Shown one piece after another: positions 1-64,000 of a stretch of 64,000 nt of DNA. Origin of the DNA: Gemmata sp. (lineage in GTDB: Bacteria > Planctomycetota > Planctomycetia > Gemmatales > Gemmataceae); contig JANWYJ010000015.1 in the NCBI GenBank assembly GCA_025055115.1, positions 62,001-126,000 of the forward strand, in the 5' to 3' direction. The position numbers were made by a program, and so were the translations under genes. The notes under the pieces are model-generated. The model was not told the origin of the DNA. It saw nothing but the letters and a program-made list of their open reading frames with translations, and ran no database searches. Positions within the stretch are counted from its first letter, which is position 1. Each line of letters begins with the position of its first letter.

Positions 1-1
1 C

Positions 2-769
2 TTTGCGGCCCATTACAAAAACTCGGGTCGTCCCGCGAATGCCCAAGCGTTCGCCACGCTGATTGAAGGCATGGATCACTCTCTCGGCGCGATTCTGGAC
101 CATTTGGAACAATTGGGCGTCGCAGAAGAGACGATTGTCTTTTTCCTGGGCGACAACGGTACCGATGCCCCCGTGGGCGGGCCGCACGAAGTCGCGTCTG
201 CCGCACCGTTGCGTGGGAAGAAGGGTTCCCATTACGAAGGCGGAACACGGGTCCCCTTCATCGCTGCTTGGGCCAAACCCAAAGCCCATCACCCTCTGCA
301 AAAGCCGCTGCCGATTCCCGCCGGGGCGATTCAAACTCAACCCGCGGCGGTGTACGATCTCTTCCCCACGATCCTCAACCTCGCCGGCGTGGAGGTGCCG
401 AAAGACCATGTGATCGACGGTGCCCAGCTCAATAGACTGCTAACGGGCCAGTCCGACCCCACCCGCCGCTTCACGTTCTTGATGCATTACCCCCATGCCC
501 CCCACCGAACCGACTACTTCACCACCTACCGCGAAGGCGATTGGAAGGTGATCTATCATTACTTTCCTTCCGAAGTTTCTGATAATTCGCACTACGAACT
601 CTTCCACTTGGCCACCGACCCATTTGAGTCGAAGAACCTGGCCGCCACCGAACCTGAGCAACTGCGGGCGATGATGAAAGGCCTGGTCGCGGCTCTCGAA
701 CGTCAACAGGCGCTGTATCCTGTTGACCCCCACGACAAGAAAACCCCGCAGAAACCCAAGATTCCCTAA
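2..769 (+). CDS. Sulfatase, C-terminal part (5' end outside the window)
   Basis: The frame is open from base 2, so the start lies upstream; 255 residues are visible. The metal-site motif GDNG (about residue 50) and the later GKKGSHYEGGTRVP segment, which supplies the conserved Lys/His region, are typical of the sulfatase branch of the alkaline-phosphatase superfamily. The tail has the usual small C-terminal domain (DWKVIYHY, then ELFHLATDPFESKNLA), followed by a basic, proline-rich end. Such enzymes hydrolyse sulfate esters of polysaccharides and are usually exported; planctomycetes carry many. The catalytic Cys/Ser motif and any signal peptide are out of view, so substrate and activity cannot be judged. 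Confidence 0.9.
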   Translation, partial: FAAHYKNSGRPANAQAFATLIEGMDHSLGAILDHLEQLGVAEETIVFFLGDNGTDAPVGGPHEVASAAPLRGKKGSHYEGGTRVPFIAAWAKPKAHHPLQKPLPIPAGAIQTQPAAVYDLFPTILNLAGVEVPKDHVIDGAQLNRLLTGQSDPTRRFTFLMHYPHAPHRTDYFTTYREGDWKVIYHYFPSEVSDNSHYELFHLATDPFESKNLAATEPEQLRAMMKGLVAALERQQALYPVDPHDKKTPQKPKIP

Positions 770-1062
770 CCGACGCGGTGGAAATTCTGGGCCTGGAAAG
801 GCAGTGGCCCGAAGGGCAGCGATCCTTTTTCCCCGACCCGATGATCTTCGTTCCCCGACCCGATCGCGGAATGGATGTACTGCACCTGCTGGCAAGGCCG
901 TGGCCTCAAGGGCAGCGATCTTCTCGCACAAGATGGCCTCAACGGCTCAGCCGATGCGTTAGAACACGCTCCCGGCCCTCGGCCTCAGCGGTGGTTGGAA
1001 GGCCCATAGATCCAAGGTTGAGGGGCATGCCGCGAAGCTTCGGTTGGAAAACTCGGGCCGCG

Positions 1063-1098
1063 ATGATGGGAAGACACAGAATGATGGGAAGACACAGA
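1063..1098. repeat. 18-bp tandem duplication
   Basis: ATGATGGGAAGACACAGA occurs twice head to tail (1063-1080 and 1081-1098) with no mismatch. It lies in non-coding sequence. Confidence 0.9.
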
Positions 1099-1155
1099 GA
1101 TAAAGGAGCTTCGATCGAGGGGCTTGCACACAGTCGCTTCCCATTGGGCCCTGCC

Positions 1156-1330
1156 CTCGGCGCTCGTAGTGGTTGGAACGCCCAGAATCTCTCGATAACC
1201 TCACGAGCAATATCCCCATGCTGTTGACTCGGCGCTGGTGGTGGTTGGAACGCCGAATCTGGTGCAGGTGGAGGCAATGTCCGCCGTCCCGTTCGAGTTG
1301 ACTCGGCGCTGGTGGTGGTTGGAACGCCCC
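1156..1330. repeat. Decayed tandem array, period 72-74 bp, three units
   Basis: The core CTCGGCGCTGGTGGTGGTTG, followed by GAACGCC, begins at 1156, 1228 and 1302, i.e. at steps of 72 and 74 bp. The stretch between cores is also weakly shared (for example GAGCAATATCC in the first unit and GAGGCAATGTCC in the second), so these look like whole units of about 73 bp of which one part has stayed similar. A more diverged copy of the core is at 978-1004. Confidence 0.8.
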
Positions 1331-1465
1331 ATCCCTCCCGCTGTCTTTGAAACGCTTCCGGGGAGGTTTCTGCTTGTATCGCTGGTTTCTCTGGCGATAA
1401 TCGCGGACAGTTCCCGGACGGGTGGCTATCGGTCCACTCGCCCTTCCTTCCTGGGGAGTCGTCCC

Positions 1466-2830
1466 ATGTCGCGTAGCTCTCTGCATCGTCGCCACTTTCT
1501 GAAAACGGCGGCGGTGGTGGGGTCCGGTGTTTTCGCCGCCCCCAATTACCTCCGCGCCCGCAACGCCAACGAAAAGCTCAATATCGCCATGATTGCCTGC
1601 GGTGGCCGCGGTGCGGCGAACATGCGCGCGGTGGAAAGCGAAAACATCGTCGCGCTGTGTGATGTCGATCAAACCGCTGTCGACAAAGCCGCACAGAAGC
1701 ACAAAAACGCCTTGAAATTCACTGACTTCCGGCAGTTGTTCGACAAAGCCAGTCAGCGCTTCGATGCTGTCGTCATCAGTACCTGTGAGCATACCCACGC
1801 CATCGCAACGTTGATGGCACTCCATCACGGCAAGCATGTTTATTGTGAAAAACCGCTGACGCACAACATTTGGGAAGCGCGCGTCGTTCGCGAAGCCGCG
1901 GCCAAAACGAAACTGGCCACTCAGATGGGTAACCAAAACCACGCCAGCGAGAACTTCCGCCGCGTGATCGAACTGATTCGCACCGATGCCATCGGCCCGG
2001 TGACGGAAGTGCACGTGTGGGTTTCCCGCGCCTGGGGTCTGCAATCGGTCGAAGACGCCCAAAAATACGAAAACCACCCCGCCTTCAAGGATGAAATGGT
2101 CGGGCTGACCGATCGCCCGAAAGACCCAATGACAGTTCCCGCCCATCTCGATTGGGACTTATGGTTAGGGCCAGCACCGCAACGGCCGTTCCATTCGGTG
2201 TATGTGCCTGGGCCGAAGTGGTACCGCTGGTGGGATTTCGGCAATGGCACCATGTCCGACCTGGGTTCGCATTGGAACGACCTGCCCTTCTGGGCCTTGA
2301 AACTGAAAGCCCCCATTTCCGTGGAAGCGCAAGGGCCAAAACCGCATCCGGAAATCGCCCCCGCGTCGATGCAGGTGATCTATGAGTTCCCCGCCCGCGA
2401 TAACATGCCCGCGGTGAAACTGACGTGGTACCAAGGAACCCTGAAACCGGCGCTGTGGACCGAAAAGAAAATCCCGCAATGGGCCAACGGTATCCTCTTC
2501 ATCGGTCGCAAAGGCATGATCTTAGCCGATTACGGCAAACATATCTTGTTGCCCGAAAAGGATTTCGAGGGCTTCCAACGGCCCGAACCATTCCTGGAAA
2601 AATCCCCGGGCCACTATGCCGAATGGATTCACGCCTGCAAAACCGGGGCACCGACGCTGTCCAACTTCGAGTACGCCGGATGGCTGACCGAGTCGAACCA
2701 TCTGGGTAACGTCGCCTTCCGCGCCGGCCAAAAACTGCTGTGGGATGCCGACCAGATGAAAGCGACGAATTGTCCCGCCGCCGATGCCTTCATCCGGCGC
2801 GAATATCGCAAAGGATGGAAGTTGGTGTGA
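1466..2830 (+). CDS. Secreted Gfo/Idh/MocA family oxidoreductase
   Basis: 454 residues. The start is placed at the ATG at 1466 because it follows GGGGAG with 7-bp spacing and gives a twin-arginine signal: [17 protein letters not shown], then a processing region near APNYLRA. A Rossmann fold follows ([17 protein letters not shown], about residues 33-50), with the CEKPLTHN motif near 130, where the Lys of EKP is the usual catalytic residue. The C-terminal half resembles the planctomycete subgroup of NAD(P)-dependent dehydrogenases exported by the Tat system with bound cofactor. The substrate is probably a sugar or sugar acid. The gene's last 30 bp recur downstream at 2873. The open frame runs upstream to 1238 through repeats and is not taken as coding. 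Confidence 0.9.
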
Positions 2831-2992
2831 GCCAAAAGTATCCCGGAGTTACGCCCGATGGTGAAAGGCACCAATATCGCAAAGGATGGAGGCTGGTGTG
2901 AGGGTAGCTTTGCTCGGTTCACGGCCAGGCGCTAACGGGCAAGGCTGTCAACCCGATGGAAATGGGTGTGTGGGTAGCCCCATGCCGTTCGC
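2802..2992. repeat. Gene-tail repeat, period about 71 bp, three units
   Basis: Unit 1 (2802-2831) is the 3' end of the oxidoreductase gene including its stop codon. Unit 2 (2873-2902) matches it at 28 of 30 positions, 71 bp downstream. A third, weaker unit begins near 2943, with GATGGA at 2955 against 2885 in unit 2 (70 bp). Units 2 and 3 share GGTAGC and GTTC.CG.CCAGG beyond the part shared with the gene. Confidence 0.85.
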
Positions 2993-3168
2993 GACCAGGG
3001 TCCGGGAGGCCGGGTCGCGCCGGGAGCGCACCAGGGGGCTCCCCCCCAGTCCCAACTCGGACGGCAAGGCCGCCCGATCAGGCCGCCCGATATCAGGCCG
3101 CCCGATCAACCAGGGTCAATGCCGGCACGAGGACCAAGGGCGCCCCCCAGTCCCAGCCCGGACGGCGT
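2831..3168. other. Non-coding gap between convergent genes
   Basis: It contains the tail-copy units above, a 13-bp triplet (3068-3108) and an imperfect repeat around CCCCCCAGTCCCA (about 3042-3054 and 3143-3155). The sequence is very GC-rich with no coding signal on either strand. No clear hairpin-plus-T terminator is visible for either converging gene. Confidence 0.6.
3068..3108. repeat. GGCCGCCCGATCA repeated three times
   Basis: Copies at 3068-3080, 3081-3095 (with a 2-bp insertion) and 3096-3108, head to tail. Confidence 0.85.
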
Positions 3169-4131
3169 TTACTTCTTCAGCATCTCGGTGGTGAAGGTTT
3201 CAGGAGCAAAGGTGGGGTTCAGGATGATGTCGCGGAAGTAATACGCCCCGACCAGAACGCGGCTGCCATCTGACTCGGTCCGATACAACTCCGTGCCGAC
3301 TTGCAGCCACAAGTGCGGGTCGATGAAGATGGTAACATCTGTAAACCCTTCCGCGGCAATAACTTTGGGATCGGAACTCGCGGTGCCGCCGATCTCGAAG
3401 GCGTCGATCTCCAAACGTGGACAGTGCCGCCGAATGATGAGGCATTCGCCGCCTGTTTTGTCGCTGTGTTTCTTGCCCAGATAGGCGCATTTCAGTTCAC
3501 CCGCGTCTTGGCGTGCCTTCCAGGCCTCATAAGTGCGCAACATGGTGCGATACAAACCGGCATCGCGAATACAGTAGCGTGATTGCTCCTGCGCCGCTTT
3601 GCTATTGGGCAACATGGCCGGCCCCAACTTCAAACCAAACGCCTTGGGCCGCCAGGTCAGGACCTTACCATCCAAGCCGTTTTCGGCCTCCGGCTTTTCA
3701 CTGAACAAAGTCGCGGTAATCTCGGAGCCAAGAGCTTTCCGCGCCCCCGACTTCCACTTCATCAACACCTCGATAGCCGTGGCGTGGGTGTGCGGGTCCG
3801 GAACATCACCGCGAACCCACAAGTCGATCACTTCCACCGGGGGCATTTCGGGATGTGCCGGGCGTCCTTTGACCCGTTCTTGTTTCTCCAACGTGCAATG
3901 AATGCCCGTTTTCACTTCCCGCTGATAGCGCATCAGGCACTCGGCGAGTAACTTCACCGGATCGGTTTGGGCGAGCTGCTCGAAGTCGATCTGTGTCGCC
4001 AGTGTTTCGCCCGTGTCCGTGAACTCCGGCGCTGGTGGCGGCGGTGCCCCCTGAGTGAGAGTGTGATAGGCAAAAACCGCTGCCCCCGCAATCAGTGCCA
4101 CGACCATTCCGACGATCAAGATTGTGCGCAT
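3169..4131 (-). CDS. DUF1571-like exported or membrane-anchored protein
   Basis: 320 residues from the ATG at 4131, which has GGAGGA about 10 bp upstream; the longer frame to 4203 adds a stretch without a ribosome site. Residues 1-20 (MRTILIVGMVVALIAGAAVF) form an uncleaved or signal-type membrane segment, followed by a Pro-rich linker. The rest fits my memory of the DUF1571 pattern in planctomycetes: LLAECLMRYQREVKTGIHC, KQERVKGR, a middle part giving MKW, and the end LWLQVGTELYR...YYFRDIILNPTFAPETF. Function is unknown; the fold probably resembles outer-membrane lipoprotein-sorting proteins such as LolA. Family assignment rests on recall of the motif pattern only. Confidence 0.75.
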   Translation of the reverse strand: MRTILIVGMVVALIAGAAVFAYHTLTQGAPPPPAPEFTDTGETLATQIDFEQLAQTDPVKLLAECLMRYQREVKTGIHCTLEKQERVKGRPAHPEMPPVEVIDLWVRGDVPDPHTHATAIEVLMKWKSGARKALGSEITATLFSEKPEAENGLDGKVLTWRPKAFGLKLGPAMLPNSKAAQEQSRYCIRDAGLYRTMLRTYEAWKARQDAGELKCAYLGKKHSDKTGGECLIIRRHCPRLEIDAFEIGGTASSDPKVIAAEGFTDVTIFIDPHLWLQVGTELYRTESDGSRVLVGAYYFRDIILNPTFAPETFTTEMLKK

Positions 4132-4314
4132 GGTTCCGGTTCCTCCGGTTCGACCGCGGGATATTGGGGACAATGTAGCGTTGAGTCCCGATGAGAACAA
4201 CACGACCCATCAAGGCAACAGCGTTGGCAACCTCGGCCGGACCTGGGGCGGGGAAAACCCACGACATCCCCTCGCACTTCGACCGCACCGGGTCGGGAAC
4301 TTCCCTTGCAGTTT

Positions 4315-4366
4315 GGACGCCGGATGATTATGGCCTGCGTGGACGCCGGATGATTATGGCCTGCGT
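4315..4366. repeat. 26-bp perfect tandem duplication
   Basis: The unit beginning GGACGCCGGATGATTATGGC occurs at 4315-4340 and 4341-4366 without mismatch. Confidence 0.95.
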
Positions 4367-4404
4367 GGAGAGATGGTACACTCCAAAGGTCCAGAAGGCC
4401 GCGG

Positions 4405-4428
4405 CACGCGTTGGACCACGCGTTGGAC
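4405..4428. repeat. CACGCGTTGGAC twice in tandem
   Basis: 4405-4416 and 4417-4428, identical; a third degenerate copy (CACGAACTGGGAC) follows directly. Confidence 0.85.
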
Positions 4429-4462
4429 CACGAACTGGGACCAAGCGGAAGGAGTACGACGG

Positions 4463-5704
4463 ATGCGCACGCTGGGATGGAGCCTGTTGGGAGTCGTTGT
4501 GATGGGATGGGGAACTGCGAGGGCGCAACCGGCGCCCGTGGATTCCCTTCCGCCCATTCCACCTCTGCCCGCATCGCCCGCGCCACCGCCCGCGCAGCCT
4601 CTGCCACCGTTGCTCCCAGTACCCGCGAACGAACCGCCACTGGCCGAAGTACCCCGACCGCAACCCACCCTCGGAATCGACTACGACCCCGCGTATCAAT
4701 ATTTGCCCGAATACCTTCCCACAAAGCCCCGCCGGGATGATGCCTGCGCGCCAGCCGGACGGTGGTGGGTAACACCCGCGTTGGAATTGGGCTGGATGCC
4801 GCGCGACGCGGTGGCGACCGATTTGCGAGTGCGATTCAACGACCCAGCAGGGCTTTGGACCAATTTTCCCCGACCGGTTCTACCAACCGCCGGGACCAAT
4901 TCGGGCGTCTTCGGCGCGGGGATGAGTTTGTCGGTCGGTCGATGGATGGGCACGAACAATATCCACGGTGTGGAAGGGAACTTTTATTTTCTCAATTCCG
5001 GCACAACGTACGACGCGTTCATCCCGGGGTATGTGGTCAGCTTTCCACGCAGCGGCGGAAGCGTTGCGGCACAGATTCTGCCCTATCCACCAGCCTTCGC
5101 GCCTGTGGTCGTGGGTACATTTCCCTTCACGCTCGACACATTGTTTGCCACAGTCGATGTCAACTACCGCCGGAACATGATTTGCACGCCCCATGCCCGG
5201 CTCGATCTGGTCGTGGGTTACCGCTATGCCTATCTGGGCGATGAGTTGTACTTGGGCGATCGTTTTGATGATTACAACGATTACCGCCACAACCGCTTCA
5301 CCGTGGCCAATCATTTCCACGGCGGGCAAGTGGGTCTGGCGGGGGAAATGCGTTGGGAGGGGTGGTTCGTCGCCGGCGCGGCGAAAATCGCCCTGGGTGG
5401 AACCACGCCCGAGCTGACCACCACCGGAGTGTTCGCCGGTGCCGAAGGGCAGGTCGGCAACCGTTTTCGCCGCCTGGGAGCACTGGATCAGGACGAGCGC
5501 ACGGAATTGGCAGTGCTGCCAACGGTGAACCTGCAGTTTGGGCACCAGTTGGGGGACCGGGCGCGGCTGTTTGTGAGTTATTCGTTGGCCTATCTCAGCC
5601 ACGTCACCCGGATCAGCAACGCCACCCGGCCCGGGTTCTCGGCCCTCAATACCAACGACTTCTGGGTGCAGTCGATTGGTTTCGGGGCCGATTTCCGGTT
5701 TTAG
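4463..5704 (+). CDS. BBP7-family outer-membrane beta-barrel protein (copy 1)
   Basis: 413 residues from the ATG at 4463, preceded by GGAAGGAG. A Sec signal peptide (MRTLGWSLLGVVVMGWGTARA) is followed by a long Pro-rich linker (about residues 22-65), then a region rich in alternating aromatic/hydrophobic residues: WWVTPALELGWMP, GRWMGTNNIHGVEGNFYFLN, RLDLVVGYRYAYLGDELYL, and a C-terminal FGADFRF ending in Phe as barrel proteins do. This layout is that of the BBP7 barrels of planctomycetes, which probably sit in the outer membrane; their role is unknown. A longer relative is at 35883-37535, sharing the CxxxARLD...G(Y/F)R core. Its stop is 4 bp from that of the convergent HEAT gene. Confidence 0.85.
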   Translation: MRTLGWSLLGVVVMGWGTARAQPAPVDSLPPIPPLPASPAPPPAQPLPPLLPVPANEPPLAEVPRPQPTLGIDYDPAYQYLPEYLPTKPRRDDACAPAGRWWVTPALELGWMPRDAVATDLRVRFNDPAGLWTNFPRPVLPTAGTNSGVFGAGMSLSVGRWMGTNNIHGVEGNFYFLNSGTTYDAFIPGYVVSFPRSGGSVAAQILPYPPAFAPVVVGTFPFTLDTLFATVDVNYRRNMICTPHARLDLVVGYRYAYLGDELYLGDRFDDYNDYRHNRFTVANHFHGGQVGLAGEMRWEGWFVAGAAKIALGGTTPELTTTGVFAGAEGQVGNRFRRLGALDQDERTELAVLPTVNLQFGHQLGDRARLFVSYSLAYLSHVTRISNATRPGFSALNTNDFWVQSIGFGADFRF

Positions 5705-5708
5705 CCGA

Positions 5709-7799
5709 TCATTTCACACCCGCTTTGCGGGCTTGATCGGGGTCGATGAGTCGGAAGGCGGTTCGAGCGGCGGCGGCTAAGTCTGGATCGCGGGCCTGGA
5801 TGAGCGTGGCGATGGCGGGCACGGCGGCTTGGGCTGGCGGCCCGATGCGCCCCAGCGCACGAACGATCATGTAGCGTTCGTTTTCGCTTTCAGCCCCGCT
5901 GAGATTGGCTTCTTCCAGACTGCGAATCAGAAAAGGAATCACCCGAGCGTCGCGGTTGGTCTGCCACAGTAGCTCCGCCGCGGTGATCCGGACCCGATAA
6001 TGGCGGTGCGTCAAACCGCGCTGGGCCACCGGCAAGCCAGTTTCGTCACCCGCAAGCCGATATAACGCCAAAGCGGCATGAATGCGGACCATCGGTGCGG
6101 GATGCTCCAGCTGGCGTTTCAGGAGGGTGACAACGGGTTCTGTTTCCGCAGGCTTGATCAATCCCAGCGCCTCGCAGGCCGCCGATTGCACCGAAGCGGG
6201 TTCATCACCTTCCAGCACAGTCAACAGTGCGGGAACCGCCTCCTGGGCGGCGGAGCCGATGCGGCCGAGGGCCTCCGCCACAACCAACCGCACATCGGCA
6301 CGCGAATCAAAGAGGCGTTGAACAAGTTCCGCAACCGCGGTTTTCGCCGCCGCCCCAAACTCCACGCCAAGTTCCAAGGCCGCCTGCGCCCGCAGGCGGG
6401 CATCGGCGGAGTGAAGCGTTTTCACCACTGCCGCCAGGGCCGCTTTGTCTTTGTTGAGACGCCACAGGGCCACTGCACACGGCAACCGGAATGCTTCGTC
6501 GGGGCTATCGAGCGCCAGCAGCAACTCCACGGTGACAGCCTGGCCGGGGGGCAGGAGCTGGCGAATCGCTTCGGCCGCGGCCACGCGCTCGTCGCGCGTC
6601 TCGAAATACTCCAGAATCGCCCGGGCATGTTCTGGCTTCGGGTCGATCTGATACATCGCCACGGCCACCGGCAGCGGTAATTGCCCATGGGCATTGCGTA
6701 ACTGAGCCAATGGTCCCAGCGCGGCGTGGGCCTCAGGGCCGATGCGACCGAGAATCACGGCAGCGCGCAAGTGATCTTCCAATAAGGCCTTACGATCTTT
6801 GAGGATGGCGACCAGACGCGGCACGGTATCCGGCGCTGAGTGGCCCAGCAGCTCGGCGGCAAACAGGACTTCGGACCGACGGTCGGATTTGAGCAGGGCA
6901 GCGATCTGTTCGCGGGTTTGTGGTGTGGGGTTGATGCGGAGAAGGACCGGGTGGGGCGGCGGGAGCAGTGGCCGGTTGGCGTCCACAGCCTCGCGCAGCA
7001 GTGTGAAAGCCAGCGGGTCGCGGTCGATCCGCCACAGCGCTATCGCGGTCGGTGTCCGCAACAACGCTATGCTCGGATTGTTCTTCAGCTTGTCCTTGAT
7101 GAGGGGTACAAGTTCCTTGGCCGCCGGGCCGATACGGCCAAGCGCCTCAATGAGGCGGAGGGTGGTGAAACTTTCCGATTCGCCCAAGGCCCGATGGAAA
7201 TCGAGTAGTGCGGCTGTCGCTTCCGGCCCCAGTTGTCCGATGAGCCACGCGGCCTGCTGTTGCTCCTCGGGGCGTGGGGATTTCAGGGCTTGCGTCAGTA
7301 CCGGGAGTACCACTTCGGCCGCGACTCCCAGTTCAATCAGTGATTCCGCGGCCGCCAGGCGGACACGGGCGGCGTCGTCTTGGAGGGCCTTTTGCAGGGC
7401 TGGAATGGCGGAGTAGGCCTCGAGAGACGCTAGCGCCCGCGCGGCGTCGCAGCGCAGCTCGGCGTTGTTCTCGTCGCGCAGCAGGCGTGTCAGGGAAGGA
7501 GCCGCACTCCGGGCGTCGGCCCCGAGCATGGTTAGCAGTTTCACACACTGCCGCCGTCGGCTGAGCGAATCCGACCACAACCCCCGCGTCAGGGCCGGAA
7601 CCGCGGCAGGACCATAGCTCCATAAGCGGACAGTGGCCGCATGCGCCGCGGCACGATCGGGATTTTGCGTTTCGAGAAGCGTTTTCTCGATCTCGACTTC
7701 TAACCCCGGTCGTTCTTGGGGTTGCGACGGTTGGCCGGCCGCCGTGGTCACCACCATCAAAACCCCGATCAACACGCCCCAGGTCATCCGACTTTGCAT
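5709..7799 (-). CDS. Secreted HEAT-repeat protein
   Basis: 696 residues. The ATG at 7799 has GAGGTG 7 bp upstream and opens a signal peptide (MQSRMTWGVLIGVLMVVTTAAG). The rest is a solenoid of about 16-18 HEAT/PBS-lyase-type repeats, recognisable by recurring patterns such as LIELGVAAEVVLPVLTQAL, ALGRIGPAAKELVPLI and ALGRIGSAAQEAVPALLTVL. Such solenoids bind proteins, and exported ones are very common in planctomycetes; no enzymatic motif is seen. It lies 13 bp downstream of the metallophosphoesterase gene on the same strand, so the two are probably co-transcribed. Confidence 0.85.
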   Translation of the reverse strand: MQSRMTWGVLIGVLMVVTTAAGQPSQPQERPGLEVEIEKTLLETQNPDRAAAHAATVRLWSYGPAAVPALTRGLWSDSLSRRRQCVKLLTMLGADARSAAPSLTRLLRDENNAELRCDAARALASLEAYSAIPALQKALQDDAARVRLAAAESLIELGVAAEVVLPVLTQALKSPRPEEQQQAAWLIGQLGPEATAALLDFHRALGESESFTTLRLIEALGRIGPAAKELVPLIKDKLKNNPSIALLRTPTAIALWRIDRDPLAFTLLREAVDANRPLLPPPHPVLLRINPTPQTREQIAALLKSDRRSEVLFAAELLGHSAPDTVPRLVAILKDRKALLEDHLRAAVILGRIGPEAHAALGPLAQLRNAHGQLPLPVAVAMYQIDPKPEHARAILEYFETRDERVAAAEAIRQLLPPGQAVTVELLLALDSPDEAFRLPCAVALWRLNKDKAALAAVVKTLHSADARLRAQAALELGVEFGAAAKTAVAELVQRLFDSRADVRLVVAEALGRIGSAAQEAVPALLTVLEGDEPASVQSAACEALGLIKPAETEPVVTLLKRQLEHPAPMVRIHAALALYRLAGDETGLPVAQRGLTHRHYRVRITAAELLWQTNRDARVIPFLIRSLEEANLSGAESENERYMIVRALGRIGPPAQAAVPAIATLIQARDPDLAAAARTAFRLIDPDQARKAGVK

Positions 7800-7812
7800 G
7801 GCTACACCTCGC

Positions 7813-8997
7813 TTAGCCCCGATGGGATGAGGAGTTGAGGGGTTGTAACGTGACGCGAAGAACCTGTGGGTTACAGCGGATACGGATCGGTTCTTTGCCG
7901 CTGATGCCGCGGCTGACGATCATCACGGTAGGGTTCTCATGAAAAACGCCCCCATCAAAACGGCGACCGTATTTGCTGGGGACGAAAATCGAGCCAATCA
8001 GCGGCACCCGTATACCGCCGCCATGAACATGGCCACAGAACATGAGCTGGATTTTCTGCGCCTGCGCCCAATAGAAATGGTCGGGCGTGTGGCTGAGGCA
8101 GACGCGAAAAGCATCGCCGGGAGCTTCGCTCAACTCGGGCGGCGGCGTCAACCACGGCCCTTCATGCCCCACCACCACACACGGCACGCCGCGGATCGAC
8201 ACCCGTTCCCACCGGTTGCTGAGAACGGTGTACCCAGCACGGGTTAATGCCGCGCGGACCCGTGCCGGGTCGTGATGAACATCGTGATTGCCCAAAATCG
8301 CCCATTTCGCGTCCCGTGCTGGCAACCGACCCAGCAGTGGCTCAATCCATTCGTGATGAACGTCGGTATCGAGATAGTCACCCACCAAACAGACAATATC
8401 CGGCGTGGGTCCACGCAGGAGTTCTTCCATCATCCGATCGAAGTAAAGCCGGCTGGGGGTACCATGGAAGTGAAGATCACTCAAAATCAGGTATGTCAGG
8501 CCGTTCCAAGATCGCGGTAAATCGGGAAGAGCGACCGTGTATTCGGTGATGTCGAGGCGGAAGACGCCGTTGCCGGGCAGACGAGTGAGGAATCGACCTT
8601 TTCCATTACCTATGAGGGCGTGGCCGTATTCGGGCCACCAATCGAGCGTGCGCGTCTGCTCCGATTGGACACATTCAGGCGGTCGGCGAAGCCCACGCTG
8701 AATCGTCACAACGACAAAGACCGCACTGAAGCCACAGCAGACCAAACCATAAAGCCCCACGATCCGCGCCCACCCACCCGCGAACGCTTCCGCCAACGAT
8801 TCCGGCGGAATCGCCGCGATCACCGACCCCATCACGAGCGGAAAGGCGAGGATGAGGACCGCGGTGAAGTACCGCCACCCTTTCAGAAACGTCTTGGGCA
8901 GGGGGCGGGCGTACAGGTTGTTCAAGATGCCTGTCCAAAGGTAGGCGTGCCCTATCCAAGCCAATCCCAGAAGAAGCAGTGTCAGTCCGTGCATCAT
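7813..8997 (-). CDS. Membrane-associated calcineurin-like metallophosphoesterase
   Basis: 394 residues from the ATG pair at 8997, which has TAGG about 9 bp upstream; ATGs at 9006 and 9054 are alternatives. Three to four hydrophobic segments fill the N-terminal 110 residues (MHGLTLLLLGLAWIGHAYLW; YFTAVLILAFPLVMG; IVGLYGLVCCGFSAVFVVV). The phosphoesterase domain then shows all metal-site motifs in order: LILSDLHFHG (DxH), VCLVGDYLDTD (GDxxD), ILGNHDVH (GNHD), LSHTPDHF and FCGHVHGGG (GHxH). Relatives of this architecture (YkuE/YaeI-like) act on lipid or nucleotide phosphoesters at the membrane; the substrate here is unknown. First gene of a probable two-gene unit with the HEAT protein. Confidence 0.88.
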   Translation of the reverse strand: MMHGLTLLLLGLAWIGHAYLWTGILNNLYARPLPKTFLKGWRYFTAVLILAFPLVMGSVIAAIPPESLAEAFAGGWARIVGLYGLVCCGFSAVFVVVTIQRGLRRPPECVQSEQTRTLDWWPEYGHALIGNGKGRFLTRLPGNGVFRLDITEYTVALPDLPRSWNGLTYLILSDLHFHGTPSRLYFDRMMEELLRGPTPDIVCLVGDYLDTDVHHEWIEPLLGRLPARDAKWAILGNHDVHHDPARVRAALTRAGYTVLSNRWERVSIRGVPCVVVGHEGPWLTPPPELSEAPGDAFRVCLSHTPDHFYWAQAQKIQLMFCGHVHGGGIRVPLIGSIFVPSKYGRRFDGGVFHENPTVMIVSRGISGKEPIRIRCNPQVLRVTLQPLNSSSHRG

Positions 8998-9132
8998 ACC
9001 CACCATCCTACCGCGAGCGAGAAGCCGTGTCTTGTGGAACACGAAATGGACCACGTCGTCTCCGGAACGACCAGATTCCGTTTAGAATCATGGCGGTTAT
9101 TCCCTTCACCCAGTCCGTTCGGGAGTTCCATC

Positions 9133-9543
9133 ATGAGGTCCTTCGCTGTGGTGCTGTTTGTGGGTGGGATGCTGGCGTTAACGTCTCTGGGTTCGGCCCA
9201 ACCCCCCGGGGGGCAACCTGGCGGCAAAGGCGGCAAAGGCGGCTTTCCTGGCGGCAAGGGCGGCTTCGGCGGCTTCGGCGGCTTCTTCGCCCCAGGAATC
9301 GGGCAAGTCTTGCCGAGCTTTCTTCAAGAACAACTGAAACTGACCGACGCACAAAAGAAGGAACTGGAAGCCCTTCAGAAGGATGTCGACGCGAAACTCG
9401 AGAAAATTCTGACCGAAGAACAACGCAAGCAGCTCAAACAGATCAAAGAACGCGGCCCGGGCCTGGGCGGGTTCCCGAATTTCCCCGGTTTCCCCGGCTT
9501 CCCTGGCCAACCGGGCGACAAGGGCAAAGAGAAAAACCCCTAA
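9133..9543 (+). CDS. Small exported Gly-rich protein with LTDAQ helix pair
   Basis: 136 residues. The ATG at 9133 follows GGGAG and opens a signal peptide (MRSFAVVLFVGGMLALTSLGSA). A glycine-rich linker with repeated GGKGG/GGFGG units (residues 25-55) leads to a charged two-helix part (LKLTDAQKKELEALQKDVDA, then LTEEQRKQLKQIKE) that resembles the LTxxQ motif of Spy/CpxP-type periplasmic proteins. The end is another low-complexity run, (N/G)FPGFPGFPG. Proteins of this design are frequent in Gemmataceae; the function is unknown, and chaperone-like or surface roles are only guesses. It is divergent from the metallophosphoesterase. Confidence 0.75.
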   Translation: MRSFAVVLFVGGMLALTSLGSAQPPGGQPGGKGGKGGFPGGKGGFGGFGGFFAPGIGQVLPSFLQEQLKLTDAQKKELEALQKDVDAKLEKILTEEQRKQLKQIKERGPGLGGFPNFPGFPGFPGQPGDKGKEKNP

Positions 9544-9570
9544 TACGCCGAACTGTAACGGCCCATTTCA

Positions 9571-9775
9571 TGCGGGGTGATTCGGTGCGACCAGGCGTTC
9601 GTGCCTGGTGATTCCGATGGGCCATCGTCGAGCCGCGACCACGGGCGTTGTAATACAATGCGACCAAGGGTTCGTGCGGGGTGATTCGATGCGATCAACG
9701 GAAGGGCAAGTTCCGGGCGAGCCATTCCATAGCCCCTTTGTGTCGTTCGTGCTGGGTGATTCGGTGCGACCAACG
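9571..9775. repeat. TTCGTGC-GGGTGATTC array, steps 73 and 75 bp
   Basis: Copies of a core of about 30 bp begin at 9598, 9671 and 9746 (TTCGTGC, then 1-2 variable bases, GGTGATTC, then TGCGAYCAACG in the last two). A further partial copy at 9571-9597 abuts the first. The roughly 44-bp stretches between cores show little similarity to each other. Confidence 0.8.
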
Positions 9776-9814
9776 GTAGAAGCCCCCACACAGCGCGTTC
9801 AGCCATAAATCATG

Positions 9815-9856
9815 GCCCAGACGGAAGATACGATAGCCCAAACGGAAGATACGATA
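9815..9856. repeat. 21-bp tandem pair with one mismatch
   Basis: A unit of GCCCA, one variable base, then ACGGAAGATACGATA at 9815-9835 and 9836-9856; the two differ only at that variable base. Confidence 0.9.
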
Positions 9857-9877
9857 CCGCCGGCCACCAGCCAACGC

Positions 9878-10279
9878 CTAGACCACAACCGCGGCTGAGT
9901 CCGCGGTTTTTCCTTCCATCGCCCGGCGCAAAGCCCGCCGGTGTTGTTCCTGGCGGCATTCGTCCAACAACGCACTGCGCAATGCGTAATCCCCGCCGTA
10001 GCGGTCCCAGGCCAGAATCACCGCCGACGTCGCCGGATTCAAGCCGGCCACCCGCGACAACCAGAGAACCCCGGCTTCGTGATGATAGTGACACGTTCGA
10101 GGATGATTCCAGGCAATGTGCGACGCCAAACACCCCATCGGCACCGCCCGCGTAAACGCCCCATGAATCAGCAGAGGGCTATCCTTTTCCAACAACTCGA
10201 TCAGTCGGGCCAGACCATCATCGGTGATATGCGGCAGCCACGCTGCGCGAAACTCGGCCATTGCAGCAGGAATCGGCAT
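9878..10279 (-). CDS. Conserved-looking hypothetical protein, 133 residues
   Basis: The ATG at 10279 has GGGAGG about 8 bp upstream and is preferred over the longer start at 10309. The protein (MPIPAAMAEFRAAWLPHITD...) has no signal peptide or membrane segment and looks all-helical, with a Trp/His-rich middle (HIAWNHPRTCHYHHEAGVLWLSRV is an unusual composition, shown here only as its start and end residues 45-70) and a basic end (QEQHRRALRRAMEG). I do not recognise the family. Good ribosome site, codon use like the neighbours and no overlap support a real gene. It stands alone between two long non-coding gaps. Confidence 0.6.
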   Translation of the reverse strand: MPIPAAMAEFRAAWLPHITDDGLARLIELLEKDSPLLIHGAFTRAVPMGCLASHIAWNHPRTCHYHHEAGVLWLSRVAGLNPATSAVILAWDRYGGDYALRSALLDECRQEQHRRALRRAMEGKTADSAAVVV

Positions 10280-11021
10280 GGTGATGGCCCTCCCGAAGCA
10301 GACCGCCACGGACGATCGACAATCTACCGGAATGTTACGTAAACGCTGGTGTGGCCAGATGATAGGTCACAATCACCGGCACTTATCAACCCAGGCGCGA
10401 AAGGCAGGAGCGGTGCGCCGCGGGGAAGTGAGGGCATCATAGAAGGCGGTTTCGCAACATGTCAATAGCCCGCCGGGAGATCAAAATTCCTATGACTATC
10501 TGAAAGTCCGCGTCCCGCGCCGGTTCCAGGTGCTAGGTAAGCAGTTACGACCGAAGGCCGCAGCGGAAATGGCCCGAAAAAATTTTGGCCAGAAAAATCG
10601 CCACGCAATCTTCGCAAAGATCATCAATTTAGTCGTAATTATATTCGTTTGTGATTCTCCTCTGTCGCTGACCCGGCAAAAAGTCCTCGGTTTTCCCCAA
10701 TTTGGCGGCCCTAGCCTCACAAGCACCGAAACAACTGCCGCTGGTCAGAATGACAACCCCCTGTCACTCGACGCAGCGGCCATGGTTTTATGGGTTTTTC
10801 GAAGCGGGCGTGAACGGGCCGATGGTCTCGTCCCCCGATCACGAAGATGGTTCCCGAAGGGCTAGTGCCATTGGACAAATTCGGACTGGAAGACCAGGGA
10901 CGGTCCATCACCGATCACGGAGGTGGTTCCCAAAGGGCTTTTCCCATCCACCCTGGCGTGAACGGGTTGTGTCGTCGCTCGATCATTGGCCCGTGCGGTT
11001 GTACTCCTGGTCTCGATAGGC
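10280..11021. other. 742-bp gap without a supported gene
   Basis: The first part (10310-10720) includes a stretch of lower GC (about 10570-10660, A/T runs such as AAAATTTTGG) where a promoter or regulatory RNA could lie, but I could not define one. The second part carries a decayed direct-repeat array (10807-11000). Several short open frames cross the region without ribosome sites and are not accepted. Confidence 0.5.
10807..10985. repeat. Decayed array, period about 74 bp
   Basis: CCGATCACGAAGATGGTTCC... at 10835-10863 recurs at 10911-10939 (76 bp apart, 25 of 29 positions equal) and more weakly near 10979. GGCGTGAACGGG at 10807-10818 recurs at 10955-10966, 148 bp away, i.e. twice 74. Confidence 0.75.
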
Positions 11022-12071
11022 TTATGGCTGCCGCTCGGGGCGCAAGGCACGCACTTGGGCACCCGCTTGCCACATCTCACTGTCTGCGATGGCCTGCAGT
11101 TCCTTCTCTAACTGCTGCCGGTAGTCGGGGCGGCTGTTGGCTTCCAAGACGCGGCGTGTCTCTTCGCCGCTGGCGACGGCCTGGTAAAGCTTCTCGAAGA
11201 CGGGTTTGGTCGCGTCGCGAAAGGCTTTGAACCAATCCAGAGCGCCGCGTTGGGCGGTGGTGGAACAATTGGCGTACATCCAATCCATCCCCTTTTCTGC
11301 GATCAACGGATAAAGGCTCTGCGTGGCTTCTTCAACGGTTTCGTTGAAAGCTTCGCTGGGGCTGTGCCCGTGTTCACGCAACACTTCGTACTGCGCAAGC
11401 CACAGCCCATAGATGGCCCCCATCAGAACGCCCCGCTCCCCTGTCAGGTCGGAGATGACTTCTTTCGCAAAGGTCGTTTCAAACAAATAGCCGGAGCCAA
11501 TGGCAATGCCCAAGGCCAGGCAGCGTTCCCGGGCACGGCCGGTGGCATCTTGGTGAATGGCAAAACTGCTATTGATGCCTTTGCCTTCCAAGAAATGCCG
11601 CCGCACGGTGGTGCCACTGCCTTTGGGAGCAACAAGGATAACGTCAATATCCGGCGGCGGAACCACTCCGGTTTGATCGCTGAAGACCACCGAGAAGCCG
11701 TGGGAGAAATACAACGCCTTGCCCGGAGTCAGATGGGGTTTGATTTTCGGCCACATGTCCTTCTGGCCAGCATCGGACAGGAGATACTGCACCACCGTTC
11801 CGCGCGCGGCGGCTTCTTCGAGGTCGAATAGCGTTTCGCCCGGCTTCCAGCCATCTTGCAAACACAGATCGTAGGCCTTGCCCCCCGGCCGTTGCCCGAC
11901 AATGACGCGAATGCCATTGTCGCGCATGTTGAGCGATTGACCCCGTCCTTGAACGCCGTAACCCAGAACGGCCACGGTTTCATCCTTGAGAATCTCGCGA
12001 ACACGTGCCAGCGGATAGTCGCTCCGCTCGATGCAAACTTCCACAGTGTCGCCAATACGAATCTCTTTCAT
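11022..12071 (-). CDS. ilvC: Ketol-acid reductoisomerase
   Basis: 349 residues, matching the short (class I) enzyme of about 330-350. It converts acetolactate and acetohydroxybutyrate to dihydroxy acids in valine/isoleucine synthesis, using NAD(P)H and Mg2+. Visible signatures: nucleotide loop VLGYGVQGRGQSLNMRDNG (about residues 34-52), LYFSHGFSV, LVAPKGSGTTVRRHF, and the metal-binding helix region ISDLTGERGVLMGAIYGL (Asp and Glu ligands), followed by AFNETVEEATQSLYPLIAEKG. The loop GQRPGGKAY may set cofactor choice. The gene is divergent from the MarR regulator with 81 bp between starts, so it may share that operator. The ATG at 12071 follows GAGAAGAG. Confidence 0.96.
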   Translation of the reverse strand: MKEIRIGDTVEVCIERSDYPLARVREILKDETVAVLGYGVQGRGQSLNMRDNGIRVIVGQRPGGKAYDLCLQDGWKPGETLFDLEEAAARGTVVQYLLSDAGQKDMWPKIKPHLTPGKALYFSHGFSVVFSDQTGVVPPPDIDVILVAPKGSGTTVRRHFLEGKGINSSFAIHQDATGRARERCLALGIAIGSGYLFETTFAKEVISDLTGERGVLMGAIYGLWLAQYEVLREHGHSPSEAFNETVEEATQSLYPLIAEKGMDWMYANCSTTAQRGALDWFKAFRDATKPVFEKLYQAVASGEETRRVLEANSRPDYRQQLEKELQAIADSEMWQAGAQVRALRPERQP

Positions 12072-12130
12072 GGCTCTTCTCTCGGGAGAGGGTCTGGTGT
12101 ATCCTCTGTGTTAAGTAGTAGGGCTATTTA

Positions 12131-12144
12131 TCTTGACGTCAAGA
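12131..12144. promoter_or_regulatory. Palindrome TCTTGACGTCAAGA, probable MarR operator
   Basis: A perfect 14-bp palindrome lying 8 bp before the MarR-family start codon, inside the ilvC/marR divergent region. TTGAC half-sites of this kind are common in MarR-family operators, so autoregulation is likely and an effect on ilvC possible. Confidence 0.6.
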
Positions 12145-12152
12145 ATTCTAAT

Positions 12153-12698
12153 ATGGAAGCGACTAATACCGACTGCACTGCCGGGGTTGCTGACCCCGGC
12201 GCGAAACCTTCCCCCGATACCATCGACCGCCTCATCGCCCGCTGGCGGGAAGTGCGGCCCGATCTTGACCCGTCCCCGCTGGAACTGGTGGGCCGGGTTC
12301 TGGTGTTGGCCGAGCACCTCAAACGCAGCGTCGAAGCCGCCTTGGAAAAGCACCATCTGACCCTGGGGCAATTCGACATTCTCGCCACGCTGCGCCGGCA
12401 CAGCAGGAAGGGCGGCCTGACGCCCTCGCAATTGCTCGAAAGCGTCATGCTCTCCAGCGGCGGAATGACCGCCCGGCTCGATGCGCTGGCAGAAGCTGGT
12501 TACATCGTGCGCAAGCCAGCCCCCGAAGACCGCCGCATGGTGGTGATCGAACTGACCGCCAAAGGCCGCCGCTTGATCGACCAAGCGACCAAAACGCGCT
12601 TCCAAGAAGCCCACGATTCCCTGCCGCCTCTCAGTGCGGAGGAGCAGAGGCAACTGGCGGGGTTGTTACGTCGGTGGCTGGTCCAAGTCGCCGGCTAG
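12153..12698 (+). CDS. MarR-family transcriptional regulator
   Basis: 181 residues from the ATG at 12153; the open frame upstream to 11856 is antisense to ilvC and is rejected. After a polar N-terminus (residues 1-35) comes the dimerisation helix (LELVGRVLVLAEHLKRSVEAAL), then the winged helix: LTLGQFDILATLRR, LTPSQLLESVMLSSGGMTARLDALAEAGYIVR (recognition helix within), the wing KPAPEDRRMVVIELTAKGRRL, with the family's DxR motif (PEDRR), and the C-terminal dimer helix ending in LLRRWLVQVAG. MarR proteins typically sense small aromatic or oxidising ligands. The palindrome at 12131 sits right before the gene. Confidence 0.9.
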   Translation: MEATNTDCTAGVADPGAKPSPDTIDRLIARWREVRPDLDPSPLELVGRVLVLAEHLKRSVEAALEKHHLTLGQFDILATLRRHSRKGGLTPSQLLESVMLSSGGMTARLDALAEAGYIVRKPAPEDRRMVVIELTAKGRRLIDQATKTRFQEAHDSLPPLSAEEQRQLAGLLRRWLVQVAG

Positions 12699-12760
12699 TG
12701 GGAACAATTGTTCAATTACTGAACAGCCTGACCCTCTCCGCGGGTCGGTTTTGCGCCCTG

Positions 12761-12843
12761 TTCATCGACGACATCCTCCAGGCGCGAAATCGCCACCACC
12801 CTCATTCATCGACGACATCCTCCAGGCGCGAAATCGCCACCAC
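12761..12843. repeat. 39-bp perfect duplication of a gene tail, period 44 bp
   Basis: 12805-12843 is the last 13 sense codons of the minus-strand gene at 12802; 12761-12799 is an identical copy just beyond its stop codon. Confidence 0.95.
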
Positions 12844-13065
12844 TTCGCTGCGGCGGACAAAAACTCGCTTGCGGTTCCGCTTGATACCCGTGGCGACCGA
12901 ATCGGCAATGTACAGTTCCCGGGTCGTCTCGGTATCGCGCAGATCGTGCAGATCGGCATTCTTCAACTCGAGGAAATGCTCATCGATCCGCACCAGCTTG
13001 CCCAAACACACATACGGGCTGACCAAGTCAATCACCACTTTCTGTTCCAAAAGCTCGTCCAGCAT
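12802..13065 (-). CDS. Small Sm/Hfq-like protein (87 residues)
   Basis: The ATG at 13065 is preceded by a very strong GGGGGGAGGAT. The sequence has a leading helix (MLDELLEQK), strand VVIDL, then a strand-turn-strand SPYVCLGKLVRIDEHFLELK with the Gly and the hydrophobic/Asp pattern of the Sm1 motif, a charged loop of about 20 residues (NADLHDLRDTETTRE...), and a last strand pair RVFVRRSEVVAISRL like Sm2. This suggests an Sm-type ring-forming RNA-binding fold; that is inference from pattern, not from a search. I recall similar small proteins in other planctomycetes, annotated as hypothetical. Its coding tail is duplicated downstream. It is divergent from the universal stress gene with a palindrome between them. 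Confidence 0.75.
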   Translation of the reverse strand: MLDELLEQKVVIDLVSPYVCLGKLVRIDEHFLELKNADLHDLRDTETTRELYIADSVATGIKRNRKRVFVRRSEVVAISRLEDVVDE

Positions 13066-13143
13066 ATCCTCCCCCCAGGATACGACACGGATAGTTTATC
13101 AGCCACCATGGGGCCAGCATGACCCCGGTTTTCTTCTGCCAAG

Positions 13144-13166
13144 GGGTGTACAGATAGTGTACACCC
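13144..13166. promoter_or_regulatory. Perfect inverted repeat in divergent promoter region
   Basis: GGGTGTACA, five bases (GATAG), then TGTACACCC: 9-bp arms, no mismatch. It lies 79 bp upstream of the Sm-like gene and 98 bp upstream of the universal stress gene, where an operator for one or both would sit. Confidence 0.55.
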
Positions 13167-13263
13167 GGCACGAACGCCGTGAACCTGGCCCCAGGGTGCG
13201 TACAATGGGGAACATGCAACCTGGCGCAGGATGGCCCTTGACAACTGCTGCGGAGAATCCGCC

Positions 13264-14346
13264 GTGGGCGCACTCGATTCTATTTTACTGGCCACCGACT
13301 TCCGCACCGCGAGCCAAAAAGCCACGGATGTCACCATTCGTTTGGCCAAAGCCCTCCATGCCCGCGTCACCGTCCTGCATGTGCGCGAAGAGTATCTGAC
13401 ATGGCCCGTTTCCCCTTTTGAAAATCAGGACCAGCTCACCGACTATCTCAACCAGCAGGAAGTGGCATTGGTCGAATTCATGGTTCATGCTGGCCCGCCG
13501 GCCGATTTGATCGTCCGCAAAGCCCGGGAAATCCCCGCCCAACTGATTGTGATCGGCGCTGGCGAAAAAATCCGCCACGACCAGCTCGCCGTCGGACCGA
13601 TCGCCGAAATGGTCCTCGAACACGCCGAACCGCCGGTGTTGGTCGTCAATCCCTACGGACCCGAGTTACGGTTTGAGCGGATATTGTGTCCGGTTGATCA
13701 TTCGCGTGTTTCCCGCCGCGCTTTGGAGGATGCGATCCAACTGGCCCGGACGTTCCACGGCCAACTCATCATCCTGAGCGTGGTTCCTGAAGTCAGTTGG
13801 TTGACCGCGGCGGTCGAAACCGGCCAACTCACCGATGCCAAACTCGAACACGAAGCCCAATGGATCAAAGAGTTTGATGAGTTCCTCACCACGGTATCCT
13901 TGGAAGGAGTGTCCTGGGTTCGGGATGTGCGGATGGGCAAACCCGCTGAGCAAATTGTCGCCGCGGCCCAAGAGTATCAGGCCGATCTTCTGGCGATGGG
14001 GGCCACAGGACGCACCGGATTGGTTCGCGTTCTTCTCGGGAGCGTGACGCGGCGTGTGCTGCGGCAGCTGCCGTGTTCGCTGCTTCTGGTAAAAGATCAA
14101 GCCGCGTTCGAACAGCAGTTTCTCTTGGATTGGGAAACCATCAACCGGCTCATCGCCGAAGGTGACGAATGCCTGTCCCGTAGTGCCTGGGCCGAAGCCG
14201 CGGGGAAATTCCGGCAGGCATTGGCCCTCGACCCCTACAATACTGCGGCTCTGGATGGCCTCATCCACACTTGCGAACAGCTCGGCCAGCACGAGACCGC
14301 CCAACGTTATCGCCATCGCCGCGACCAACTCCGCCAACGCTCCTGA
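13264..14346 (+). CDS. Tandem universal stress protein with C-terminal TPR segment
   Basis: 360 residues. The GTG at 13264 is preferred since GGAG lies 8 bp upstream; the ATG at 13231 has only AGG directly against it. Two USP domains: residues about 1-135 (DSILLATDFRTASQKATDVT ... PAQLIVIGAGEKIRHDQLAVGPIAEMVLEHAEPPVLVV) and 138-285 (FERILCPVDHSRVSRRALEDA ... DLLAMGATGRTGLVRVLLGSVTRRVLRQLPCSLLLV). The second keeps the ATP-binding pattern GxTGRTGLxxxxxGSVTRRVL; the first is degenerate there. Residues 300-360 form a TPR-like helical repeat (AEAAGKFRQALALDPYNTAALDGLIH). The fusion suggests a protein-protein docking role in stress response. Confidence 0.88.
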   Translation: MGALDSILLATDFRTASQKATDVTIRLAKALHARVTVLHVREEYLTWPVSPFENQDQLTDYLNQQEVALVEFMVHAGPPADLIVRKAREIPAQLIVIGAGEKIRHDQLAVGPIAEMVLEHAEPPVLVVNPYGPELRFERILCPVDHSRVSRRALEDAIQLARTFHGQLIILSVVPEVSWLTAAVETGQLTDAKLEHEAQWIKEFDEFLTTVSLEGVSWVRDVRMGKPAEQIVAAAQEYQADLLAMGATGRTGLVRVLLGSVTRRVLRQLPCSLLLVKDQAAFEQQFLLDWETINRLIAEGDECLSRSAWAEAAGKFRQALALDPYNTAALDGLIHTCEQLGQHETAQRYRHRRDQLRQRS

Positions 14347-14496
14347 ATACCTCCGGACATTCCCACAGGGATTGTCAATGGTGACAAAGACGAGAAAGAT
14401 AGTGAACTTAATCACACCGAGAGCAAGAATCGTTACTATACCGATAAACATAATGTTCAAATATCCACAACTACTCCGACAGAAAGGATGTCCGCG

Positions 14497-14820
14497 ATGC
14501 TTGTTCAAGTCAGCACCGATAATCACATCGATGGCAGCCTGGAACTGAAGCAGAAAGTGCAAGCGGAGGTCGAAGCGGGTTTGGCCCGCTTTCGGAATCG
14601 TCTGACGCGTGCCGAAGTGCATCTGAGCGATGAAAACAGCACGGTTCGCAAAGGATCGGATGCCATCCGCTGCCGATTGGAGGCCCGACCGGCCAGTCAC
14701 CAACCAGTGGTTGTCTCCGCCGATGCCGACACGGTCGATCAAGCGGTCGCAGCCGCCATCAAAAAGATGCAGCGGCTTTTGGATAGCACCTTCGATAAGT
14801 TGGACGATGTTCGGAGCTAG
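14497..14820 (+). CDS. Ribosome hibernation promoting factor-like protein (HPF/RaiA)
   Basis: 107 residues from the ATG at 14497 (AAAGGA about 8 bp upstream); the ATG at 14488 is an alternative. It matches the short HPF/RaiA pattern: beta strand (MLVQVSTDNHI), helix (LELKQKVQAEVEAGLARFRNRLTRAEVHLSDEN), strand with basic residues (AIRCRLEARP), strand (VVVSADADTVDQAVAAAIKKMQRLLD) and final helix. Short HPF proteins bind the ribosome's decoding region in stationary phase. It lacks the long-form dimerisation domain. It follows the universal stress gene on the same strand, with a 150-bp AT-richer gap that may hold its own promoter; co-regulation with stress genes makes sense. Confidence 0.82.
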   Translation: MLVQVSTDNHIDGSLELKQKVQAEVEAGLARFRNRLTRAEVHLSDENSTVRKGSDAIRCRLEARPASHQPVVVSADADTVDQAVAAAIKKMQRLLDSTFDKLDDVRS

Positions 14821-15076
14821 AGAATCCGTGGGGTCGCTGCATCCCTCACGGCGTTATGCTGGGTGCTAGGATGCCTCTGGGGGCCATTCGGCTGCCCTTG
14901 GCAGTGGCCACGGTGCCACAACCGGCACTGCGTCTAGCGCCGCGGTGACCCGTTGCGCTGAGGAGCGGGTTGGGCGCCAGCTTTTGCGCGATGGCCGTTG
15001 GATTCGGTCGGGTCTGGCTTGACCTGCCCCTTGGTAGGGTGCGAACATAACGCGGAGGAGCTTTTTCGAGGCCTTA
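14821..15076. other. Gap before RNase D
   Basis: 256 bp without a supported gene. TTGACC at about 15018 could be a -35 element, but no well-spaced -10 is clear. GGAGGAG at 15054-15060 is too far from the RNase D start to serve as its ribosome site unless the RNA folds. Confidence 0.35.
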
Positions 15077-16411
15077 ATGGCTATATTCATGTCCCGACGA
15101 GCTGCGAAACGATCGGCCCTTCCGGAACAATTGATCACCCATCCGGCGCAACTGGCGTCCTGTCTGACCCATCTGGCCCAATCTCCGGTGGTCGGGTTCG
15201 ACACCGAATTTGTCGGGGAGGATGCCTATCGGCCCCAACTCTGCCTGCTGCAATTGGCGACGGCGGAACAGTTGTTCGTGATCGACCCTTTCAGTTGTGG
15301 CCCGCTCGATCGGCTGTGGGAATTGTTGCTGGAGCCACAACGTATCACGGTGGTCCATGCGGGGCGGGAAGACATTCGCATATGTTACTTTCAATCCGGT
15401 TCTCCTCCCGCGAAGGTCTTTGATCTGCAGATTGCCGCCGGCTTGGTGGGCATGACCTACCCCATCGGTTATGCCGGCTTGGTCCACGATCTGCTTCAGG
15501 TGCGGATGCCGAAAAGTGAAACACTCACCGATTGGCGTCAGCGGCCGTTGACGCCGGCCCAGGTACGCTATGCGTTTGACGATGTGCGTTACCTGCTTCC
15601 GGCCTACCACCGCTTGACGGAGCGGCTGAAGCAATGGCAGCGGCGGTCGTGGGCCGAGGAAGAGTTTGCCACCGCGGTCAAAAAAGCCCTCCTCGACGAC
15701 ATGAGTGTGGAAAAATGGCGTAAGATTAAGGGGATTGGCGTTCTCGATCGCCGCGGTCTGGCGATTGCCCGGGAACTTTACTTGTGGCGCGATCAATTGG
15801 CGGAGCGCCTCAACCGCCCACCGCGTGCCGTGATGCGGGACGATGTGCTGGTCGAAATCGCCCGGCGGGCACCCTCGAAATGGGAAGAGCTGCACGCGGT
15901 CCGTGGTTTACCGCGGGGTCAGGAAACAGCGCTTCTGGACGCCGTCCGACGAGGCCGCGCGGTCCCCCTAGCCGAATGCCCCGAACTGGAACAGCGTGAA
16001 AGCGAACCCCCGAATATCACGATTTTGGGGAATCTGTTGCACGTGGTGTTGACCGATTATGCCACCCGTCATCGCATTGCCGCCAATCTTATGGCGTCGG
16101 TGGCAGATTTGAAGGCGTTGGCCCGGAGCTATTTGAATGGCGGCACCCTACCCGAGGGGCCTTTGACGCGCGGTTGGCGCGCGCAGTCGGTCTTGCCGGA
16201 ATTGCTTGCGCTTCTGTCGGGTGCCACCGCGATCCGCGTTGCCAATCCCCGTGCCGCTGACCCGTTGGAGTTGGTCGAGCTGGAACCCGACGACGCCGTG
16301 GCCTCGCCGGACCGTGTCAGCTCACCTGCTCTGGCTGCCGACACCGCCGTGGCCCCGCCGCTGACGGAGGAACTTGCCGTCATGCCGACACCGCCGCAGG
16401 AATCCGTATGA
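15077..16411 (+). CDS. rnd: Ribonuclease D
   Basis: 444 residues. It has the DEDD 3'-5' exonuclease domain in the N-terminal 210 residues: VVGFDTEFVGED (Asp, Glu), ITVVHAGREDIRI, and AFDDVRYLLPAY (Asp, and Tyr of the DEDDy class), followed by an HRDC domain (about 215-300: REDVL-type segment RDDVLVEIARRAPSKWEELHAVRG) and a second HRDC-like stretch (330-395). The last 50 residues are low-complexity Pro/Ala/Glu. It trims 3' ends of tRNA precursors and other stable RNAs. Its stop overlaps the start of the next gene by 4 bp (ATGA), showing translational coupling. The ATG at 15077 has GAGG close upstream; 15089 is an alternative. Confidence 0.93.
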   Translation: MAIFMSRRAAKRSALPEQLITHPAQLASCLTHLAQSPVVGFDTEFVGEDAYRPQLCLLQLATAEQLFVIDPFSCGPLDRLWELLLEPQRITVVHAGREDIRICYFQSGSPPAKVFDLQIAAGLVGMTYPIGYAGLVHDLLQVRMPKSETLTDWRQRPLTPAQVRYAFDDVRYLLPAYHRLTERLKQWQRRSWAEEEFATAVKKALLDDMSVEKWRKIKGIGVLDRRGLAIARELYLWRDQLAERLNRPPRAVMRDDVLVEIARRAPSKWEELHAVRGLPRGQETALLDAVRRGRAVPLAECPELEQRESEPPNITILGNLLHVVLTDYATRHRIAANLMASVADLKALARSYLNGGTLPEGPLTRGWRAQSVLPELLALLSGATAIRVANPRAADPLELVELEPDDAVASPDRVSSPALAADTAVAPPLTEELAVMPTPPQESV

Positions 16412-17793
16412 ACCCGATGCTGAAATGCCCCAATCCGTCGTGCCCGTATATCTTTGACCCTACCCAGGTGCCGGCGGGCGTGATCCTCTGTTGCCCTCGC
16501 TGTGCGATGCAATTTCAACTTGCGCCAACGCCACCGGCCGCCGCACCGTCACCCGCCGCGGCAACAGCCCCCGCCTCCCCACCCGTTGCGCCGTCCGCGT
16601 CACCACCGGCCCCCGGCTGGGACGAGGGCTTCCCACCCCGTGGGGCCAACCGGTTCCAAGCGATCATTCTGGCGATCATTGCCATCGTGCTGATGTCCGG
16701 CAGCGCGTTGGCGGTCATCTTTATGATCACGCGCCGTTCCGAACCGACGGCTCAATCCACCCTGACGCGCTTACCCGATATCAACATGGTATTGCACGAA
16801 GTGCCCGCCGGTTGGCAGCGCGATGAAGAGTTACGCGCCAAGCTGGCCGGTCCGTATGTGTTGGCGTTCCGCCATGAACAACCCGAAGCTTACGTCGCCA
16901 TAGGAGCATGGGAGCCTAAGGAAAAGGGCCGCATGCCGCGACCCAGCGAAATGCGCGCCGACCTCGACGCCGCGTTTCCGAAGCTGTTCGACGTGCAAAC
17001 GGTCGATAAACAACCGCCCCACGAAACGGCATGGTTGGGCCAGACGATCGCCGCCGGCATGGGCCATACCTTCCGCGCGCAATCTCAGGATGGCCTGATC
17101 TGGCGTGGAGAAGCCTACGCGGTTGCGTACAAAGGCCTGGCGTATTACTGGCTCAGTTGGTGTGGTGAGAACGATTACGACACCATGAAAAGCCACTTTG
17201 CCGAATTCCGGGGAAAGTTCCAACTGCTGGACTTGCGGAAAAATTGGAAAGAAACACGTTCGAACGTCACCCATTACAAAGGTGAACAAATTCCGTACAC
17301 CCTCACCGATGCGGATGATCGCTGGCGCCCGGTTCCGGCCAATGAACTACAAATGTTCAAAGAGGCCGAAGGGGAACTCGATCAGCGATTGCGGATCGTC
17401 ATAACCCCGCGTAACGACCCCAGAGGCCAACCCGCAACGGCCGAACTGAGTGTCTATGTCCTGGACACCAGCGGCGGTGATGCCACCCAGATTGCCCGGC
17501 AGTATGCAGAAAAGCTCGAAACAGCCCGCGTGGGAGCGGCGGGACCGCCCACGTTCCACGAACTGACCGACGAAGTCCAAGGCGACCCCATTCCTACGGA
17601 TGTTCCCTCACCCACTCCGGTTATTCGCCTGGCCACCAACGTGAAGGATGCTCAGAATGCCAACCGGTTGATCGTCGTTTCCGGACTGACGATTGGTAAC
17701 AAAACCGTGGTCGTTGTGTGCTGGTGTCCACTGACGGAACGGGCGCGCTTCGAGAAGCGGTTGGTGCAGATCGCGTCGTCATTGCGGTCTTAG
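16408..17793 (+). CDS. Zinc-ribbon membrane protein, unknown function
   Basis: 461 residues. The N-terminus holds a four-Cys ribbon (CPNPSC at 7-12 and CCPRC at 28-32), then a Pro/Ala linker (40-75) and one membrane segment (AIILAIIAIVLMSGSALAVIFMI, about 85-107). The remaining 350 residues would be outside the cytoplasm, with repeated features such as WRGEAYAVAYKGLAYYWLSWCGEND and ELSVYVLDTSGGDATQIARQYAEKL. The layout (cytoplasmic zinc ribbon, linker, single helix, large outer domain) is common in planctomycetes. Function unknown. It overlaps rnd by 4 bp, so the two are made together, which could link the ribbon to RNA turnover; that is speculation. Confidence 0.8.
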   Translation: MNPMLKCPNPSCPYIFDPTQVPAGVILCCPRCAMQFQLAPTPPAAAPSPAAATAPASPPVAPSASPPAPGWDEGFPPRGANRFQAIILAIIAIVLMSGSALAVIFMITRRSEPTAQSTLTRLPDINMVLHEVPAGWQRDEELRAKLAGPYVLAFRHEQPEAYVAIGAWEPKEKGRMPRPSEMRADLDAAFPKLFDVQTVDKQPPHETAWLGQTIAAGMGHTFRAQSQDGLIWRGEAYAVAYKGLAYYWLSWCGENDYDTMKSHFAEFRGKFQLLDLRKNWKETRSNVTHYKGEQIPYTLTDADDRWRPVPANELQMFKEAEGELDQRLRIVITPRNDPRGQPATAELSVYVLDTSGGDATQIARQYAEKLETARVGAAGPPTFHELTDEVQGDPIPTDVPSPTPVIRLATNVKDAQNANRLIVVSGLTIGNKTVVVVCWCPLTERARFEKRLVQIASSLRS

Positions 17794-17887
17794 CCTAGCC
17801 CCGTTGCGCTCCGTCGCCCGTCGAGGTACGATAGCGCAACAGCGTCAGCAGTTCTGCATGGGAAGCACCACCGTGTTTGCGAACTAT

Positions 17888-18433
17888 TCAATCCGGCAGT
17901 ACATTGGGTATCACGCCCTGGGGCGGAGCCGAGTTCGGCAAGGGTGTTGGCGGGGGTAATGGAGCGGGCGAAGGTCCGGGGGCTGAGGGTTGGCGCGGTG
18001 GGCGGGGAGCGGCTGGCCGTTCGGCGGGCGGGAGCGTCTGACCGCGGCGGCGCAATTGTTCGGCGGCGCTGAGAATATCGTCGGTACGCGGTTTGGCAGC
18101 GGGTACCATTTCGATGTAAATGCGCCGAGTGTCGCGGATCGGGAACGGCCAGACCACTTCGGCCAAAAAGTCCAACGGAGGGTAGGCATACCAGGGAGCC
18201 GCAATCCGCTGACGCAGCACGACAGTTTCATAATCCGGATGAACCGCCGTGAAGGTATAGTAGCCATAGTATTCAAACGGCGCATAAGCCGGTGCGGCCC
18301 CGATCGGTTTATTGTCGATGCTAATTTGGGCATTGGGGACGTTCGATTCAATGACGAACTTCCGATCGACGCAACCCACAGCGGCCACGCCGGCCAAGAC
18401 GATGGAGAGCCGGAACCTCGGCGTTCGCGTCAT
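17888..18433 (-). CDS. PEGA-domain lipoprotein
   Basis: 181 residues from the ATG at 18433 (GGGAGG 8 bp upstream); the frame runs further to 18520 without a ribosome site. The signal peptide RLSIVLAGVAAVGC has a lipobox ending at Cys 21 or so. A PEGA-type domain follows: FVIESNVPNAQISIDNKPIG, then FEYYGYYTFTAVHPDYETVVLRQRI. A Pro-rich tail from about residue 130 (PAAPRPPRQPSAPGPSP...) is likely to span or bind cell-envelope material. The role is unknown; PEGA domains are usually surface-associated. The region is convergent with the zinc-ribbon gene and divergent from the phosphatase. Confidence 0.8.
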   Translation of the reverse strand: MTRTPRFRLSIVLAGVAAVGCVDRKFVIESNVPNAQISIDNKPIGAAPAYAPFEYYGYYTFTAVHPDYETVVLRQRIAAPWYAYPPLDFLAEVVWPFPIRDTRRIYIEMVPAAKPRTDDILSAAEQLRRRGQTLPPAERPAAPRPPRQPSAPGPSPAPLPPPTPLPNSAPPQGVIPNVLPD

Positions 18434-18633
18434 TCGGCGGCCTCCCGGCCTTGTATCCGGAGCAAATATGATAAAACCCCCATAACGCGAAGACCTGGTC
18501 CCGTCAACGCCAGCCCCCATGGCATCCGCCGGATGGAAATTCGGACCGTTGCTGTGCGGATTTCGACGATCGTCGCAGCAGAAACCGAGCCGATAGCATA
18601 GGATGGAACAAGGACCAATTACCGAGGTGGTTT

Positions 18634-19965
18634 GTGTCGGTGTCTGAACAAGTCCATTATGCCGCCTTGACCGATGTGGGCGTGAAGCGCAGCCACAATC
18701 AAGATGCGTGCGCCGCCCATCCGGCGGTGGATTCGCTCGGCTTTCAAACTCATGGGCATGTCTTTGTGGTCGCGGATGGAATGGGTGGTCATGCCGTGGG
18801 CGAAAAAGCGAGCGCCAAAGCGGTTCGCGATATCCCGTTTATCTACACCAAACATGTTAAAGATGGCGTCATTCCGGCCATTCGGCGGGCCTTTCAAGAA
18901 GCCAACGCGGGAATTTACGCCATTGGCCAGCAGAACCCCGAGTTCCGCGGCCTGGGAACCACCAGCACCGCGTTGATCCTGCGGCCCGAGGGGGCCTGGA
19001 TTGCCCACGTCGGTGATAGCCGCGCTTATCGGATTCGTAAGGGTGTGGCCGAACAACTCACCTTCGATCACTCGTGGGTTTGGGAAATTGCCCGGCGGCA
19101 AGGTGTGGACCCGGATCAGCTAGGCGACTTCAAAAAGAACGTTATCATTCGCTCCCTCGGGCCGGATCCGGAAGTGGAGGTGGATATTGAAGGCCCACAC
19201 CCGGTCGAACCAGGCGATGTGTTCTTGCTCTGTAGCGATGGCCTGACCGGCGTGGTCACGCCGCAGGAAGTGGGGGCCATCGTCTCGGTGATGCCAGCCG
19301 AAGAGGCCGTGCGGTTTCTGGTTCACCTCGCCAATCTGCGCGGTGGCCCCGACAACATCACGGTCATGATTGTTCAGATTCCGGACAGCTCCCCCGAACA
19401 AGCCTCCACGCCACGCACTCGACCCAGGGGGCTGGCCGCGGCCTGGCAGGCGTGGAAGCGCCGTGTGCCGTGGCCGTTTACAGTTCTGGGTATTGGCTGT
19501 ACACTAGCGGTTCTGTCATTATTGCTGCAATGGAATGCAGTACCGGGGGTGACGGTGCTGTTTGTCATCGCGGCCTTGTGGATTCTGGTTGGCCTGATTG
19601 GATTGTTGATCCAATTGCAGCAGGAGGAGCCGGCCGAAGCGACCGAGGTCGCTGCGGATTGGCCGCGCGAACTGCACGTTTACAAAAAACACGACTGTTC
19701 CATCACCCCGGAACTGGTGGAACAGTTCACCCAAATGGAAGCCTCTCTGTTGGAAAGCATGCGGCAACAAGGTGTTGCGGCCGATTACGACACCCACGCC
19801 GTCTTGGCGGATGCGGCTGACTCGGCCAAAACCGCTGAGCTGGCCACTGCGTTCCGCAAACGGTGTGAGTCCCTGGCCTTCCTCGCCGAAGCCTTCCACA
19901 AAGCCCGCCACAAACAAGAAGCCTTCCGCCCCAGTTGGACCCCCAGCCCGTCATCACCATCCTGA
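18634..19965 (+). CDS. PP2C-type protein phosphatase with membrane segments
   Basis: 443 residues from the GTG at 18634 (GAGGTGG upstream). The PP2C domain (1-250) shows the standard motifs: SHNQDAC (metal Asp), VVADGMGGHAVGEKAS, LGTTSTALIL, WIAHVGDSRAYRIR, LLCSDGLTGVV, RGGPDNITVMIV (metal Asp). It removes phosphate from Ser/Thr and is the usual partner of Hanks-type kinases, numerous in planctomycetes. Two hydrophobic helices follow a basic linker (VPWPFTVLGIGCTLAVLSLLL and GVTVLFVIAALWILVGLIGLLI, about 280-340), then a helical cytoplasmic C-terminal part (VEQFTQMEASLLESMRQQG...). No kinase gene is adjacent. A degraded copy of its 3' end lies 75 bp downstream. Confidence 0.92.
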   Translation: MSVSEQVHYAALTDVGVKRSHNQDACAAHPAVDSLGFQTHGHVFVVADGMGGHAVGEKASAKAVRDIPFIYTKHVKDGVIPAIRRAFQEANAGIYAIGQQNPEFRGLGTTSTALILRPEGAWIAHVGDSRAYRIRKGVAEQLTFDHSWVWEIARRQGVDPDQLGDFKKNVIIRSLGPDPEVEVDIEGPHPVEPGDVFLLCSDGLTGVVTPQEVGAIVSVMPAEEAVRFLVHLANLRGGPDNITVMIVQIPDSSPEQASTPRTRPRGLAAAWQAWKRRVPWPFTVLGIGCTLAVLSLLLQWNAVPGVTVLFVIAALWILVGLIGLLIQLQQEEPAEATEVAADWPRELHVYKKHDCSITPELVEQFTQMEASLLESMRQQGVAADYDTHAVLADAADSAKTAELATAFRKRCESLAFLAEAFHKARHKQEAFRPSWTPSPSSPS

Positions 19966-19966
19966 A

Positions 19967-20058
19967 GCGTTCTGACTCCCCTCACAGTCCACCCGTCTTC
20001 AATGACCCCTGGGGGTTGTCCTCGGCGTTACCTTGCTGGAGGCGTTTTTGACTCCCCT
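19967..20058. repeat. Gene-tail repeat pair, 75 bp apart
   Basis: GCGTTCTGACTCCCCTC (19967-19983), beginning right after the PP2C stop codon, recurs as GCGTTTTTGACTCCCCTC at 20042-20059. The bases before it (CCTGAA and CTGGAG) also resemble each other. Confidence 0.7.
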
Positions 20059-20135
20059 CGGTCCGGATTTTCGGATACACTAAGCCTGAATTGATAGTCC
20101 CTCCAAAATTCCCTCCGGTCCTGACTGTTACCGCC

Positions 20136-22457
20136 ATGGTCTTTGCACGTTTTTTCACAAAGTGTTGGGTGGTCGCTCTGTGTGCAGGCACCCTCAGCCC
20201 AGCCGTGGCTCAGGTCCCCAAGACGATCGATTTCAACCGTGATGTCCGCCCTATCCTGTCGAACAATTGTTTTCAATGCCACGGACCTGATGAGAAAACG
20301 CGCAAGGCGCGATTGCGGCTCGATACCCCCGAAGGCGCGGCCACGGCGATTGTTCCTGGCCAACCCGATGCTAGCGAACTGATCATCCGGATTACAGCCA
20401 GCCCCGACGACGCCAGCCGGATGCCTCCGGCCAAAACGGGTAAAACCCTCGGCCCACGGGACGTCGCGATTCTCCAGCAATGGGTGCAACAGGGCGCAAA
20501 ATATGCCCCGCATTGGGCTTACGTCCCGCCGAAGCCCCCAGTAATACCAACAACCCAGTTCCGCACCGTCAATCCCATCGATGCCTTCCTCTGGGCCCGT
20601 TTGGAACAAGAAGGGTTGAAGCCCCAACCCGAAGCGGATCGTTACACGCTGGCGCGGCGGGTGGCTCTCGATCTGACCGGTCTGCCTCCCACGTTGGAGG
20701 AAGCCGAAGCCTTCGTCACCGACACGGCCGCCGATGCTTACGAAAAATTCGTCGACCGGCAGTTGGCCAAACCGGCCTTTGGAGAACATTGGGCGCGGCT
20801 GTGGCTGGACTTGGCCCGCTATGCCGACAGTGCCGGCTACGCCGACGACCCCCTTCGCACCATCTGGAAGTACCGCGACTATGTCATTGAAAGCTTCAAC
20901 GCCAACAAGCCCTTCGATCAATTCACCATCGAACAGCTCGCCGGCGACCTGCTTCCGCAACCGACCATCGAACAACTGGTCGCCACCGCCTTCCACCGCA
21001 ACACCATGACCAACAGCGAAGGCGGCACCAGCGACGAGGAATTCCGCAACGTCGCCGTTGTGGACCGCGTCAACACAACCTTTACGGTGTGGATGGGAAC
21101 GTCGATCGGTTGTGCCCAATGTCATACGCACAAGTATGACCCGATCACGCAGAAGGAATATTTTGAAGTTTTCGCCTTCTTCAACAACACCGCCGATGCC
21201 GACCGGCCTGATGAAAGCCCCACCCTGCCCTTTTGGAGCTTGCGCGATTTTCTGCGGAAAATGGCCTTGGAACAGCAGATCGCGGCGCTAGAAGCCGAAC
21301 TGAAAGGGAAAAAACCCGAGGAGCTCAAGCCCCAGCGCGACCGTCTGGCCACGCTCAAAAAGGAACTGGCCGCCCTCAAGCCCGCCACCAGCGTGCCGAT
21401 TATGAAGGAGCTGGTCGGTCCGCAACGCCGCAAAACCCGCATCCAGTTCCGCGGCAACTTTCTCGATTTGGGGGACGAGGTCCGTGAAGGGGTGCCCGCG
21501 GTGTTTCATCCTTTCCCCGAGGGTATGCCTAAGAACCGCCTCGGGTTCGCCCGATGGCTCATCAGTCGCGAAAACCCCCTGACGGCGCGTGTCATCGCCA
21601 ACCGGTTCTGGGAGCAAATTTTCGGCACTGGAATTGTCCGCACCAGTGAAGAGTTTGGCATCCAAGGCGAACTGCCCAGCCATCCGGAGTTGCTCGATTG
21701 GCTGGCCCTCGATTTCCAGCGCGACTGGAACGTGAAACGCTTTCTCAAACAACTGGTGATGTCGGCAGCCTACCGGCAATCGGCCGCAGTGACCGCCGCG
21801 CAGTACGAACGTGACCCGGATAATCGGCTGTTGGCCCGCGGCCCTCGGGTGCGTCTGACGGCTGAAATGATCCGCGACCAGGCTCTGTTCGCTGCCGGGT
21901 TGTTAAGCCCCAAAATGCTCGGTCCGTCGGTCCGGCCATTCCAGCCCAGCCTCGGGGTGAGTGCGGCGTTCGGCGGTTCGATCGATTGGAAAATGAGCGA
22001 CGGCGAAGACCGCTATCGCCGGGGCATCTACACCCAATGGCGACGGTCGAACCCCTATCCATCGATGTCGACCTTCGATGCCCCCAATCGCGATACCTGT
22101 GTGGTCCGCCGCAATCGGACCAACACCCCCCTGCAAGCCTTGGTGCTGATGAACGACCCGGTGTACGTCGAAGCTGCCCAAGCACTGGCGCAAAAGGCGC
22201 GCACAAGCACCTCAACACCGGATGAAGCCGTGGTGATGATCTTCCGCCGCTGTTTGATTCGCCCGCCATCGCCAGAAGAACAGAAACGGCTTGTGCAACT
22301 TTTCACCGATGCCCGCGCCGCATTCCAGAAAGCCCCCGCCCAGGCGCAACAGTTCGCAGGAAACCAACCCACCAGCCGCGACCCGGCCACCGATGCTGCC
22401 CTGACTTTGGTGGCCAGCGTCGTCCTGAACCTCGATGAAATGGTGATGAAACGCTGA
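20136..22457 (+). CDS. PSCyt1-DUF1549-DUF1553 (PSD1) cytochrome-like protein
   Basis: 773 residues. The ATG at 20136 opens a signal peptide (MVFARFFTKCWVVALCAGTLSPAVA); the TTG at 20091 is an alternative start without benefit. Domain order: PSCyt1 with heme-type motif CFQCHGPDE (about 50-58) and PPAKTGKTL; DUF1549 (PSCyt2) about 150-360, with RRVALDLTGLPPT, FGEHWARLWLDLARYADS and a second motif CAQCHTHKYDPI; a Lys/Glu-rich linker (390-430); DUF1553 (PSD1) about 490-740, with NPLTARVIANRFWEQIFGTGIVRT, and RTNTPLQALVLMNDPVYVEAA. This is a hallmark planctomycete family, probably an exported c-type cytochrome of unknown substrate. It is paired with the DUF1501 gene directly downstream, as usual. 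Confidence 0.94.
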   Translation: MVFARFFTKCWVVALCAGTLSPAVAQVPKTIDFNRDVRPILSNNCFQCHGPDEKTRKARLRLDTPEGAATAIVPGQPDASELIIRITASPDDASRMPPAKTGKTLGPRDVAILQQWVQQGAKYAPHWAYVPPKPPVIPTTQFRTVNPIDAFLWARLEQEGLKPQPEADRYTLARRVALDLTGLPPTLEEAEAFVTDTAADAYEKFVDRQLAKPAFGEHWARLWLDLARYADSAGYADDPLRTIWKYRDYVIESFNANKPFDQFTIEQLAGDLLPQPTIEQLVATAFHRNTMTNSEGGTSDEEFRNVAVVDRVNTTFTVWMGTSIGCAQCHTHKYDPITQKEYFEVFAFFNNTADADRPDESPTLPFWSLRDFLRKMALEQQIAALEAELKGKKPEELKPQRDRLATLKKELAALKPATSVPIMKELVGPQRRKTRIQFRGNFLDLGDEVREGVPAVFHPFPEGMPKNRLGFARWLISRENPLTARVIANRFWEQIFGTGIVRTSEEFGIQGELPSHPELLDWLALDFQRDWNVKRFLKQLVMSAAYRQSAAVTAAQYERDPDNRLLARGPRVRLTAEMIRDQALFAAGLLSPKMLGPSVRPFQPSLGVSAAFGGSIDWKMSDGEDRYRRGIYTQWRRSNPYPSMSTFDAPNRDTCVVRRNRTNTPLQALVLMNDPVYVEAAQALAQKARTSTSTPDEAVVMIFRRCLIRPPSPEEQKRLVQLFTDARAAFQKAPAQAQQFAGNQPTSRDPATDAALTLVASVVLNLDEMVMKR

Positions 22458-22510
22458 TCGAATAGCAGCGGTGGGCCTGCCCCGCCAGCCGACTTCTCCT
22501 CCCCCTGCCG

Positions 22511-23974
22511 ATGTACAATACCATGAAGCGACCGACTTCCGAACGTCTGCTCGAGGCCACACGCCGGACCTTTCTGGGTTCGTCCTCCCTGGGATTGGGG
22601 GCACTGGCGTTGTCGTTGCTGTCGCCCGCGCCGGCCCCAGCCGCCCGTCCGTCGGACAATCCCCTGGCCCCGAAAAAGCCTCCCCGTCGACCGACCGCGA
22701 AACGCGTGATCTACCTGCACATGTCCGGCGCGCCGCCACATTTGGACATTTTTGACTACAAACCCGAACTGCAGAAACGCGACGGCCAGAACTGCCCGGC
22801 CGAATACCTCCAAGGCAAGCGCTTCGCCTTCACCAGCGGCGTGCCCAAACTGCTCGGCACCCGGCAACCCTTCCGACGCTGCGGCCACGCGGGGATTTGG
22901 ATGTCGGATGCGGTCCAACCACTGCATGCCGTGGCTGACGACGTCACCGTCATCCGGTCGATGAAAACGGATGAATTCAACCACGCCCCCGCGGAATTGC
23001 TACTGTTCACCGGCTTTGCCCGACAAGGGCGGCCGAGTTTCGGCGCCTGGACATGCTATGGTCTGGGCAGCGAAAACGACAATCTGCCTGGGTTTGTCGT
23101 CCTGATCTCCAACGGGGTCCAACCCAGCGGTGGGCAAGGCTGCTGGGGCAGTGGCTTTTTGCCCAGTGTGTTCCAAGGGGTCCAGTGCCGCAGCAAAGGC
23201 GAACCAGTGCTGTATCTGTCCGATCCCCCCGGGCTGGACCGCGACCTGCGCCGCTTGGGTCTGGATGCCCTCAAAGACCTCAACGAATGGCAGCATCAAG
23301 AACTCGGCCATCCGGAAACACGCACCCGTATCGCTCAGTATGAACTCGCCTTCCGGATGCAGCTTTCGGCCAACGAAGTGATGGACATTTCCCGAGAGCC
23401 GCAGAAAATCCTCGACGCCTACGGGGCCAAGCCCGGCGCTGGCAGCTTCGCCAACAACTGCCTGCTAGCCCGCCGGCTGATCGAACGTGGCGTTCGCTTC
23501 GTGCAACTGTTCGATTGGGGTTGGGATTTCCACGGTACCAACCCCAAAGAAGACATCCGCGACGGGCTGACCCAGAAAGGCACCATCACCACACAAGCGG
23601 TCGCCGCCCTCATCAAAGACCTCAAAAGCCGCGGCTTATTGCAAGATACCCTCGTCATCTGGGGCGGCGAATTTGGTCGAACCCCCTTCCGCGAAGGCCG
23701 CACCGCCGGTGGCAGCATCCTGGGCCGCGACCACTATCCCGATTGCTTCTCGCTTCTACTCGCCGGCGGCGGCATCAAAGCCGGCTACACGCACGGCGAA
23801 ACCGATGAACTGGGCTTCAAAGTCACCCAAGACGAAGTCCACGTACACGATCTGCAAGCGACACTGTTGCACTGCCTCGGCTTCGACCACACCCAATTGA
23901 CCTTCCGTTTCCAAGGTCGTGACTACCGCCTCACCGACGTTCACGGAAAAGTCGTCTCCGCGATTTTGCAGTAA
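22511..23974 (+). CDS. DUF1501 family protein
   Basis: 487 residues from the ATG at 22511 (22523 is possible). The N-terminus has a twin-arginine-like signal (RRTFLGSSSLGLGALALSLLS). The body follows the DUF1501 pattern, a relative of the alkaline phosphatase/sulfatase fold: VIYLHMSGAPPHLDIFDYKP, FNHAPAELLLFTGF, RFVQLFDWGWDFHG, and near the end VIWGGEFGRTPFREG with GRDHYPDCFSLLLAGGGIKAG, then FKVTQDEVHVHDLQATLLHCLGFD. The biochemical role is not known; it is almost always next to a PSCyt/DUF1553 gene, which argues for one exported complex or pathway. It starts 53 bp after that gene's stop. Confidence 0.93.
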   Translation: MYNTMKRPTSERLLEATRRTFLGSSSLGLGALALSLLSPAPAPAARPSDNPLAPKKPPRRPTAKRVIYLHMSGAPPHLDIFDYKPELQKRDGQNCPAEYLQGKRFAFTSGVPKLLGTRQPFRRCGHAGIWMSDAVQPLHAVADDVTVIRSMKTDEFNHAPAELLLFTGFARQGRPSFGAWTCYGLGSENDNLPGFVVLISNGVQPSGGQGCWGSGFLPSVFQGVQCRSKGEPVLYLSDPPGLDRDLRRLGLDALKDLNEWQHQELGHPETRTRIAQYELAFRMQLSANEVMDISREPQKILDAYGAKPGAGSFANNCLLARRLIERGVRFVQLFDWGWDFHGTNPKEDIRDGLTQKGTITTQAVAALIKDLKSRGLLQDTLVIWGGEFGRTPFREGRTAGGSILGRDHYPDCFSLLLAGGGIKAGYTHGETDELGFKVTQDEVHVHDLQATLLHCLGFDHTQLTFRFQGRDYRLTDVHGKVVSAILQ

Positions 23975-24014
23975 CCTTACCCCCCGACTCTGAAGTCGCG
24001 TCGGAGTTTCCTCC

Positions 24015-24419
24015 ATGTACGAACTGACTAGCCTGTTGCTCATTCACCTGCTCAGTGGACCGGCGCTGACGCCCCAGCTCGTCCCGATTGCCGACGCCAG
24101 TGCCCGAATGCAACCTACCACCACGGACAAGAAAAACGACCCCCGCGACGAACCACGCCAAGGCACCGTCACTGGGATTGTCACCGCCAAAGGCGACACC
24201 TGGATTGAAGTTCTCGCCGACGGCGAAGAGAAACCGCGCCGTTATGTGCCCCACTGGAAAGGCGGCCTGCCCCAAGATGGCGGCGGTTTGGACAAAGCCA
24301 TGCTCGCCGAAATCCAAAAAGTGCCTCTCAAAAGTCGTGTTGAGCTGAAATGGTCGTTTGAAGAACGGCCGCGGGTGGAGGCGATAAAAATTCTCAAAAA
24401 AGGTGATGACAAGAAATAA
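24015..24419 (+). CDS. Small exported hypothetical protein (134 residues)
   Basis: The ATG at 24015 follows GGAGTTTCCTCC. The first 27 residues (MYELTSLLLIHLLSGPALTP...) look like a weak signal peptide. A short beta-rich domain follows: GTVTGIVTAKGDTWIEVLADG, then KPRRYVPHWKGG and VPLKSRVELKWSFEERPRVEAIKIL. This resembles an OB-like fold, with an intervening KMAMLAEIQ-type helix. I do not recognise a named family. It lies between the DUF1501 gene and the thioredoxin/PDZ gene, same strand, and may belong to the same unit. Confidence 0.7.
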   Translation: MYELTSLLLIHLLSGPALTPQLVPIADASARMQPTTTDKKNDPRDEPRQGTVTGIVTAKGDTWIEVLADGEEKPRRYVPHWKGGLPQDGGGLDKAMLAEIQKVPLKSRVELKWSFEERPRVEAIKILKKGDDKK

Positions 24420-24586
24420 CGTCGTCGTCAAATCAATAGGAAGAAAATTCCAAAACGAAAAACTATTCGGTGACGGCTCCCCAGCGGTGGAAAACCCCGC
24501 CGCTACGTCTCTTCGCGCAGCGTGGGCGGATTGTGAAACTGAGGATTGTGAAACGATCGGAACACCACACCCCCCCGGAGGTCCTG

Positions 24587-25798
24587 ATGATGCAGCGGTT
24601 TGTGCTGGTCGGTGTGATGTGGCTCAGTGTTTGCGGTTCAACGGTCGCTCAGTCGCGGCGAACCGATCCGGCCAAGTATGGTTGGTTCACCGATTATGCC
24701 ACCGCCAAGGCGGAAGCCCAACGCACCGGCCAACCGCTGATGGTCGTATTCCGCTGTGAACCTTGAGGCGACTGTGCCACCCTCGACGAGCAGGTTGTTC
24801 GTCTCGATCCCGAAATTGCCGATGTCGCCAAACGCTTCGTCCGTGTCCGGCTTGTGAAAATCGCCGGCATGGACCTCCGCCGCTTTGAATTCGACTACGA
24901 TCTGACGTGGTTCGTCTTCTTCCTCAACGCCGAGGAAACCATTTACGGCCGTTACGGTGGTCGGGACGCGGCCGACGCCGAAGCCCGTCTGTCGCTCAAG
25001 GGCCTGCGCTTCGCTATGGAGCAAGCGTTAGAACGCCACCAAGACCCACCCAAGCCACAAATCCTGACTGGCCAACCCCTTCGGGCAGAAGACTTCCAGG
25101 CCGCCCGGAAACACCGCGGCTGCATCCATTGCCACAATGTCAATGAATTCCGCCGGGCCGACCTGCAAGCCGAAGGGAAGTGGGATCGCCACAGCGTGTG
25201 GGTTTATCCCCTGCCCGAAAACATCGGAATTACGCTGGATGTCGATCAGGGCCGCTTGATCAAGACCGTCAGCCGCGCTTCACCCGCCGACAAAGTGGGG
25301 CTGAAACCCGGCGACCACCTAATCCAGCTCAACGGCTATCCGGTCGCCTCGTTCGCGGATGCCCAGTATGCCTTGCACAAAGCGCCGGCCCAAGGTTCCA
25401 TCCCCATCGAATGGCAGCGCAACGGCCAGAAACACACTGCAACCTTGGTAGTGGCCGAGGGATGGCGGAAAACCAACTTGACCTGGCGACCGTCGATGTT
25501 GGATCTACTCCCCTCCGTGCCTTTCAGCGGCGTCGAACTGACCGCCGCGGAAAAAAAAGCGCTGGGGTTGGCCCCGCAGCGGGCGGCCCTCCGTCAAGAC
25601 CCCGACGTTCACCCCAAGCTGAAAGCCGCTGGTGTCCGCGGCGGGGATATTCTCATCGGCTACGATGGTGTCGCCATCGAGGGCAGCGTCCATCAACTGT
25701 ATGCCTATGTGCGGCGGAATTACCTTGTGGGCGATGAAGTAACGATCAATCTCCTCCGCGACGGCCAACGGCTCGATATCAAATTACTACTCAAATAA
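24587..25798 (+). CDS. Thioredoxin-like/CxxCH/PDZ protein with in-frame TGA (candidate selenoprotein)
   Basis: One frame runs from the ATG pair at 24587/24590 (GGAGG upstream) to 25798, 403 codons, interrupted only by TGA at codon 60 (24764-24766). The 29 codons between TGA and the next possible start (GTG 24854) are open and protein-like. Order: signal peptide (MMQRFVLVGVMWLSVCGSTVA), thioredoxin-like region (YGWFTDYATAKAEAQ, LMVVFRCEP-TGA-GDCATLDEQVV, FVRVRLVKIAGMDL, FVFFLNAEETIYGRYGG), a heme-type motif CIHCH at 179-183, and a PDZ domain (about 225-295: SRASPADKVGLKPGDHLIQL), then a PDZ-like end (GVRGGDILIGYDG). TGA read as selenocysteine gives C57-E-P-U60, a CxxU redox motif. I recall a planctomycete Trx/PDZ (seleno)protein family fitting this. 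If not recoded, it is a pseudogene. Confidence 0.8.
24785..24803 (+). promoter_or_regulatory. SECIS-like hairpin after the in-frame TGA
   Basis: Bases GACGAGC (24785-24791) pair with GTTCGTC (24797-24803), seven pairs including one G-U, closing the 5-base loop AGGTT. The loop's first G is 27 bases past the TGA. As I recall, bacterial SECIS elements put the loop about 16-37 bases after UGA and need a G within its first two bases; the E. coli fdhF loop also begins AGGU. No folding program was run. Confidence 0.6.
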
Positions 25799-25810
25799 TT
25801 TTTGAAGTGA

Positions 25811-26536
25811 TCAATCCACAAAACGCACCTGCGTCAGGCTGATCGCCTGACGCAATCGGCGGAGATATTCCCGGCGGGGAATGTCGATAGCCCCCAGCCG
25901 CCGGGTGTGTTCCGTCGTCATCTGCACATCGAGCAGAACAAAACCGCGTTCGATCAACCGTTGCACCAAGGCCGCCAACGCCACCTTGGAACCATCGGTA
26001 ACGCGGTAGAACATCGACTCGGCAGCAAACAGGCCACCGAGGGCCACCCCGTAGGTACCGCCTGCGAGAATATCCGGCCCGCCATGGGGGTCGGGTAGCC
26101 ACGTTTCGACGCTGTGGGCAAACCCCAGATGATGCAAGCGGGTATAGGCCTCCAGCATCTCGGGTGTCACCCAGGTTCCTTCGGGGCGATTCTCACCGCA
26201 CGAGCGCATCACCGTTGCGAAGCAGCGGTTGAACGTGACGCGGAATTTCCCCGAACGGATGGTTCGTAAAAGTCGTCGCGAAACGTGAAGGCCGCCATAG
26301 CCCGGGGTCGCGTGAGGGTGATCGATCGGATGGGGGTGAAGTTCAATAATTCCGCGTGGATCGGGTGACCACCACAGAATTGGGTCGCCCTCACTGTACC
26401 AGGGGAAGACCCCTTCGGCATAAGCGCGCAGCAAAGTCGCCGGTGATAAATCACCATCGCGGCCCACAAACCCATCGGCGTCCGCTAACTCCGGGGGAAA
26501 CCACGGTACCTCACGCTCCCCCCAATTCCCATGCAC
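25811..26536 (-). CDS. aat: Leucyl/phenylalanyl-tRNA--protein transferase
   Basis: 241 residues from the GTG at 26536, which has AAGGAG 9 bp upstream; a TTG at 26557 would overlap that ribosome site. The Aat pattern is complete: WFPPELADADGFVGRDGDLS, LLRAYAEGVFPWYSEGDPILWWSPDPRGII, VTFNRCFATVMRSC, GTWVTPEMLEAYTRLHHLGFAHSVETW, GGTYGVALGGLFAAESMF, ASK-type segment GSKVALAALVQRL and LDVQMTTEHTRRLGAIDIPRREYL. It transfers Leu/Phe to N-terminal Arg/Lys of proteins, marking them for ClpAP through ClpS (N-degron pathway). It lies convergent to the Trx/PDZ gene, 12 bp between stops. Confidence 0.95.
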   Translation of the reverse strand: MHGNWGEREVPWFPPELADADGFVGRDGDLSPATLLRAYAEGVFPWYSEGDPILWWSPDPRGIIELHPHPIDHPHATPGYGGLHVSRRLLRTIRSGKFRVTFNRCFATVMRSCGENRPEGTWVTPEMLEAYTRLHHLGFAHSVETWLPDPHGGPDILAGGTYGVALGGLFAAESMFYRVTDGSKVALAALVQRLIERGFVLLDVQMTTEHTRRLGAIDIPRREYLRRLRQAISLTQVRFVD

Positions 26537-26579
26537 AATAACTAACTCCTTGATCAAAAGAGATTTACGCTATTTCCCG

Positions 26580-26678
26580 ACACCTAGAAACCACACCATT
26601 CGCGATAACCTCACACCTAGAGGGACGACGATTGGAGATGGCTTCACGCCTAGGGAGCCGGCGATTCGAGTTTCTCCA
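26580..26678. repeat. 33-bp tandem array, three decayed units, last one in a gene tail
   Basis: Units begin ACACCTAGAAACC (26580), ACACCTAGAGGGACG (26613) and ACGCCTAGGGAGCCG (26646), exactly 33 bp apart. The third contains the stop codon and last codons of the gene at 26650. GACGATTGGAG and CGGCGATTCGAG also align in units 2 and 3. Confidence 0.8.
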
Positions 26679-27357
26679 GAAGCTGTTTGGCCTCTGCGGC
26701 CACTTTGGCCCCCGGATACCGCTTCAGGATGAAGCCCAAAACGACTTTGGCGGAGTCGTTCTTACCACTGGCGATCAACTTTTTCGCCAACATGAGTTTG
26801 TCGGCGGCGTCGGCTTCTTCCGCAGCTGTGAGAGCAGGTGGCGGTTCGCGCCCCCTTTCGTAGCCGCGTTCCCCGGTGGTGGTCAGCAAAATCCAGCCAT
26901 CGCGGCGATCACCCGGCTTGGAGATGACAATATAACCGAGCTGGCCATTTTTTTTGAACAGTTCATCCAGCGCCGTGGCCAGAGTAACATCGCGACATTC
27001 GAAGGTGATTTTTTGCGCATAAGGGAAGTTGGGACCGTAGGTCCACATCACCGGTCCGTCGGTTTGCATATCCACTTGGGCGGCGAATTCTTTGAGGATT
27101 TCTCCCAGGCGGATGTTCGTGAACCGGGCAGTGACTTTGGCCTTTTGTAGCTTGGCGAAGGTTTCTTGCGCCGCGGCTGAAAGGGACGCGGGGCGTGGGT
27201 CGGGTTTCGGGTCGGTCGAGGGGTCGGCAGGCTGGGCATGCATCGGCACGCTGACAAGGAGAACACCGCCCAGCAGCAGCGGCCACAGGAGGCAATGTCC
27301 CCGCAGTTGAGGCAGATGCCGATTGTGGACAGCGACCACGATTTTTTGTCTTAACAT
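26650..27357 (-). CDS. Exported protein with secretin-N/STN-like domain
   Basis: 235 residues; the ATG at 27357 follows GAGGTAGAGAAAG. A basic N-terminus and a hydrophobic stretch (LLWPLLLGGVLLVSVPMHA, residues 23-41) make a signal peptide. Residues 65-160 look like an STN/secretin N-terminal domain: VTARFTNIRLGEILKEFAAQVD, TFECRDVTLATALDELFKKNGQLGYIVIS. The C-terminal 60 residues are a helical repeat resembling a TPR (AADKLMLAKKLIASGKNDSAKVVLGFILKRYPG). STN domains occur in secretins and TonB receptors; here it is alone, so a periplasmic adaptor role is only a guess. Its 3' end takes part in a 33-bp repeat array. Confidence 0.72.
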   Translation of the reverse strand: MLRQKIVVAVHNRHLPQLRGHCLLWPLLLGGVLLVSVPMHAQPADPSTDPKPDPRPASLSAAAQETFAKLQKAKVTARFTNIRLGEILKEFAAQVDMQTDGPVMWTYGPNFPYAQKITFECRDVTLATALDELFKKNGQLGYIVISKPGDRRDGWILLTTTGERGYERGREPPPALTAAEEADAADKLMLAKKLIASGKNDSAKVVLGFILKRYPGAKVAAEAKQLLEKLESPAP

Positions 27358-27524
27358 CTTTCTCTACCTCGACTTACGTTGCAACAAAAAGCTCTGGAGG
27401 GTGTTCTTCCGTGCTGGTTTTACAGGGCTAATGTCCCTAAAATACCATAATTCGAGCTTTGGCAACAATGGCCCCGCATCCACGGATCATGCGTGGGCGT
27501 ATCTGAGACGACGAAGGAGCTTCG

Positions 27525-30218
27525 TTGGCCGATACTGTACCTCCTGCGGGCGACGCGAACGGAACCGCCATCACGGCCGTGACCGCCCCCATTCACCCGT
27601 TGGACATCATCGACGAGTTGCGGGATAGTTACCTCACCTATGCCCAGTCGGTGATCGTCAGCCGCGCTTTGCCCGACGTGCGCGATGGCTTAAAACCGTC
27701 GCAACGGCGGATTTTGGTGGCCATGAACGACCTCGGGTTAGGCCCGACGGCGGCTACCAGCAAATGCGCTGGCATCATCGGCGAAACGATGAAGCGTTAC
27801 CACCCGCACGGCGACCAATCCATCTATGATTCGTTGGTGCGGATGGCCCAGGATTGGAATCTCCGCTACAAGCTCATTCACGGGCAGGGCAATTTTGGTT
27901 CGATTGCCGGGTTGCCGCCCGCGGCGCACCGGTATACCGAAGCCCGCTTGGCCCCGCCGGCGGCGGAGATGCTCGAAGACCTGGAGTACGACACAGTTGA
28001 TTTTATCGACAATTACGATGGGAAGTACCGCGAACCGCTCGTCTTACCCAGTAAGTTTCCCAATTTGTTGGTCAATGGGTCCGACGGTATCGCCGTGGGC
28101 ATGGCCACGCACATTCCCCCGCACAACCTCCGCGAAGTGTGCCAGGCCCTGATCAAGCTCATCGACGAACCCAACACCACGTTGGCGGAGCTGATCGAGA
28201 TTATCCCTGGTCCTGATTTCCCTACCGGTGGCATTATTATGGGCCGCCAAGGGATTCTCGATGCCTATTCCAAAGGGGCTGGGCATCTGACCTTGCGGGC
28301 GCGTGCTCGGGTCGTGGAAGAAGGTAAGGGGAAATCGCCCTACATTCTCATCAGCGAAGTGCCCTTCCAGGTGGCCCGCGATCCCCTGGTGCGGGAACTG
28401 GCCGAATTGGTGAAAAGCGAGCGCATTACCGACATCAGCGCGATTCGCGACGAATCCAGCGCCCGCTCCGGCGAACCGGTCCGGATCATCATCGAAATCA
28501 AACGCGGCAAAGACCCGCATTTGGTTCTCAATCAGCTCTACCAATTCTCCAAGTTGCAAAAAACGGTCAGCGTCATCATGTTGGCGTTGGTGGATGGCCG
28601 CCCACGCGAGCTGACGCTCAAAGAAATGCTCCAAAAGTTTCTGGAGCATCGGGTCACAGTCATTCGCCGTCGCACCGAGTACTTGCTTCGTGAAGCCAAA
28701 CGCCGCGGTCATATCCTCGAAGGCCAATTGATTGCGATTGCCGACATTGAGCAGGTCATTCACATCTGCCGGACATCGCCCGATCGGCAGGAAGCGAAGA
28801 TACGGCTGCAAGCTGTGGCGGTGCCGGCCAGTCTGATGGAACGGGCCATCGGTGCGGAAGCCTTTGCCGCTCTACAACGCGAATTGGGCGCAGTGGCCGA
28901 ATACCGGATGACCGAACAACAAGCCGAAGCTGTTGTTCGCTTGCAACTGGGGCAACTGGCGGCCCTGGAGAGTGATGAAATCCTCCAGGAATACACCACG
29001 TTGCGCGAGCAGATTCGCGGTTACGAAACCCTGCTGGCCGACGAAGCCAACATCCGCGCCGTCATTCGCGACGATCTCGAACAAATCGCAGCCAAATATG
29101 GTGACAATCGCCGCACCGAAATTTCCGATGACGGCGGCGAACTCGACATGGAAGACTTGATCGAAGACGAACTGAATGTCGTCACGATCACGCACGAAGG
29201 TTTCATCAAACGCATGCCGCTGACGGAATACCGCGTGCAAGGACGCGGCGGCAAAGGGGTCCAGGGCGGCTTACGCGAAAACGACTTCGTGGAACACTTC
29301 TTTGTCGCCAGTACCAAAGCGTATTTGCTGTGCTTCACCAATAAAGGGCAATGCTATTGGCTGAAAGTCTACAAAATCCCACAAGCCCCCCGCACCAGCC
29401 CCGGGCGCAGCATCGCCAACGTGCTTTCGCTTCGACCGGATGAAAAAATCACCAGCATCGTCCCCGTTCGCGAATTTGTCGACCATCAATACCTGCTGAT
29501 GGCGACCCGGCAAGGCTTGGTGAAAAAGACCGAACTGATGGCGTACAGCAACATCCGCCAAGGTGGTATCATCGGCATTACCCTCGAAGAAGGCGATGAA
29601 CTGATCCAAGTCGCTCTCACCCAGCCGGGTGACGAGATTGTGCTCTCAACGCGCAAAGGCATGGCCATTCGTTTCCGCGAGTCGAATGTCCGGGCTATGG
29701 GACGCGCCGCCAAAGGAGTCAAGGGCATCAAGTTGGCGGCCGACGATGAAGTCGTCGGTATGGTAGTTGCCGACCCCGAAGGTTTCCTGCTGACGATTTG
29801 CGAAAACGGCTTGGGGAAACGAACGCCCTTTGGTCCGAATACCCCCATGGCGGAAGGTAGTGAACCGGACAGCGACGACGACGAACCCCCACGCGATACT
29901 GTCAGCAACGACGATGCCGACAGCGAAGCCGACGACGACCCCTCGAACATGCGCTACCGCTTGCAGCAGCGCGGTGGCAAAGGGCTGAAGGATGTGAAAG
30001 TCACTCCCAAAAATGGCCCGGTGGTAGGCATCACCAGTGTCCGTGCGGGCGATGAAATTATGCTCATCACCAAGGATGGCATGGTCACCCGAACTCGGGT
30101 CGATGATATTCGGATCGTCGGCCGCAATACTCAGGGCGTCAAAGTGATGAATCTGAATCCCGGCGATAAGATCGCTTCGTTTGCCAAGGTCGCCCGGGAT
30201 ACCGTCACTCACGACTGA
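27525..30218 (+). CDS. gyrA: DNA gyrase subunit A
   Basis: 897 residues from a TTG at 27525 with GAAGGAG about 7 bp upstream. The N-terminal breakage-reunion domain shows [39 protein letters not shown] (helix-turn-helix), and the catalytic Tyr 137 in AHRYTEARL. The GyrA-box is present ([11 protein letters not shown], about 570), distinguishing it from ParC, followed by six beta-pinwheel repeats ([19 protein letters not shown], and so on). An acidic insertion rich in Asp/Glu (about 790-815) separates the last blades. The residue matching E. coli Ser83 is Gln 98, while Asp 102 is kept. It negatively supercoils DNA together with GyrB, which is not in the window. Confidence 0.96.
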
Positions 30219-30366
30219 GCCAGGCCACAACGGCTGTCTGTCGGCCCAAAATCGCCCCAGCAAGCCTCAGCGGCCAGGCCCTAAATCGGCTCACTACCGA
30301 GCGCGGCGACCTTCGGCAGGCTTCATTCCGCCGGAATCGTTGTTGAACACTCTGTGCCGTTGCCTC

Positions 30367-31662
30367 ATGGCCGATGCACTGGGAGATCGCCGGCTCATGA
30401 CACTCGATGAACTTCGCCAAACAGCCGCCATTCTGGATCGGGACGATCCCTTGGCTCAGTACCGCGACCACTTCCACATTCCGCGGCGTCGGGATGGTCG
30501 CGCGGTGACGTATTTGTGCGGCCATTCCCTGGGGCTTCCCCCCCGAGCGGCTGCAGCCAGTGTCCATCGCGAACTGCAAGCGTGGGCTGAACTGGGTGTG
30601 GAGGGTCATTTCCAATCGGCGCGGCCGTGGGTTTCCTTCCATGAATTGTTCACACCGCATCTGGCCCAACTGGTTGGCGCTGAAGCTCACGAAGTGGTCG
30701 CGATGAACACGCTGACGGTGAACCTTCACCTGATGCTGACGAGCTTTTATCGGCCAACCAGCGTCCGCCGCAAAATTCTCGTGGGTCACGCGGCGTTTCC
30801 TTCCGACCGCTACGCTATCGCCGCGCAGATCGCTCTGCGCGGCTGGCAACCCGAGGATACGCTATTGGTCGCTCAGCCGCGGCCCGGTGAAGCGACCCTG
30901 CGAACCGAGGATGTGGTGGACTTGATCGACCGCCATGCCCACGAACTGCATCTGGTACTCATGGATGGAGTGAACTACTACACCGGGGAATTCCTCGACA
31001 TAGCCACCATTACCGCGGCCGCTCACCGGCATGGTATCCTTGCCGGGTTCGATCTGGCCCACGCTGCGGGCAACGTACCGCTGGCGTTGCACGCTTGGGG
31101 CGTGGATTTCGCCGTGTGGTGCCATTACAAGTATCTCAACGGTGGTCCGGGCTGTGTTGCGGGCTGTTTCGTTCACGAGCGCCACGGACTAGCCCGCGAT
31201 CCGCTGCCGCGCCTGGCCGGTTGGTGGGGGCACGAGAAGTCGTCACGCTTCGCTATGGGTCCGGATTTCGTTCCGATACCGGGAGCCGAAGGGTGGCAAT
31301 TGAGCAATCCGCCACTGTTTTCGCTGGCGGCGCTACTGCCGTCGCTGGAACTTTTCTCGGAAATCGGCATGGTGAAGCTGCGGGCCAAAAGTGAACAGCT
31401 CACGGGGCTACTCGATCGCGCCTTCCGTGCACTGTTGCCAGAAGCGGTCAACATCCTGACGCCCCCAGAACCGGCACGACGCGGCTGCCAATTATCGGTG
31501 CGCTTGACGCACAATGCGAAATCCATCTTCCACGCCTTACTGGCCGCTGGTGTAATCTGCGATTGGCGGGAACCGGATGTGATTCGCCTGGCCCCAGTGC
31601 CCTTGTACAACCGTTTTGCAGATGTCGTGCGGTGCGTGGAGGTGTTGACGTGCGCGCAGTAA
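30367..31662 (+). CDS. kynU: Kynureninase
   Basis: 431 residues from the ATG at 30367; the frame runs up to 30181 inside the gyrA tail and is not accepted there (30397 is another option). It is a PLP enzyme splitting kynurenine or 3-hydroxykynurenine into (hydroxy)anthranilate and alanine. Visible: YLCGHSLGLPPRAA, EVVAMNTLTVNLHLML, VNYYTGEFLDIATIT, the Asp that holds the PLP ring in GFDLAHAAGN, and the Schiff-base Lys in WCHYKYLNGGPG (about residue 258). GWWGHEKSSRFAMG is also typical. Length fits the family (about 420). The 3' end overlaps kmo by 13 bp, so the two proteins are made together. Confidence 0.95.
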   Translation: MADALGDRRLMTLDELRQTAAILDRDDPLAQYRDHFHIPRRRDGRAVTYLCGHSLGLPPRAAAASVHRELQAWAELGVEGHFQSARPWVSFHELFTPHLAQLVGAEAHEVVAMNTLTVNLHLMLTSFYRPTSVRRKILVGHAAFPSDRYAIAAQIALRGWQPEDTLLVAQPRPGEATLRTEDVVDLIDRHAHELHLVLMDGVNYYTGEFLDIATITAAAHRHGILAGFDLAHAAGNVPLALHAWGVDFAVWCHYKYLNGGPGCVAGCFVHERHGLARDPLPRLAGWWGHEKSSRFAMGPDFVPIPGAEGWQLSNPPLFSLAALLPSLELFSEIGMVKLRAKSEQLTGLLDRAFRALLPEAVNILTPPEPARRGCQLSVRLTHNAKSIFHALLAAGVICDWREPDVIRLAPVPLYNRFADVVRCVEVLTCAQ

Positions 31663-32996
31663 CGCTGGTCGGCGGCGGTTTAGCCGGCGCGCTTCTGGCC
31701 CTGATGCTGGCCCGACGCGGACTGCAAGTGACCGTCTACGAACGCCGGGCCGACGTCCGCATCGAACGTATCGAGGAAGGCCGTTCGATCAATCTGGCAC
31801 TTTCTGTGCGTGGGATTCACGCGCTGGAACAAGTCGGCTTAGCGAACGCCGTGCTTACTCAGACGATCCCCATGCGCGGGCGCTGCATTCACCCCCTGTC
31901 GGGGCCAACATCACTCATTCCTTATGGGCGAACTCCCGAGCAAGTCATCCGTTCGGTGAGCCGCCGCGGACTGAACGTGCTTTTGCTCGAAGCACTTACG
32001 CGTGAACCCAATGCCGTCATCCATTTCCATCATCGCTGTGTCGGCTACGATCTGCGCACACGCACGCTGACCATCCGCGACGAATCGACAGGTCGCGAAG
32101 GCCGTGTGGAAGCGCCTGTGGTCATCGGCACCGATGGCGCGGCATCCGCCATTCGCCTGGCCATGATGCAATCCTTGCGGATGAACTATTCCCAAGAGTT
32201 CCTCGAACACGGCTACAAAGAACTCACGATTCCGCCAGCAGCCAATGGTTCCTTCCGTCTCGAACCCCATGCGCTCCACATCTGGCCGCGAGGCGGGTTT
32301 ATGATGATCGCCCTGCCCAACCTCGACCGGTCTTTCACCTGTACCTTGTTTCTGGCTCACCAAGGCACGCCGGGTTTCGACCAACTGACCAGCCCTGCCG
32401 CCGTGCGGGAATTCTTCACGCAAACGTTCCCCGATGCCGTACCGCTTTTGCCGCACCTGGACGACGAATTCTTCCGCAACCCCACGGGTGCATTGGTCAC
32501 GGTCCGGTGCACCCCCTGGTACGTGAATGGTCAGGTGTTGCTCATGGGCGATGCCGCCCATGCCATCGTTCCCTTCTTCGGCCAAGGAATGAATTGCTCA
32601 TTTGAAGATTGCGCGGTCTTCGCGGAATTATTCGATACCTTCGGCGGACAGTGGGAGGCCATCTTTCCCCGCTTTTTCGAACTCCGAAAAGCCAACACCG
32701 ACGCTATTGCCCAACTGGCCCTCGATAACTTCATCGAGATGCGCGATACCTCCGCCGATCCCCACTTCGCCCTCAAACGCCAACTGGAGCACCTCCTGGA
32801 AGAACGCTACCCGGAACAGTTCATCTCCAAGTACGCGATGGTGTCGTTCCACCGGGTTCCATATGTGCAGGCGTTGCAGCGCGGCCGAATCCAAGATCGG
32901 GTCTTGATGGAGCTTTGTTCGCGGGTCAACTCCCTGGAGGAGCTGGATGTTGCCGATGCGTTTGCGCGCGTCCAGGCAGCACTGGCCGCCTCATGA
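31650..32996 (+). CDS. kmo: Kynurenine 3-monooxygenase
   Basis: 448 residues from the GTG at 31650, with GGAGGTG a few bases upstream inside kynU. It is a class A FAD monooxygenase hydroxylating kynurenine. Seen: Rossmann start VTLVGGGLAGALLALMLARRG, then VYERRADVR, the KMO signature EGRSINLALSVRGIHAL, the second FAD motif GTDGAASAIRLAM, and LLMGDAAHAIVPFFGQGMNCSFEDC. A C-terminal region of about 90 residues covers the active site. With kynU it makes 3-hydroxyanthranilate, the entry to quinolinate and NAD. The genes for tryptophan dioxygenase and 3-hydroxyanthranilate dioxygenase are not in the window. Confidence 0.94.
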   Translation: MRAVTLVGGGLAGALLALMLARRGLQVTVYERRADVRIERIEEGRSINLALSVRGIHALEQVGLANAVLTQTIPMRGRCIHPLSGPTSLIPYGRTPEQVIRSVSRRGLNVLLLEALTREPNAVIHFHHRCVGYDLRTRTLTIRDESTGREGRVEAPVVIGTDGAASAIRLAMMQSLRMNYSQEFLEHGYKELTIPPAANGSFRLEPHALHIWPRGGFMMIALPNLDRSFTCTLFLAHQGTPGFDQLTSPAAVREFFTQTFPDAVPLLPHLDDEFFRNPTGALVTVRCTPWYVNGQVLLMGDAAHAIVPFFGQGMNCSFEDCAVFAELFDTFGGQWEAIFPRFFELRKANTDAIAQLALDNFIEMRDTSADPHFALKRQLEHLLEERYPEQFISKYAMVSFHRVPYVQALQRGRIQDRVLMELCSRVNSLEELDVADAFARVQAALAAS

Positions 32997-33165
32997 GCGA
33001 CGGCAGCGATAATCCGTTGCCCCCGCATCGTTCTCACGAGGATGGGCCGCGCTCGGTATGTCAGTATTGAGGTTGTTCAACAACAATCAATCGCTTTGGC
33101 CCCTTCCCAAGGGGCAAAGGCACACCGTGGGCACGATGACCAACGCCACCCAACGGATCGTCGCG
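32997..33165. other. Gap between convergent kmo and lexA
   Basis: No gene is seen; no strong terminator hairpin was found. Confidence 0.4.
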
Positions 33166-33795
33166 TTAACACTTACGGATAACGCCGGCCAATACTCCAA
33201 GAATGCGAACGTCTTCCCGCGACGGATCGACGACGATCGGCTCCATGGTGCTATTCATCGGTTGGAGCTGAATCTCGTTCTTCTTCTTGTAATATTTCTT
33301 GAGCGTCATCGCTTTATCGACCATCGCGACGACCTTTTCACCATTCTCGCAGGTTTCCTTTTTGCGAATGACGACATAGTCGCCATCGGCAATGTGGCCA
33401 TCGATCATGGAATTGCCGCGCACCTTCACCACGAACAGGTCGTCGCCACTGAATAGGTCGCGGAGTTCGAGCCGTTCATCATCCTCCGTGGTTTCGATCG
33501 CCTTACCGGCCGCGACAACGCCTTTGAGAGGCAGGCTGAAGCCGCCCGAGGTGACGCCCGGAATCGTGATCCCACGCGCCTGGGCACGGTGCTTGTTCTT
33601 GTGCTTTTGCACCCGGTGAATGTAGCCTTTGCTTTCCAAAGCTTTCAGATGGCACATGACGCCATTGGGCGAGGAGATGCCAAATTCACTACAAATGTCA
33701 CGGATCGCGGGTGGAAACCCCTGCGTTTGGATGTGCTTGATGATGTAGTTGTAGATCGCTTGCTGTTTTTTGGTCAGGGGTGGACGTTCAACCAT
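33166..33795 (-). CDS. lexA: LexA repressor
   Basis: 209 residues. The ATG at 33795 has AAAGGAGG 6 bp upstream. Winged-helix DNA-binding domain 1-75: LTKKQQAIYNYIIKHIQTQG, FPPAIRDICSEFGISSPNGVMCHLKALESKGYIHR. Cleavage site Ala96-Gly97 (VVAAGKA), Ser129 (VRGNSMIDGHI) and Lys166 (AMTLKKYYK) form the self-cleaving protease part. It represses SOS genes until RecA filament triggers cleavage. The recognition helix (SSPNGVMCHL) departs from the E. coli one (SRGHL/SSPNA), so its operator need not be CTGT-N8-ACAG. Candidate promoter and operator lie just upstream. Confidence 0.96.
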   Translation of the reverse strand: MVERPPLTKKQQAIYNYIIKHIQTQGFPPAIRDICSEFGISSPNGVMCHLKALESKGYIHRVQKHKNKHRAQARGITIPGVTSGGFSLPLKGVVAAGKAIETTEDDERLELRDLFSGDDLFVVKVRGNSMIDGHIADGDYVVIRKKETCENGEKVVAMVDKAMTLKKYYKKKNEIQLQPMNSTMEPIVVDPSREDVRILGVLAGVIRKC

Positions 33796-33865
33796 GATAA
33801 CCTCCTTTACAGTAACGGTGTGTGAACTAACTGCGTTGCCCCGAACGGAGTGAGATCATCAACTG

Positions 33866-33887
33866 ATCGGTAACGTATCGTACCGAT
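33866..33887. promoter_or_regulatory. Inverted repeat ATCGGTA-N8-TACCGAT upstream of lexA
   Basis: Seven-base perfect arms, 71 bp before the lexA start and about 30 bp downstream of the proposed -10. It is the best dyad in the lexA-trpD divergent region and a candidate LexA operator for autoregulation; this is not known to be the planctomycete LexA box. Confidence 0.45.
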
Positions 33888-33918
33888 GTTGTTTCCACAC
33901 TCGTTCAAGATGTATGCA

Positions 33919-33947
33919 AGTATAATTGACAACTGTTCACAAGTAAA
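33919..33947 (-). promoter_or_regulatory. Probable lexA promoter
   Basis: On the minus strand, -35 TTTACT (33942-33947) and -10 TATACT (33919-33924) are 17 bp apart; the local sequence is much richer in A/T than the genes around. Confidence 0.55.
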
Positions 33948-34029
33948 GAGAAAAATGGCCATTTTTTTCGAATTGCGATAAACTCGCCGCAGGAACGACT
34001 GATCGCCCGGTGGGTGTGGATGGTGTTTC

Positions 34030-35064
34030 GTGGAACGACCTATCCCCGCATGGTTTACTCCGTCGTTTGTCGATCTGTTAGCGCGAAAGGATTTGTCGGC
34101 GGCCCAGATGACTGAGGCGGTGCGCGACCTGGTGGCCGGTCGCGTCGATGACGCCCGCGCCGCAGCCTTCCTGACAGCCCTGCGCATGAAAGGCGAAACC
34201 GCTGAGGAAATCGCCGCCGCCGCACGGGTATTGCGCGAACAGATGGTGCGGCTGGTCCCTGTCTCAGGCCCTGTGCTAGACACCTGCGGCACAGGCGGTG
34301 ATAACAGTGGTACCTTCAACATCAGCACGGCGGCTGCCCTGGTGGCGTGCGCCGCGGGGGTTCCCGTGGTCAAACATGGCGGCCGGGCGGTTTCGAGCCA
34401 ATCCGGCAGTGCCGATGTGCTGCGGGCCTTGGGTGTACCCATCGAAGCCGGAGCCGAATGGGCGCAACGTTGTCTCGATCGTCTTGGTTTTGCTTTCTGT
34501 TATGCTCCGCATTTCCATCGCGGAATGGCCCATGTCGCCGAGTTACGCCGCAAATTGGGCGTCCGCACCCTCTTCAACCTGCTCGGGCCACTTGCCAACC
34601 CTGCCAGTGCCCCCTACCAATTGCTCGGCGTGGGTAAACCCGAACTGCTCGACCCACTGGCCGGCGCGGTAGCTCATCTGGGTATTCGCCAAGCCGTTTT
34701 GGTTTGGAGTCATGATGGACTGGACGAAGTGAGCCTCGCCGCACCCACCGAGGTACGCATCGTTCGCGGCAACGAATATGAAAGTACGCAGTGGCACCCC
34801 CGCGATTTCGGCCTGGCCACCGTTACGATCTCCAGCATCCAGGCCCACGATGTCGCGCAGAGCGCTGCCATCATCCGCTCGGTTTTTGCGGGTGCCGATC
34901 ACCCGGCGCGGCGGATTATTGTAGCCAATGCCGCAGCCGCACTGTGGACGGCCGAGGCCGTGCGTTCCCTCAAGGAAGGGGTGGCCAAAGCCGAAGCGGC
35001 ACTGACCAGCGGCACACCGAAAGCTCTGTTGACGGCTCTCACACGGCTCGAACCCTCTAGCTAG
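34030..35064 (+). CDS. trpD: Anthranilate phosphoribosyltransferase
   Basis: 344 residues from a GTG at 34030. It joins anthranilate to PRPP in tryptophan synthesis. The PRPP loop DTCGTGGDNSGTFNISTAAA (about residues 80-99), KHGGRAVSSQSGSADVL, and the LLGPLANPASAPYQLLGV segment are standard, as are HSHDGLDEVSL-type (VWSHDGLDEVSLAAPT) and the acidic metal site. Length is normal for TrpD. It is divergent from lexA. Nearby kynU could in principle supply anthranilate by splitting kynurenine, but they are different strands/units and other trp genes are absent here. Confidence 0.95.
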   Translation: MERPIPAWFTPSFVDLLARKDLSAAQMTEAVRDLVAGRVDDARAAAFLTALRMKGETAEEIAAAARVLREQMVRLVPVSGPVLDTCGTGGDNSGTFNISTAAALVACAAGVPVVKHGGRAVSSQSGSADVLRALGVPIEAGAEWAQRCLDRLGFAFCYAPHFHRGMAHVAELRRKLGVRTLFNLLGPLANPASAPYQLLGVGKPELLDPLAGAVAHLGIRQAVLVWSHDGLDEVSLAAPTEVRIVRGNEYESTQWHPRDFGLATVTISSIQAHDVAQSAAIIRSVFAGADHPARRIIVANAAAALWTAEAVRSLKEGVAKAEAALTSGTPKALLTALTRLEPSS

Positions 35065-35185
35065 GCCAGAAGCGCTTCCTAGAAGCCGATCGCACGCCGC
35101 ACGGTGGTACACCACCCACTCGGAGAACCCCCGATTTCTTCTTCCGCATCGGCAGCCCTCCGAGAATTCCTTTTCCCAAAGCTAT

Positions 35186-35560
35186 TCACCCCATCGAATC
35201 CGGGTTCTGCTGGCCGCGGCGTGACAGCCGGTAGCCGGCCAGCGCCGCTAAGCCGACCAGTCCACTGATCACCGTCGCCGGCTCCGGGATGGTGTTCGAG
35301 GACGGCGGTGACACGGGCGGCTCAACCACCACCGGAGGAACGATCGGCGGCTCGACCACCACCGGAGGAACGGTCGGCGGTACCACCACGGGTGGTGATG
35401 CAATCGGCGGAACGACCGTCACCGGCGGGCTGATAGGCCACAAGGGAGGGAAAAACGCCGCCGCTGTCGGCGCGTGCACTACAAATGGAGCCGCGGTGAG
35501 CGTAAAGGTAACAGCCGGCAGCACTTTCTGCCATTTCTGCTGGAAATAACGCCGTGCCAT
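35186..35560 (-). CDS. PEP-CTERM sorted exported protein
   Basis: 124 residues from the ATG at 35560 (AAGGAGAG about 8 bp upstream). N-terminal signal (WQKVLPAVTFTLTAAPFVVH), then a Pro/Val repeat zone with units like PPVVVEPPIVPP. The end is a PEP-CTERM sorting signal: IPEPATVISGLVGLAALAGY followed by RLSRRGQQ, i.e. motif, hydrophobic helix and basic tail. Such proteins are processed by an exosortase and usually end up in the outer envelope or biofilm matrix. There is almost no folded domain, so a spacer or adhesion role seems plausible. The antisense frame gives a Gly/Thr repeat and is an artefact. Confidence 0.8.
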   Translation of the reverse strand: MARRYFQQKWQKVLPAVTFTLTAAPFVVHAPTAAAFFPPLWPISPPVTVVPPIASPPVVVPPTVPPVVVEPPIVPPVVVEPPVSPPSSNTIPEPATVISGLVGLAALAGYRLSRRGQQNPDSMG

Positions 35561-35882
35561 GACGGCTCTCCTTACCGGGATTGTCCGGCTTGTCGCTATT
35601 GTGTCGGTTGTGTCGCTCTCTTCGGCTTCCTCCTCTGCCCGGCTTGAGCGTGTCATGCAGATTTCCAGGATACTGCCAACTGGGTGAAGGGATTGGAGCG
35701 AGTGGCCGACGACGAAATGGCAGCTTAGGAGCGAAAGGACGATCGTATCGGCGCATAATCCCGTTTCTGAGGAATGTTACCCTGCGACGATGAGACCAAC
35801 CCAATCGCCTGGCCGAATGGAAGAAGTGATCACAACCGGGCGGCGGAGACTGCCCGCGACGATGTCAGGAGGACCACGACTC
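35561..35882. other. Divergent gap between the PEP-CTERM and BBP7 genes
   Basis: 322 bp; it must hold both promoters, but no clear boxes were identified. AGGAGG at about 35868-35873 is the ribosome site of the BBP7 gene. Confidence 0.4.
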
Positions 35883-37535
35883 ATGCGCCGCATTCTGCTT
35901 GGCGGGTTCGTACTGACCCTCTGCGCTGGCCCAACGCCGTTACTTGCCCAACCGCCAACCTCATCGCCCCCCCCGGCGCGGGCCGCGAAGTTGGGCAAGC
36001 CCGTGGCGGTGAGCGAAAATGCCCCGCCAACGGCCGCTGTGGTTCCCAGTGCGTGGCCCGCTGATCCCGATGTGACCCCAGCTGGGTTATTCCGCCACAC
36101 TCCGGCCCCCGCGCGACCAGCATTTGTTCCCCCGGCAACCCCTGTCCCCCTCGGCACCCCGGTCCCCGTACGGGTTCAGCCGCCGATGCAACCCCCCACG
36201 GCCCCTAGCCCCTCGCCCGGTTCCCCAGGTGCGAATCCGCCCAGTACCTCTCCGCCGGCGACGAATCCGCCCAAAGTCACCGAATCCCGAGACCCCAGCG
36301 GGCGCATCCCCGATGGCCATTATTATGTGCCTTATGTGCCCACCGTGTTGCCCGAGCCGCACGCCTGCCCCGAACCCTGCTTAGACGATCCCCTCTACGC
36401 GCCGCGGTTGCCCTTCTTCGACCGTCTGCCGGGTCTGGGTCGCAACTGGATTTCCGCAGAACTGCTGTTGTGGTGGAACCGCAGTATGCCGATCCCAGCG
36501 CTCATCACCACCAGTTCCCCGCAATTCAATGGCATTGTGGGGCGGGGTGATACGCAAGTGCTTCTCGGTGGCTCGTTCGGCGATACGTTCCATGCTGGCG
36601 GCCGTGTGGGCGGCGGCCATTGGTTTGGCATCAATGAATGCCGCGGATTCGATTGGCGATTGTTCTGGCTTTCGCCGTCCCAAGGAACCTACACCGCGGT
36701 TTCAATGCCCAACACCGTGTTGGCTCGCCCGTTCTTCAACGTCAATCCGACCATCCTGGTGCCGAATGTTGGCTTTGGCCCTTCAGCCGAGGTGATCGCG
36801 GGGCCGGGGGTGGCCGTGGGTCACGTCACGGTGTCGACGATGCACACGGCTTGGGGTGCGGACGTGAACTATCGCCGGTATCTGTGCGGTGATGCCTGCG
36901 CCCGGCTCGATGGCTTGGCCGGTTTCCGGTTCTTGGATGTACGCGAAGAATTACGAATCACGGAAACCTTCAACCGCATCCCTGGCTCCGATTTCTCGAT
37001 TGGCATTCCCGCGCTGGCTGGCACCATCACCGATCATTTCCGCACCACCAACCAATTCTACGGTGGGCAAATCGGTGTGGCCGGCACCCTGCAACGCGGG
37101 CGCTGGTCGCTTGATGGCCGAGTTACGGTGGCTTTTGGCACCGTATTCCAAACTGCAGAAATCAACGGCGGCCAAAACTTGATCTTCCCCGATGGCAGCA
37201 CACAAACCGTGCCGGGGGGATTACTCGCCGTACCCGGGGCGAATATCGGCCGCTGGACACAATCTCGCTTCGCCGTGTTGCCCGAATTGACCGTCAACCT
37301 GGGCTACGATGTCACCTCGCGATTGAAAGTATTCCTCGGTTATAACTTGATCGGTCTAAGTAGCGTGATCCGCGCGGGCGATGTCATCAACCCGAACATT
37401 GATGCGGCCCGGGTACCCAACCTGTTGCCACCAGGAACAGCTATGGCCATGTTCCCGGCCCAACCGGCCCCCACTCTCAACACCAGTGGCTACTTCCTTC
37501 AGGGTATCAATTTTGGCTTGGTCTACCGGTGGTGA
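35883..37535 (+). CDS. BBP7-family outer-membrane beta-barrel protein (copy 2)
   Basis: 550 residues. The ATG at 35883 has AGGAGG 10 bp upstream and opens a signal peptide (MRRILLGGFVLTLCAGPTPLLA). About 130 residues of Pro-rich linker precede the barrel (ISAELLLWWNRSMPIPALITT; GGRVGGGHWFGINECRGFDWRLFW; ARLDGLAGFRFLDVREELRI; GQIGVAGTLQRGRWSLDGRVTVAFG; GYFLQGINFGLVYRW). It ends in an aromatic residue, as barrel proteins do. It is a paralogue of the protein at 4463, longer mainly in the linker. A strong hairpin follows the stop codon. Confidence 0.87.
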   Translation: MRRILLGGFVLTLCAGPTPLLAQPPTSSPPPARAAKLGKPVAVSENAPPTAAVVPSAWPADPDVTPAGLFRHTPAPARPAFVPPATPVPLGTPVPVRVQPPMQPPTAPSPSPGSPGANPPSTSPPATNPPKVTESRDPSGRIPDGHYYVPYVPTVLPEPHACPEPCLDDPLYAPRLPFFDRLPGLGRNWISAELLLWWNRSMPIPALITTSSPQFNGIVGRGDTQVLLGGSFGDTFHAGGRVGGGHWFGINECRGFDWRLFWLSPSQGTYTAVSMPNTVLARPFFNVNPTILVPNVGFGPSAEVIAGPGVAVGHVTVSTMHTAWGADVNYRRYLCGDACARLDGLAGFRFLDVREELRITETFNRIPGSDFSIGIPALAGTITDHFRTTNQFYGGQIGVAGTLQRGRWSLDGRVTVAFGTVFQTAEINGGQNLIFPDGSTQTVPGGLLAVPGANIGRWTQSRFAVLPELTVNLGYDVTSRLKVFLGYNLIGLSSVIRAGDVINPNIDAARVPNLLPPGTAMAMFPAQPAPTLNTSGYFLQGINFGLVYRW

Positions 37536-37547
37536 AATAATGTATAC

Positions 37548-37592
37548 AGCACACCGGCAGAATCGCCCCCGCTGGTGTGCTGCCGGTGTGCT
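37548..37592. terminator. 13-bp inverted repeat after the BBP7 gene
   Basis: AGCACACCGGCAG (37548-37560) pairs perfectly with CTGCCGGTGTGCT (37580-37592), with a 19-base loop, starting 12 bp after the stop. No T-run follows, so termination is likely but not certain. Confidence 0.55.
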
Positions 37593-37640
37593 AGTCACCA
37601 TAGAGCGGATAAACTCAGCGGCGGACGTCGAAACATCCCG

Positions 37641-37748
37641 TTGCTAGTGTGCTGAGTCACTTCGGATCGCGATATTTTGGGCCTGGTAGCAAAGCCGGGC
37701 GTTACTGGTGAGTTGCTAGTGTTTTCAGTCACTTTTCATCGCGACATT
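37641..37748. repeat. Gene-tail repeat pair, 72 bp apart
   Basis: TTGCTAGTGT...ATCGCGAYATT at 37713-37748 covers the stop codon and last codons of the CehA-like gene (minus strand); a copy at 37641-37676 matches 29 of 36 positions. Confidence 0.8.
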
Positions 37749-40122
37749 CGGAAGCGATCTGTTGGTAAATTTCCAAGGCTTTTTGGAAGGCTTTCTCGGC
37801 TTCACCACGTTCCTCGGGCTTGATGTCTTTGGCCCGTACCCGCCAGAGTTGTTCGATAACGCCAATACACCATTGCGCGCTGGCTTTGCTGGCCCGGATG
37901 GGCTGGCCGGCCACCAGGACATTCACCGGGTTGGTGTGCATCTGCGGGAAGTGTCGAAGGGCCACCCACGAGCTGGTGTCGAGAGTGATGGTCCAATCGA
38001 GTTCGTGTTCCTGGTCATCGGCGGGAATTTTTTGCGATTGAATAACTTTTCCATTGACAATCAATTCGACATTGCGCATATCCCCTTTAGGGGCTTCAGC
38101 GCCGGGGGCAGTTCCCAGTGCCACCTCTTTGGCGAATGCGACTTTGGCTTTCACCCGGACTGAGCCGGGGGCCTTGAGTTTCACCTCACCATACCCAGGA
38201 GCCACGCCGTTGACGGTAAATTCGAGGGCGTGGGCGTAGCCATCAGAAATGTACGAGCGCCCCTGGGCGATCCCGCGGCACCACGCGGCGTAGTCGATGG
38301 CATCGGTCGCTTTGCCGAGATGGACATACACGCGCCCCATGCCCACACGACTGCCAGCGATGCACGGGAAATCCGTTTCGCCACTGGCTTTCAGCGGAAA
38401 ACCACAGTTGAGGATGTGATACCAGCAGTTCCACTCAGGAACCCGGGCGGTATCCATCGCGCTAATAAAATCGCAAACTTGCAATGCTGTGGTGACGCAA
38501 ATTTCTTGCGCACCGATCCCGTTCATTTCGGGAATATTGAGATTGGGAAGAACTGAAACCGTTCGCTCGGTGCTTTGGAGCAGCTCCTCGAAGCTGAGGC
38601 GGCCATCCTTGTTGGTATCTCCGCGGGCGAAGGGTTCTGGGAGGGGCAATCGTCCGCTTTGGGCTTCCGCGGGCGTGATGTGGCCGTCGTTGTTGGTATC
38701 TAGGGCGCGGAACAGCCGGGTCGTGGCTGCCTGAGGGTTCACGCCCAAGCCGTTAGCGGAGTGCGCATAGCCGGTGACTGCGCCTTGCTCTTTGGCCCAC
38801 TTCATCAAGGGTGTGGTGTAACTGGGCCAGCCTTTGTATTTCGTTCCCCCCGAACCCGGGAAGGTTTGGTCGCGAAGATTCAGCAAGCAAACATGCCCCA
38901 GTGCTTGTGACCCAAAACCGCTGACCTCAACGTCGTACTTCAGTATCGTAAACGGCTCACTGCGTTGCCAGGGTTTAGCATCGAAGAATTGCCGCTGATA
39001 CTCATAGCACGGCCCCCATGTCAGGCAGCAGCCCACGTTCAACCCTTCTCCTTTGACATGGAGGAACATATCCTCGGGCAATACGCCTTCGGTGGGGTTG
39101 GTGTAATGGGCGCAGCCGGCGGCGTGGATATGGTGGTCGCCACTGAAAAAGCCATAGGCCATCGGGTTGACCCAACGTTCGAGCCGAACGGCCAGTTCTG
39201 GAGCCGGCCCCTTGGCGGGAACCGTGAAGCGCATCCGCTGGAGTCGGTATTCCGGCCCACGACCATATTCAACGGTGAACGTGCCGGGGGGCAGGAGAAT
39301 GGTTCCACCATCGGGGCGGTAGATTTGCTTTTGGAAAAAGAAATCGGGGGCCAGCCGTTTCGCTTGCGGGGGGTACACATGGCCTGCGGCATCAGTGATC
39401 GTGAAGCGGGCTGCGGTTGGTCGACCGTCGAAGTCGGTGATGCGAACCTTCACGGGAACTGCTGGCCGCACCTCAAACAGTACCGGAGTTTCTCCGCGAA
39501 AACCCAGGTCCTGATTGCCTTGGCCAATGTCAAAGCCAATGGTCGCTTCGCGTTGGCCGCTTTCCGAGGAATAGAGCAGAGCGATGGCGTATTCCACTTT
39601 CAAGCCGCTGAGGGTGTCGGTCATGGGAGGTTGGGTGTACATTTCCACACCCAGGAAACGCTCGACGATTTTCGGATCGTCGCGGGGGTCTTTGGCTTGT
39701 CGCCCTGCCCCACTGTACACCGGCCCCGCCTGGTCGCTGAGAATTTTGAGCTGTTTTTTCACCGTGCTGTCGTTGATGACCTTGACAACAACGGGTGTCC
39801 AACCGGCTTGTTGCAAGACGGTCGAACCTGGCCCTTTGGCGACTTTGACCCGTGCTTCGGGGTTGAGAGTGACAACAAACAGGACACGTTGGTCGAGCAG
39901 TTCTTGGATCCGCCGGGCGTCTTTGTCGGCGATGGCTTTCTGGAGAGGCTTGGTCGTTTCCGCGGGCAGGGGCGCTCCGAGAAAATCGAGGGCCTTCAGG
40001 AGCCGTTGTACATTCGCGGCCAACGGTTGACCCTCAACATCGTCCAGACGGGGAATGTCAGCCCCCTGAGCTGGTGCGGTCAGTGTGATGAAAGCAGCAA
40101 CGGTGAGAAGACGGCGGGTCAT
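37729..40122 (-). CDS. Exported CehA/McbA-type metallohydrolase with EF-hands
   Basis: 797 residues from the ATG at 40122 (AAGGAG 9 bp upstream); the frame extends to 40413 without a signal. Signal peptide MTRRLLTVAAFITLTAPAQG. A beta-rich N-terminal half (residues 100-320) leads to a PHP-type part: FFSGDHHIHAAGCAHY (metal His/Asp), GEGLNVGCCLTWGP, YAHSANGLG. Two EF-hand loops are inserted: DTNNDGHITPAE and DTNKDGRLSFEE (about 505-545), both with intact Asp/Glu ligands, like planctomycete dockerin-type calcium loops. The C-terminal part continues the metallohydrolase (DFPCIAGSRVGMGRVYVHLG) and ends in a beta-sandwich. Substrate unknown. Confidence 0.82.
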   Translation of the reverse strand: MTRRLLTVAAFITLTAPAQGADIPRLDDVEGQPLAANVQRLLKALDFLGAPLPAETTKPLQKAIADKDARRIQELLDQRVLFVVTLNPEARVKVAKGPGSTVLQQAGWTPVVVKVINDSTVKKQLKILSDQAGPVYSGAGRQAKDPRDDPKIVERFLGVEMYTQPPMTDTLSGLKVEYAIALLYSSESGQREATIGFDIGQGNQDLGFRGETPVLFEVRPAVPVKVRITDFDGRPTAARFTITDAAGHVYPPQAKRLAPDFFFQKQIYRPDGGTILLPPGTFTVEYGRGPEYRLQRMRFTVPAKGPAPELAVRLERWVNPMAYGFFSGDHHIHAAGCAHYTNPTEGVLPEDMFLHVKGEGLNVGCCLTWGPCYEYQRQFFDAKPWQRSEPFTILKYDVEVSGFGSQALGHVCLLNLRDQTFPGSGGTKYKGWPSYTTPLMKWAKEQGAVTGYAHSANGLGVNPQAATTRLFRALDTNNDGHITPAEAQSGRLPLPEPFARGDTNKDGRLSFEELLQSTERTVSVLPNLNIPEMNGIGAQEICVTTALQVCDFISAMDTARVPEWNCWYHILNCGFPLKASGETDFPCIAGSRVGMGRVYVHLGKATDAIDYAAWCRGIAQGRSYISDGYAHALEFTVNGVAPGYGEVKLKAPGSVRVKAKVAFAKEVALGTAPGAEAPKGDMRNVELIVNGKVIQSQKIPADDQEHELDWTITLDTSSWVALRHFPQMHTNPVNVLVAGQPIRASKASAQWCIGVIEQLWRVRAKDIKPEERGEAEKAFQKALEIYQQIASECRDEK

Positions 40123-40252
40123 GACGATCGACTCCTTCGGAGTAATGGAAGTCTGCCGTCGTTTTACCCGCCCCAGAGCGACAACGCACGAAGATTTTGG
40201 CCCCGGTCCGATGCGGTCGCGTGAAGACACGCCGATGGCAACGCGCCGATAA

Positions 40253-40284
40253 CGTGCCTCCGCATATGGCGTGCCTCCGCATAT
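40253..40284. repeat. CGTGCCTCCGCATAT twice, adjoining a stop codon
   Basis: Copies at 40253-40267 and 40270-40284; the second ends on the first base of the HDOD gene's stop codon (40284-40286, minus strand). Confidence 0.85.
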
Positions 40285-41210
40285 TAGGTATACGCTCGGA
40301 GCATGGCACGTGTGTTTTTGAAGGCCCGTACCACCATCACGGGGAGGGATTGTTGAAAACCGGCCTGTTGCTGTAGCGTCCATCCCCGCGCAAGAATCGC
40401 AAACACCGGGCACGTAGACAGATCGTACGGATTCACCGTGTGTTCGCGTTGGGCCACGTTGACTAGCCGGTTACTGAAGGCCACCAACGCCACCAATTGC
40501 GTTTGCTGAACTTCCGCAGCCGGGTCGTGATGTTTCAGAATCACCCGTTCCAAGGGTTCCGGCAGTTGATTATGGAGGGCAAAATGATCCCCAACCGTGC
40601 AATGATCCACCCCGAAGATGTCGCGCTCAACACGGATACCGACTTCGCCTTGCAAGTCTTCGATGGGCAACAGTTGCTCGTGGTGTGGGCATTTCACGGC
40701 CATAATCACGCGGCCGATGTCGTGCAACAACCCGGCCGTGAATTCCACACCGCTGAAACCCAAACCGGCAACACGGTTGATCTCACTGGCCAGATTGGCA
40801 ACGAACAACGAGTGCCGCTGGATGGCATCGCACCGGTGTTGGATCGGCGCTGGCGTGTGGGCATACATCCCGCGCAAACCGATAGCACAGAGAATCTTGC
40901 TGCATTCGTGCAAACCCACCCGCAAAATCGCCTGCTGCAGGTTATCAATCACCCGCCGGACTCCGTAGGTCCAATGGTTGGCCCGGCGCAAAATGGCCGC
41001 GGCAACCACGACATCGCGGCGAATCAGCCCGGCCACCTCATTCAGGGAAACATCTGGGTTGTTCACCAAGGCCAGCGCTCGCAACGTGGTTTCCGACAAC
41101 GCTGGATATGTCTCGACGCGGTCCAAGTCCGTCAACACGACCTGACGGATAGCCACCAAGCGTGTCGCCGTCGGCTGGAGCGACTTGCGAATCAGTAACG
41201 AAGGGGCCAT
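40284..41210 (-). CDS. HDOD-domain protein
   Basis: 308 residues from the ATG at 41210; a GTG at 41234 is possible. The HDOD pattern is clear: LPALSETTLRALALVNNPDVSL, VAAAILRRANHWTYG, DNLQQAILRVGLHECSKILCAIGL, SLFVANLASEINR, FTAGLLHDIGRVIM (HD pair), LERVILKHHDP. HDOD proteins are regulatory relatives of HD-GYP phosphodiesterases, usually without catalytic activity, found in signalling proteins. There is no partner domain here. It is divergent from the coiled-coil gene. Confidence 0.88.
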   Translation of the reverse strand: MAPSLLIRKSLQPTATRLVAIRQVVLTDLDRVETYPALSETTLRALALVNNPDVSLNEVAGLIRRDVVVAAAILRRANHWTYGVRRVIDNLQQAILRVGLHECSKILCAIGLRGMYAHTPAPIQHRCDAIQRHSLFVANLASEINRVAGLGFSGVEFTAGLLHDIGRVIMAVKCPHHEQLLPIEDLQGEVGIRVERDIFGVDHCTVGDHFALHNQLPEPLERVILKHHDPAAEVQQTQLVALVAFSNRLVNVAQREHTVNPYDLSTCPVFAILARGWTLQQQAGFQQSLPVMVVRAFKNTRAMLRAYT

Positions 41211-41530
41211 GAAATCAATGTCGCACCTTCCCACCCGTCTCGGAATACCAAAACCCTAGAACAGATGTTGATGTGAGGCAACATTCTCGACCGGGTGATC
41301 TTGGAGAATTTCAAGAACTCGATTCTCATCAGAAATCGTGATCTTTCGCCTCTCGGCGACTGTTGGGAAAAATAGCGAAGTTTGGTAACGGACGAAAGGT
41401 CAACAAGCAACGAAATCTCATCGATCGGCGCATGCCGCATCATCCCCTGTGACCGCCCCATGAGCTTCAGATTGTGTCCGTGCCGGGTCGATAAAGATTG
41501 CGGGTTATTCCGGTGGTGGAGACAGGCACG
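41211..41530. other. Divergent intergenic region
   Basis: 320 bp between the HDOD and coiled-coil genes. A 6-bp dyad, GAGAAT-N12-ATTCTC (41304-41327), is the only symmetric element I could see. No gene is supported. Confidence 0.4.
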
Positions 41531-42751
41531 ATGACGCGAAGCCTCGACCAACGCGGACAGGAACTGGCCACACGCGAACGGGCACTCCACGACGCCCAAC
41601 AGCGTTTGGAAGCACGTATCGCCCAGTTCCACGCGGTGCAATCGGAGTTTCATCGCTCCAGTATCGCATTGCGCGATCGGCTGCGCACAGCCTGGGCTGA
41701 GGTCGAAGCGCGGCAGAAACGCCTGGCCGACGAATGGCATGCCACGAACCGCTACCACGCGGCCCAGGCCGCGGCCCTGAAAGCTCAAGCCGACGAACTG
41801 GCCGCTCGCCAGAAGGCCGATCACCAACGACGTGTCGCCCTCGAGCGCGAACTGCAAGCGCTGCGCCAGGAAGCCTCGGCGCTCGAAGCTCGCATTGTCC
41901 ATGCCCGGCAGGTAGTTGAAGAACTCGAACAGCGGCGGGCCGAATTACTCGCCGAAGTTGTATTGCCACCGGCTCTTGAGGAGCCGCCAGAGCAGATTCC
42001 TCTCCAGCGGGCTGCCGATCGCGATCTGGAAAAATGGTCGCGCGACCTGGACCGCCGCGAAGAACAACTCCAACGCGAGCGGGCAGCGCTGCAGGCCTTC
42101 GCGGCCGAGGTCCGCCGGGACAAAGAAGAACTCGCCGACCGGCGGCGGGTGCTGGCCGAACAGTACGAACAAATCGCACACGCCCGCCGCCAATGGCAGG
42201 AGGCCGAACGCAGCACCGTGGCCGAACTAGAACAATTGGCACGCTCCCTACGGCAACGCGAAGCCGAACTCGACGCCCGCGAACAACGTCTCGTACAAGC
42301 GGATGCCCGCCGCCGACACGATGCCTTCGAATTGTGGCAATGGCGACTCCGGCTCGAAGCGTGGCAGGCCCAAATTGTGGCCTCCGAAATGCGCTGGCAC
42401 AACGAACGGCAACAGATCGAAGCCGATCTGGCCCGCCGAGAATGCGAACTGGCCCAACACTACGCTCGCGACGCTCAAGAAGGTTCCACCACGACCGACG
42501 ACGCCATTCCCTTGGCATTCCCGGTGCCCGAAGGAATGCCGACCACGCTTCCCTCCGAAGTGACGGTTCTACGAGAGGAACTGGAACGCCTGGCGGCTGT
42601 CTTGTTGGAGGCGGAACTACCTGAACCCCCCGATCCACCCGAGGATCAACTCCCCTTCGGCAGTGAAGAACACACCGCACCGCGTGTGGCCCACGATGAA
42701 CCCGACGAAGACGTAGTCACACTTTTCGACTCCCCCTCGAAGGCGGCCTGA
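41531..42751 (+). CDS. Long coiled-coil protein
   Basis: 406 residues from the ATG at 41531 (GGAG upstream); a TTG at 41498 is less likely. Residues 1-320 are almost uninterrupted charged helices rich in Glu/Arg/Gln/Ala with heptad pattern (for example RRDKEELADRRRVLAEQYEQ), broken by a Pro-rich hinge around 155-170 (VVLPPALEEPPEQIPL). The end is acidic and Pro-rich. There is no signal peptide or membrane segment, so a cytoplasmic filament or scaffold is possible; the family is not recognised. Long minus-strand open frames over the same DNA arise from GC-rich codon use and are artefacts. A copy of its tail lies 72 bp downstream, overlapping the desaturase's end. Confidence 0.78.
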   Translation: MTRSLDQRGQELATRERALHDAQQRLEARIAQFHAVQSEFHRSSIALRDRLRTAWAEVEARQKRLADEWHATNRYHAAQAAALKAQADELAARQKADHQRRVALERELQALRQEASALEARIVHARQVVEELEQRRAELLAEVVLPPALEEPPEQIPLQRAADRDLEKWSRDLDRREEQLQRERAALQAFAAEVRRDKEELADRRRVLAEQYEQIAHARRQWQEAERSTVAELEQLARSLRQREAELDAREQRLVQADARRRHDAFELWQWRLRLEAWQAQIVASEMRWHNERQQIEADLARRECELAQHYARDAQEGSTTTDDAIPLAFPVPEGMPTTLPSEVTVLREELERLAAVLLEAELPEPPDPPEDQLPFGSEEHTAPRVAHDEPDEDVVTLFDSPSKAA

Positions 42752-42842
42752 CGGAAATGCAGCCGTCGCACCCAAAACAAGGAGTCGGGCTGAACGGCCT
42801 CGAGCACCTCGGAGGCGGCCTGACAGAGATTCAGCGGTCGCA
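42742..42842. repeat. Gene-tail repeat pair linking two convergent genes, 72 bp apart
   Basis: GGCGGCCTGAC... at 42742-42770 includes the stop of the coiled-coil gene; the copy at 42814-42842 (25 of 29 equal) includes the stop of the convergent desaturase (42831-42833). Confidence 0.85.
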
Positions 42843-43970
42843 CTCTCGCGCAGCAACATTCGGTTGCGGCGGAGAGGGCGGGGCTTCTCCGCGCCTTTGG
42901 AGTTCCTGCGGTGTGGGTAAACGCACACGCCACGCCAGGCCGCACCACTGCATCAGGCGAATCACACCATAACTGAAATCCAGTTGCCACCACCGTAGCC
43001 CATGCCGGGCCGACGACGGAAACGCATGGTGGTTATTGTGCCATCCTTCGCCCAACGCGAGCACACCAATGACCGCGTTATTGCGGCTTTCATCCCCACT
43101 GGCATAAGGCTTGCGCCCCCACAGATGGCACACGGAATTCACACACCATGTGACATGATGACCGAGCAGAATCCGCACCAAGCCCCCCCAGATAAACCCG
43201 GTAATCGCTCCCTGCCACCCCAGAAACGCCCAACCCAGCCCCGCCGGGATCACCAACCCCAACACCGCCCACAGGGGGAATAGATCATTCACCAGCCGCA
43301 GCATGGGGCGGCGGCGCAGGTCGCCCGCGTAGCGATCGAGGTCGTCGGGCATCGGAGCAAATGCCCACCCAATGTGAGCGCGCCAAAAACCCCGCAGCAG
43401 GCCGCGGATCCCCGCCTCATGCGGGTGGGGCGAGTGTGGATCGCCAACCGCATCACTGTGGCGATGATGCAATCGGTGCCGACCGACCCAGTCCAACAGC
43501 GGACCTTGAAACGTCATTGAACCCAGAACACCCAAGAGGAATTCCACCGGCCGACTGGTTTGAAACGAACGGTGGGTGAACAAACGATGAAAACCCACCG
43601 TAATCCCTGTCATCGTCAGCAGATACATCCCCAGGCACAAGCCGACATGAACCCACGAAAACCCCCACAGCACCGATAAAACCACCCCCATCACCAAGCC
43701 GGCCAAGGGCAACGTCACACCCAGAAAGGTACCCCACCACGCGAAAAAACGCCGGGGGAAACTGTAACGCGGCGGTGCCGGTGGGAGTTTCGCTACAGTG
43801 GATGCAGGCAACGGTGAAACAACCAGCCGCGGCCAAGGCGTTGTGGATGGTGAAGACAACGGCGTTCCTATCTGTGCGAGCGTCGGCAAGGGGGGAAGGT
43901 CCTCAACCCGACTCGATGACAACAACAATCCTTGCGAGCGAAGCGACGATCCCCACCACTGCGCCCACAT
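42831..43970 (-). CDS. Acyl-CoA/acyl-lipid desaturase
   Basis: 379 residues if started at the ATG at 43970; an upstream ATG at 44087 lacks a ribosome site, and the dyad at 43995 would then be coding, so the start is uncertain. The membrane di-iron desaturase has the three His boxes: HRLFTH, HRLHHRH and GEGWHNNHH, between hydrophobic pairs (GLVMGVVLSVLWGFSW; LGMYLLTMTGITVGF; AVLGLVIPAGLGWAFLG). This is the delta-9 (stearoyl-CoA-like) group, which introduces a double bond to keep membranes fluid. The first 60 residues are Pro/Ser-rich and probably disordered. Confidence 0.9.
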   Translation of the reverse strand: MWAQWWGSSLRSQGLLLSSSRVEDLPPLPTLAQIGTPLSSPSTTPWPRLVVSPLPASTVAKLPPAPPRYSFPRRFFAWWGTFLGVTLPLAGLVMGVVLSVLWGFSWVHVGLCLGMYLLTMTGITVGFHRLFTHRSFQTSRPVEFLLGVLGSMTFQGPLLDWVGRHRLHHRHSDAVGDPHSPHPHEAGIRGLLRGFWRAHIGWAFAPMPDDLDRYAGDLRRRPMLRLVNDLFPLWAVLGLVIPAGLGWAFLGWQGAITGFIWGGLVRILLGHHVTWCVNSVCHLWGRKPYASGDESRNNAVIGVLALGEGWHNNHHAFPSSARHGLRWWQLDFSYGVIRLMQWCGLAWRVRLPTPQELQRRGEAPPSPPQPNVAARECDR

Positions 43971-43994
43971 TCCGTAGCACCGTATATGTTCATG

Positions 43995-44017
43995 GTGGCT
44001 ACACGTTGTGTGGCCAC
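43995..44017. promoter_or_regulatory. Dyad upstream of the desaturase
   Basis: GTGGCTACAC, three bases, GTGTGGCCAC: 10-bp arms with one mismatch (G-T). It ends 25 bp before the proposed start and could be an operator controlling desaturase expression; part of the RNA would also form a tight hairpin. Confidence 0.45.
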
Positions 44018-44102
44018 ACCGAAGAGACTTATGGGGTTCACGGCCTCCTGACCACAAGGCCAGAGGCGTTAACGCTCCGCATGCCAAAGCCGATAGCTAG
44101 CA

Positions 44103-44297
44103 TCACACCAGCGGTGGCCACTGGGCATCCGAACCTTCGCGTTCAATCGCCTTCACCTGCTCTTCCGTGATGGAAAACTGTTGCGCGATCTGGCGTCGCG
44201 ACGCGGCGACAGCCATTCCACCATCCTGCGCCTCAACGAGCGTCTTAAAGATCAACTGACGCTGTTCGAGGGGAATCTCGTCGATCGATTTTGGCAC
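44103..44297 (-). CDS. Small hypothetical protein, 64 residues, HTH-like
   Basis: A GTG at 44297 follows GAGG with 8-bp spacing. The protein (MPKSIDEIPLEQRQLIFKTL...) looks like a helix-turn-helix: SRRQIAQQFSITEEQVKAIEREG near its C-terminus resembles the two-helix DNA-binding unit. It has no cofactor or membrane signal. It may be a small regulator of the desaturase gene, which lies downstream on the same strand about 130 bp away. Its short length keeps confidence moderate; the ribosome site and the regular helix pattern favour a real gene. Confidence 0.62.
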   Translation of the reverse strand: MPKSIDEIPLEQRQLIFKTLVEAQDGGMAVAASRRQIAQQFSITEEQVKAIEREGSDAQWPPLV

Positions 44298-44478
44298 GGG
44301 ACATCCTCGAAGGATTGAAAAAGGTCATTCTCCCCATCCTACGACCCAACCAGCCGCTGGGGGCAAATTCCGACAATTTCTGGGAAATTTCTCACGCCCC
44401 CCACAGACCGACCCACGCGGATTCCCCACCTTCCCCAACACACGGAACCGCAACACTCAACCAGCCAGGCCCCACCCT

Positions 44479-45123
44479 TCACGCGACGGTGACAACCCGG
44501 CGGCCTTGAATCACCACGCGGCCGTACCCTACCAATTGGATGGCCTCGGGGTAAGCGTCGCATTCGGCGGCAAACACCCGGGCGGCGAGCGTCTCGGGGG
44601 TGTCGTCGTCAGCCACCGGTACGCATTTCTGCACGATGATGGGGCCGGTATCGTAGGTGTTGTCGGCAAAATGCACGGTACAACCGCTGATTTTAACCCC
44701 AGACTTCAAGACCGCTTCGTGGACGCGGCGACCGTACATCCCCGGGCCACCAAAAGCCGGTAACAACGCTGGATGAATGTTGAGAACGCGATAGCGAAAA
44801 TCGTCCGGAATCGGCAACAAGTGCAGCCAACCTGCCATACACACCAACTGCGGGTCGAAGTGGCGAATGGCGTTCCAAACCTGGTCCGACCATTCTGCCA
44901 CCGCGGGGGTCGCGGCAGCGCGACGGGCCACGGCTGGCCGTTCGATCACTGCCACCGGAATGGCGGCGTTCTGAGCGCGGGTAATACCAAACGCTTCCGC
45001 CCGACTGGAGATCACCCCGACAATCTGCGCGGGAAGTGCTCCCTGACCAATGCGGTCGATCAAATTCTGCAACGTGGTTCCGTGACCACTGATGAGGACG
45101 ACCAAGCGGAGGGGAGTTGGCAT
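44479..45123 (-). CDS. purN: Phosphoribosylglycinamide formyltransferase
   Basis: 214 residues from the ATG at 45123; the frame runs to 45174 through a 12-bp repeat and would add 17 residues of low complexity (MVATVVATVVAIVPLAA). It transfers formyl from 10-formyl-THF to GAR in purine synthesis. Seen: LVVLISGHGTTLQNLID, MAGWLHLLPIPDDF, NIHPALLPAFGGPGMYGRRV (catalytic Asn/His), GCTVHFADNTYDTGPIIVQ (Asp). Length is normal. It is monocistronic here, divergent from the large 1,310-residue gene. Confidence 0.93.
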   Translation of the reverse strand: MPTPLRLVVLISGHGTTLQNLIDRIGQGALPAQIVGVISSRAEAFGITRAQNAAIPVAVIERPAVARRAAATPAVAEWSDQVWNAIRHFDPQLVCMAGWLHLLPIPDDFRYRVLNIHPALLPAFGGPGMYGRRVHEAVLKSGVKISGCTVHFADNTYDTGPIIVQKCVPVADDDTPETLAARVFAAECDAYPEAIQLVGYGRVVIQGRRVVTVA

Positions 45124-45142
45124 AGCAGCTAGCGGGACTATG

Positions 45143-45178
45143 GCGACCACTGTCGCAACCACTGTCGCGACCACTGTC
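45143..45178. repeat. 12-bp tandem repeat, three copies
   Basis: GCGACCACTGTC, GCAACCACTGTC, GCGACCACTGTC, head to tail, 20 bp upstream of the purN start. Confidence 0.95.
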
Positions 45179-45320
45179 GCTCTGGGGTGTACTGCGTGGT
45201 AGAATAAGTATTAGCTGACGCTTTCAAAGTGCGGTAGGCTTTTGTACCGCGGCGGAATGTTTTATGGTGGAAAAAGGCGGGAATTTTTTCCCGGTGGCGG
45301 AATCAAGGAACGGACAGCGG

Positions 45321-48300
45321 ATGGACGGCATCTTTCACGAACTGTCCCGCAAAACCGACCCAGCCAAGCTCCTCGGCTACCTCAACTTCTCCGATGGTCG
45401 CCCGGATGCCCGGTTCCAGAAAGGGCTGGCCGACGCTTATGCGTTCCTGATGGCGGCCGGCGATACGACACCCTGGCGAAGCCTCGTGGCGTGGCTGCAG
45501 GAGGCTTTGGAGCAACTGATCGCCGCCCACAACGTGGCTTTCCGCGACCCTACCCAGGTTCGCGCCGTCTTGGATGTCGGTTTGGTGCAACTGCCGGCCG
45601 CGTACCGAGCGCATCATGCCGATTTGTTGGCCCATCAGCCCGATGCGGTTCTGTTTGGACCGTTCTTTTTGGCCCGCTGTTGTGAAGCGGTTCTCCAACA
45701 GGGTGGCCCGTGGCAGGAATCGGAGCGGCTCGTCGCCGAGGCCCTCAACGTCCTCAACGATTACGTGGGCTATCGGCCTATCGCCATCCTGGAGACGCGT
45801 GCGAATGCCGACTACTACCCTCATGAGAAGGTGCGCCCGGTGCCCCTCTACATCGCCGGGGCCGGCGTCGCCCCCAGTGCCTACGCCAACATCGTTCGCC
45901 CGGCCTTAAAACTGCTCGAAGAAACCGAAGCGTCCATCCTCGAAGAAGCCAGCTTCGATCCGAGCAAATTGGACGAACTGGCATTCGATCCACGCGCCCA
46001 CGATCACTTCCACCCCGTCAACAAACGGCCGAATGTTCTTTTCGGAGAATGGGACCCGCACACGATCGACAATGCTGGCTACTACCGCCGCTTCGTCCTG
46101 CGGCAAATGACCCTCGATACGCTGCTCAGCTGGGTAACTCCCGGTCCCCACGCCACGGGCGACCCCACAGAACGACTCTTTGAAGCGGCCGCGGTTCTGG
46201 CCGGTACGATCTTGATGGGGGCCGGTGTCAGCGGAGCGGGGCCGAACTTTCACGATTCGGGCGTAACATTAGCCAAACTCGTGCCGCGGATTGCCCGCTA
46301 TCGGGATGCGTTCTATCAACGGCTGTTGCAGCAATTACCCGGCAGTCACGGCGAACGGCTCCGCGCCGAGGCCGAAGCCCGCAAACAGCCTTTCGCTGGG
46401 GTGCGGCAGTTCCTCAATCAGGCGATTGCGACGCAGCGGGCGGCCCATCTCCAGGATCGTCGCTTGGCCCAATTTTACGCGGCCATGGGCTACCCCCACC
46501 GCGCCCGTGCCCAGGCTGCCAAAATCGCCGCCCCTGCCGTCCGCCTGGGCACCGAAATTCGCATTCGCCAAACCGAAGCCGCCTTCGCCGCCGACCGCGA
46601 ACGCCCCGCCGAGGCTATCCCCCTGTTGGCCGAGGTCGAGGACCTGCTGCGCCGCGGTATCGACTGCGGAGCGATTATCGACCCGTGGAACATTCTGGGC
46701 TTTCAGGGCCTGTTTCCGATTTTCCCCGGTCGGGAAGATACCGTGCGCGATCCGCGGGCCGAAGAACTCATCCACATCGCCGGGCGGCAGCTCGATCTGT
46801 ACGCCCGAGCTTGCGCCGCGGCCGCCGTCGCCGGCGATAGCCCCACCCGTGCCCGGCTTGCGGCCAACATGCGTGCCTTCGCCGCCTGGTGGGACCAATT
46901 CGCCACCAGTTCCGTCACGGATCTACCACGCATCGTGGGGGCCGAACGGGCCGAGGCTGCCGAACATGTCGCCGACGCTCTGGCCCGTTGGTCGCTCCGC
47001 CAGCCTTCATCCAACGACATTTCCTTCTGGCGGCAACACCGGCACGGTTTCACCACCCCCACGGCTTTTGCTCAGGTGATCGAACCGCTCATCGAGCGTG
47101 GTGAGTGGAAAGCCGCTATGGGCTTGTTAATGACCTGGCTTTCCGAAAGCGATAGCGTCCCGCTCAATGAACCGGGGGCTTCCTTCGAACAACTCGCCGA
47201 ACGGTGGGTGCGTGGCGTCATCGCTGCAGCCAGCGCCAGCGAGCGCGCGCCGCTGCTACGTCGCTTCTTCGAGCTGCTCGAAGCGAACGCCCACGAAGAC
47301 TGGCTCCAACCCCACACCTGGCTCAATGGCCTCTCCCCTCCTGCCGAAACCCCGGATAATCCCGACGACGACGCCTTCGACAGCGCCTACGAGGAGGTGA
47401 TTTACCAGGATTCCACCGACGACGGCATCGACGGCGCTGTGGCCGACGAAGCCGCCGCTGTGCCGAGCGATTTCCCCCTCGAAACCCAAGCCGATGTCAT
47501 CGAAGGTCGGCTGGAATTTCTGCAAGCGGTCGCCAAATTGTGGCGGCTGGCTGCGCGGGCCGATGTGTGGAACGCCGCGGATACGGCCACCGATGAAGCC
47601 ATTGCTAGCTGGCTAACAGCCGCCCGGCACACCAGCGAGGCGTTGGCGCAGTTTCTCGATCGCCTCACCGCGGTGGCTATTCCCGAGCCAACGGGCGGAC
47701 ATGAAGGCATGATCGAATTCGACCGCCGGCGCGCCATGAAAGGACACTTGCTCGACTTGGGCGTGGCCACGTGTGTGGAAGTGCGTCGGGCGAGCTGGGC
47801 GTTGGCGGCGGTGCGCCTGCCAGCGCCGCAGTTGCCGGCGTCGGTGCCTGGCCGTGAAACGACTCGCTCATCAGAACCGGTGGCGTGGGAATCGTTGCTC
47901 GTTCGTATTCTGCGTGCTCTCGGCCAGGGCGATGCTGCGGCGGTGCGGGGCTTGTTACCGTCGTTTGTCCATCATTTCAGCCGGGAACCGCTGCTGTATT
48001 GCCCACCGTCGGATGGGGGCCAACCCCGCGAGATGCTCCCGGCGCAAACCGCTCTGGCCGTGCTGGATGATCTGGTGACGCGCTTGCCCCGCTTGGGGTT
48101 ACTGCGGGAAACGTTCCAACTCACCAAGCTGGCCCGGAAAATGGAATGGAACAATCCTCCGGAAGGGCGGCGCGTCAGCAGCTTCGACCAATTGTTCCGC
48201 ACCGCATTAACCGGCGTCGTCGATACCTTGCTGACAGCAGCGACCAGGTGGCATCCCGAGACGACGAGCGATCACGGCCCCCTGGCCGATGCGCTGTTCA

Positions 48301-49253
48301 AAATCGCCACCGAGTTTCAGAATCTCTGGCATCAGCATAGCCAATCGCTCCGGTTGTCAGTGTTGGAAACCGTGGCCGATGACGACGATTGGGAGCCAGT
48401 CAAAGGCTTTGTGACCAAATACGGCGGCGACCTGTTCACCGTGCCGTTTTTGGGGCTGTCCAACATGCGCGGCATTCTGGCGCGGGGGGTGGCCGCATGG
48501 CTTGACCACCAGACTGAACACAGCGATGCCAACGGCAAACGGCCCAAACTGGTGGCCGATTGGGACGCTGGGACACTCGATCGCAACCGCACCGCGCGCG
48601 TGGCTGAGGTCGTCCTCCAAGCCCTGGTCGAACACTACGACGAATACCGCGACTACAACACCACCACCACACAATCCGATTATGGTGAGAACATTCATAT
48701 TCTGCTCGATATGCTGCGGCTGAAGGTCCGTTACGACCGCCTCGCCTGGCGGTTGCGACCGTTAGCCTTAGCCCATGAAGTGCTCTGTCAGCGGGGTTAC
48801 GACAGCCTGGCGGCCCGCTGGCGCTCATTCATCGCCGAGAAAACGATGGATTTGGCCGACGAATTGCTCCAAGAACTGGCCGAACGCGAAAACCGCTACG
48901 GCGTGCGCTTACGCACCGTGCGCGATCGGCTCGAAGAGCGCTTCACCCGTCCGCTGGAGATCGACCGGGCCATCGCACAGGTTCCCGCCGCCGCGGAAGC
49001 GGCCCGCCGGGGCGAGGGCGAAGATAACCCGGCCTTGGCCCGTCTCCGCGAAGCGCTGGAGCCGCTGGAAGCCACTGTCAGCGGCGTGGGGCTAGATGCC
49101 CCCGTCTGGATTCGCCGGCTCGAAGAAACGCTGCGGCTTGTCCGCGAGCGAACCACCGAACTCCCGCTTCTCCCCACACCACCGACGATCGAGCTGAGCT
49201 TTGAGGAACTTGAAAAACAACTCGACGAATGGGATCGTGGCTTTGGTGAATGA
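45321..49253 (+). CDS. Very large protein of unknown function (1,310 residues)
   Basis: ATG at 45321 preceded by AAGGAA; the ATG at 45264 would add 19 residues. The protein begins MDGIFHELSRKTDPAKLLGYLNFSDGRPD. No signal peptide, membrane segment or cofactor motif was found. It is mostly helical, with TPR-like stretches (AQFYAAMGYPHRARAQAAKI around 400; ERGEWKAAMGLLMTWLSESD around 610), an acidic insert (DNPDDDAFDSAYEEVIYQDSTDD, given here only as about residues 680-715), and a basic helical C-terminal third with YDEYRDYNTTTTQSDYGENI. I recall nothing with a known function; it may be planctomycete-specific. The reading frame is clean and codon use matches the neighbours, so it is surely translated. 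Confidence 0.85.
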   Translation: MDGIFHELSRKTDPAKLLGYLNFSDGRPDARFQKGLADAYAFLMAAGDTTPWRSLVAWLQEALEQLIAAHNVAFRDPTQVRAVLDVGLVQLPAAYRAHHADLLAHQPDAVLFGPFFLARCCEAVLQQGGPWQESERLVAEALNVLNDYVGYRPIAILETRANADYYPHEKVRPVPLYIAGAGVAPSAYANIVRPALKLLEETEASILEEASFDPSKLDELAFDPRAHDHFHPVNKRPNVLFGEWDPHTIDNAGYYRRFVLRQMTLDTLLSWVTPGPHATGDPTERLFEAAAVLAGTILMGAGVSGAGPNFHDSGVTLAKLVPRIARYRDAFYQRLLQQLPGSHGERLRAEAEARKQPFAGVRQFLNQAIATQRAAHLQDRRLAQFYAAMGYPHRARAQAAKIAAPAVRLGTEIRIRQTEAAFAADRERPAEAIPLLAEVEDLLRRGIDCGAIIDPWNILGFQGLFPIFPGREDTVRDPRAEELIHIAGRQLDLYARACAAAAVAGDSPTRARLAANMRAFAAWWDQFATSSVTDLPRIVGAERAEAAEHVADALARWSLRQPSSNDISFWRQHRHGFTTPTAFAQVIEPLIERGEWKAAMGLLMTWLSESDSVPLNEPGASFEQLAERWVRGVIAAASASERAPLLRRFFELLEANAHEDWLQPHTWLNGLSPPAETPDNPDDDAFDSAYEEVIYQDSTDDGIDGAVADEAAAVPSDFPLETQADVIEGRLEFLQAVAKLWRLAARADVWNAADTATDEAIASWLTAARHTSEALAQFLDRLTAVAIPEPTGGHEGMIEFDRRRAMKGHLLDLGVATCVEVRRASWALAAVRLPAPQLPASVPGRETTRSSEPVAWESLLVRILRALGQGDAAAVRGLLPSFVHHFSREPLLYCPPSDGGQPREMLPAQTALAVLDDLVTRLPRLGLLRETFQLTKLARKMEWNNPPEGRRVSSFDQLFRTALTGVVDTLLTAATRWHPETTSDHGPLADALFKIATEFQNLWHQHSQSLRLSVLETVADDDDWEPVKGFVTKYGGDLFTVPFLGLSNMRGILARGVAAWLDHQTEHSDANGKRPKLVADWDAGTLDRNRTARVAEVVLQALVEHYDEYRDYNTTTTQSDYGENIHILLDMLRLKVRYDRLAWRLRPLALAHEVLCQRGYDSLAARWRSFIAEKTMDLADELLQELAERENRYGVRLRTVRDRLEERFTRPLEIDRAIAQVPAAAEAARRGEGEDNPALARLREALEPLEATVSGVGLDAPVWIRRLEETLRLVRERTTELPLLPTPPTIELSFEELEKQLDEWDRGFGE

Positions 49254-49415
49254 CGCCGCCCGGCGTATTCGCTGGCGCTCATCCAGGCTTGACCAGGCTA
49301 AATCACAAAAAATGGCTCGTTGCGGACGCCTTCTTGGGCGCATCCGCGGGCGGTCCTCCGGGCTTGGCCGAACCCATGTGATAGCTACCACCGCCGCGGT
49401 CTAGCACCATGGCGC

Positions 49416-49829
49416 CTACTTGATCTTCTTCAATTCGATCACATAGCCCGTTTTGCCTTCAAAATCGCTGGGGCGTTTGTCTTTGTTGAGCGAATAGGCC
49501 AATTTCAGCGTATCGTCTTTCACCTCCACAATCCCGTAGGCTGCAATACCTTTGGTGCCATCGGGGCCGGCGGACATGACCATGTCGATTTCCCGCGGGC
49601 TGGTTCCCGGCTTGAGGGTGTAGCTGATCACCATTTTGACATCACCAGCTTCGATGGTGAAGGTGTCGGTAGTCGCGGAATACTTGGCTTTTTTGGCTTT
49701 TTCGTCGATGTCGCGGCCTTCTTTTTTGCCGCGAACCACTTCGTAGTTGCCAGAAAGGTCGATCTTGTCTTGAGCGCAAGCGGGGGCGAACAATACGATG
49801 GTCGCCACTAGAGTCAGGCCGAATTTCAT
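49416..49829 (-). CDS. Small exported TIGR03067-like protein
   Basis: 137 residues from the ATG at 49829 (AAGGAA upstream); the frame continues to 50339 as an artefact. Signal peptide MKFGLTLVATIVLFAPACA. One small lipocalin-like domain follows: IDLSGNYEVVRGKKEGRDID, KYSATTDTFTIEAGDVKMVI, REIDMVMSAGPDGTKGIAAYGIVEVKDDTLKLAYS, DKRPSDFEGK. This is the planctomycete TIGR03067 pattern (a domain with many copies per genome, unknown role). It is divergent from the TPR gene. Confidence 0.78.
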   Translation of the reverse strand: MKFGLTLVATIVLFAPACAQDKIDLSGNYEVVRGKKEGRDIDEKAKKAKYSATTDTFTIEAGDVKMVISYTLKPGTSPREIDMVMSAGPDGTKGIAAYGIVEVKDDTLKLAYSLNKDKRPSDFEGKTGYVIELKKIK

Positions 49830-50007
49830 GAGCGGTTCCTTCTGTGTCATAGCCCGGCTGCGGGCACGTGTCGTTTCGTATTGTAGTCGATGGGAGGGGG
49901 GGCCAACAGCGGTCGCAAAAGCCGCATGGAACCCCGACCGAGCCTTCGTTAGAATCCCTATAAGAGGTTGATTTTTTCTCCAGAAATAACCCAGGCAGGA
50001 GGACGCC

Positions 50008-51294
50008 ATGAACCGGATGAGTGACTGCGGGATGAGACGGTGGCTGGCCGCCGTTGTGGTGGGGCTGGCCGTAGCCAACCTGCCGGTCCTGGCGGAAGAG
50101 GAAAAGAAGGATACCAAAAATGCCCTGCGCGAGGAGTTGTTGAAGCTCAACGCAGTGACCGGTGAAGAAGCGCAGCTGCAAAAGCTGCGCTTGCTGTTGA
50201 AGGATAAGACCAAAGCGAAGCAATTGGTGATCGAAGCGGGCCAAATGCTCAAAGAATCCAAGGGCAAGGAGAACCCGTTCAACTTCAACGGCGCTAGCAT
50301 CATTGCCCGCCTGGCGCACATCAACAAGCAATACGACATCGCCGAGCCGTTTTACGAGTACATGATCGAGGCCGCAACAAAGCTCAACAGCGGCAGCAAG
50401 TTGGTGACGGCGTATGTTGGTCTCGTTTCGCTGTATTTTGACAGCAAAAAGTATGCCCTGGCCTCGGAAACGTGCGAAAAATTCATGGACCTGACCGGGC
50501 CAGAAGAGGTCGAACGCGAACAACCGTTCATGCTCGAACGGCTCGCCAAAGCCAAAGCCAAAGAAGAAAAGTTTGACGAAGCCCTGCGCTGGGCCGATCT
50601 GCTCATCGACGGCAGCCGCGATGGCGCCTGGTACTTCCTACAAACCAAAGGGTGGATTCTTCGCGAACAAGGCAAACTGCCCGCCGCGATCGACGCCTAC
50701 CTCGAATCGCTCGACAAACTCGAAGCCAACAAGGTTCTCAAACCCGATCTCAAAGAACGGCTCAAAGACGCCACGCGCTATGCCCTCACCGGGCTTTATG
50801 TCGATAATAAAGAAATCGACAAAGCCGCCAAACATCTGCAAATTCTCATCAAACGCAACCCCGATAACCCCACCTACAAAAACGACCTGGGCTTCATCTG
50901 GTGCGATAACGATATGAACCTCCAGGAATCGGAAAAGCTCATCCGCGAAGCCCTCGAACTCGACCGCAAGGAAAAGGAGAAACTCAAAGAGGAAGGCAAA
51001 ATCGACGAAGTGAAGCTCAACGCCGCGTATCTCGATAGTCTGGGCTGGGTCCTATTCAAGCAACAGAAGTACAAAGAAGCCCTCGAACCCCTCAAACAAG
51101 CCGCAGCCGACGAAGACGACGGCAACCACATGGAAATCTGGGATCACCTGGCCGACTGTTACATGGCCCTGGGCATGAAAAAAGAAGCCATCGCCACTTG
51201 GGAACAAGCCCTCAAATTCGAGGACCTCTCCAAACGCGATGCTGAACGGCGGCGGAAGATCAGCGAAAAGCTCAAAAAAGCCCGCACCGAGTGA
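50008..51294 (+). CDS. Exported TPR protein
   Basis: 428 residues; the ATG at 50008 follows GGAGGA. Signal peptide with GMRRWLAAVVVGLAVANLPVLA. The rest consists of about seven TPR-like helix pairs: ARLAHINKQYDIAEPFYEYMIEAA, VGLVSLYFDSKKYALASETCEKF, ERLAKAKAKEEKFDEALRWADLLID, LKERLKDATRYALTGLYVDNKEIDKAAKHLQIL, YLDSLGWVLFKQQKYKEALEPLKQA, CYMALGMKKEAIATWEQAL. It is very Lys/Glu-rich. Such proteins act as scaffolds in the periplasm; no partner is evident. Confidence 0.86.
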   Translation: MNRMSDCGMRRWLAAVVVGLAVANLPVLAEEEKKDTKNALREELLKLNAVTGEEAQLQKLRLLLKDKTKAKQLVIEAGQMLKESKGKENPFNFNGASIIARLAHINKQYDIAEPFYEYMIEAATKLNSGSKLVTAYVGLVSLYFDSKKYALASETCEKFMDLTGPEEVEREQPFMLERLAKAKAKEEKFDEALRWADLLIDGSRDGAWYFLQTKGWILREQGKLPAAIDAYLESLDKLEANKVLKPDLKERLKDATRYALTGLYVDNKEIDKAAKHLQILIKRNPDNPTYKNDLGFIWCDNDMNLQESEKLIREALELDRKEKEKLKEEGKIDEVKLNAAYLDSLGWVLFKQQKYKEALEPLKQAAADEDDGNHMEIWDHLADCYMALGMKKEAIATWEQALKFEDLSKRDAERRRKISEKLKKARTE

Positions 51295-51429
51295 ATAACC
51301 TCCGCGGAGAGCGAACCACGCCGTTCGCTCTCCCGTTGCAATTGGTCATTTTTTGTACAGATGTTCTCCCAGCCGGTAACAAACCCGACTGGGCCAACGA
51401 CCCACAACCTCCGACGCGCCGGCTCTCCT

Positions 51430-52161
51430 ATGGGACCGCTGACGATGCTCGACGGTTGGTCGCGTCTCGACATCGCAGGCAAGCCGGTCGATGTCTTCGA
51501 CCCACCCCACGCCCGGCCCTTTCTGCTCGTTTACCTGCATTCGCTCCAGCAAGAGACGCCCGCAACCGATCCGCGTTTCACTGAACTGCTGGTCCAGCAC
51601 CGGCTGCGCTGTGTGGCCCCCCACGGCGGATCATGCTGGTGGGCCGATCGGCATTGTCCGGCCTTCGACGACACCCGCACCCCAGAAGGTTACTTGCTCC
51701 ACGAATTGATCCCTTGGGCGCAAGGCCGCTGGACACTGCGCCCGCGCCACATCGCCTTGGCAGGTGTCGAAATGGGTGGGCAAGCCGCGGTGCGGCTGGC
51801 GTTCAAATACCCCCAACGTTTCCCGATCGCGGCTAGCATCGCCGGAGCCTTCGATTGCCAAGAATGGTACGGTCGCGGCACACCGCTCGACGACATGTAC
51901 CCCGACCGCGAACGCTGCCGTCTCGATACCGCCATCCTCCACATCGACCCGCACACCTGGCCGTCGCACCTCTGGTTCGTATGCTCGCCGACCGATCGGA
52001 TGAGTTATCGCGGTAACGACCGGCTCCAGGAAAAGCTCCAAGCCATGGGTATTCCCCACACCGCCGACCTCGACACCCCGGCCCCTGCCCACGAGTGGCT
52101 CGCCCCCATGATGACGTTTCTCGTCGACGCCTTACACCAAGAAGCGCGGCGGTTGTTGTGA
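51430..52161 (+). CDS. Alpha/beta-hydrolase fold protein lacking the nucleophile serine
   Basis: 243 residues from the ATG at 51430 (51361 and 51445 are alternatives). It follows the pattern of planctomycete esterase-D-like hydrolases: FLLVYLHSLQQETPATDPRF, RCVAPHGGSCWW, then the nucleophile elbow LAGVEMGGQAAVRLAFKYP, SIAGAFDC, and the late acid and base (SPTDRM and HEWLAP). The elbow should read GxSxGG, but residue 114 is Glu (GAA), not Ser, so the usual catalytic triad is broken. Either it is a non-enzymatic binding protein or it uses a different mechanism. The rest of the fold is intact with no frame damage, so it is probably expressed. Confidence 0.8.
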   Translation: MGPLTMLDGWSRLDIAGKPVDVFDPPHARPFLLVYLHSLQQETPATDPRFTELLVQHRLRCVAPHGGSCWWADRHCPAFDDTRTPEGYLLHELIPWAQGRWTLRPRHIALAGVEMGGQAAVRLAFKYPQRFPIAASIAGAFDCQEWYGRGTPLDDMYPDRERCRLDTAILHIDPHTWPSHLWFVCSPTDRMSYRGNDRLQEKLQAMGIPHTADLDTPAPAHEWLAPMMTFLVDALHQEARRLL

Positions 52162-52339
52162 CGCAGCCCCGCTTGCCGCTATCCGTCCTTTCGAGCCGCG
52201 ATGGTACTATTGCCCCTGGACCTCATTTTCCCCCGACCATCCCACCGGGAAAGCGATTGAGCCGAAACGGCGGCACTCCCCGCGAGCCGCTACAGAGCAA
52301 TGCCCGCAGAAATGCTCGAAGTGGAAATGCTCTCACGGT

Positions 52340-53278
52340 TTACGAACCCCACAACCACGCCAGTAGCGCCTCTCCCTGTTCGTAATCGGGTATGATGATG
52401 TCGGCTCCGGCGGCGATGAGCGTTGCCCGCTTGGCCGCATTGACCCCCCGAACACCCGCGGGCTGACTGGCAACCCCCACCGCCACCCCGCCCACCCGCT
52501 TCACTTCTTGCGTTTCGACAACCCCATCCCCAAAACCGATCAATTGCTCACCGGAGATATTCTGCTCGGCGATGGCTCGGGCGATCACATCACGCTTGCG
52601 GAAGTTCGGGTCATTCCGTGCAGGAGCGAAGACGCGGTCACCGACATAGGCCGCCAATTGCAATAAGTCCACTTCGTGACGCACCTGCCCTTCGTCGGTT
52701 CCACTGGCGACATACAGCTCGACCTGGCGTTGCTGCAACTGCGCCAGCATCCGATGGGTGGCCGGCACCACCCAGTCGGCGGTGCGGGCCTGACCCCGGG
52801 CCAGGTTCTCCCAGCGCTGCCGCACCGTCGCCATGAGCGCCGCCAGATAATCCTGAAGGTAGTCGGCTGGGGGTGCGGCCCGGCCGCCACGGATGCGGAC
52901 TTCCTCCGCAAACCGTTCCATTTGTTTCATCGTCGGATGGCCGTTCAGAGCGAGGATGAAGCGTTCGAGACTGGCAGCACAGTCCTCTTCCGGTTCGCGA
53001 ATCAACTGTTGCTGGCGCAGGTGGTGCAACATACGGTCGACCATGATCTGCGGCCAACCTTCGCGCAGTAGCGAGAGGGTTCCGTCGAAGTCGAACAGAG
53101 CGACCCGAAACGGACCGCGCCGCACTGCGGGGTTGACGACTTCGAACCCCCCTGGCCCGAAACCCTCGAGGGGGCGACGGTCAGGGCCTTCATGGGCGTC
53201 TGATTGCGCGCTGGCCAGATGATGGGGCATGGTCATATCGGACTTGCTCGTTTTCCAGGAGGGCGTTATTTCCCGCAT
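52340..53278 (-). CDS. HAD-superfamily hydrolase
   Basis: 312 residues with ATG at 53278; ATG at 53236 or 53230 would also work, and the first 55 residues lack conserved features. HAD motifs: I VALFDFDGTLSLLREGW (Asp nucleophile pair), II YVASGTD, III the Lys/Arg region (NFRKRDVIARAI), IV IGFGDGVVETQEVKR. A large helical cap (about 80-185) lies between I and II, as in the phosphoglycolate phosphatase group. Substrate unknown; small phosphorylated metabolites are typical. Divergent from the glycosyltransferase gene, 20 bp between starts. Confidence 0.88.
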   Translation of the reverse strand: MREITPSWKTSKSDMTMPHHLASAQSDAHEGPDRRPLEGFGPGGFEVVNPAVRRGPFRVALFDFDGTLSLLREGWPQIMVDRMLHHLRQQQLIREPEEDCAASLERFILALNGHPTMKQMERFAEEVRIRGGRAAPPADYLQDYLAALMATVRQRWENLARGQARTADWVVPATHRMLAQLQQRQVELYVASGTDEGQVRHEVDLLQLAAYVGDRVFAPARNDPNFRKRDVIARAIAEQNISGEQLIGFGDGVVETQEVKRVGGVAVGVASQPAGVRGVNAAKRATLIAAGADIIIPDYEQGEALLAWLWGS

Positions 53279-53298
53279 TCTACCCCAAGGAGGCGGGT

Positions 53299-54987
53299 AT
53301 GCAGGCCCGGTGGCTCGACATCGGTTGGGTGCTGGTGGTGGGCATCGCTTCGTCGGTGTGGTGCCTGACGGCGGCCACCCGGCTTGGGGCGACTTTCGAT
53401 GAACCCCTCTATGTCAAGGCCGGTTTAGTGAATTGGCGCACCGGCAGCAACAAACTGCTGATGCGTGCCGGGACCATGCCCCTGCCGGTCGATGTGCAAA
53501 CCCTCCCCGTTTACCTCTGGGAGCGATTCCGCGGCCAGGAATTCGACCCCGTGGTGGAATTGCACACCCTTTTGCCAGTGTGCCGGGCCGCAAATCTTGT
53601 CTTTTGGTGGTTGTTGCTCGTTTATACGTTCCGCTTGGGCCGAACTTTCGGCGGAACCTGGGGCGGCCGTATCGCGGTCACGCTGGTGGCGAGCGAGCCC
53701 AACCTCTTGGCGCATGCCGCTTTGGCGACTACGGATATCGCCCTTGTGGCCTGTCTGATGGTGCTGATCGATCACTTCTATCGCTGCTATCACCCCAGCG
53801 CCGATTGGAAGCGACGGGTCTTGTTGCCCGGGCTGCTCTACGGCGTGGCCCTTTCGGCCAAGGCTTCGGCCCTGGCGTTCGGTCCGCAGGCCATGCTGGT
53901 GTTGGGGCTGTGGAATCTGGCTCAAGCGGGCGTCCTGACTCCCGCGGCGGGGAGTTCCTACTGTCAGAAAATCCGACACTTCTGGCACGCCACCTACCTC
54001 TTCCGCAAAGACATCATCGCCATCGGTTTGATCGGCTTGGTGGTCTTATTCGCCTACTGTGGCTGTGATTGGAGTACCGAGCCAACGTTCATCCGCTGGG
54101 CGGACCAACTGCCCGAGGGACCCCTGAAGCGTGTGATGCAGCCGGTCAGCCAACAGTTGCGTATCTTCACCAACGCTGGAGAAGCGCTGGTTCATCAGAT
54201 CAAGCACAACATCCGCGGACACGGGACGTATTTGCTGGGCCAATGGTATCCCCGGGCCACGCCGTGGTACTTTCCGCTGGCCTTGTCCATGAAAGTACCA
54301 CTGCCGGTGGTGGCTTTGCTGGTGATGGCCTTGGTGGTCCATCCCCGCCGGCTGTGGATGCCCACCGCCGCGGTCGCGTTGCTGCTACTGGCGTTTACCC
54401 CCCACTGTCGGGTGCAGATCGGCATTCGCTTCATGTTCCCGTTGATGGTTTTGGTTTACATCACGATTGCTGCGGCCATCGCCCGCGGCTGGCAAGGGCA
54501 GCAGGAAACGGGATGTCGGCGTGTTGTGCCCCGGTGGTTTGTCGCGCTGATGCTTGCGATTTTGGCGTCCACCAGTGTGGCCATCTGGCCGCATGGGTTG
54601 AATTACTTCAACCAAGCGTGGGGTGGCCGTGAAGCCGGAGTGAAGCTCCTGCACGGCTCCAATACCGATTGGGGGCAAGGAATTCCCGAGCTGCGGGAAT
54701 GGAACCGAACGTTCAACGCTAACCAGCCGCTGGCGGTCTGGTACTACGGAACCGACCCCGACGTGTTCCAACCGCCTTTGGTATTCCTGAATCTGAGCTG
54801 GATTCCCATTCAAGCCCCCGACGACGTGAAAATTCTCAGCAACACCCAGTATCTCGCAGTATCGGTCGCCATTTTGTACAACAACCCAGCCCCTACCCCT
54901 CCTCATGCGACACGGCTCGCATGGATTCGCACCCAAACCCCCGTAGCACACACCACGCACTTCGCCATTTACCAACTGCGGCCATGA
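53299..54987 (+). CDS. GT-C fold membrane glycosyltransferase (GT39/PMT-like)
   Basis: 562 residues; the ATG at 53299 has AAGGAGG a few bases upstream. It has about 10-11 membrane helices and the early loop ATFDEPLYVKAG with the Asp-Glu pair of the GT-C family near residue 40. Further loops, LPVDVQTLPVYLWER and NYFNQAWGGREAGVKLLHGSNTDWGQGIPEL, resemble those of PMT/ArnT-type proteins. These use lipid-linked sugar donors to modify protein or lipid outside the membrane. Acceptor and sugar are unknown; the sugar-nucleotide cluster begins 240 bp further on the other strand, so a common surface-glycan role is plausible. Confidence 0.82.
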   Translation: MQARWLDIGWVLVVGIASSVWCLTAATRLGATFDEPLYVKAGLVNWRTGSNKLLMRAGTMPLPVDVQTLPVYLWERFRGQEFDPVVELHTLLPVCRAANLVFWWLLLVYTFRLGRTFGGTWGGRIAVTLVASEPNLLAHAALATTDIALVACLMVLIDHFYRCYHPSADWKRRVLLPGLLYGVALSAKASALAFGPQAMLVLGLWNLAQAGVLTPAAGSSYCQKIRHFWHATYLFRKDIIAIGLIGLVVLFAYCGCDWSTEPTFIRWADQLPEGPLKRVMQPVSQQLRIFTNAGEALVHQIKHNIRGHGTYLLGQWYPRATPWYFPLALSMKVPLPVVALLVMALVVHPRRLWMPTAAVALLLLAFTPHCRVQIGIRFMFPLMVLVYITIAAAIARGWQGQQETGCRRVVPRWFVALMLAILASTSVAIWPHGLNYFNQAWGGREAGVKLLHGSNTDWGQGIPELREWNRTFNANQPLAVWYYGTDPDVFQPPLVFLNLSWIPIQAPDDVKILSNTQYLAVSVAILYNNPAPTPPHATRLAWIRTQTPVAHTTHFAIYQLRP

Positions 54988-55011
54988 AAGACATCACGTG
55001 TGTGGTTCTGG

Positions 55012-55131
55012 CAATTCCCGTCAAGGGATCGTCTGGCAATTCCCGTCAACGGATCAAGGGGTTGCACCAAGACACGGCCGGTCCTGCCGGTCGGTGAGAC
55101 GACATACAATTCCCGTCAACGGATCAAGGGG
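55012..55131. repeat. CAATTCCCGTCAACGGATCA repeated, 25 and 70 bp apart
   Basis: The full 25-bp copies (ending AGGGG) are at 55037-55061 and 55107-55131, 70 bp apart and identical; a shorter copy (19 bp, one mismatch) is at 55012-55030. They lie in the gap between convergent glycosyltransferase genes, shortly after a stop. Confidence 0.9.
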
Positions 55132-55229
55132 ACCACAGCCCCGAGCCGGGGAATGAATTTGCCCCTTGCGCCTCGAGAAAAATTCTCTTGCGGCGTTGAA
55201 ACATTCTCTGCCAACGTGGGGGGATGGGA

Positions 55230-56285
55230 TCAGTAGCGGAAAATTCCCAGCGTATAGAGGCGATTGCAGAGGATGTGCCGCCAGATGTAACGGCGGAGGT
55301 GGGCGTTGATTTCGGGGTGGTCCACCGGACGACCGAAACTGCGTCGTCGCAAGCGGTCCATTTCCTGAATGCCGATCTCGTTGACCGACGAGACGGTTTT
55401 CGAGCCATCGTGGACGCGGAAGCAACCCAAAAAGCGCCCCAAGCGATGGAAGCGGGCGCCGGCGTCCTGGAAACGCAGCAACAAATCCCAGTCCATCGCA
55501 AACCGGAAACTCTCATCGATGCCGCCGACCTGCTCCCAGATCCGGCGGCGCCAAAAGAGCGTTTCCTGGGGGATGAAATCGGCCCATTTCAAGGCTTCCG
55601 GATCGTGGGGCGGTAAGACCCACCGGCCACGTTCGAGGCCGTTTTGATCGATAATCACGCGGTGCCCATAGATCACATCCACTTCCGGATGCTGTTCAAA
55701 ATAATGAGCCACCGCATGCAAGGCCCCGGGCAAAAGCAGATCGTCCGAGTTCAAATAGGCCATGATCTCGCCGCTAGTATGGGCGAAACCGAGATTGATG
55801 GCGTGCGCTTGGCCGCGGTCCTGGCGGCTTTCGCAACGATGCAGCCGATGGCGATAGCGTTCGAGAACGGCGAGGGTATCATCCGTTGAGCCGCCATCTT
55901 GAACGACGTATTCTAATCGGGGGTAATTCTGGTTGAGAACGCTGTCGATGGTGGCAGCAAGAAAATGCCCCTGATTGAACGAGGGCGTGACGATCGCAAT
56001 GACCGGGGGATTCGTCAACCGCGGCAGGCGATAATAGCGGCGGGGCACCCGCAGCGGCCGCGGCGGCTCCGGAAAGGACAACCGACCCAAACACGGCATT
56101 AAACCCAAGCGGACCTTGAGGTTGTGACGCAACCACAGTTTGAACGGCAGGCGGGGGCGCGGGGCTTTGTCGCCCAATAGGCGGTTGACAGTTTCTCGCA
56201 ATTGCTGGACTTCAAGCGTCAAGGCCGTGAGGCGTTCTTCCATCTCATGCAGCGTGCGCGCGGCGTTGTCGGGTTCAGGCATCAT
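55230..56285 (-). CDS. Glycosyltransferase family 2
   Basis: 351 residues from the ATG at 56285 (GGAGGG upstream); the frame to 56516 lies inside the previous gene. After a short coiled-coil (LHEMEERLTALTLEVQQLRETVNRLL, positions 13-38), the GT-A domain starts: IAIVTPSFNQGHFLAATIDSVL, YVVQDGGSTDDT, GQAHAINLGF, AYLNSDDLLLPGAL (DxD-like), DVIYGHRVII, PQETLFWRRRIWEQVGG, DWDLLLRF. This is the usual inverting GT2 pattern. It is the last of nine minus-strand genes and probably adds one of the sugars made by the cluster. The fcl-like gene ends 34 bp upstream. Confidence 0.9.
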   Translation of the reverse strand: MMPEPDNAARTLHEMEERLTALTLEVQQLRETVNRLLGDKAPRPRLPFKLWLRHNLKVRLGLMPCLGRLSFPEPPRPLRVPRRYYRLPRLTNPPVIAIVTPSFNQGHFLAATIDSVLNQNYPRLEYVVQDGGSTDDTLAVLERYRHRLHRCESRQDRGQAHAINLGFAHTSGEIMAYLNSDDLLLPGALHAVAHYFEQHPEVDVIYGHRVIIDQNGLERGRWVLPPHDPEALKWADFIPQETLFWRRRIWEQVGGIDESFRFAMDWDLLLRFQDAGARFHRLGRFLGCFRVHDGSKTVSSVNEIGIQEMDRLRRRSFGRPVDHPEINAHLRRYIWRHILCNRLYTLGIFRY

Positions 56286-56319
56286 GATGACAAGGCCCTC
56301 CGTGCCCAAGCCGCCGGCA

Positions 56320-57351
<1,032 letters not shown>

Positions 57352-57431
57352 TTACCGCATTCGCGGCGACGATGCAATCACAAGCCCTAACGTCGGATCC
57401 GATCCGCAGCTCGGCACCGCCTTCAGCACCA

Positions 57432-58136
57432 TTAGGCGGCGCGGGGGAGTTGGTTGGCCTGGACCGCCTGTTGCCACGCCCGGAATTCGCTCATGAACTG
57501 AGCTACAGCTTCATCAGTTTTGGGATGAGCGCACATTTGTGGGAAGAACTTGGGTGGCACGGTGATAATGTGCGCCCCCGCCTGGATGGCTTCATTCACA
57601 TCCACCAGATGGCGGATGCTGCCGACGATGATTTCGCTGGTACTGCCGCGGCGGTCGAGGGCTTCGCGCGTCAGACGAACCACGCTGGCCGCATCATAGC
57701 CGATGTCGCGAATCCGGCCCCAGAACAAGCTGACGTAGTGGGCGCCGGCGCTGGCAGCCATCACGGCCTGGTTGTACGACATGCAGCAGGTGCAATTCAC
57801 CGGGATATTGCGCCGGGCCAGTTGGGCGATCACTTTCAGTTCGTTCCAACCAATGGGAATTTTGATGTTCAAATACGGGTAATCACCGAATTCCGCCACG
57901 AATTGTTCCGCTTGATCGGCCATTTTCTCCGGATCGGTGGTGTTGACTTCGACCGAGAGGGGGATTTTCGCGTCGTATTTTCGCAGAATGTTGATCATGG
58001 AGCGAATATGTCCGCTGAAGTCGGTGCAACCGGAACGGGCAACTAGCATGGGGTTTGTGGTCACCCCGGCGGGAAAGCCGCGTTCCAAGCATGCTTCCAG
58101 TTCCTTGACATCGGCGGTATCAACAAACAGTTTCAT
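57432..58136 (-). CDS. Transaldolase / fructose-6-phosphate aldolase-like protein
   Basis: 234 residues from the ATG at 58136, which has GGGGGAGG 6 bp upstream; the ATG at 58142 abuts that site. It is a short TIM barrel: MKLFVDTADVKELEACLERG, VTTNPMLVARSG, VEVNTTD, YLNIKIPIGWNEL (Schiff-base Lys), NCTCCMSYNQAVMAASAGAHYVSLFWGRI, IIVGSIRH and GAHIITVPPKFF. The short form covers both transaldolases and fructose-6-phosphate aldolases. In this cluster it may make sedoheptulose 7-phosphate, the substrate of GmhA; that is inference from position. Next gene in the run after gmhB. Confidence 0.88.
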   Translation of the reverse strand: MKLFVDTADVKELEACLERGFPAGVTTNPMLVARSGCTDFSGHIRSMINILRKYDAKIPLSVEVNTTDPEKMADQAEQFVAEFGDYPYLNIKIPIGWNELKVIAQLARRNIPVNCTCCMSYNQAVMAASAGAHYVSLFWGRIRDIGYDAASVVRLTREALDRRGSTSEIIVGSIRHLVDVNEAIQAGAHIITVPPKFFPQMCAHPKTDEAVAQFMSEFRAWQQAVQANQLPRAA

Positions 58137-58166
58137 AGCCATCCTCCCCCTGGCGAGTGAATCCGT

Positions 58167-58727
58167 TCATGCCGCCGGCTGCCAGCGGATTGCGGTCTGT
58201 TGGTGGGCGAGAATCCAATCAACGGCCTCGGTAATCGTGCTGGCCCGGTGATCGGGTGTGCAGCGTTCAGCGTGGCTGAAGGGTGTTTCAATGAGCACAC
58301 CGCGGCAGCCGGCGGCTTGGGCCGCGGCAATGTCGCTCCAGCGATCGCCGATGAGGAACGCTTCCGATAAGTTCACATCCCATTGGGCCGCCGCAGCCAA
58401 GAGCAGCCCCGGTTGTGGTTTGCGGCAGCGACACCGATCAGAGCTATCGTGAAAACATGTAAATATATCCAGTATCGGCAGTTGCGTCACAAGTTGGGCA
58501 TGGATGGCCTCAACCGTGCTCTGGGCGAGAGTGCCGCGCGCGACATCGGGCTGATTGGTCACGACGATCAAGCCGTAACCGGCTGTGTGGAGGCGGTGGA
58601 GGGCGTCCGGCACCCCAGGTAATAGTTCGAGTTCGTCCAAGCACCGCGGCGGCCGGGTGGTCTTCCCTTCTGGGAAAGCCCGGTTGATGACACCGTCGCG
58701 ATCCAAAAACACTACGCGTCGCGGCAT
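58167..58727 (-). CDS. gmhB: D-glycero-D-manno-heptose 1,7-bisphosphate 7-phosphatase
   Basis: 186 residues. A HAD-IIIA enzyme: VVFLDRDGVINRAF (Asp nucleophile), LPGVPDALHRLHTAGYGLIVVTNQPDVARG, the Cys/His metal loop CFHDSSDRCRCRKPQPGLLL, and LIGDRWSDIAAAQAAGC. This is the GmhB pattern, cutting the 7-phosphate from heptose bisphosphate. Between gmhA and the transaldolase gene on the minus strand; the same order as in heptose clusters elsewhere. Confidence 0.92.
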   Translation of the reverse strand: MPRRVVFLDRDGVINRAFPEGKTTRPPRCLDELELLPGVPDALHRLHTAGYGLIVVTNQPDVARGTLAQSTVEAIHAQLVTQLPILDIFTCFHDSSDRCRCRKPQPGLLLAAAAQWDVNLSEAFLIGDRWSDIAAAQAAGCRGVLIETPFSHAERCTPDHRASTITEAVDWILAHQQTAIRWQPAA

Positions 58728-58832
58728 GAAACATTGTTCCGTGGGAAATTTTCGCTCCTTTACCGTGTTTGTGTTGTGGAAGTCAACGGCAAGCCGGGTC
58801 GACGTTCCATTGGACCACAGCCGATCCCGGAT

Positions 58833-59456
58833 TCAGGCTGCCTTCGTGCCAGCTTCATCAGCCACGGTCGATTCCCATTTCGTCGCCGCGGCTTTCAACG
58901 CGGGGTGAGTGACGAACAGATGCCACACGATCGCTTGGAAGGCTTCGGCATGGGGCGTGACATGCGCTGGATTAACCGTCGGAACGATGACGCACGCATC
59001 CGCCACCTTGGCGGTGTAACCCCCATCGCGGCCGACAATGCCGCAGATGGTCGCACCGATTGCACGGGCATACTGCAACGCCCGAACCAGGTTGGGGCTG
59101 ACGTTACGTTCGAGATCGCCCCCCCCTACCGAAAAGACCAACAGTCCATCCTGAGCCTTCAGCCGGCTGCCGCGCAGCCATTCCACAAAGACCGTTTCCC
59201 AGCCGTCGTCGTTGGTCCGGGCGGTCAGTTCGGAGACGTTATCAGTGGGGGAATAGGTTTCGATTCCGGCAATTTTGCGGAAGTCGTTGACCGCATGGGC
59301 GGCGTTACTGGCACTGCCGCCCACGCCCAGAATGAAAAGCCGGCCCCCGCGCGCACGCACGTCGGCCAACGCGGCCACGACACGCTCGATCGCCGCAACG
59401 TCCAACCGGGCCAGAATTTCGCGGGCTTCCTGGAGAAACTGCTGCGTGAACGACAT
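58833..59456 (-). CDS. gmhA: Phosphoheptose isomerase-like SIS protein
   Basis: 207 residues from the ATG at 59456 (a GTG directly before it is possible). SIS domain: GGRLFILGVGGSASNAAHAVNDFRKI, VFSVGGGDLERNVSPNL, ICGIVGRDGGYTAKVADACVIVP, HAEAFQAIVWHLFVTHP. This fits the GmhA group, which turns sedoheptulose 7-phosphate into D-glycero-D-manno-heptose 7-phosphate. The usual GNGGSA loop reads GVGGSA, and SADAQH-like text is SNAAHAVND; both are within what the heptose clusters of planctomycetes might carry. It follows hddC by 42 bp. Confidence 0.87.
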   Translation of the reverse strand: MSFTQQFLQEAREILARLDVAAIERVVAALADVRARGGRLFILGVGGSASNAAHAVNDFRKIAGIETYSPTDNVSELTARTNDDGWETVFVEWLRGSRLKAQDGLLVFSVGGGDLERNVSPNLVRALQYARAIGATICGIVGRDGGYTAKVADACVIVPTVNPAHVTPHAEAFQAIVWHLFVTHPALKAAATKWESTVADEAGTKAA

Positions 59457-59486
59457 CACCGACCCCCTGGCGTATGACTGGTCGAA

Positions 59487-59507
59487 ATCAACTGGCCATC
59501 AACTGGC
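59487..59507. repeat. ATCAACTGGC repeated at a gene end
   Basis: Copies at 59487-59496 and 59498-59507; the second holds the stop codon of hddC (59499-59501, minus strand). Confidence 0.75.
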
Positions 59508-60212
59508 GCGGCGGCGGAGAAACTCCTCGGCTTCTTGCAAGCCCGCCGGCGAGCCAATTTCGTAGAATCGTTGGGTCACCTCATAACCCACCATCTCGCC
59601 GCTGCTGACAAGTGTGCTATACAGTTCGGCCAGATCGCAGGTTTGCTCCGCAGGAATCCGCTCGATCGCAGCTCGGCGCAAAAGCGACAAGCCGTAGTCG
59701 ATGTGTGTCATCTCAGGTGTCGGGTCGTGCTTACTGTAGCGCAGCAGCCGCCCGTCGCGGAAAACCACGTTGCTTTGGTCGTAGCGGTTGTGGTTGCGGA
59801 AAACGGTCATCAACCCCAAGGCGTGAGGTGGGAAGGCCGCCAAGACTTTCGCATAATTCACATCCAGCAGCGAATCGCCGTAAAGAATCCAGGCCATCTC
59901 GGCAACGAGCGGCAACGCCCGACGAACCGCCCCCCCGGTACCGCGGAGAGTGGGGCCATCGTCGGAATAGCGAACACGCAGGCCATAGCGTGCACCGTCG
60001 CCCACATGAGCGCGGATTTGGTCGGCGAAGTGACCCACACACAAGATCACCTCGCGGACGCCTTGAGCGTGCAGACCATGCAACTGATGGTCGATAAATG
60101 GGCGGCCTGCCAGCGGGACCAGCGCCTTGGGGGTCGTTTTCGTCAGTTCCCCCAATCGTGTGGCTTTGCCACCGGCCAGGATGAGAACGGGGATCGACGC
60201 CAGATCGGTCAC
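59499..60212 (-). CDS. hddC: Heptose-1-phosphate guanylyltransferase-like nucleotidyltransferase
   Basis: 237 residues from a GTG at 60212 with GGGAAGGAA upstream. A sugar-nucleotide transferase: VLILAGGKATRLGELTKTTPKALVPLAGRPFIDHQL (G-x-G-T-R signature as GGKATRL, Lys of PKAL), WILYGDSLLDVNY (metal Asp), VVFRDGRLLRY, THIDYGLSLL, YEIGSPAGLQEAEEFL. In the heptose cluster it is the HddC candidate, joining D-glycero-alpha-D-manno-heptose 1-phosphate to GTP. Closely related proteins use other sugars, so the assignment rests partly on context. Follows hddA by 101 bp. Confidence 0.85.
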   Translation of the reverse strand: MTDLASIPVLILAGGKATRLGELTKTTPKALVPLAGRPFIDHQLHGLHAQGVREVILCVGHFADQIRAHVGDGARYGLRVRYSDDGPTLRGTGGAVRRALPLVAEMAWILYGDSLLDVNYAKVLAAFPPHALGLMTVFRNHNRYDQSNVVFRDGRLLRYSKHDPTPEMTHIDYGLSLLRRAAIERIPAEQTCDLAELYSTLVSSGEMVGYEVTQRFYEIGSPAGLQEAEEFLRRRAS

Positions 60213-60313
60213 GGCACGATTCCTTCCCTATCGGCGGAGCGCGGGTTCACCACCCCGCGGTTCCGCAACAGCCATAACCTCTCGAACACGCCCGCCCATG
60301 CGGCAGCGCCCCA

Positions 60314-61339
60314 TCAGGCGGCACGGAGAAGCGCCGGCCGCAGCGCAGAAGAGCGCGTCGCCCCGGCGACAACACGGGTACCCTCAAAGTCGAAGCGGAA
60401 CGGGACATGCTGCAAACCAGCTTGGGCCATGGCTTGACACAGCCGGTCGTGTTCTTCGGTGTAGAACATCAAGAACCCGCCCCCCCCAGCACCAATCAGT
60501 TTGCCTCCCAAACCGCCGTTTTTCATCCCCAACTCGTACCACGCGTCGATCCGGGAGTTCGACATATTGCCACTGCGTTGCTTCTTCGATTGCCAATGAA
60601 TGTTCATCAGTTCCGCAAAACCACGGAGGTCGCCCGCCTCGAGAGCCTCTTTGCTCTTCAGCCCCAATTCCTTAATGAAGTGCAGATTGTCGATCATCGA
60701 CGCATCGGCCGCCTTGGTCTTGCGGTCTTGCTCGCGCAAAACGTCTGAGGCACTGCGCGTATAACCGGTGAAAAACAACAGCAAATTCTGTTCGAGCCGG
60801 CGCAGGGTATCGGCACTGGCGCGCAGCGGCCAATATTCCACATGCCCATCGGGATTGAAACGGAAGCAGGTGACTCCCCCGACCGCCGCAATGTACTGAT
60901 CTTGCTTACCCACGGGTTCTTGGAGACGGTCGATTTCGATGTGGCAGGCTTGCTCCGCGATTTCCGCAGCGCTGGGATTGCCGCCGTTGAGTTCGTGCAG
61001 CCCGCGCAGTAACGCGGTACAGAAACTGCCCGAGGAGCCTAACCCGGTACCGGCGGGAATGTCGGCCATGGCCGCGATTTCCAGCCCTTGCGCCGGGACA
61101 CCAACCAATTGCATCGCTTCCCGCACCAAGGGATGCTGAATTTGCGCCACATCCGCCACCCGTTCCGTTTGCGAATATTTCAGGATCATCTCCGGCAAAA
61201 TCGACCGATTGATGATGATGTGAACGTGCCGGTCGATGGCCGCAGCAATCAGAAAGCCCGTATGTTCGCGATAGTACGACGGTAAATCCGTACCCCCACC
61301 GCCTAAGGAGATGCGCAGCGGACTACGCGTGATGATCAT
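60314..61339 (-). CDS. hddA: D-glycero-alpha-D-manno-heptose 7-phosphate kinase
   Basis: 341 residues; the ATG at 61339 has GGAG 6 bp upstream. A GHMP kinase: RSPLRISLGGGGTDLPSYY, the ATP loop DIPAGTGLGSSGSFCTALL, QDQYIAAVGGVTCFRF, and C-terminal KLIGAGGGGFLMFYTEEH. This is the HddA arrangement (GGGGTDL with P-GTGLGSSGS). It phosphorylates C1 of the heptose 7-phosphate. With GmhA, GmhB and HddC, four steps of GDP-heptose synthesis lie together. The gap to the Gfo gene (61340-61472) is non-coding. Confidence 0.92.
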   Translation of the reverse strand: MIITRSPLRISLGGGGTDLPSYYREHTGFLIAAAIDRHVHIIINRSILPEMILKYSQTERVADVAQIQHPLVREAMQLVGVPAQGLEIAAMADIPAGTGLGSSGSFCTALLRGLHELNGGNPSAAEIAEQACHIEIDRLQEPVGKQDQYIAAVGGVTCFRFNPDGHVEYWPLRASADTLRRLEQNLLLFFTGYTRSASDVLREQDRKTKAADASMIDNLHFIKELGLKSKEALEAGDLRGFAELMNIHWQSKKQRSGNMSNSRIDAWYELGMKNGGLGGKLIGAGGGGFLMFYTEEHDRLCQAMAQAGLQHVPFRFDFEGTRVVAGATRSSALRPALLRAA

Positions 61340-61472
61340 GGGTCGCTCCGCTTCCGTGCGTGGCTAATGCCGTGTGCGAAAAGTGCCTGCTTTCCGCAGA
61401 CGGACATATAGTCGGTCGCCGGACTGCCTGCGCTTCAACCTTTAGAAGAATTTCACGCCAACCTTGGCCCAC

Positions 61473-62474
61473 CTATGCCACTTGCCGAAGTTTCCCTCGG
61501 CCCGTGGCATAGACCGCACCCACGACTTCCAGAGCCGCGACAGCATCGGCCAGGGTCGCACCGTGGGTTGATTCCCCCCGTAGCGTGCCTTCGAAGGCCC
61601 GAAATTCCTCGATCCACGAACCATCGTCCCCGGGGTATTCCCAGATCGTGGTCTCCGGCGGCCCCATGGTGGGCAACATCCGGTAGTAGGCCAGCCGCTC
61701 CACCCCGTAGCTACCGCCCAGTCCGTCGATCTGCAATTTTCCGCTGTGGCCATAAATTTCCAGGCAGAACAGATTTTTCCATTCCGTACAGCTCGCGTGT
61801 AGCCAGCCGAGCGTACCACCGCGGTGGTGCGTGCAGACAAAACCATTATCTTCCACGGGCATATCCCAGAAAAATGTTCTGGTGAAGCCACAGACCTGCT
61901 CGACATCGCCCAAAAACCACCGCGTCAGATCAATCAGGTGAACGCCTTGATCGAGCAGCTCACCACCACCGGCCGTAGCCGGGTCGGCCCGCCATTCGCG
62001 ATCGTAGCCGACACGGCCCCCATGACCGTAGCGACCGCGAATGAACATCAGTGGGCCGATGGCCCCGGCGTCCACAAGTTGGCGGGCTTTGAGTAGTGCC
62101 GGGTGGAAGCGGTGGTTGAAACCCACACGAACCGGAACACCTCTCTGCTGCGCAGCGGCCAGCACGGGTCGCAGTTCGTCGGCCGAGCGAGCTGCCGGTT
62201 TCTCCACCAGCACCGGTTTGCCCGCGTTCACCGCCGCCAGCGTGATCGGCGCCAGGGCATTGTTGATGGTGGCGACGACGACTGCGTCGATGGTGGGGGC
62301 CGTCACGATGTCGGACCATTGTTCAGTCGCGACGCAACCGGGGTAACTGTGCGCCAATTGAACAGCGCGTTCAGGCTGCACATCGGCCACGGCCGCCACT
62401 GTATGCCCCAAGGCGGCGATCGCCTTGGCCCGTTTCCCACCGATAAGGCCGCAGCCGATGATACCTACGCGCAT
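61473..62474 (-). CDS. Gfo/Idh/MocA family oxidoreductase (cytoplasmic)
   Basis: 333 residues from the ATG at 62474, which has GGGGAGGG upstream inside a 32-bp repeat; the GTG at 62483 is less likely. Rossmann start MRVGIIGCGLIGGKRAKAIA, VLVEKPAARS (Lys of EKP), FNHRFHPALLKARQLV, WRADPATAGGGELLDQGVHLIDLTRWFLG, all typical. Without a signal peptide, it acts in the cytoplasm, probably on a sugar or UDP/GDP-sugar. Its end forms a 9-bp hairpin (CTATGCCAC/GTGGCATAG at 61473-61481 and 61504-61512). Its start lies in the downstream copy of the tandem duplication, after the SDR gene. Confidence 0.9.
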   Translation of the reverse strand: MRVGIIGCGLIGGKRAKAIAALGHTVAAVADVQPERAVQLAHSYPGCVATEQWSDIVTAPTIDAVVVATINNALAPITLAAVNAGKPVLVEKPAARSADELRPVLAAAQQRGVPVRVGFNHRFHPALLKARQLVDAGAIGPLMFIRGRYGHGGRVGYDREWRADPATAGGGELLDQGVHLIDLTRWFLGDVEQVCGFTRTFFWDMPVEDNGFVCTHHRGGTLGWLHASCTEWKNLFCLEIYGHSGKLQIDGLGGSYGVERLAYYRMLPTMGPPETTIWEYPGDDGSWIEEFRAFEGTLRGESTHGATLADAVAALEVVGAVYATGRGKLRQVA

Positions 62475-62522
62475 TTCTTCCACCCTCCCCTGATACCTAC
62501 GCGCATTTCTTCCACCCTCCCC
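62459..62522. repeat. 32-bp perfect tandem duplication at the SDR/Gfo junction
   Basis: 62459-62490 and 62491-62522 are identical (unit begins TGATACCTACGCGCATTTCT). One copy encodes the end of the SDR protein; the other provides the ribosome site and start of the Gfo protein. Confidence 0.97.
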
Positions 62523-63384
62523 GATCCTCGGGAATGATTCGCCGCAGGGTGTAAATATCGCTGTTCACCAGTTGGTCTTTATGACGCGGCAGGTGGGCCC
62601 AATCGTCCCACACGGCGCTGAGCAAGCGGCCGGTGATGCCATCGGAGGCGGCCGAGGCCAGGAAAACGCACAGTTGTGCCCCTTTTTCCAGGGGGGTGCC
62701 GCCGGAGTGATGGATTTGGGTCATTTTCTCGTAAAGCGCTGGCCCGACTTTGTCAGGACCGGCGGCGAGGAGTTCCTGCATCAGTCGTGTATTCAACGCC
62801 CCCGGGGCGACAGCGTTGACGTCGATGCCGGCGTCGCGGGTTTCTTCGGCCAAGGTTTCCGTGAACCGCACCACCGCGGCTTTGGACGCAGCGTAGGAAC
62901 TGATCCGCGGCAACGGTGCGGTCGCTCCGCCCCCCGAAAGATTGATAATTTTGCCGTAGCGAGCACGCCGCAGATGGGGGAGAAACGCCCGGCACATCAG
63001 CACCGTACCAAAAAGATTGATTTGGACCGCCTTCACCCATTCGCCCCAATCATTCTCTTCCACCAACCCGAAGGGGCCGTAAACTCCGGCGTTGTTCACC
63101 ACAATGCACGGGTTCTCCAGTTCGGCAATCGCCTGAACGACAGTGGCGTGACAATCGCGCTCGTGGGAGACATCGGCCACTCGGGCCAGAACCTGCTGCT
63201 GTGGCCGACAGAGATACTGACGCAGTTCGGCCGCGGTCTGGGCGAGCAAGGCTTCCCCCCGGGCCGTAATGAGCACGCTGGCTCCAGCGCGAACAAAGTG
63301 CTCAGCGATACTGCGGCCCAACCCTTGGTTGGCCCCAGTGATCACAGCCGACCGCCCCGCCAATGGCAGCTCTGGCAATTCCAT
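62497..63384 (-). CDS. SDR-family oxidoreductase
   Basis: 295 residues; the ATG at 63384 follows AGGAG. Classical SDR: AVITGANQGLGRSIAEHFV (TGxxxGxG), VADVSHERD, VVNNAGVYGPFG (NNAG), INLSGGGATAPLPRISSYAASKAAVVRFTETLAEE (Ser, Tyr-x3-Lys), NAVAPGALNTRLM. It reduces or oxidises a hydroxyl or keto group with NAD(P). First gene of the nine-gene run; a role in making a modified sugar is likely from position only. The last residues (GGWKKCA) come from the 32-bp duplicated unit. Confidence 0.92.
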   Translation of the reverse strand: MELPELPLAGRSAVITGANQGLGRSIAEHFVRAGASVLITARGEALLAQTAAELRQYLCRPQQQVLARVADVSHERDCHATVVQAIAELENPCIVVNNAGVYGPFGLVEENDWGEWVKAVQINLFGTVLMCRAFLPHLRRARYGKIINLSGGGATAPLPRISSYAASKAAVVRFTETLAEETRDAGIDVNAVAPGALNTRLMQELLAAGPDKVGPALYEKMTQIHHSGGTPLEKGAQLCVFLASAASDGITGRLLSAVWDDWAHLPRHKDQLVNSDIYTLRRIIPEDRGGWKKCA

Positions 63385-63589
63385 GCGCGCACTCCTGACG
63401 ATGCTCGATAGAGGGGGACGTGGGTGTGTCTATAGCGTTTCCAAGGGTTCGAGAGCAAGAGCAACCAACACCTTCCCACCAAGATCGCACAGGACATGGA
63501 CCGATGACGTGGTGCTGCCTCCCGGAATCACCACCGGTGGGTTGCCGTGGACATGCAGCGGACACGCAGCCACAGTGAAAGGCCAGTCC

Positions 63590-63634
63590 GACGATTCACC
63601 TCAGCTCCGCTCAGACGATTCACCTAAGCTCCGC
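63590..63634. repeat. Gene-tail tandem repeat across a stop codon
   Basis: GACGATTCACC(T)AAGCTCCGC at 63614-63634 contains the stop of the F-family gene; 63590-63610 matches at 20 of 21 positions and differs exactly in the stop triplet (minus-strand TAG becomes GAG). Confidence 0.92.
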
Positions 63635-63998
63635 CGGCATACGCCCCGAAAACCGCGCCGGCAATACGAAAGATGAAGACAATGATCATCAGCGCCACCA
63701 GAGCGTAGATGGCGTAGCTGGTGAATTGAGCGGCGATCTTGAGCTTGCGCTGGGCTTGCTCGCGCAGGTGATCGGCGAGTCGTTCCATCACCTCCGCAAT
63801 GTTGCCAGTTTCTTCACCCACCCGAAGTATTTCGTAGAAGTCCTCGGGGAATGGGGCACCGCTGGCGCGGATGGCTTCGGAAAGTTCCCGGCCGCGTTTG
63901 ATCACCGCCACGGCTCGCTGTTCACCGGCCATGAACGCCGAATTGGCGGTGGCCCGGAAGCTATAGCGGAGAGCCTTTTCCAGACGTAAGCCCGCTTC
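63624..63998 (-). CDS. Type II secretion/type IV pilus F-family protein, C-terminal part
   Basis: 124 residues are visible; the 5' end is past the window edge and the frame is open to it. The F-domain pattern is clear: EAGLRLEKALRYSFRATANSAFM, ELSEAIRASGAPFPEDFYEILRVGEETGNIAEVMERLADHLREQAQRKL, then a membrane helix (YAIYALVALMIIVFIFRIAGAVF). These inner-membrane platform proteins (GspF/PilC) assemble pseudopili. The usual full length is about 400 residues. A 239-bp gap separates it from the SDR gene. Confidence 0.9.
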   Translation of the reverse strand, partial: EAGLRLEKALRYSFRATANSAFMAGEQRAVAVIKRGRELSEAIRASGAPFPEDFYEILRVGEETGNIAEVMERLADHLREQAQRKLKIAAQFTSYAIYALVALMIIVFIFRIAGAVFGAYAGGA

Positions 63999-64000
63999 TG

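Follow-up and report, generated by a model that had tools for sequence, protein, structure and literature searches.

The window analysed here, the whole stretch of 64,000 nucleotides from a Gemmata sp. contig, carries on its forward strand a gene for a probable selenoprotein, preceded by a small gene of no recognized family and by the PSCyt/DUF1501 gene pair. The selenoprotein gene starts with an ATG at 24587 and ends with a TAA at 25796-25798, and its single in-frame TGA at 24764-24766 is codon 60, located in the motif FRCEPUGDC (U for selenocysteine, Sec). The first-pass annotation had described a frame open on both sides of one TGA at codon 60 in a CxxU motif, and both the coordinates and the motif were confirmed. 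The features of the locus are the following.

20091..22457, + strand: PSCyt1/PSCyt2/PSD1 protein (PF07635, PF07583, PF07587), patchy linkage
22511..23974, + strand: DUF1501 protein (PF07394), patchy linkage
24015..24419, + strand: 134-residue protein, conserved neighbour, no Pfam or NCBIfam match
24577..24581, + strand: GGAGG, probable ribosome-binding site, 5 bases upstream of the ATG, by direct reading
24587..25798, + strand: very probable Trx7/PDZ selenoprotein gene (403 residues if TGA60 encodes Sec); NF041199, 466.7 bits
24587..24655, + strand: probable export signal peptide, about residues 1-23, judged by eye from the translation; pLDDT low over residues 1-24
24683..24931, + strand: Thioredoxin_7 domain, residues 33-115 (Pfam PF13899, 48.8 bits)
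24755..24775, + strand: putative active-site motif CxxUxxC (C57, U60, C63), invariant in 40 aligned members with U taken as C
24764..24766, + strand: UGA codon, predicted selenocysteine; TGA at 53 of 70 loci, this gene included, and a Cys codon at 17 of 70
24785..24803, + strand: SECIS-like hairpin, stem 24785-24791/24797-24803, loop AGGTT at 24792-24796
25121..25135, + strand: CIHCH (CxxCH motif), residues 179-183, in the segment that joins the Trx part to the PDZ part
25223..25447, + strand: first PDZ domain, residues 213-287 (Pfam PF13180; HtrA-type PDZ structural matches)
25505..25795, + strand: second PDZ-type domain, residues 307-403 (DegQ model at 314-402; HtrA PDZ, Z 12.9)

Translated with the TGA as Sec, the product spans profile positions 2-388 of 390 of the NCBIfam family NF041199, "Trx7/PDZ domain-containing (seleno)protein", and scores far over the cut-off of 300. 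Thus the Trx/PDZ (seleno)protein family that had been suggested in the first-pass annotation was borne out. A search of the genome itself with NF041199 found this gene as the sole match over the cut-off (458.4 bits, with one TGA inside the match), and the genome had no match over its cut-off to the (seleno)protein family NF041383. The Thioredoxin_7 domain followed by a PDZ domain and the CxxU active site that characterize NF041199 are all present, and the window gene, which shares both the whole-length match and CxxU, differs from the family in nothing that defines it.

The table of a 2026 review (PMC13188914) lists the Trx7/PDZ family as CxxU with one Sec; the family is credited there to the 2008 ocean-sampling paper, and Haft's selenoprotein papers are cited as well. 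In the selenoprotein entries of that ocean-sampling study (GOS 2008, PMC2398784) a "putative secreted serine protease MucD" is given as a CxxU selenoprotein with 2 Sec and 12 Cys sequences and a predicted SECIS, and the shared PDZ suggests that this entry represents the Trx7/PDZ family. Both CxxU and a predicted SECIS recur in the window gene; the entry was named a protease, whereas matches of the window protein to HtrA protease profiles cover its PDZ part only. As a whole, the protein scored 62.9 bits with the HtrA/DegP/MucD profile TIGR02037 (cut-off 416.2), the best stretch being PDZ only, and a Pfam search at E 0.01 gave no protease family for it. In our literature search nothing was found on PDZ selenoproteins in Planctomycetes or on selenoproteins in Gemmataceae, and for NF041199 the review PMC13188914 stood alone among the matches listed. 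Since the family has already been named by NCBIfam and by the review, the window gene adds one member to a known kind.

The AlphaFold2 model of the protein, built with Cys in place of Sec, has a mean pLDDT of 91.6 and a pTM of 0.87, with low confidence for residues 1-24. Model residues 31-155 align over 114 residues with 3f9u, a DsbD-like exported domain related to cytochrome c biogenesis (Z 13.4, rmsd 2.5), and the Trx part also aligns with AGR2 (9i3u, Z 10.6), which was found by profile comparison as well. In comparison with these DsbD-like and AGR2-type thioredoxins, the window protein adds a third Cys three residues past the Sec, tandem PDZ domains and the CxxCH segment. Residues 212-299 and 307-403 of the model align to HtrA-type PDZ domains, such as those of DegP, DegQ and HtrA, with Z of about 12-13; in contrast to these proteins, the window protein has no matched serine protease domain and is thioredoxin-like in its N-terminal part instead. 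The initial view of the gene as intact holds for the CIHCH motif and the two PDZ-type stretches, which are present, and in part for the signal peptide, which is probable.

The open frame alone is weak evidence for Sec, since ten places in the window, the selenoprotein locus among them, show a single TGA preceded by 50 or more codons from a start and followed by 200 or more. With ten TGA-joined frame pairs of similar size within the window, we dropped the open frame as proof. What settles the Sec reading, as far as sequences can do so, is comparison: TGA at the same place in 52 other loci together with compensatory changes in the hairpin that follows it. The NF041199 search was extended to 298 related genomes, 164 of which had a match over the cut-off, and 70 loci from this and related genomes, the window gene included, were read at the position of codon 60. 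All had either TGA (53) or Cys (17) there, and the alignment of homologues suggested in the first-pass annotation came out in favour of Sec. The motif was CxxUxxC or CxxCxxC in all loci with the single exception of L058, which has UxxUxxA. Over the matched stretch, the 53 TGA frames contain no further stop, except the second TGA in L058, and the residues flanking codon 60 are conserved among 40 aligned members (the invariance alignment comprises 40 of the 70 loci, L058 being left out). A second sample was obtained by scanning named genomes with the family alignment: 449 relatives were found, the best 80 were kept, and 79 were used after L151 was left out. The non-TGA forms in these 79 loci were all Cys (30 of 30), under a scoring that allowed other residues at the second motif place and favoured Cys or TGA.

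One more TGA of the same genome, at L094 on contig C93, was considered as Sec and rejected. It looks like a plain stop between two tandem PDZ-domain genes that happen to be in frame across it, and it can serve as a negative control for Sec calls.

The hairpin GACGAGC / AGGTT / GTTCGTC is separated from the TGA by 18 bases, its first base being the 19th after the TGA. The seven-pair stem originally proposed at this distance stands, and the five-base loop AGGTT proposed with it is one of two readings, since the energy model closes an extra A-U pair and leaves the three-base loop GGU. Folding of the 23-base hairpin piece gave z -3.4 (1 of 200 shuffles as good), and that of a 52-base piece gave z -0.9 (37 of 200), so that the fold taken by itself is modest evidence. 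In E. coli fdhF the SECIS is a hairpin just 3' of the UGA, with a loop that starts AGG and then U and with a bulged U in the upper stem. The window hairpin is similar to it in place and loop start, and the bulged U is not evident in the window.

Alignment of the hairpin in the TGA forms (52 distinct rows from 53 loci, two of which are identical; 364 cells) demonstrated pairing in 97.3% of the stem cells, compared with a shuffled mean of 92.4, and in 18 stem cells both sides had changed; neither value was reached in any of 500 shuffles. The column pair 26-36 is unbroken in 52 rows, being GC in 31, AU in 13, CG in 4 and GU in 4, and couples base 2 of a variable codon (mostly Glu, Gly or Ala) with base 3 of a Val/Ala codon. 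Protein constraint alone hardly explains this pair, since it ties an amino-acid change to a third codon position. When the 3' side was slid by 1-3 columns, pairing fell to 30-60%. Two of the five covariation measures do not rise above the shuffles: the number of pairs altered on both sides was at least equalled in 41 of 500 shuffles, and the number of further pair types in 167 of them. The outer pairs do break, 22-40 in 5 of the 52 rows and 23-39 in 4, and RNAalifold retains the inner five pairs only.

Among the Cys forms, all 17 keep at most 4 of the 7 stem pairs. A covariance model of the hairpin, R1, gave the window site 55.1 bits; the next site in the genome scored 16.8 bits (E 0.5, 150 of 2907 candidates scored), and the next best within the window, with filters off, 10 bits (E 0.43). 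Since R1 was built on the Trx7/PDZ family itself, it says nothing on other selenoproteins. Other loops occur in three of the 49 TGA loci of the named-genome sample (GGGTC in L130, AGTTG in L181 and GGTTC in L190), and in L130 and L181 one or two inner or outer stem pairs are broken. In the divergent TGA form L158 the stem is GATGGGC / GCTCATG, and its third pair, otherwise a constant C-G, is T-A, a further compensatory change.

The machinery for Sec incorporation was proposed as a check on the TGA, and all four components, selA, selB, selC and selD, were found in the same genome. The tRNA-Sec scores 72.9 bits (gathering score 47) and is called tRNA-SeC with anticodon tca (UCA) by ARAGORN; the second genome hit above the tRNA-Sec cut-off is a tRNA-Ser. 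SelB scores 401.7 bits jointly, including its C-terminal part (cut-off 242.25), SelA 563.9 bits and SelD 390.1 bits. A well-supported Sec site also points to selenocysteine use by this organism.

If the TGA were a real stop, the locus would be a decaying pseudogene or contain a sequencing error, and the frame downstream would be silent or separately started. TGA-joined frames are indeed common, as the ten in the window demonstrate, and a GTG at 24854 could serve as a separate start for the part downstream; against these stand the TGA in 52 other loci, the conserved residues on both sides of it and the covariation of the hairpin, which leave this explanation extremely unlikely, and a sequencing error is very unlikely since those 52 loci have TGA there as well. 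Decoding of the UGA as some other residue, for instance Trp, by a changed code or leaky readthrough draws on nothing beyond the open frame and is hardly credible: the relatives without TGA all have Cys (17 of 17 in the first sample and, where the scoring favoured Cys or TGA, 30 of 30 in the second), tRNA-Sec and SelB are present, and TGA appears to end other genes, for example in L094. It is also very improbable that the hairpin just reflects the constraint on codons and protein in the DxQVVR stretch and that SelB is recruited by some other element. The loop does encode Gln-Val, invariant in 52 rows, the 52-base fold is ordinary, and three TGA loci have a different loop; however, the pair 26-36 couples an amino-acid change to a third codon position, and in the Cys relatives L081 (QV) and L082 (EV) 3 of the 7 pairs are gone although the protein sequence is largely preserved.

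Taken together, we favour, with a probability of roughly 0.9, the reading of the window gene as a predicted exported selenoprotein of the Trx7/PDZ family (NF041199) with a general role as thiol-disulfide oxidoreductase. That the product of the UGA60 gene is a selenoprotein is very probable on comparative grounds. In the pathway known from bacteria, Sec-tRNA would reach UGA60 through SelB docked on the hairpin. The protein would work outside the cytoplasm, where C57 and U60 would form a selenenylsulfide that exchanges with substrate disulfides, C63 (Ala in L058) being a possible helper; this oxidoreductase role is probable for the window protein. The two HtrA-type PDZ domains might hold protein clients, and we consider the odds of such client binding to be about even. 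Gene prediction under the standard code cuts such genes short at the TGA, and their true extent is recovered by a well-supported Sec site.

The segment between the Trx and PDZ parts allows another view of the selenoprotein, in which a c-type heme covalently bound at CIHCH would make it a relay of electrons from Sec to heme and not a simple thiol exchanger. CxxCH is present in 70 of 70 members, and C179, C182 and H183 are invariant in 40 of 40 aligned; the protein is probably exported, its gene adjoins a planctomycete cytochrome gene, and MamP, which has PDZ and CxxCH heme sites, is among the structural matches. The CxxCH sites of MamP bind heme; the motif alone does not demonstrate it. No cytochrome profile was significant over the CxxCH segment, the nearest being Paired_CXXCH_1 (E 0.059) and NapB (E 0.081), each in 1 of 40 members, and the best phmmer match over the segment was cytochrome c-554 with E 0.058. 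Moreover, H151, the candidate second ligand, is Trp in L065 and L077. With no significant cytochrome family, a MamP match confined to the PDZ and this ligand replaced in two members, the heme relay seems unlikely to us, and the thiol-disulfide oxidoreductase remains the preferred reading; CxxCH itself may serve to bind heme or a metal, or may form a second thiol pair. A magnetochrome reading of CIHCH is not favoured: folding the segment by itself confined the MamP match to the PDZ (model residues 83-173), the structural matches being mainly to the PDZ, and the match of the MamE profile to the window protein is likewise through the PDZ only.

A selA match (E 1e-60 or better, 172 genomes; the curated cut-off is slightly narrower, with 168) was found in 41 of the 45 genomes that have a TGA form, compared with 29 of the 80 for which Cys forms only are listed (Fisher p 7e-10), in a comparison that covers 125 genomes listed out of the 164 over the cut-off, where the genomes are related and the samples dependent, and where a "Cys only" genome might hold an unlisted TGA copy. 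The four TGA-form genomes in which selA had no match are G018, G034, G056 and G075; two of them are 65% and 59% complete, G034 is 95% and G056 92% complete.

Placing the TGA label on a tree of the 70 members takes two changes. The Cys orthologues L081 and L082 sit within the TGA-bearing group of this unrooted tree, and selA had no match in their genomes G095 and G096 (94% complete); G098 and G099, family-mates of these genomes, have selA together with the TGA form. Since the two orthologues are nested in the TGA group, lack a selA match and have a broken hairpin, we regard them, on the unrooted tree, as candidate cases in which the Sec machinery was lost and Cys took the place of Sec. Together with L034, L037, L038, L054 and L059, the two belong to a small divergent group that mixes Sec with Cys forms; this group of seven loci joins an all-Cys group of 15 in the tree.

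In the named-genome sample (79 of the best 80 relatives among 449 found), the motif was CxxUxxC in 41 loci, CxxCxxC in 30, UxxUxxC in 7 and UxxUxxA in 1. Thus 8 of 79 have two Sec codons: L124 (the contig of L058, judging by length, motif and genome), L134, L142, L149, L152, L166, L171 and L187. Six of their records are titled Planctomycetota, Planctomycetia or Planctomycetaceae, and two Candidatus Poribacteria. In all eight genomes selA is over the cut-off. The family hairpin lies 18 bases past the second UGA of these loci, and the first UGA is nine bases further up, raising the question of whether a single SECIS could serve for both codons. On a quick tree, made with no bootstraps and containing one long row (L158), the UxxU label requires 7 changes, and starred branches force at least 5 of these. 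Of 500 shuffles, 101 needed no more changes, so the label is not clustered beyond chance, in keeping with repeated change.

The UxxU motif is known from other selenoprotein families (PMC13188914). For the Trx7/PDZ family, the table of this review gives CxxU with one Sec only, and UxxU is neither given in that entry nor found in our literature search, in contrast to some of the relatives found here; the UxxU forms of this family may therefore be new to the literature. A bolder proposal, that the family repeatedly makes a UxxU diselenide, with one hairpin serving two UGAs, and in addition carries a covalent heme at CxxCH, is in our opinion quite unlikely in this full form. If true, it would mean a seleno-redox relay to heme, and the series CC, CU, UU, in which the window member would be the CU step, would let the cost and gain of each Sec be compared. 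The series of CxxC, CxxU and UxxU forms, with a hairpin that the TGA forms keep and that has decayed in the Cys forms examined, makes the family a good test bed for the gain and loss of Sec.

The gene neighbourhood is conserved only in part. By tblastn, 18 of the 52 other TGA loci and none of the 17 Cys loci carry a homologue of the 134-residue protein upstream in the same orientation. Six of these 52 (L041, L056, L060, L061, L070 and L073) and none of the 17 have a DUF1501 gene directly upstream. The PSCyt and DUF1501 genes together are upstream on the same strand in 4 of the 52 other TGA loci; all these counts are to be read as lower bounds on presence, since the upstream flanks are unequal (up to 1.5 kb in L022-L051, about 2-5 kb in L052-L077 and up to about 7 kb in L105-L111). 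The pair also occurs in other arrangements, downstream on the opposite strand in the Cys locus L091 and upstream on the opposite strand in L075.

All seven relatives with longer flanks have the small gene, and the PSCyt/DUF1501 pair was found only in G018, of the same genus, about 3.3 kb above the small gene. The pair was not found in the longer flanks of G001, G004, G025, G033, G040 and G057; for G001 and G004, also of the same genus, about 5.9 kb upstream was searched. The small gene is therefore the steadier partner (7 of 7 against 1 of 7), and the link to the cytochrome cluster is loose. The association with this cluster, put forward in the first-pass annotation, keeps some ground in the DUF1501 genes upstream of 6 of the 52 other TGA loci and loses it in the 6 of 7 longer flanks without the pair. 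As a fixed partner, the PSCyt/DUF1501 pair was rejected, since neither 6 of 52 for DUF1501 nor 1 of 7 in longer flanks makes it general. In the Verrucomicrobia, PSCyt genes have been suggested to act in carbohydrate use (PMC5615132).

Two matches to the small protein stand side by side in L107, L109 and L110. On the other side of the selenoprotein gene, a gene for leucyl/phenylalanyl-tRNA-protein transferase (25811-26557, strand -) converges on it. A terminator-like hairpin at 25829-25855 is situated within the 3' end of the transferase gene, and in the interval 24400-25900 four terminator-like sites were found, with 1.9 expected.
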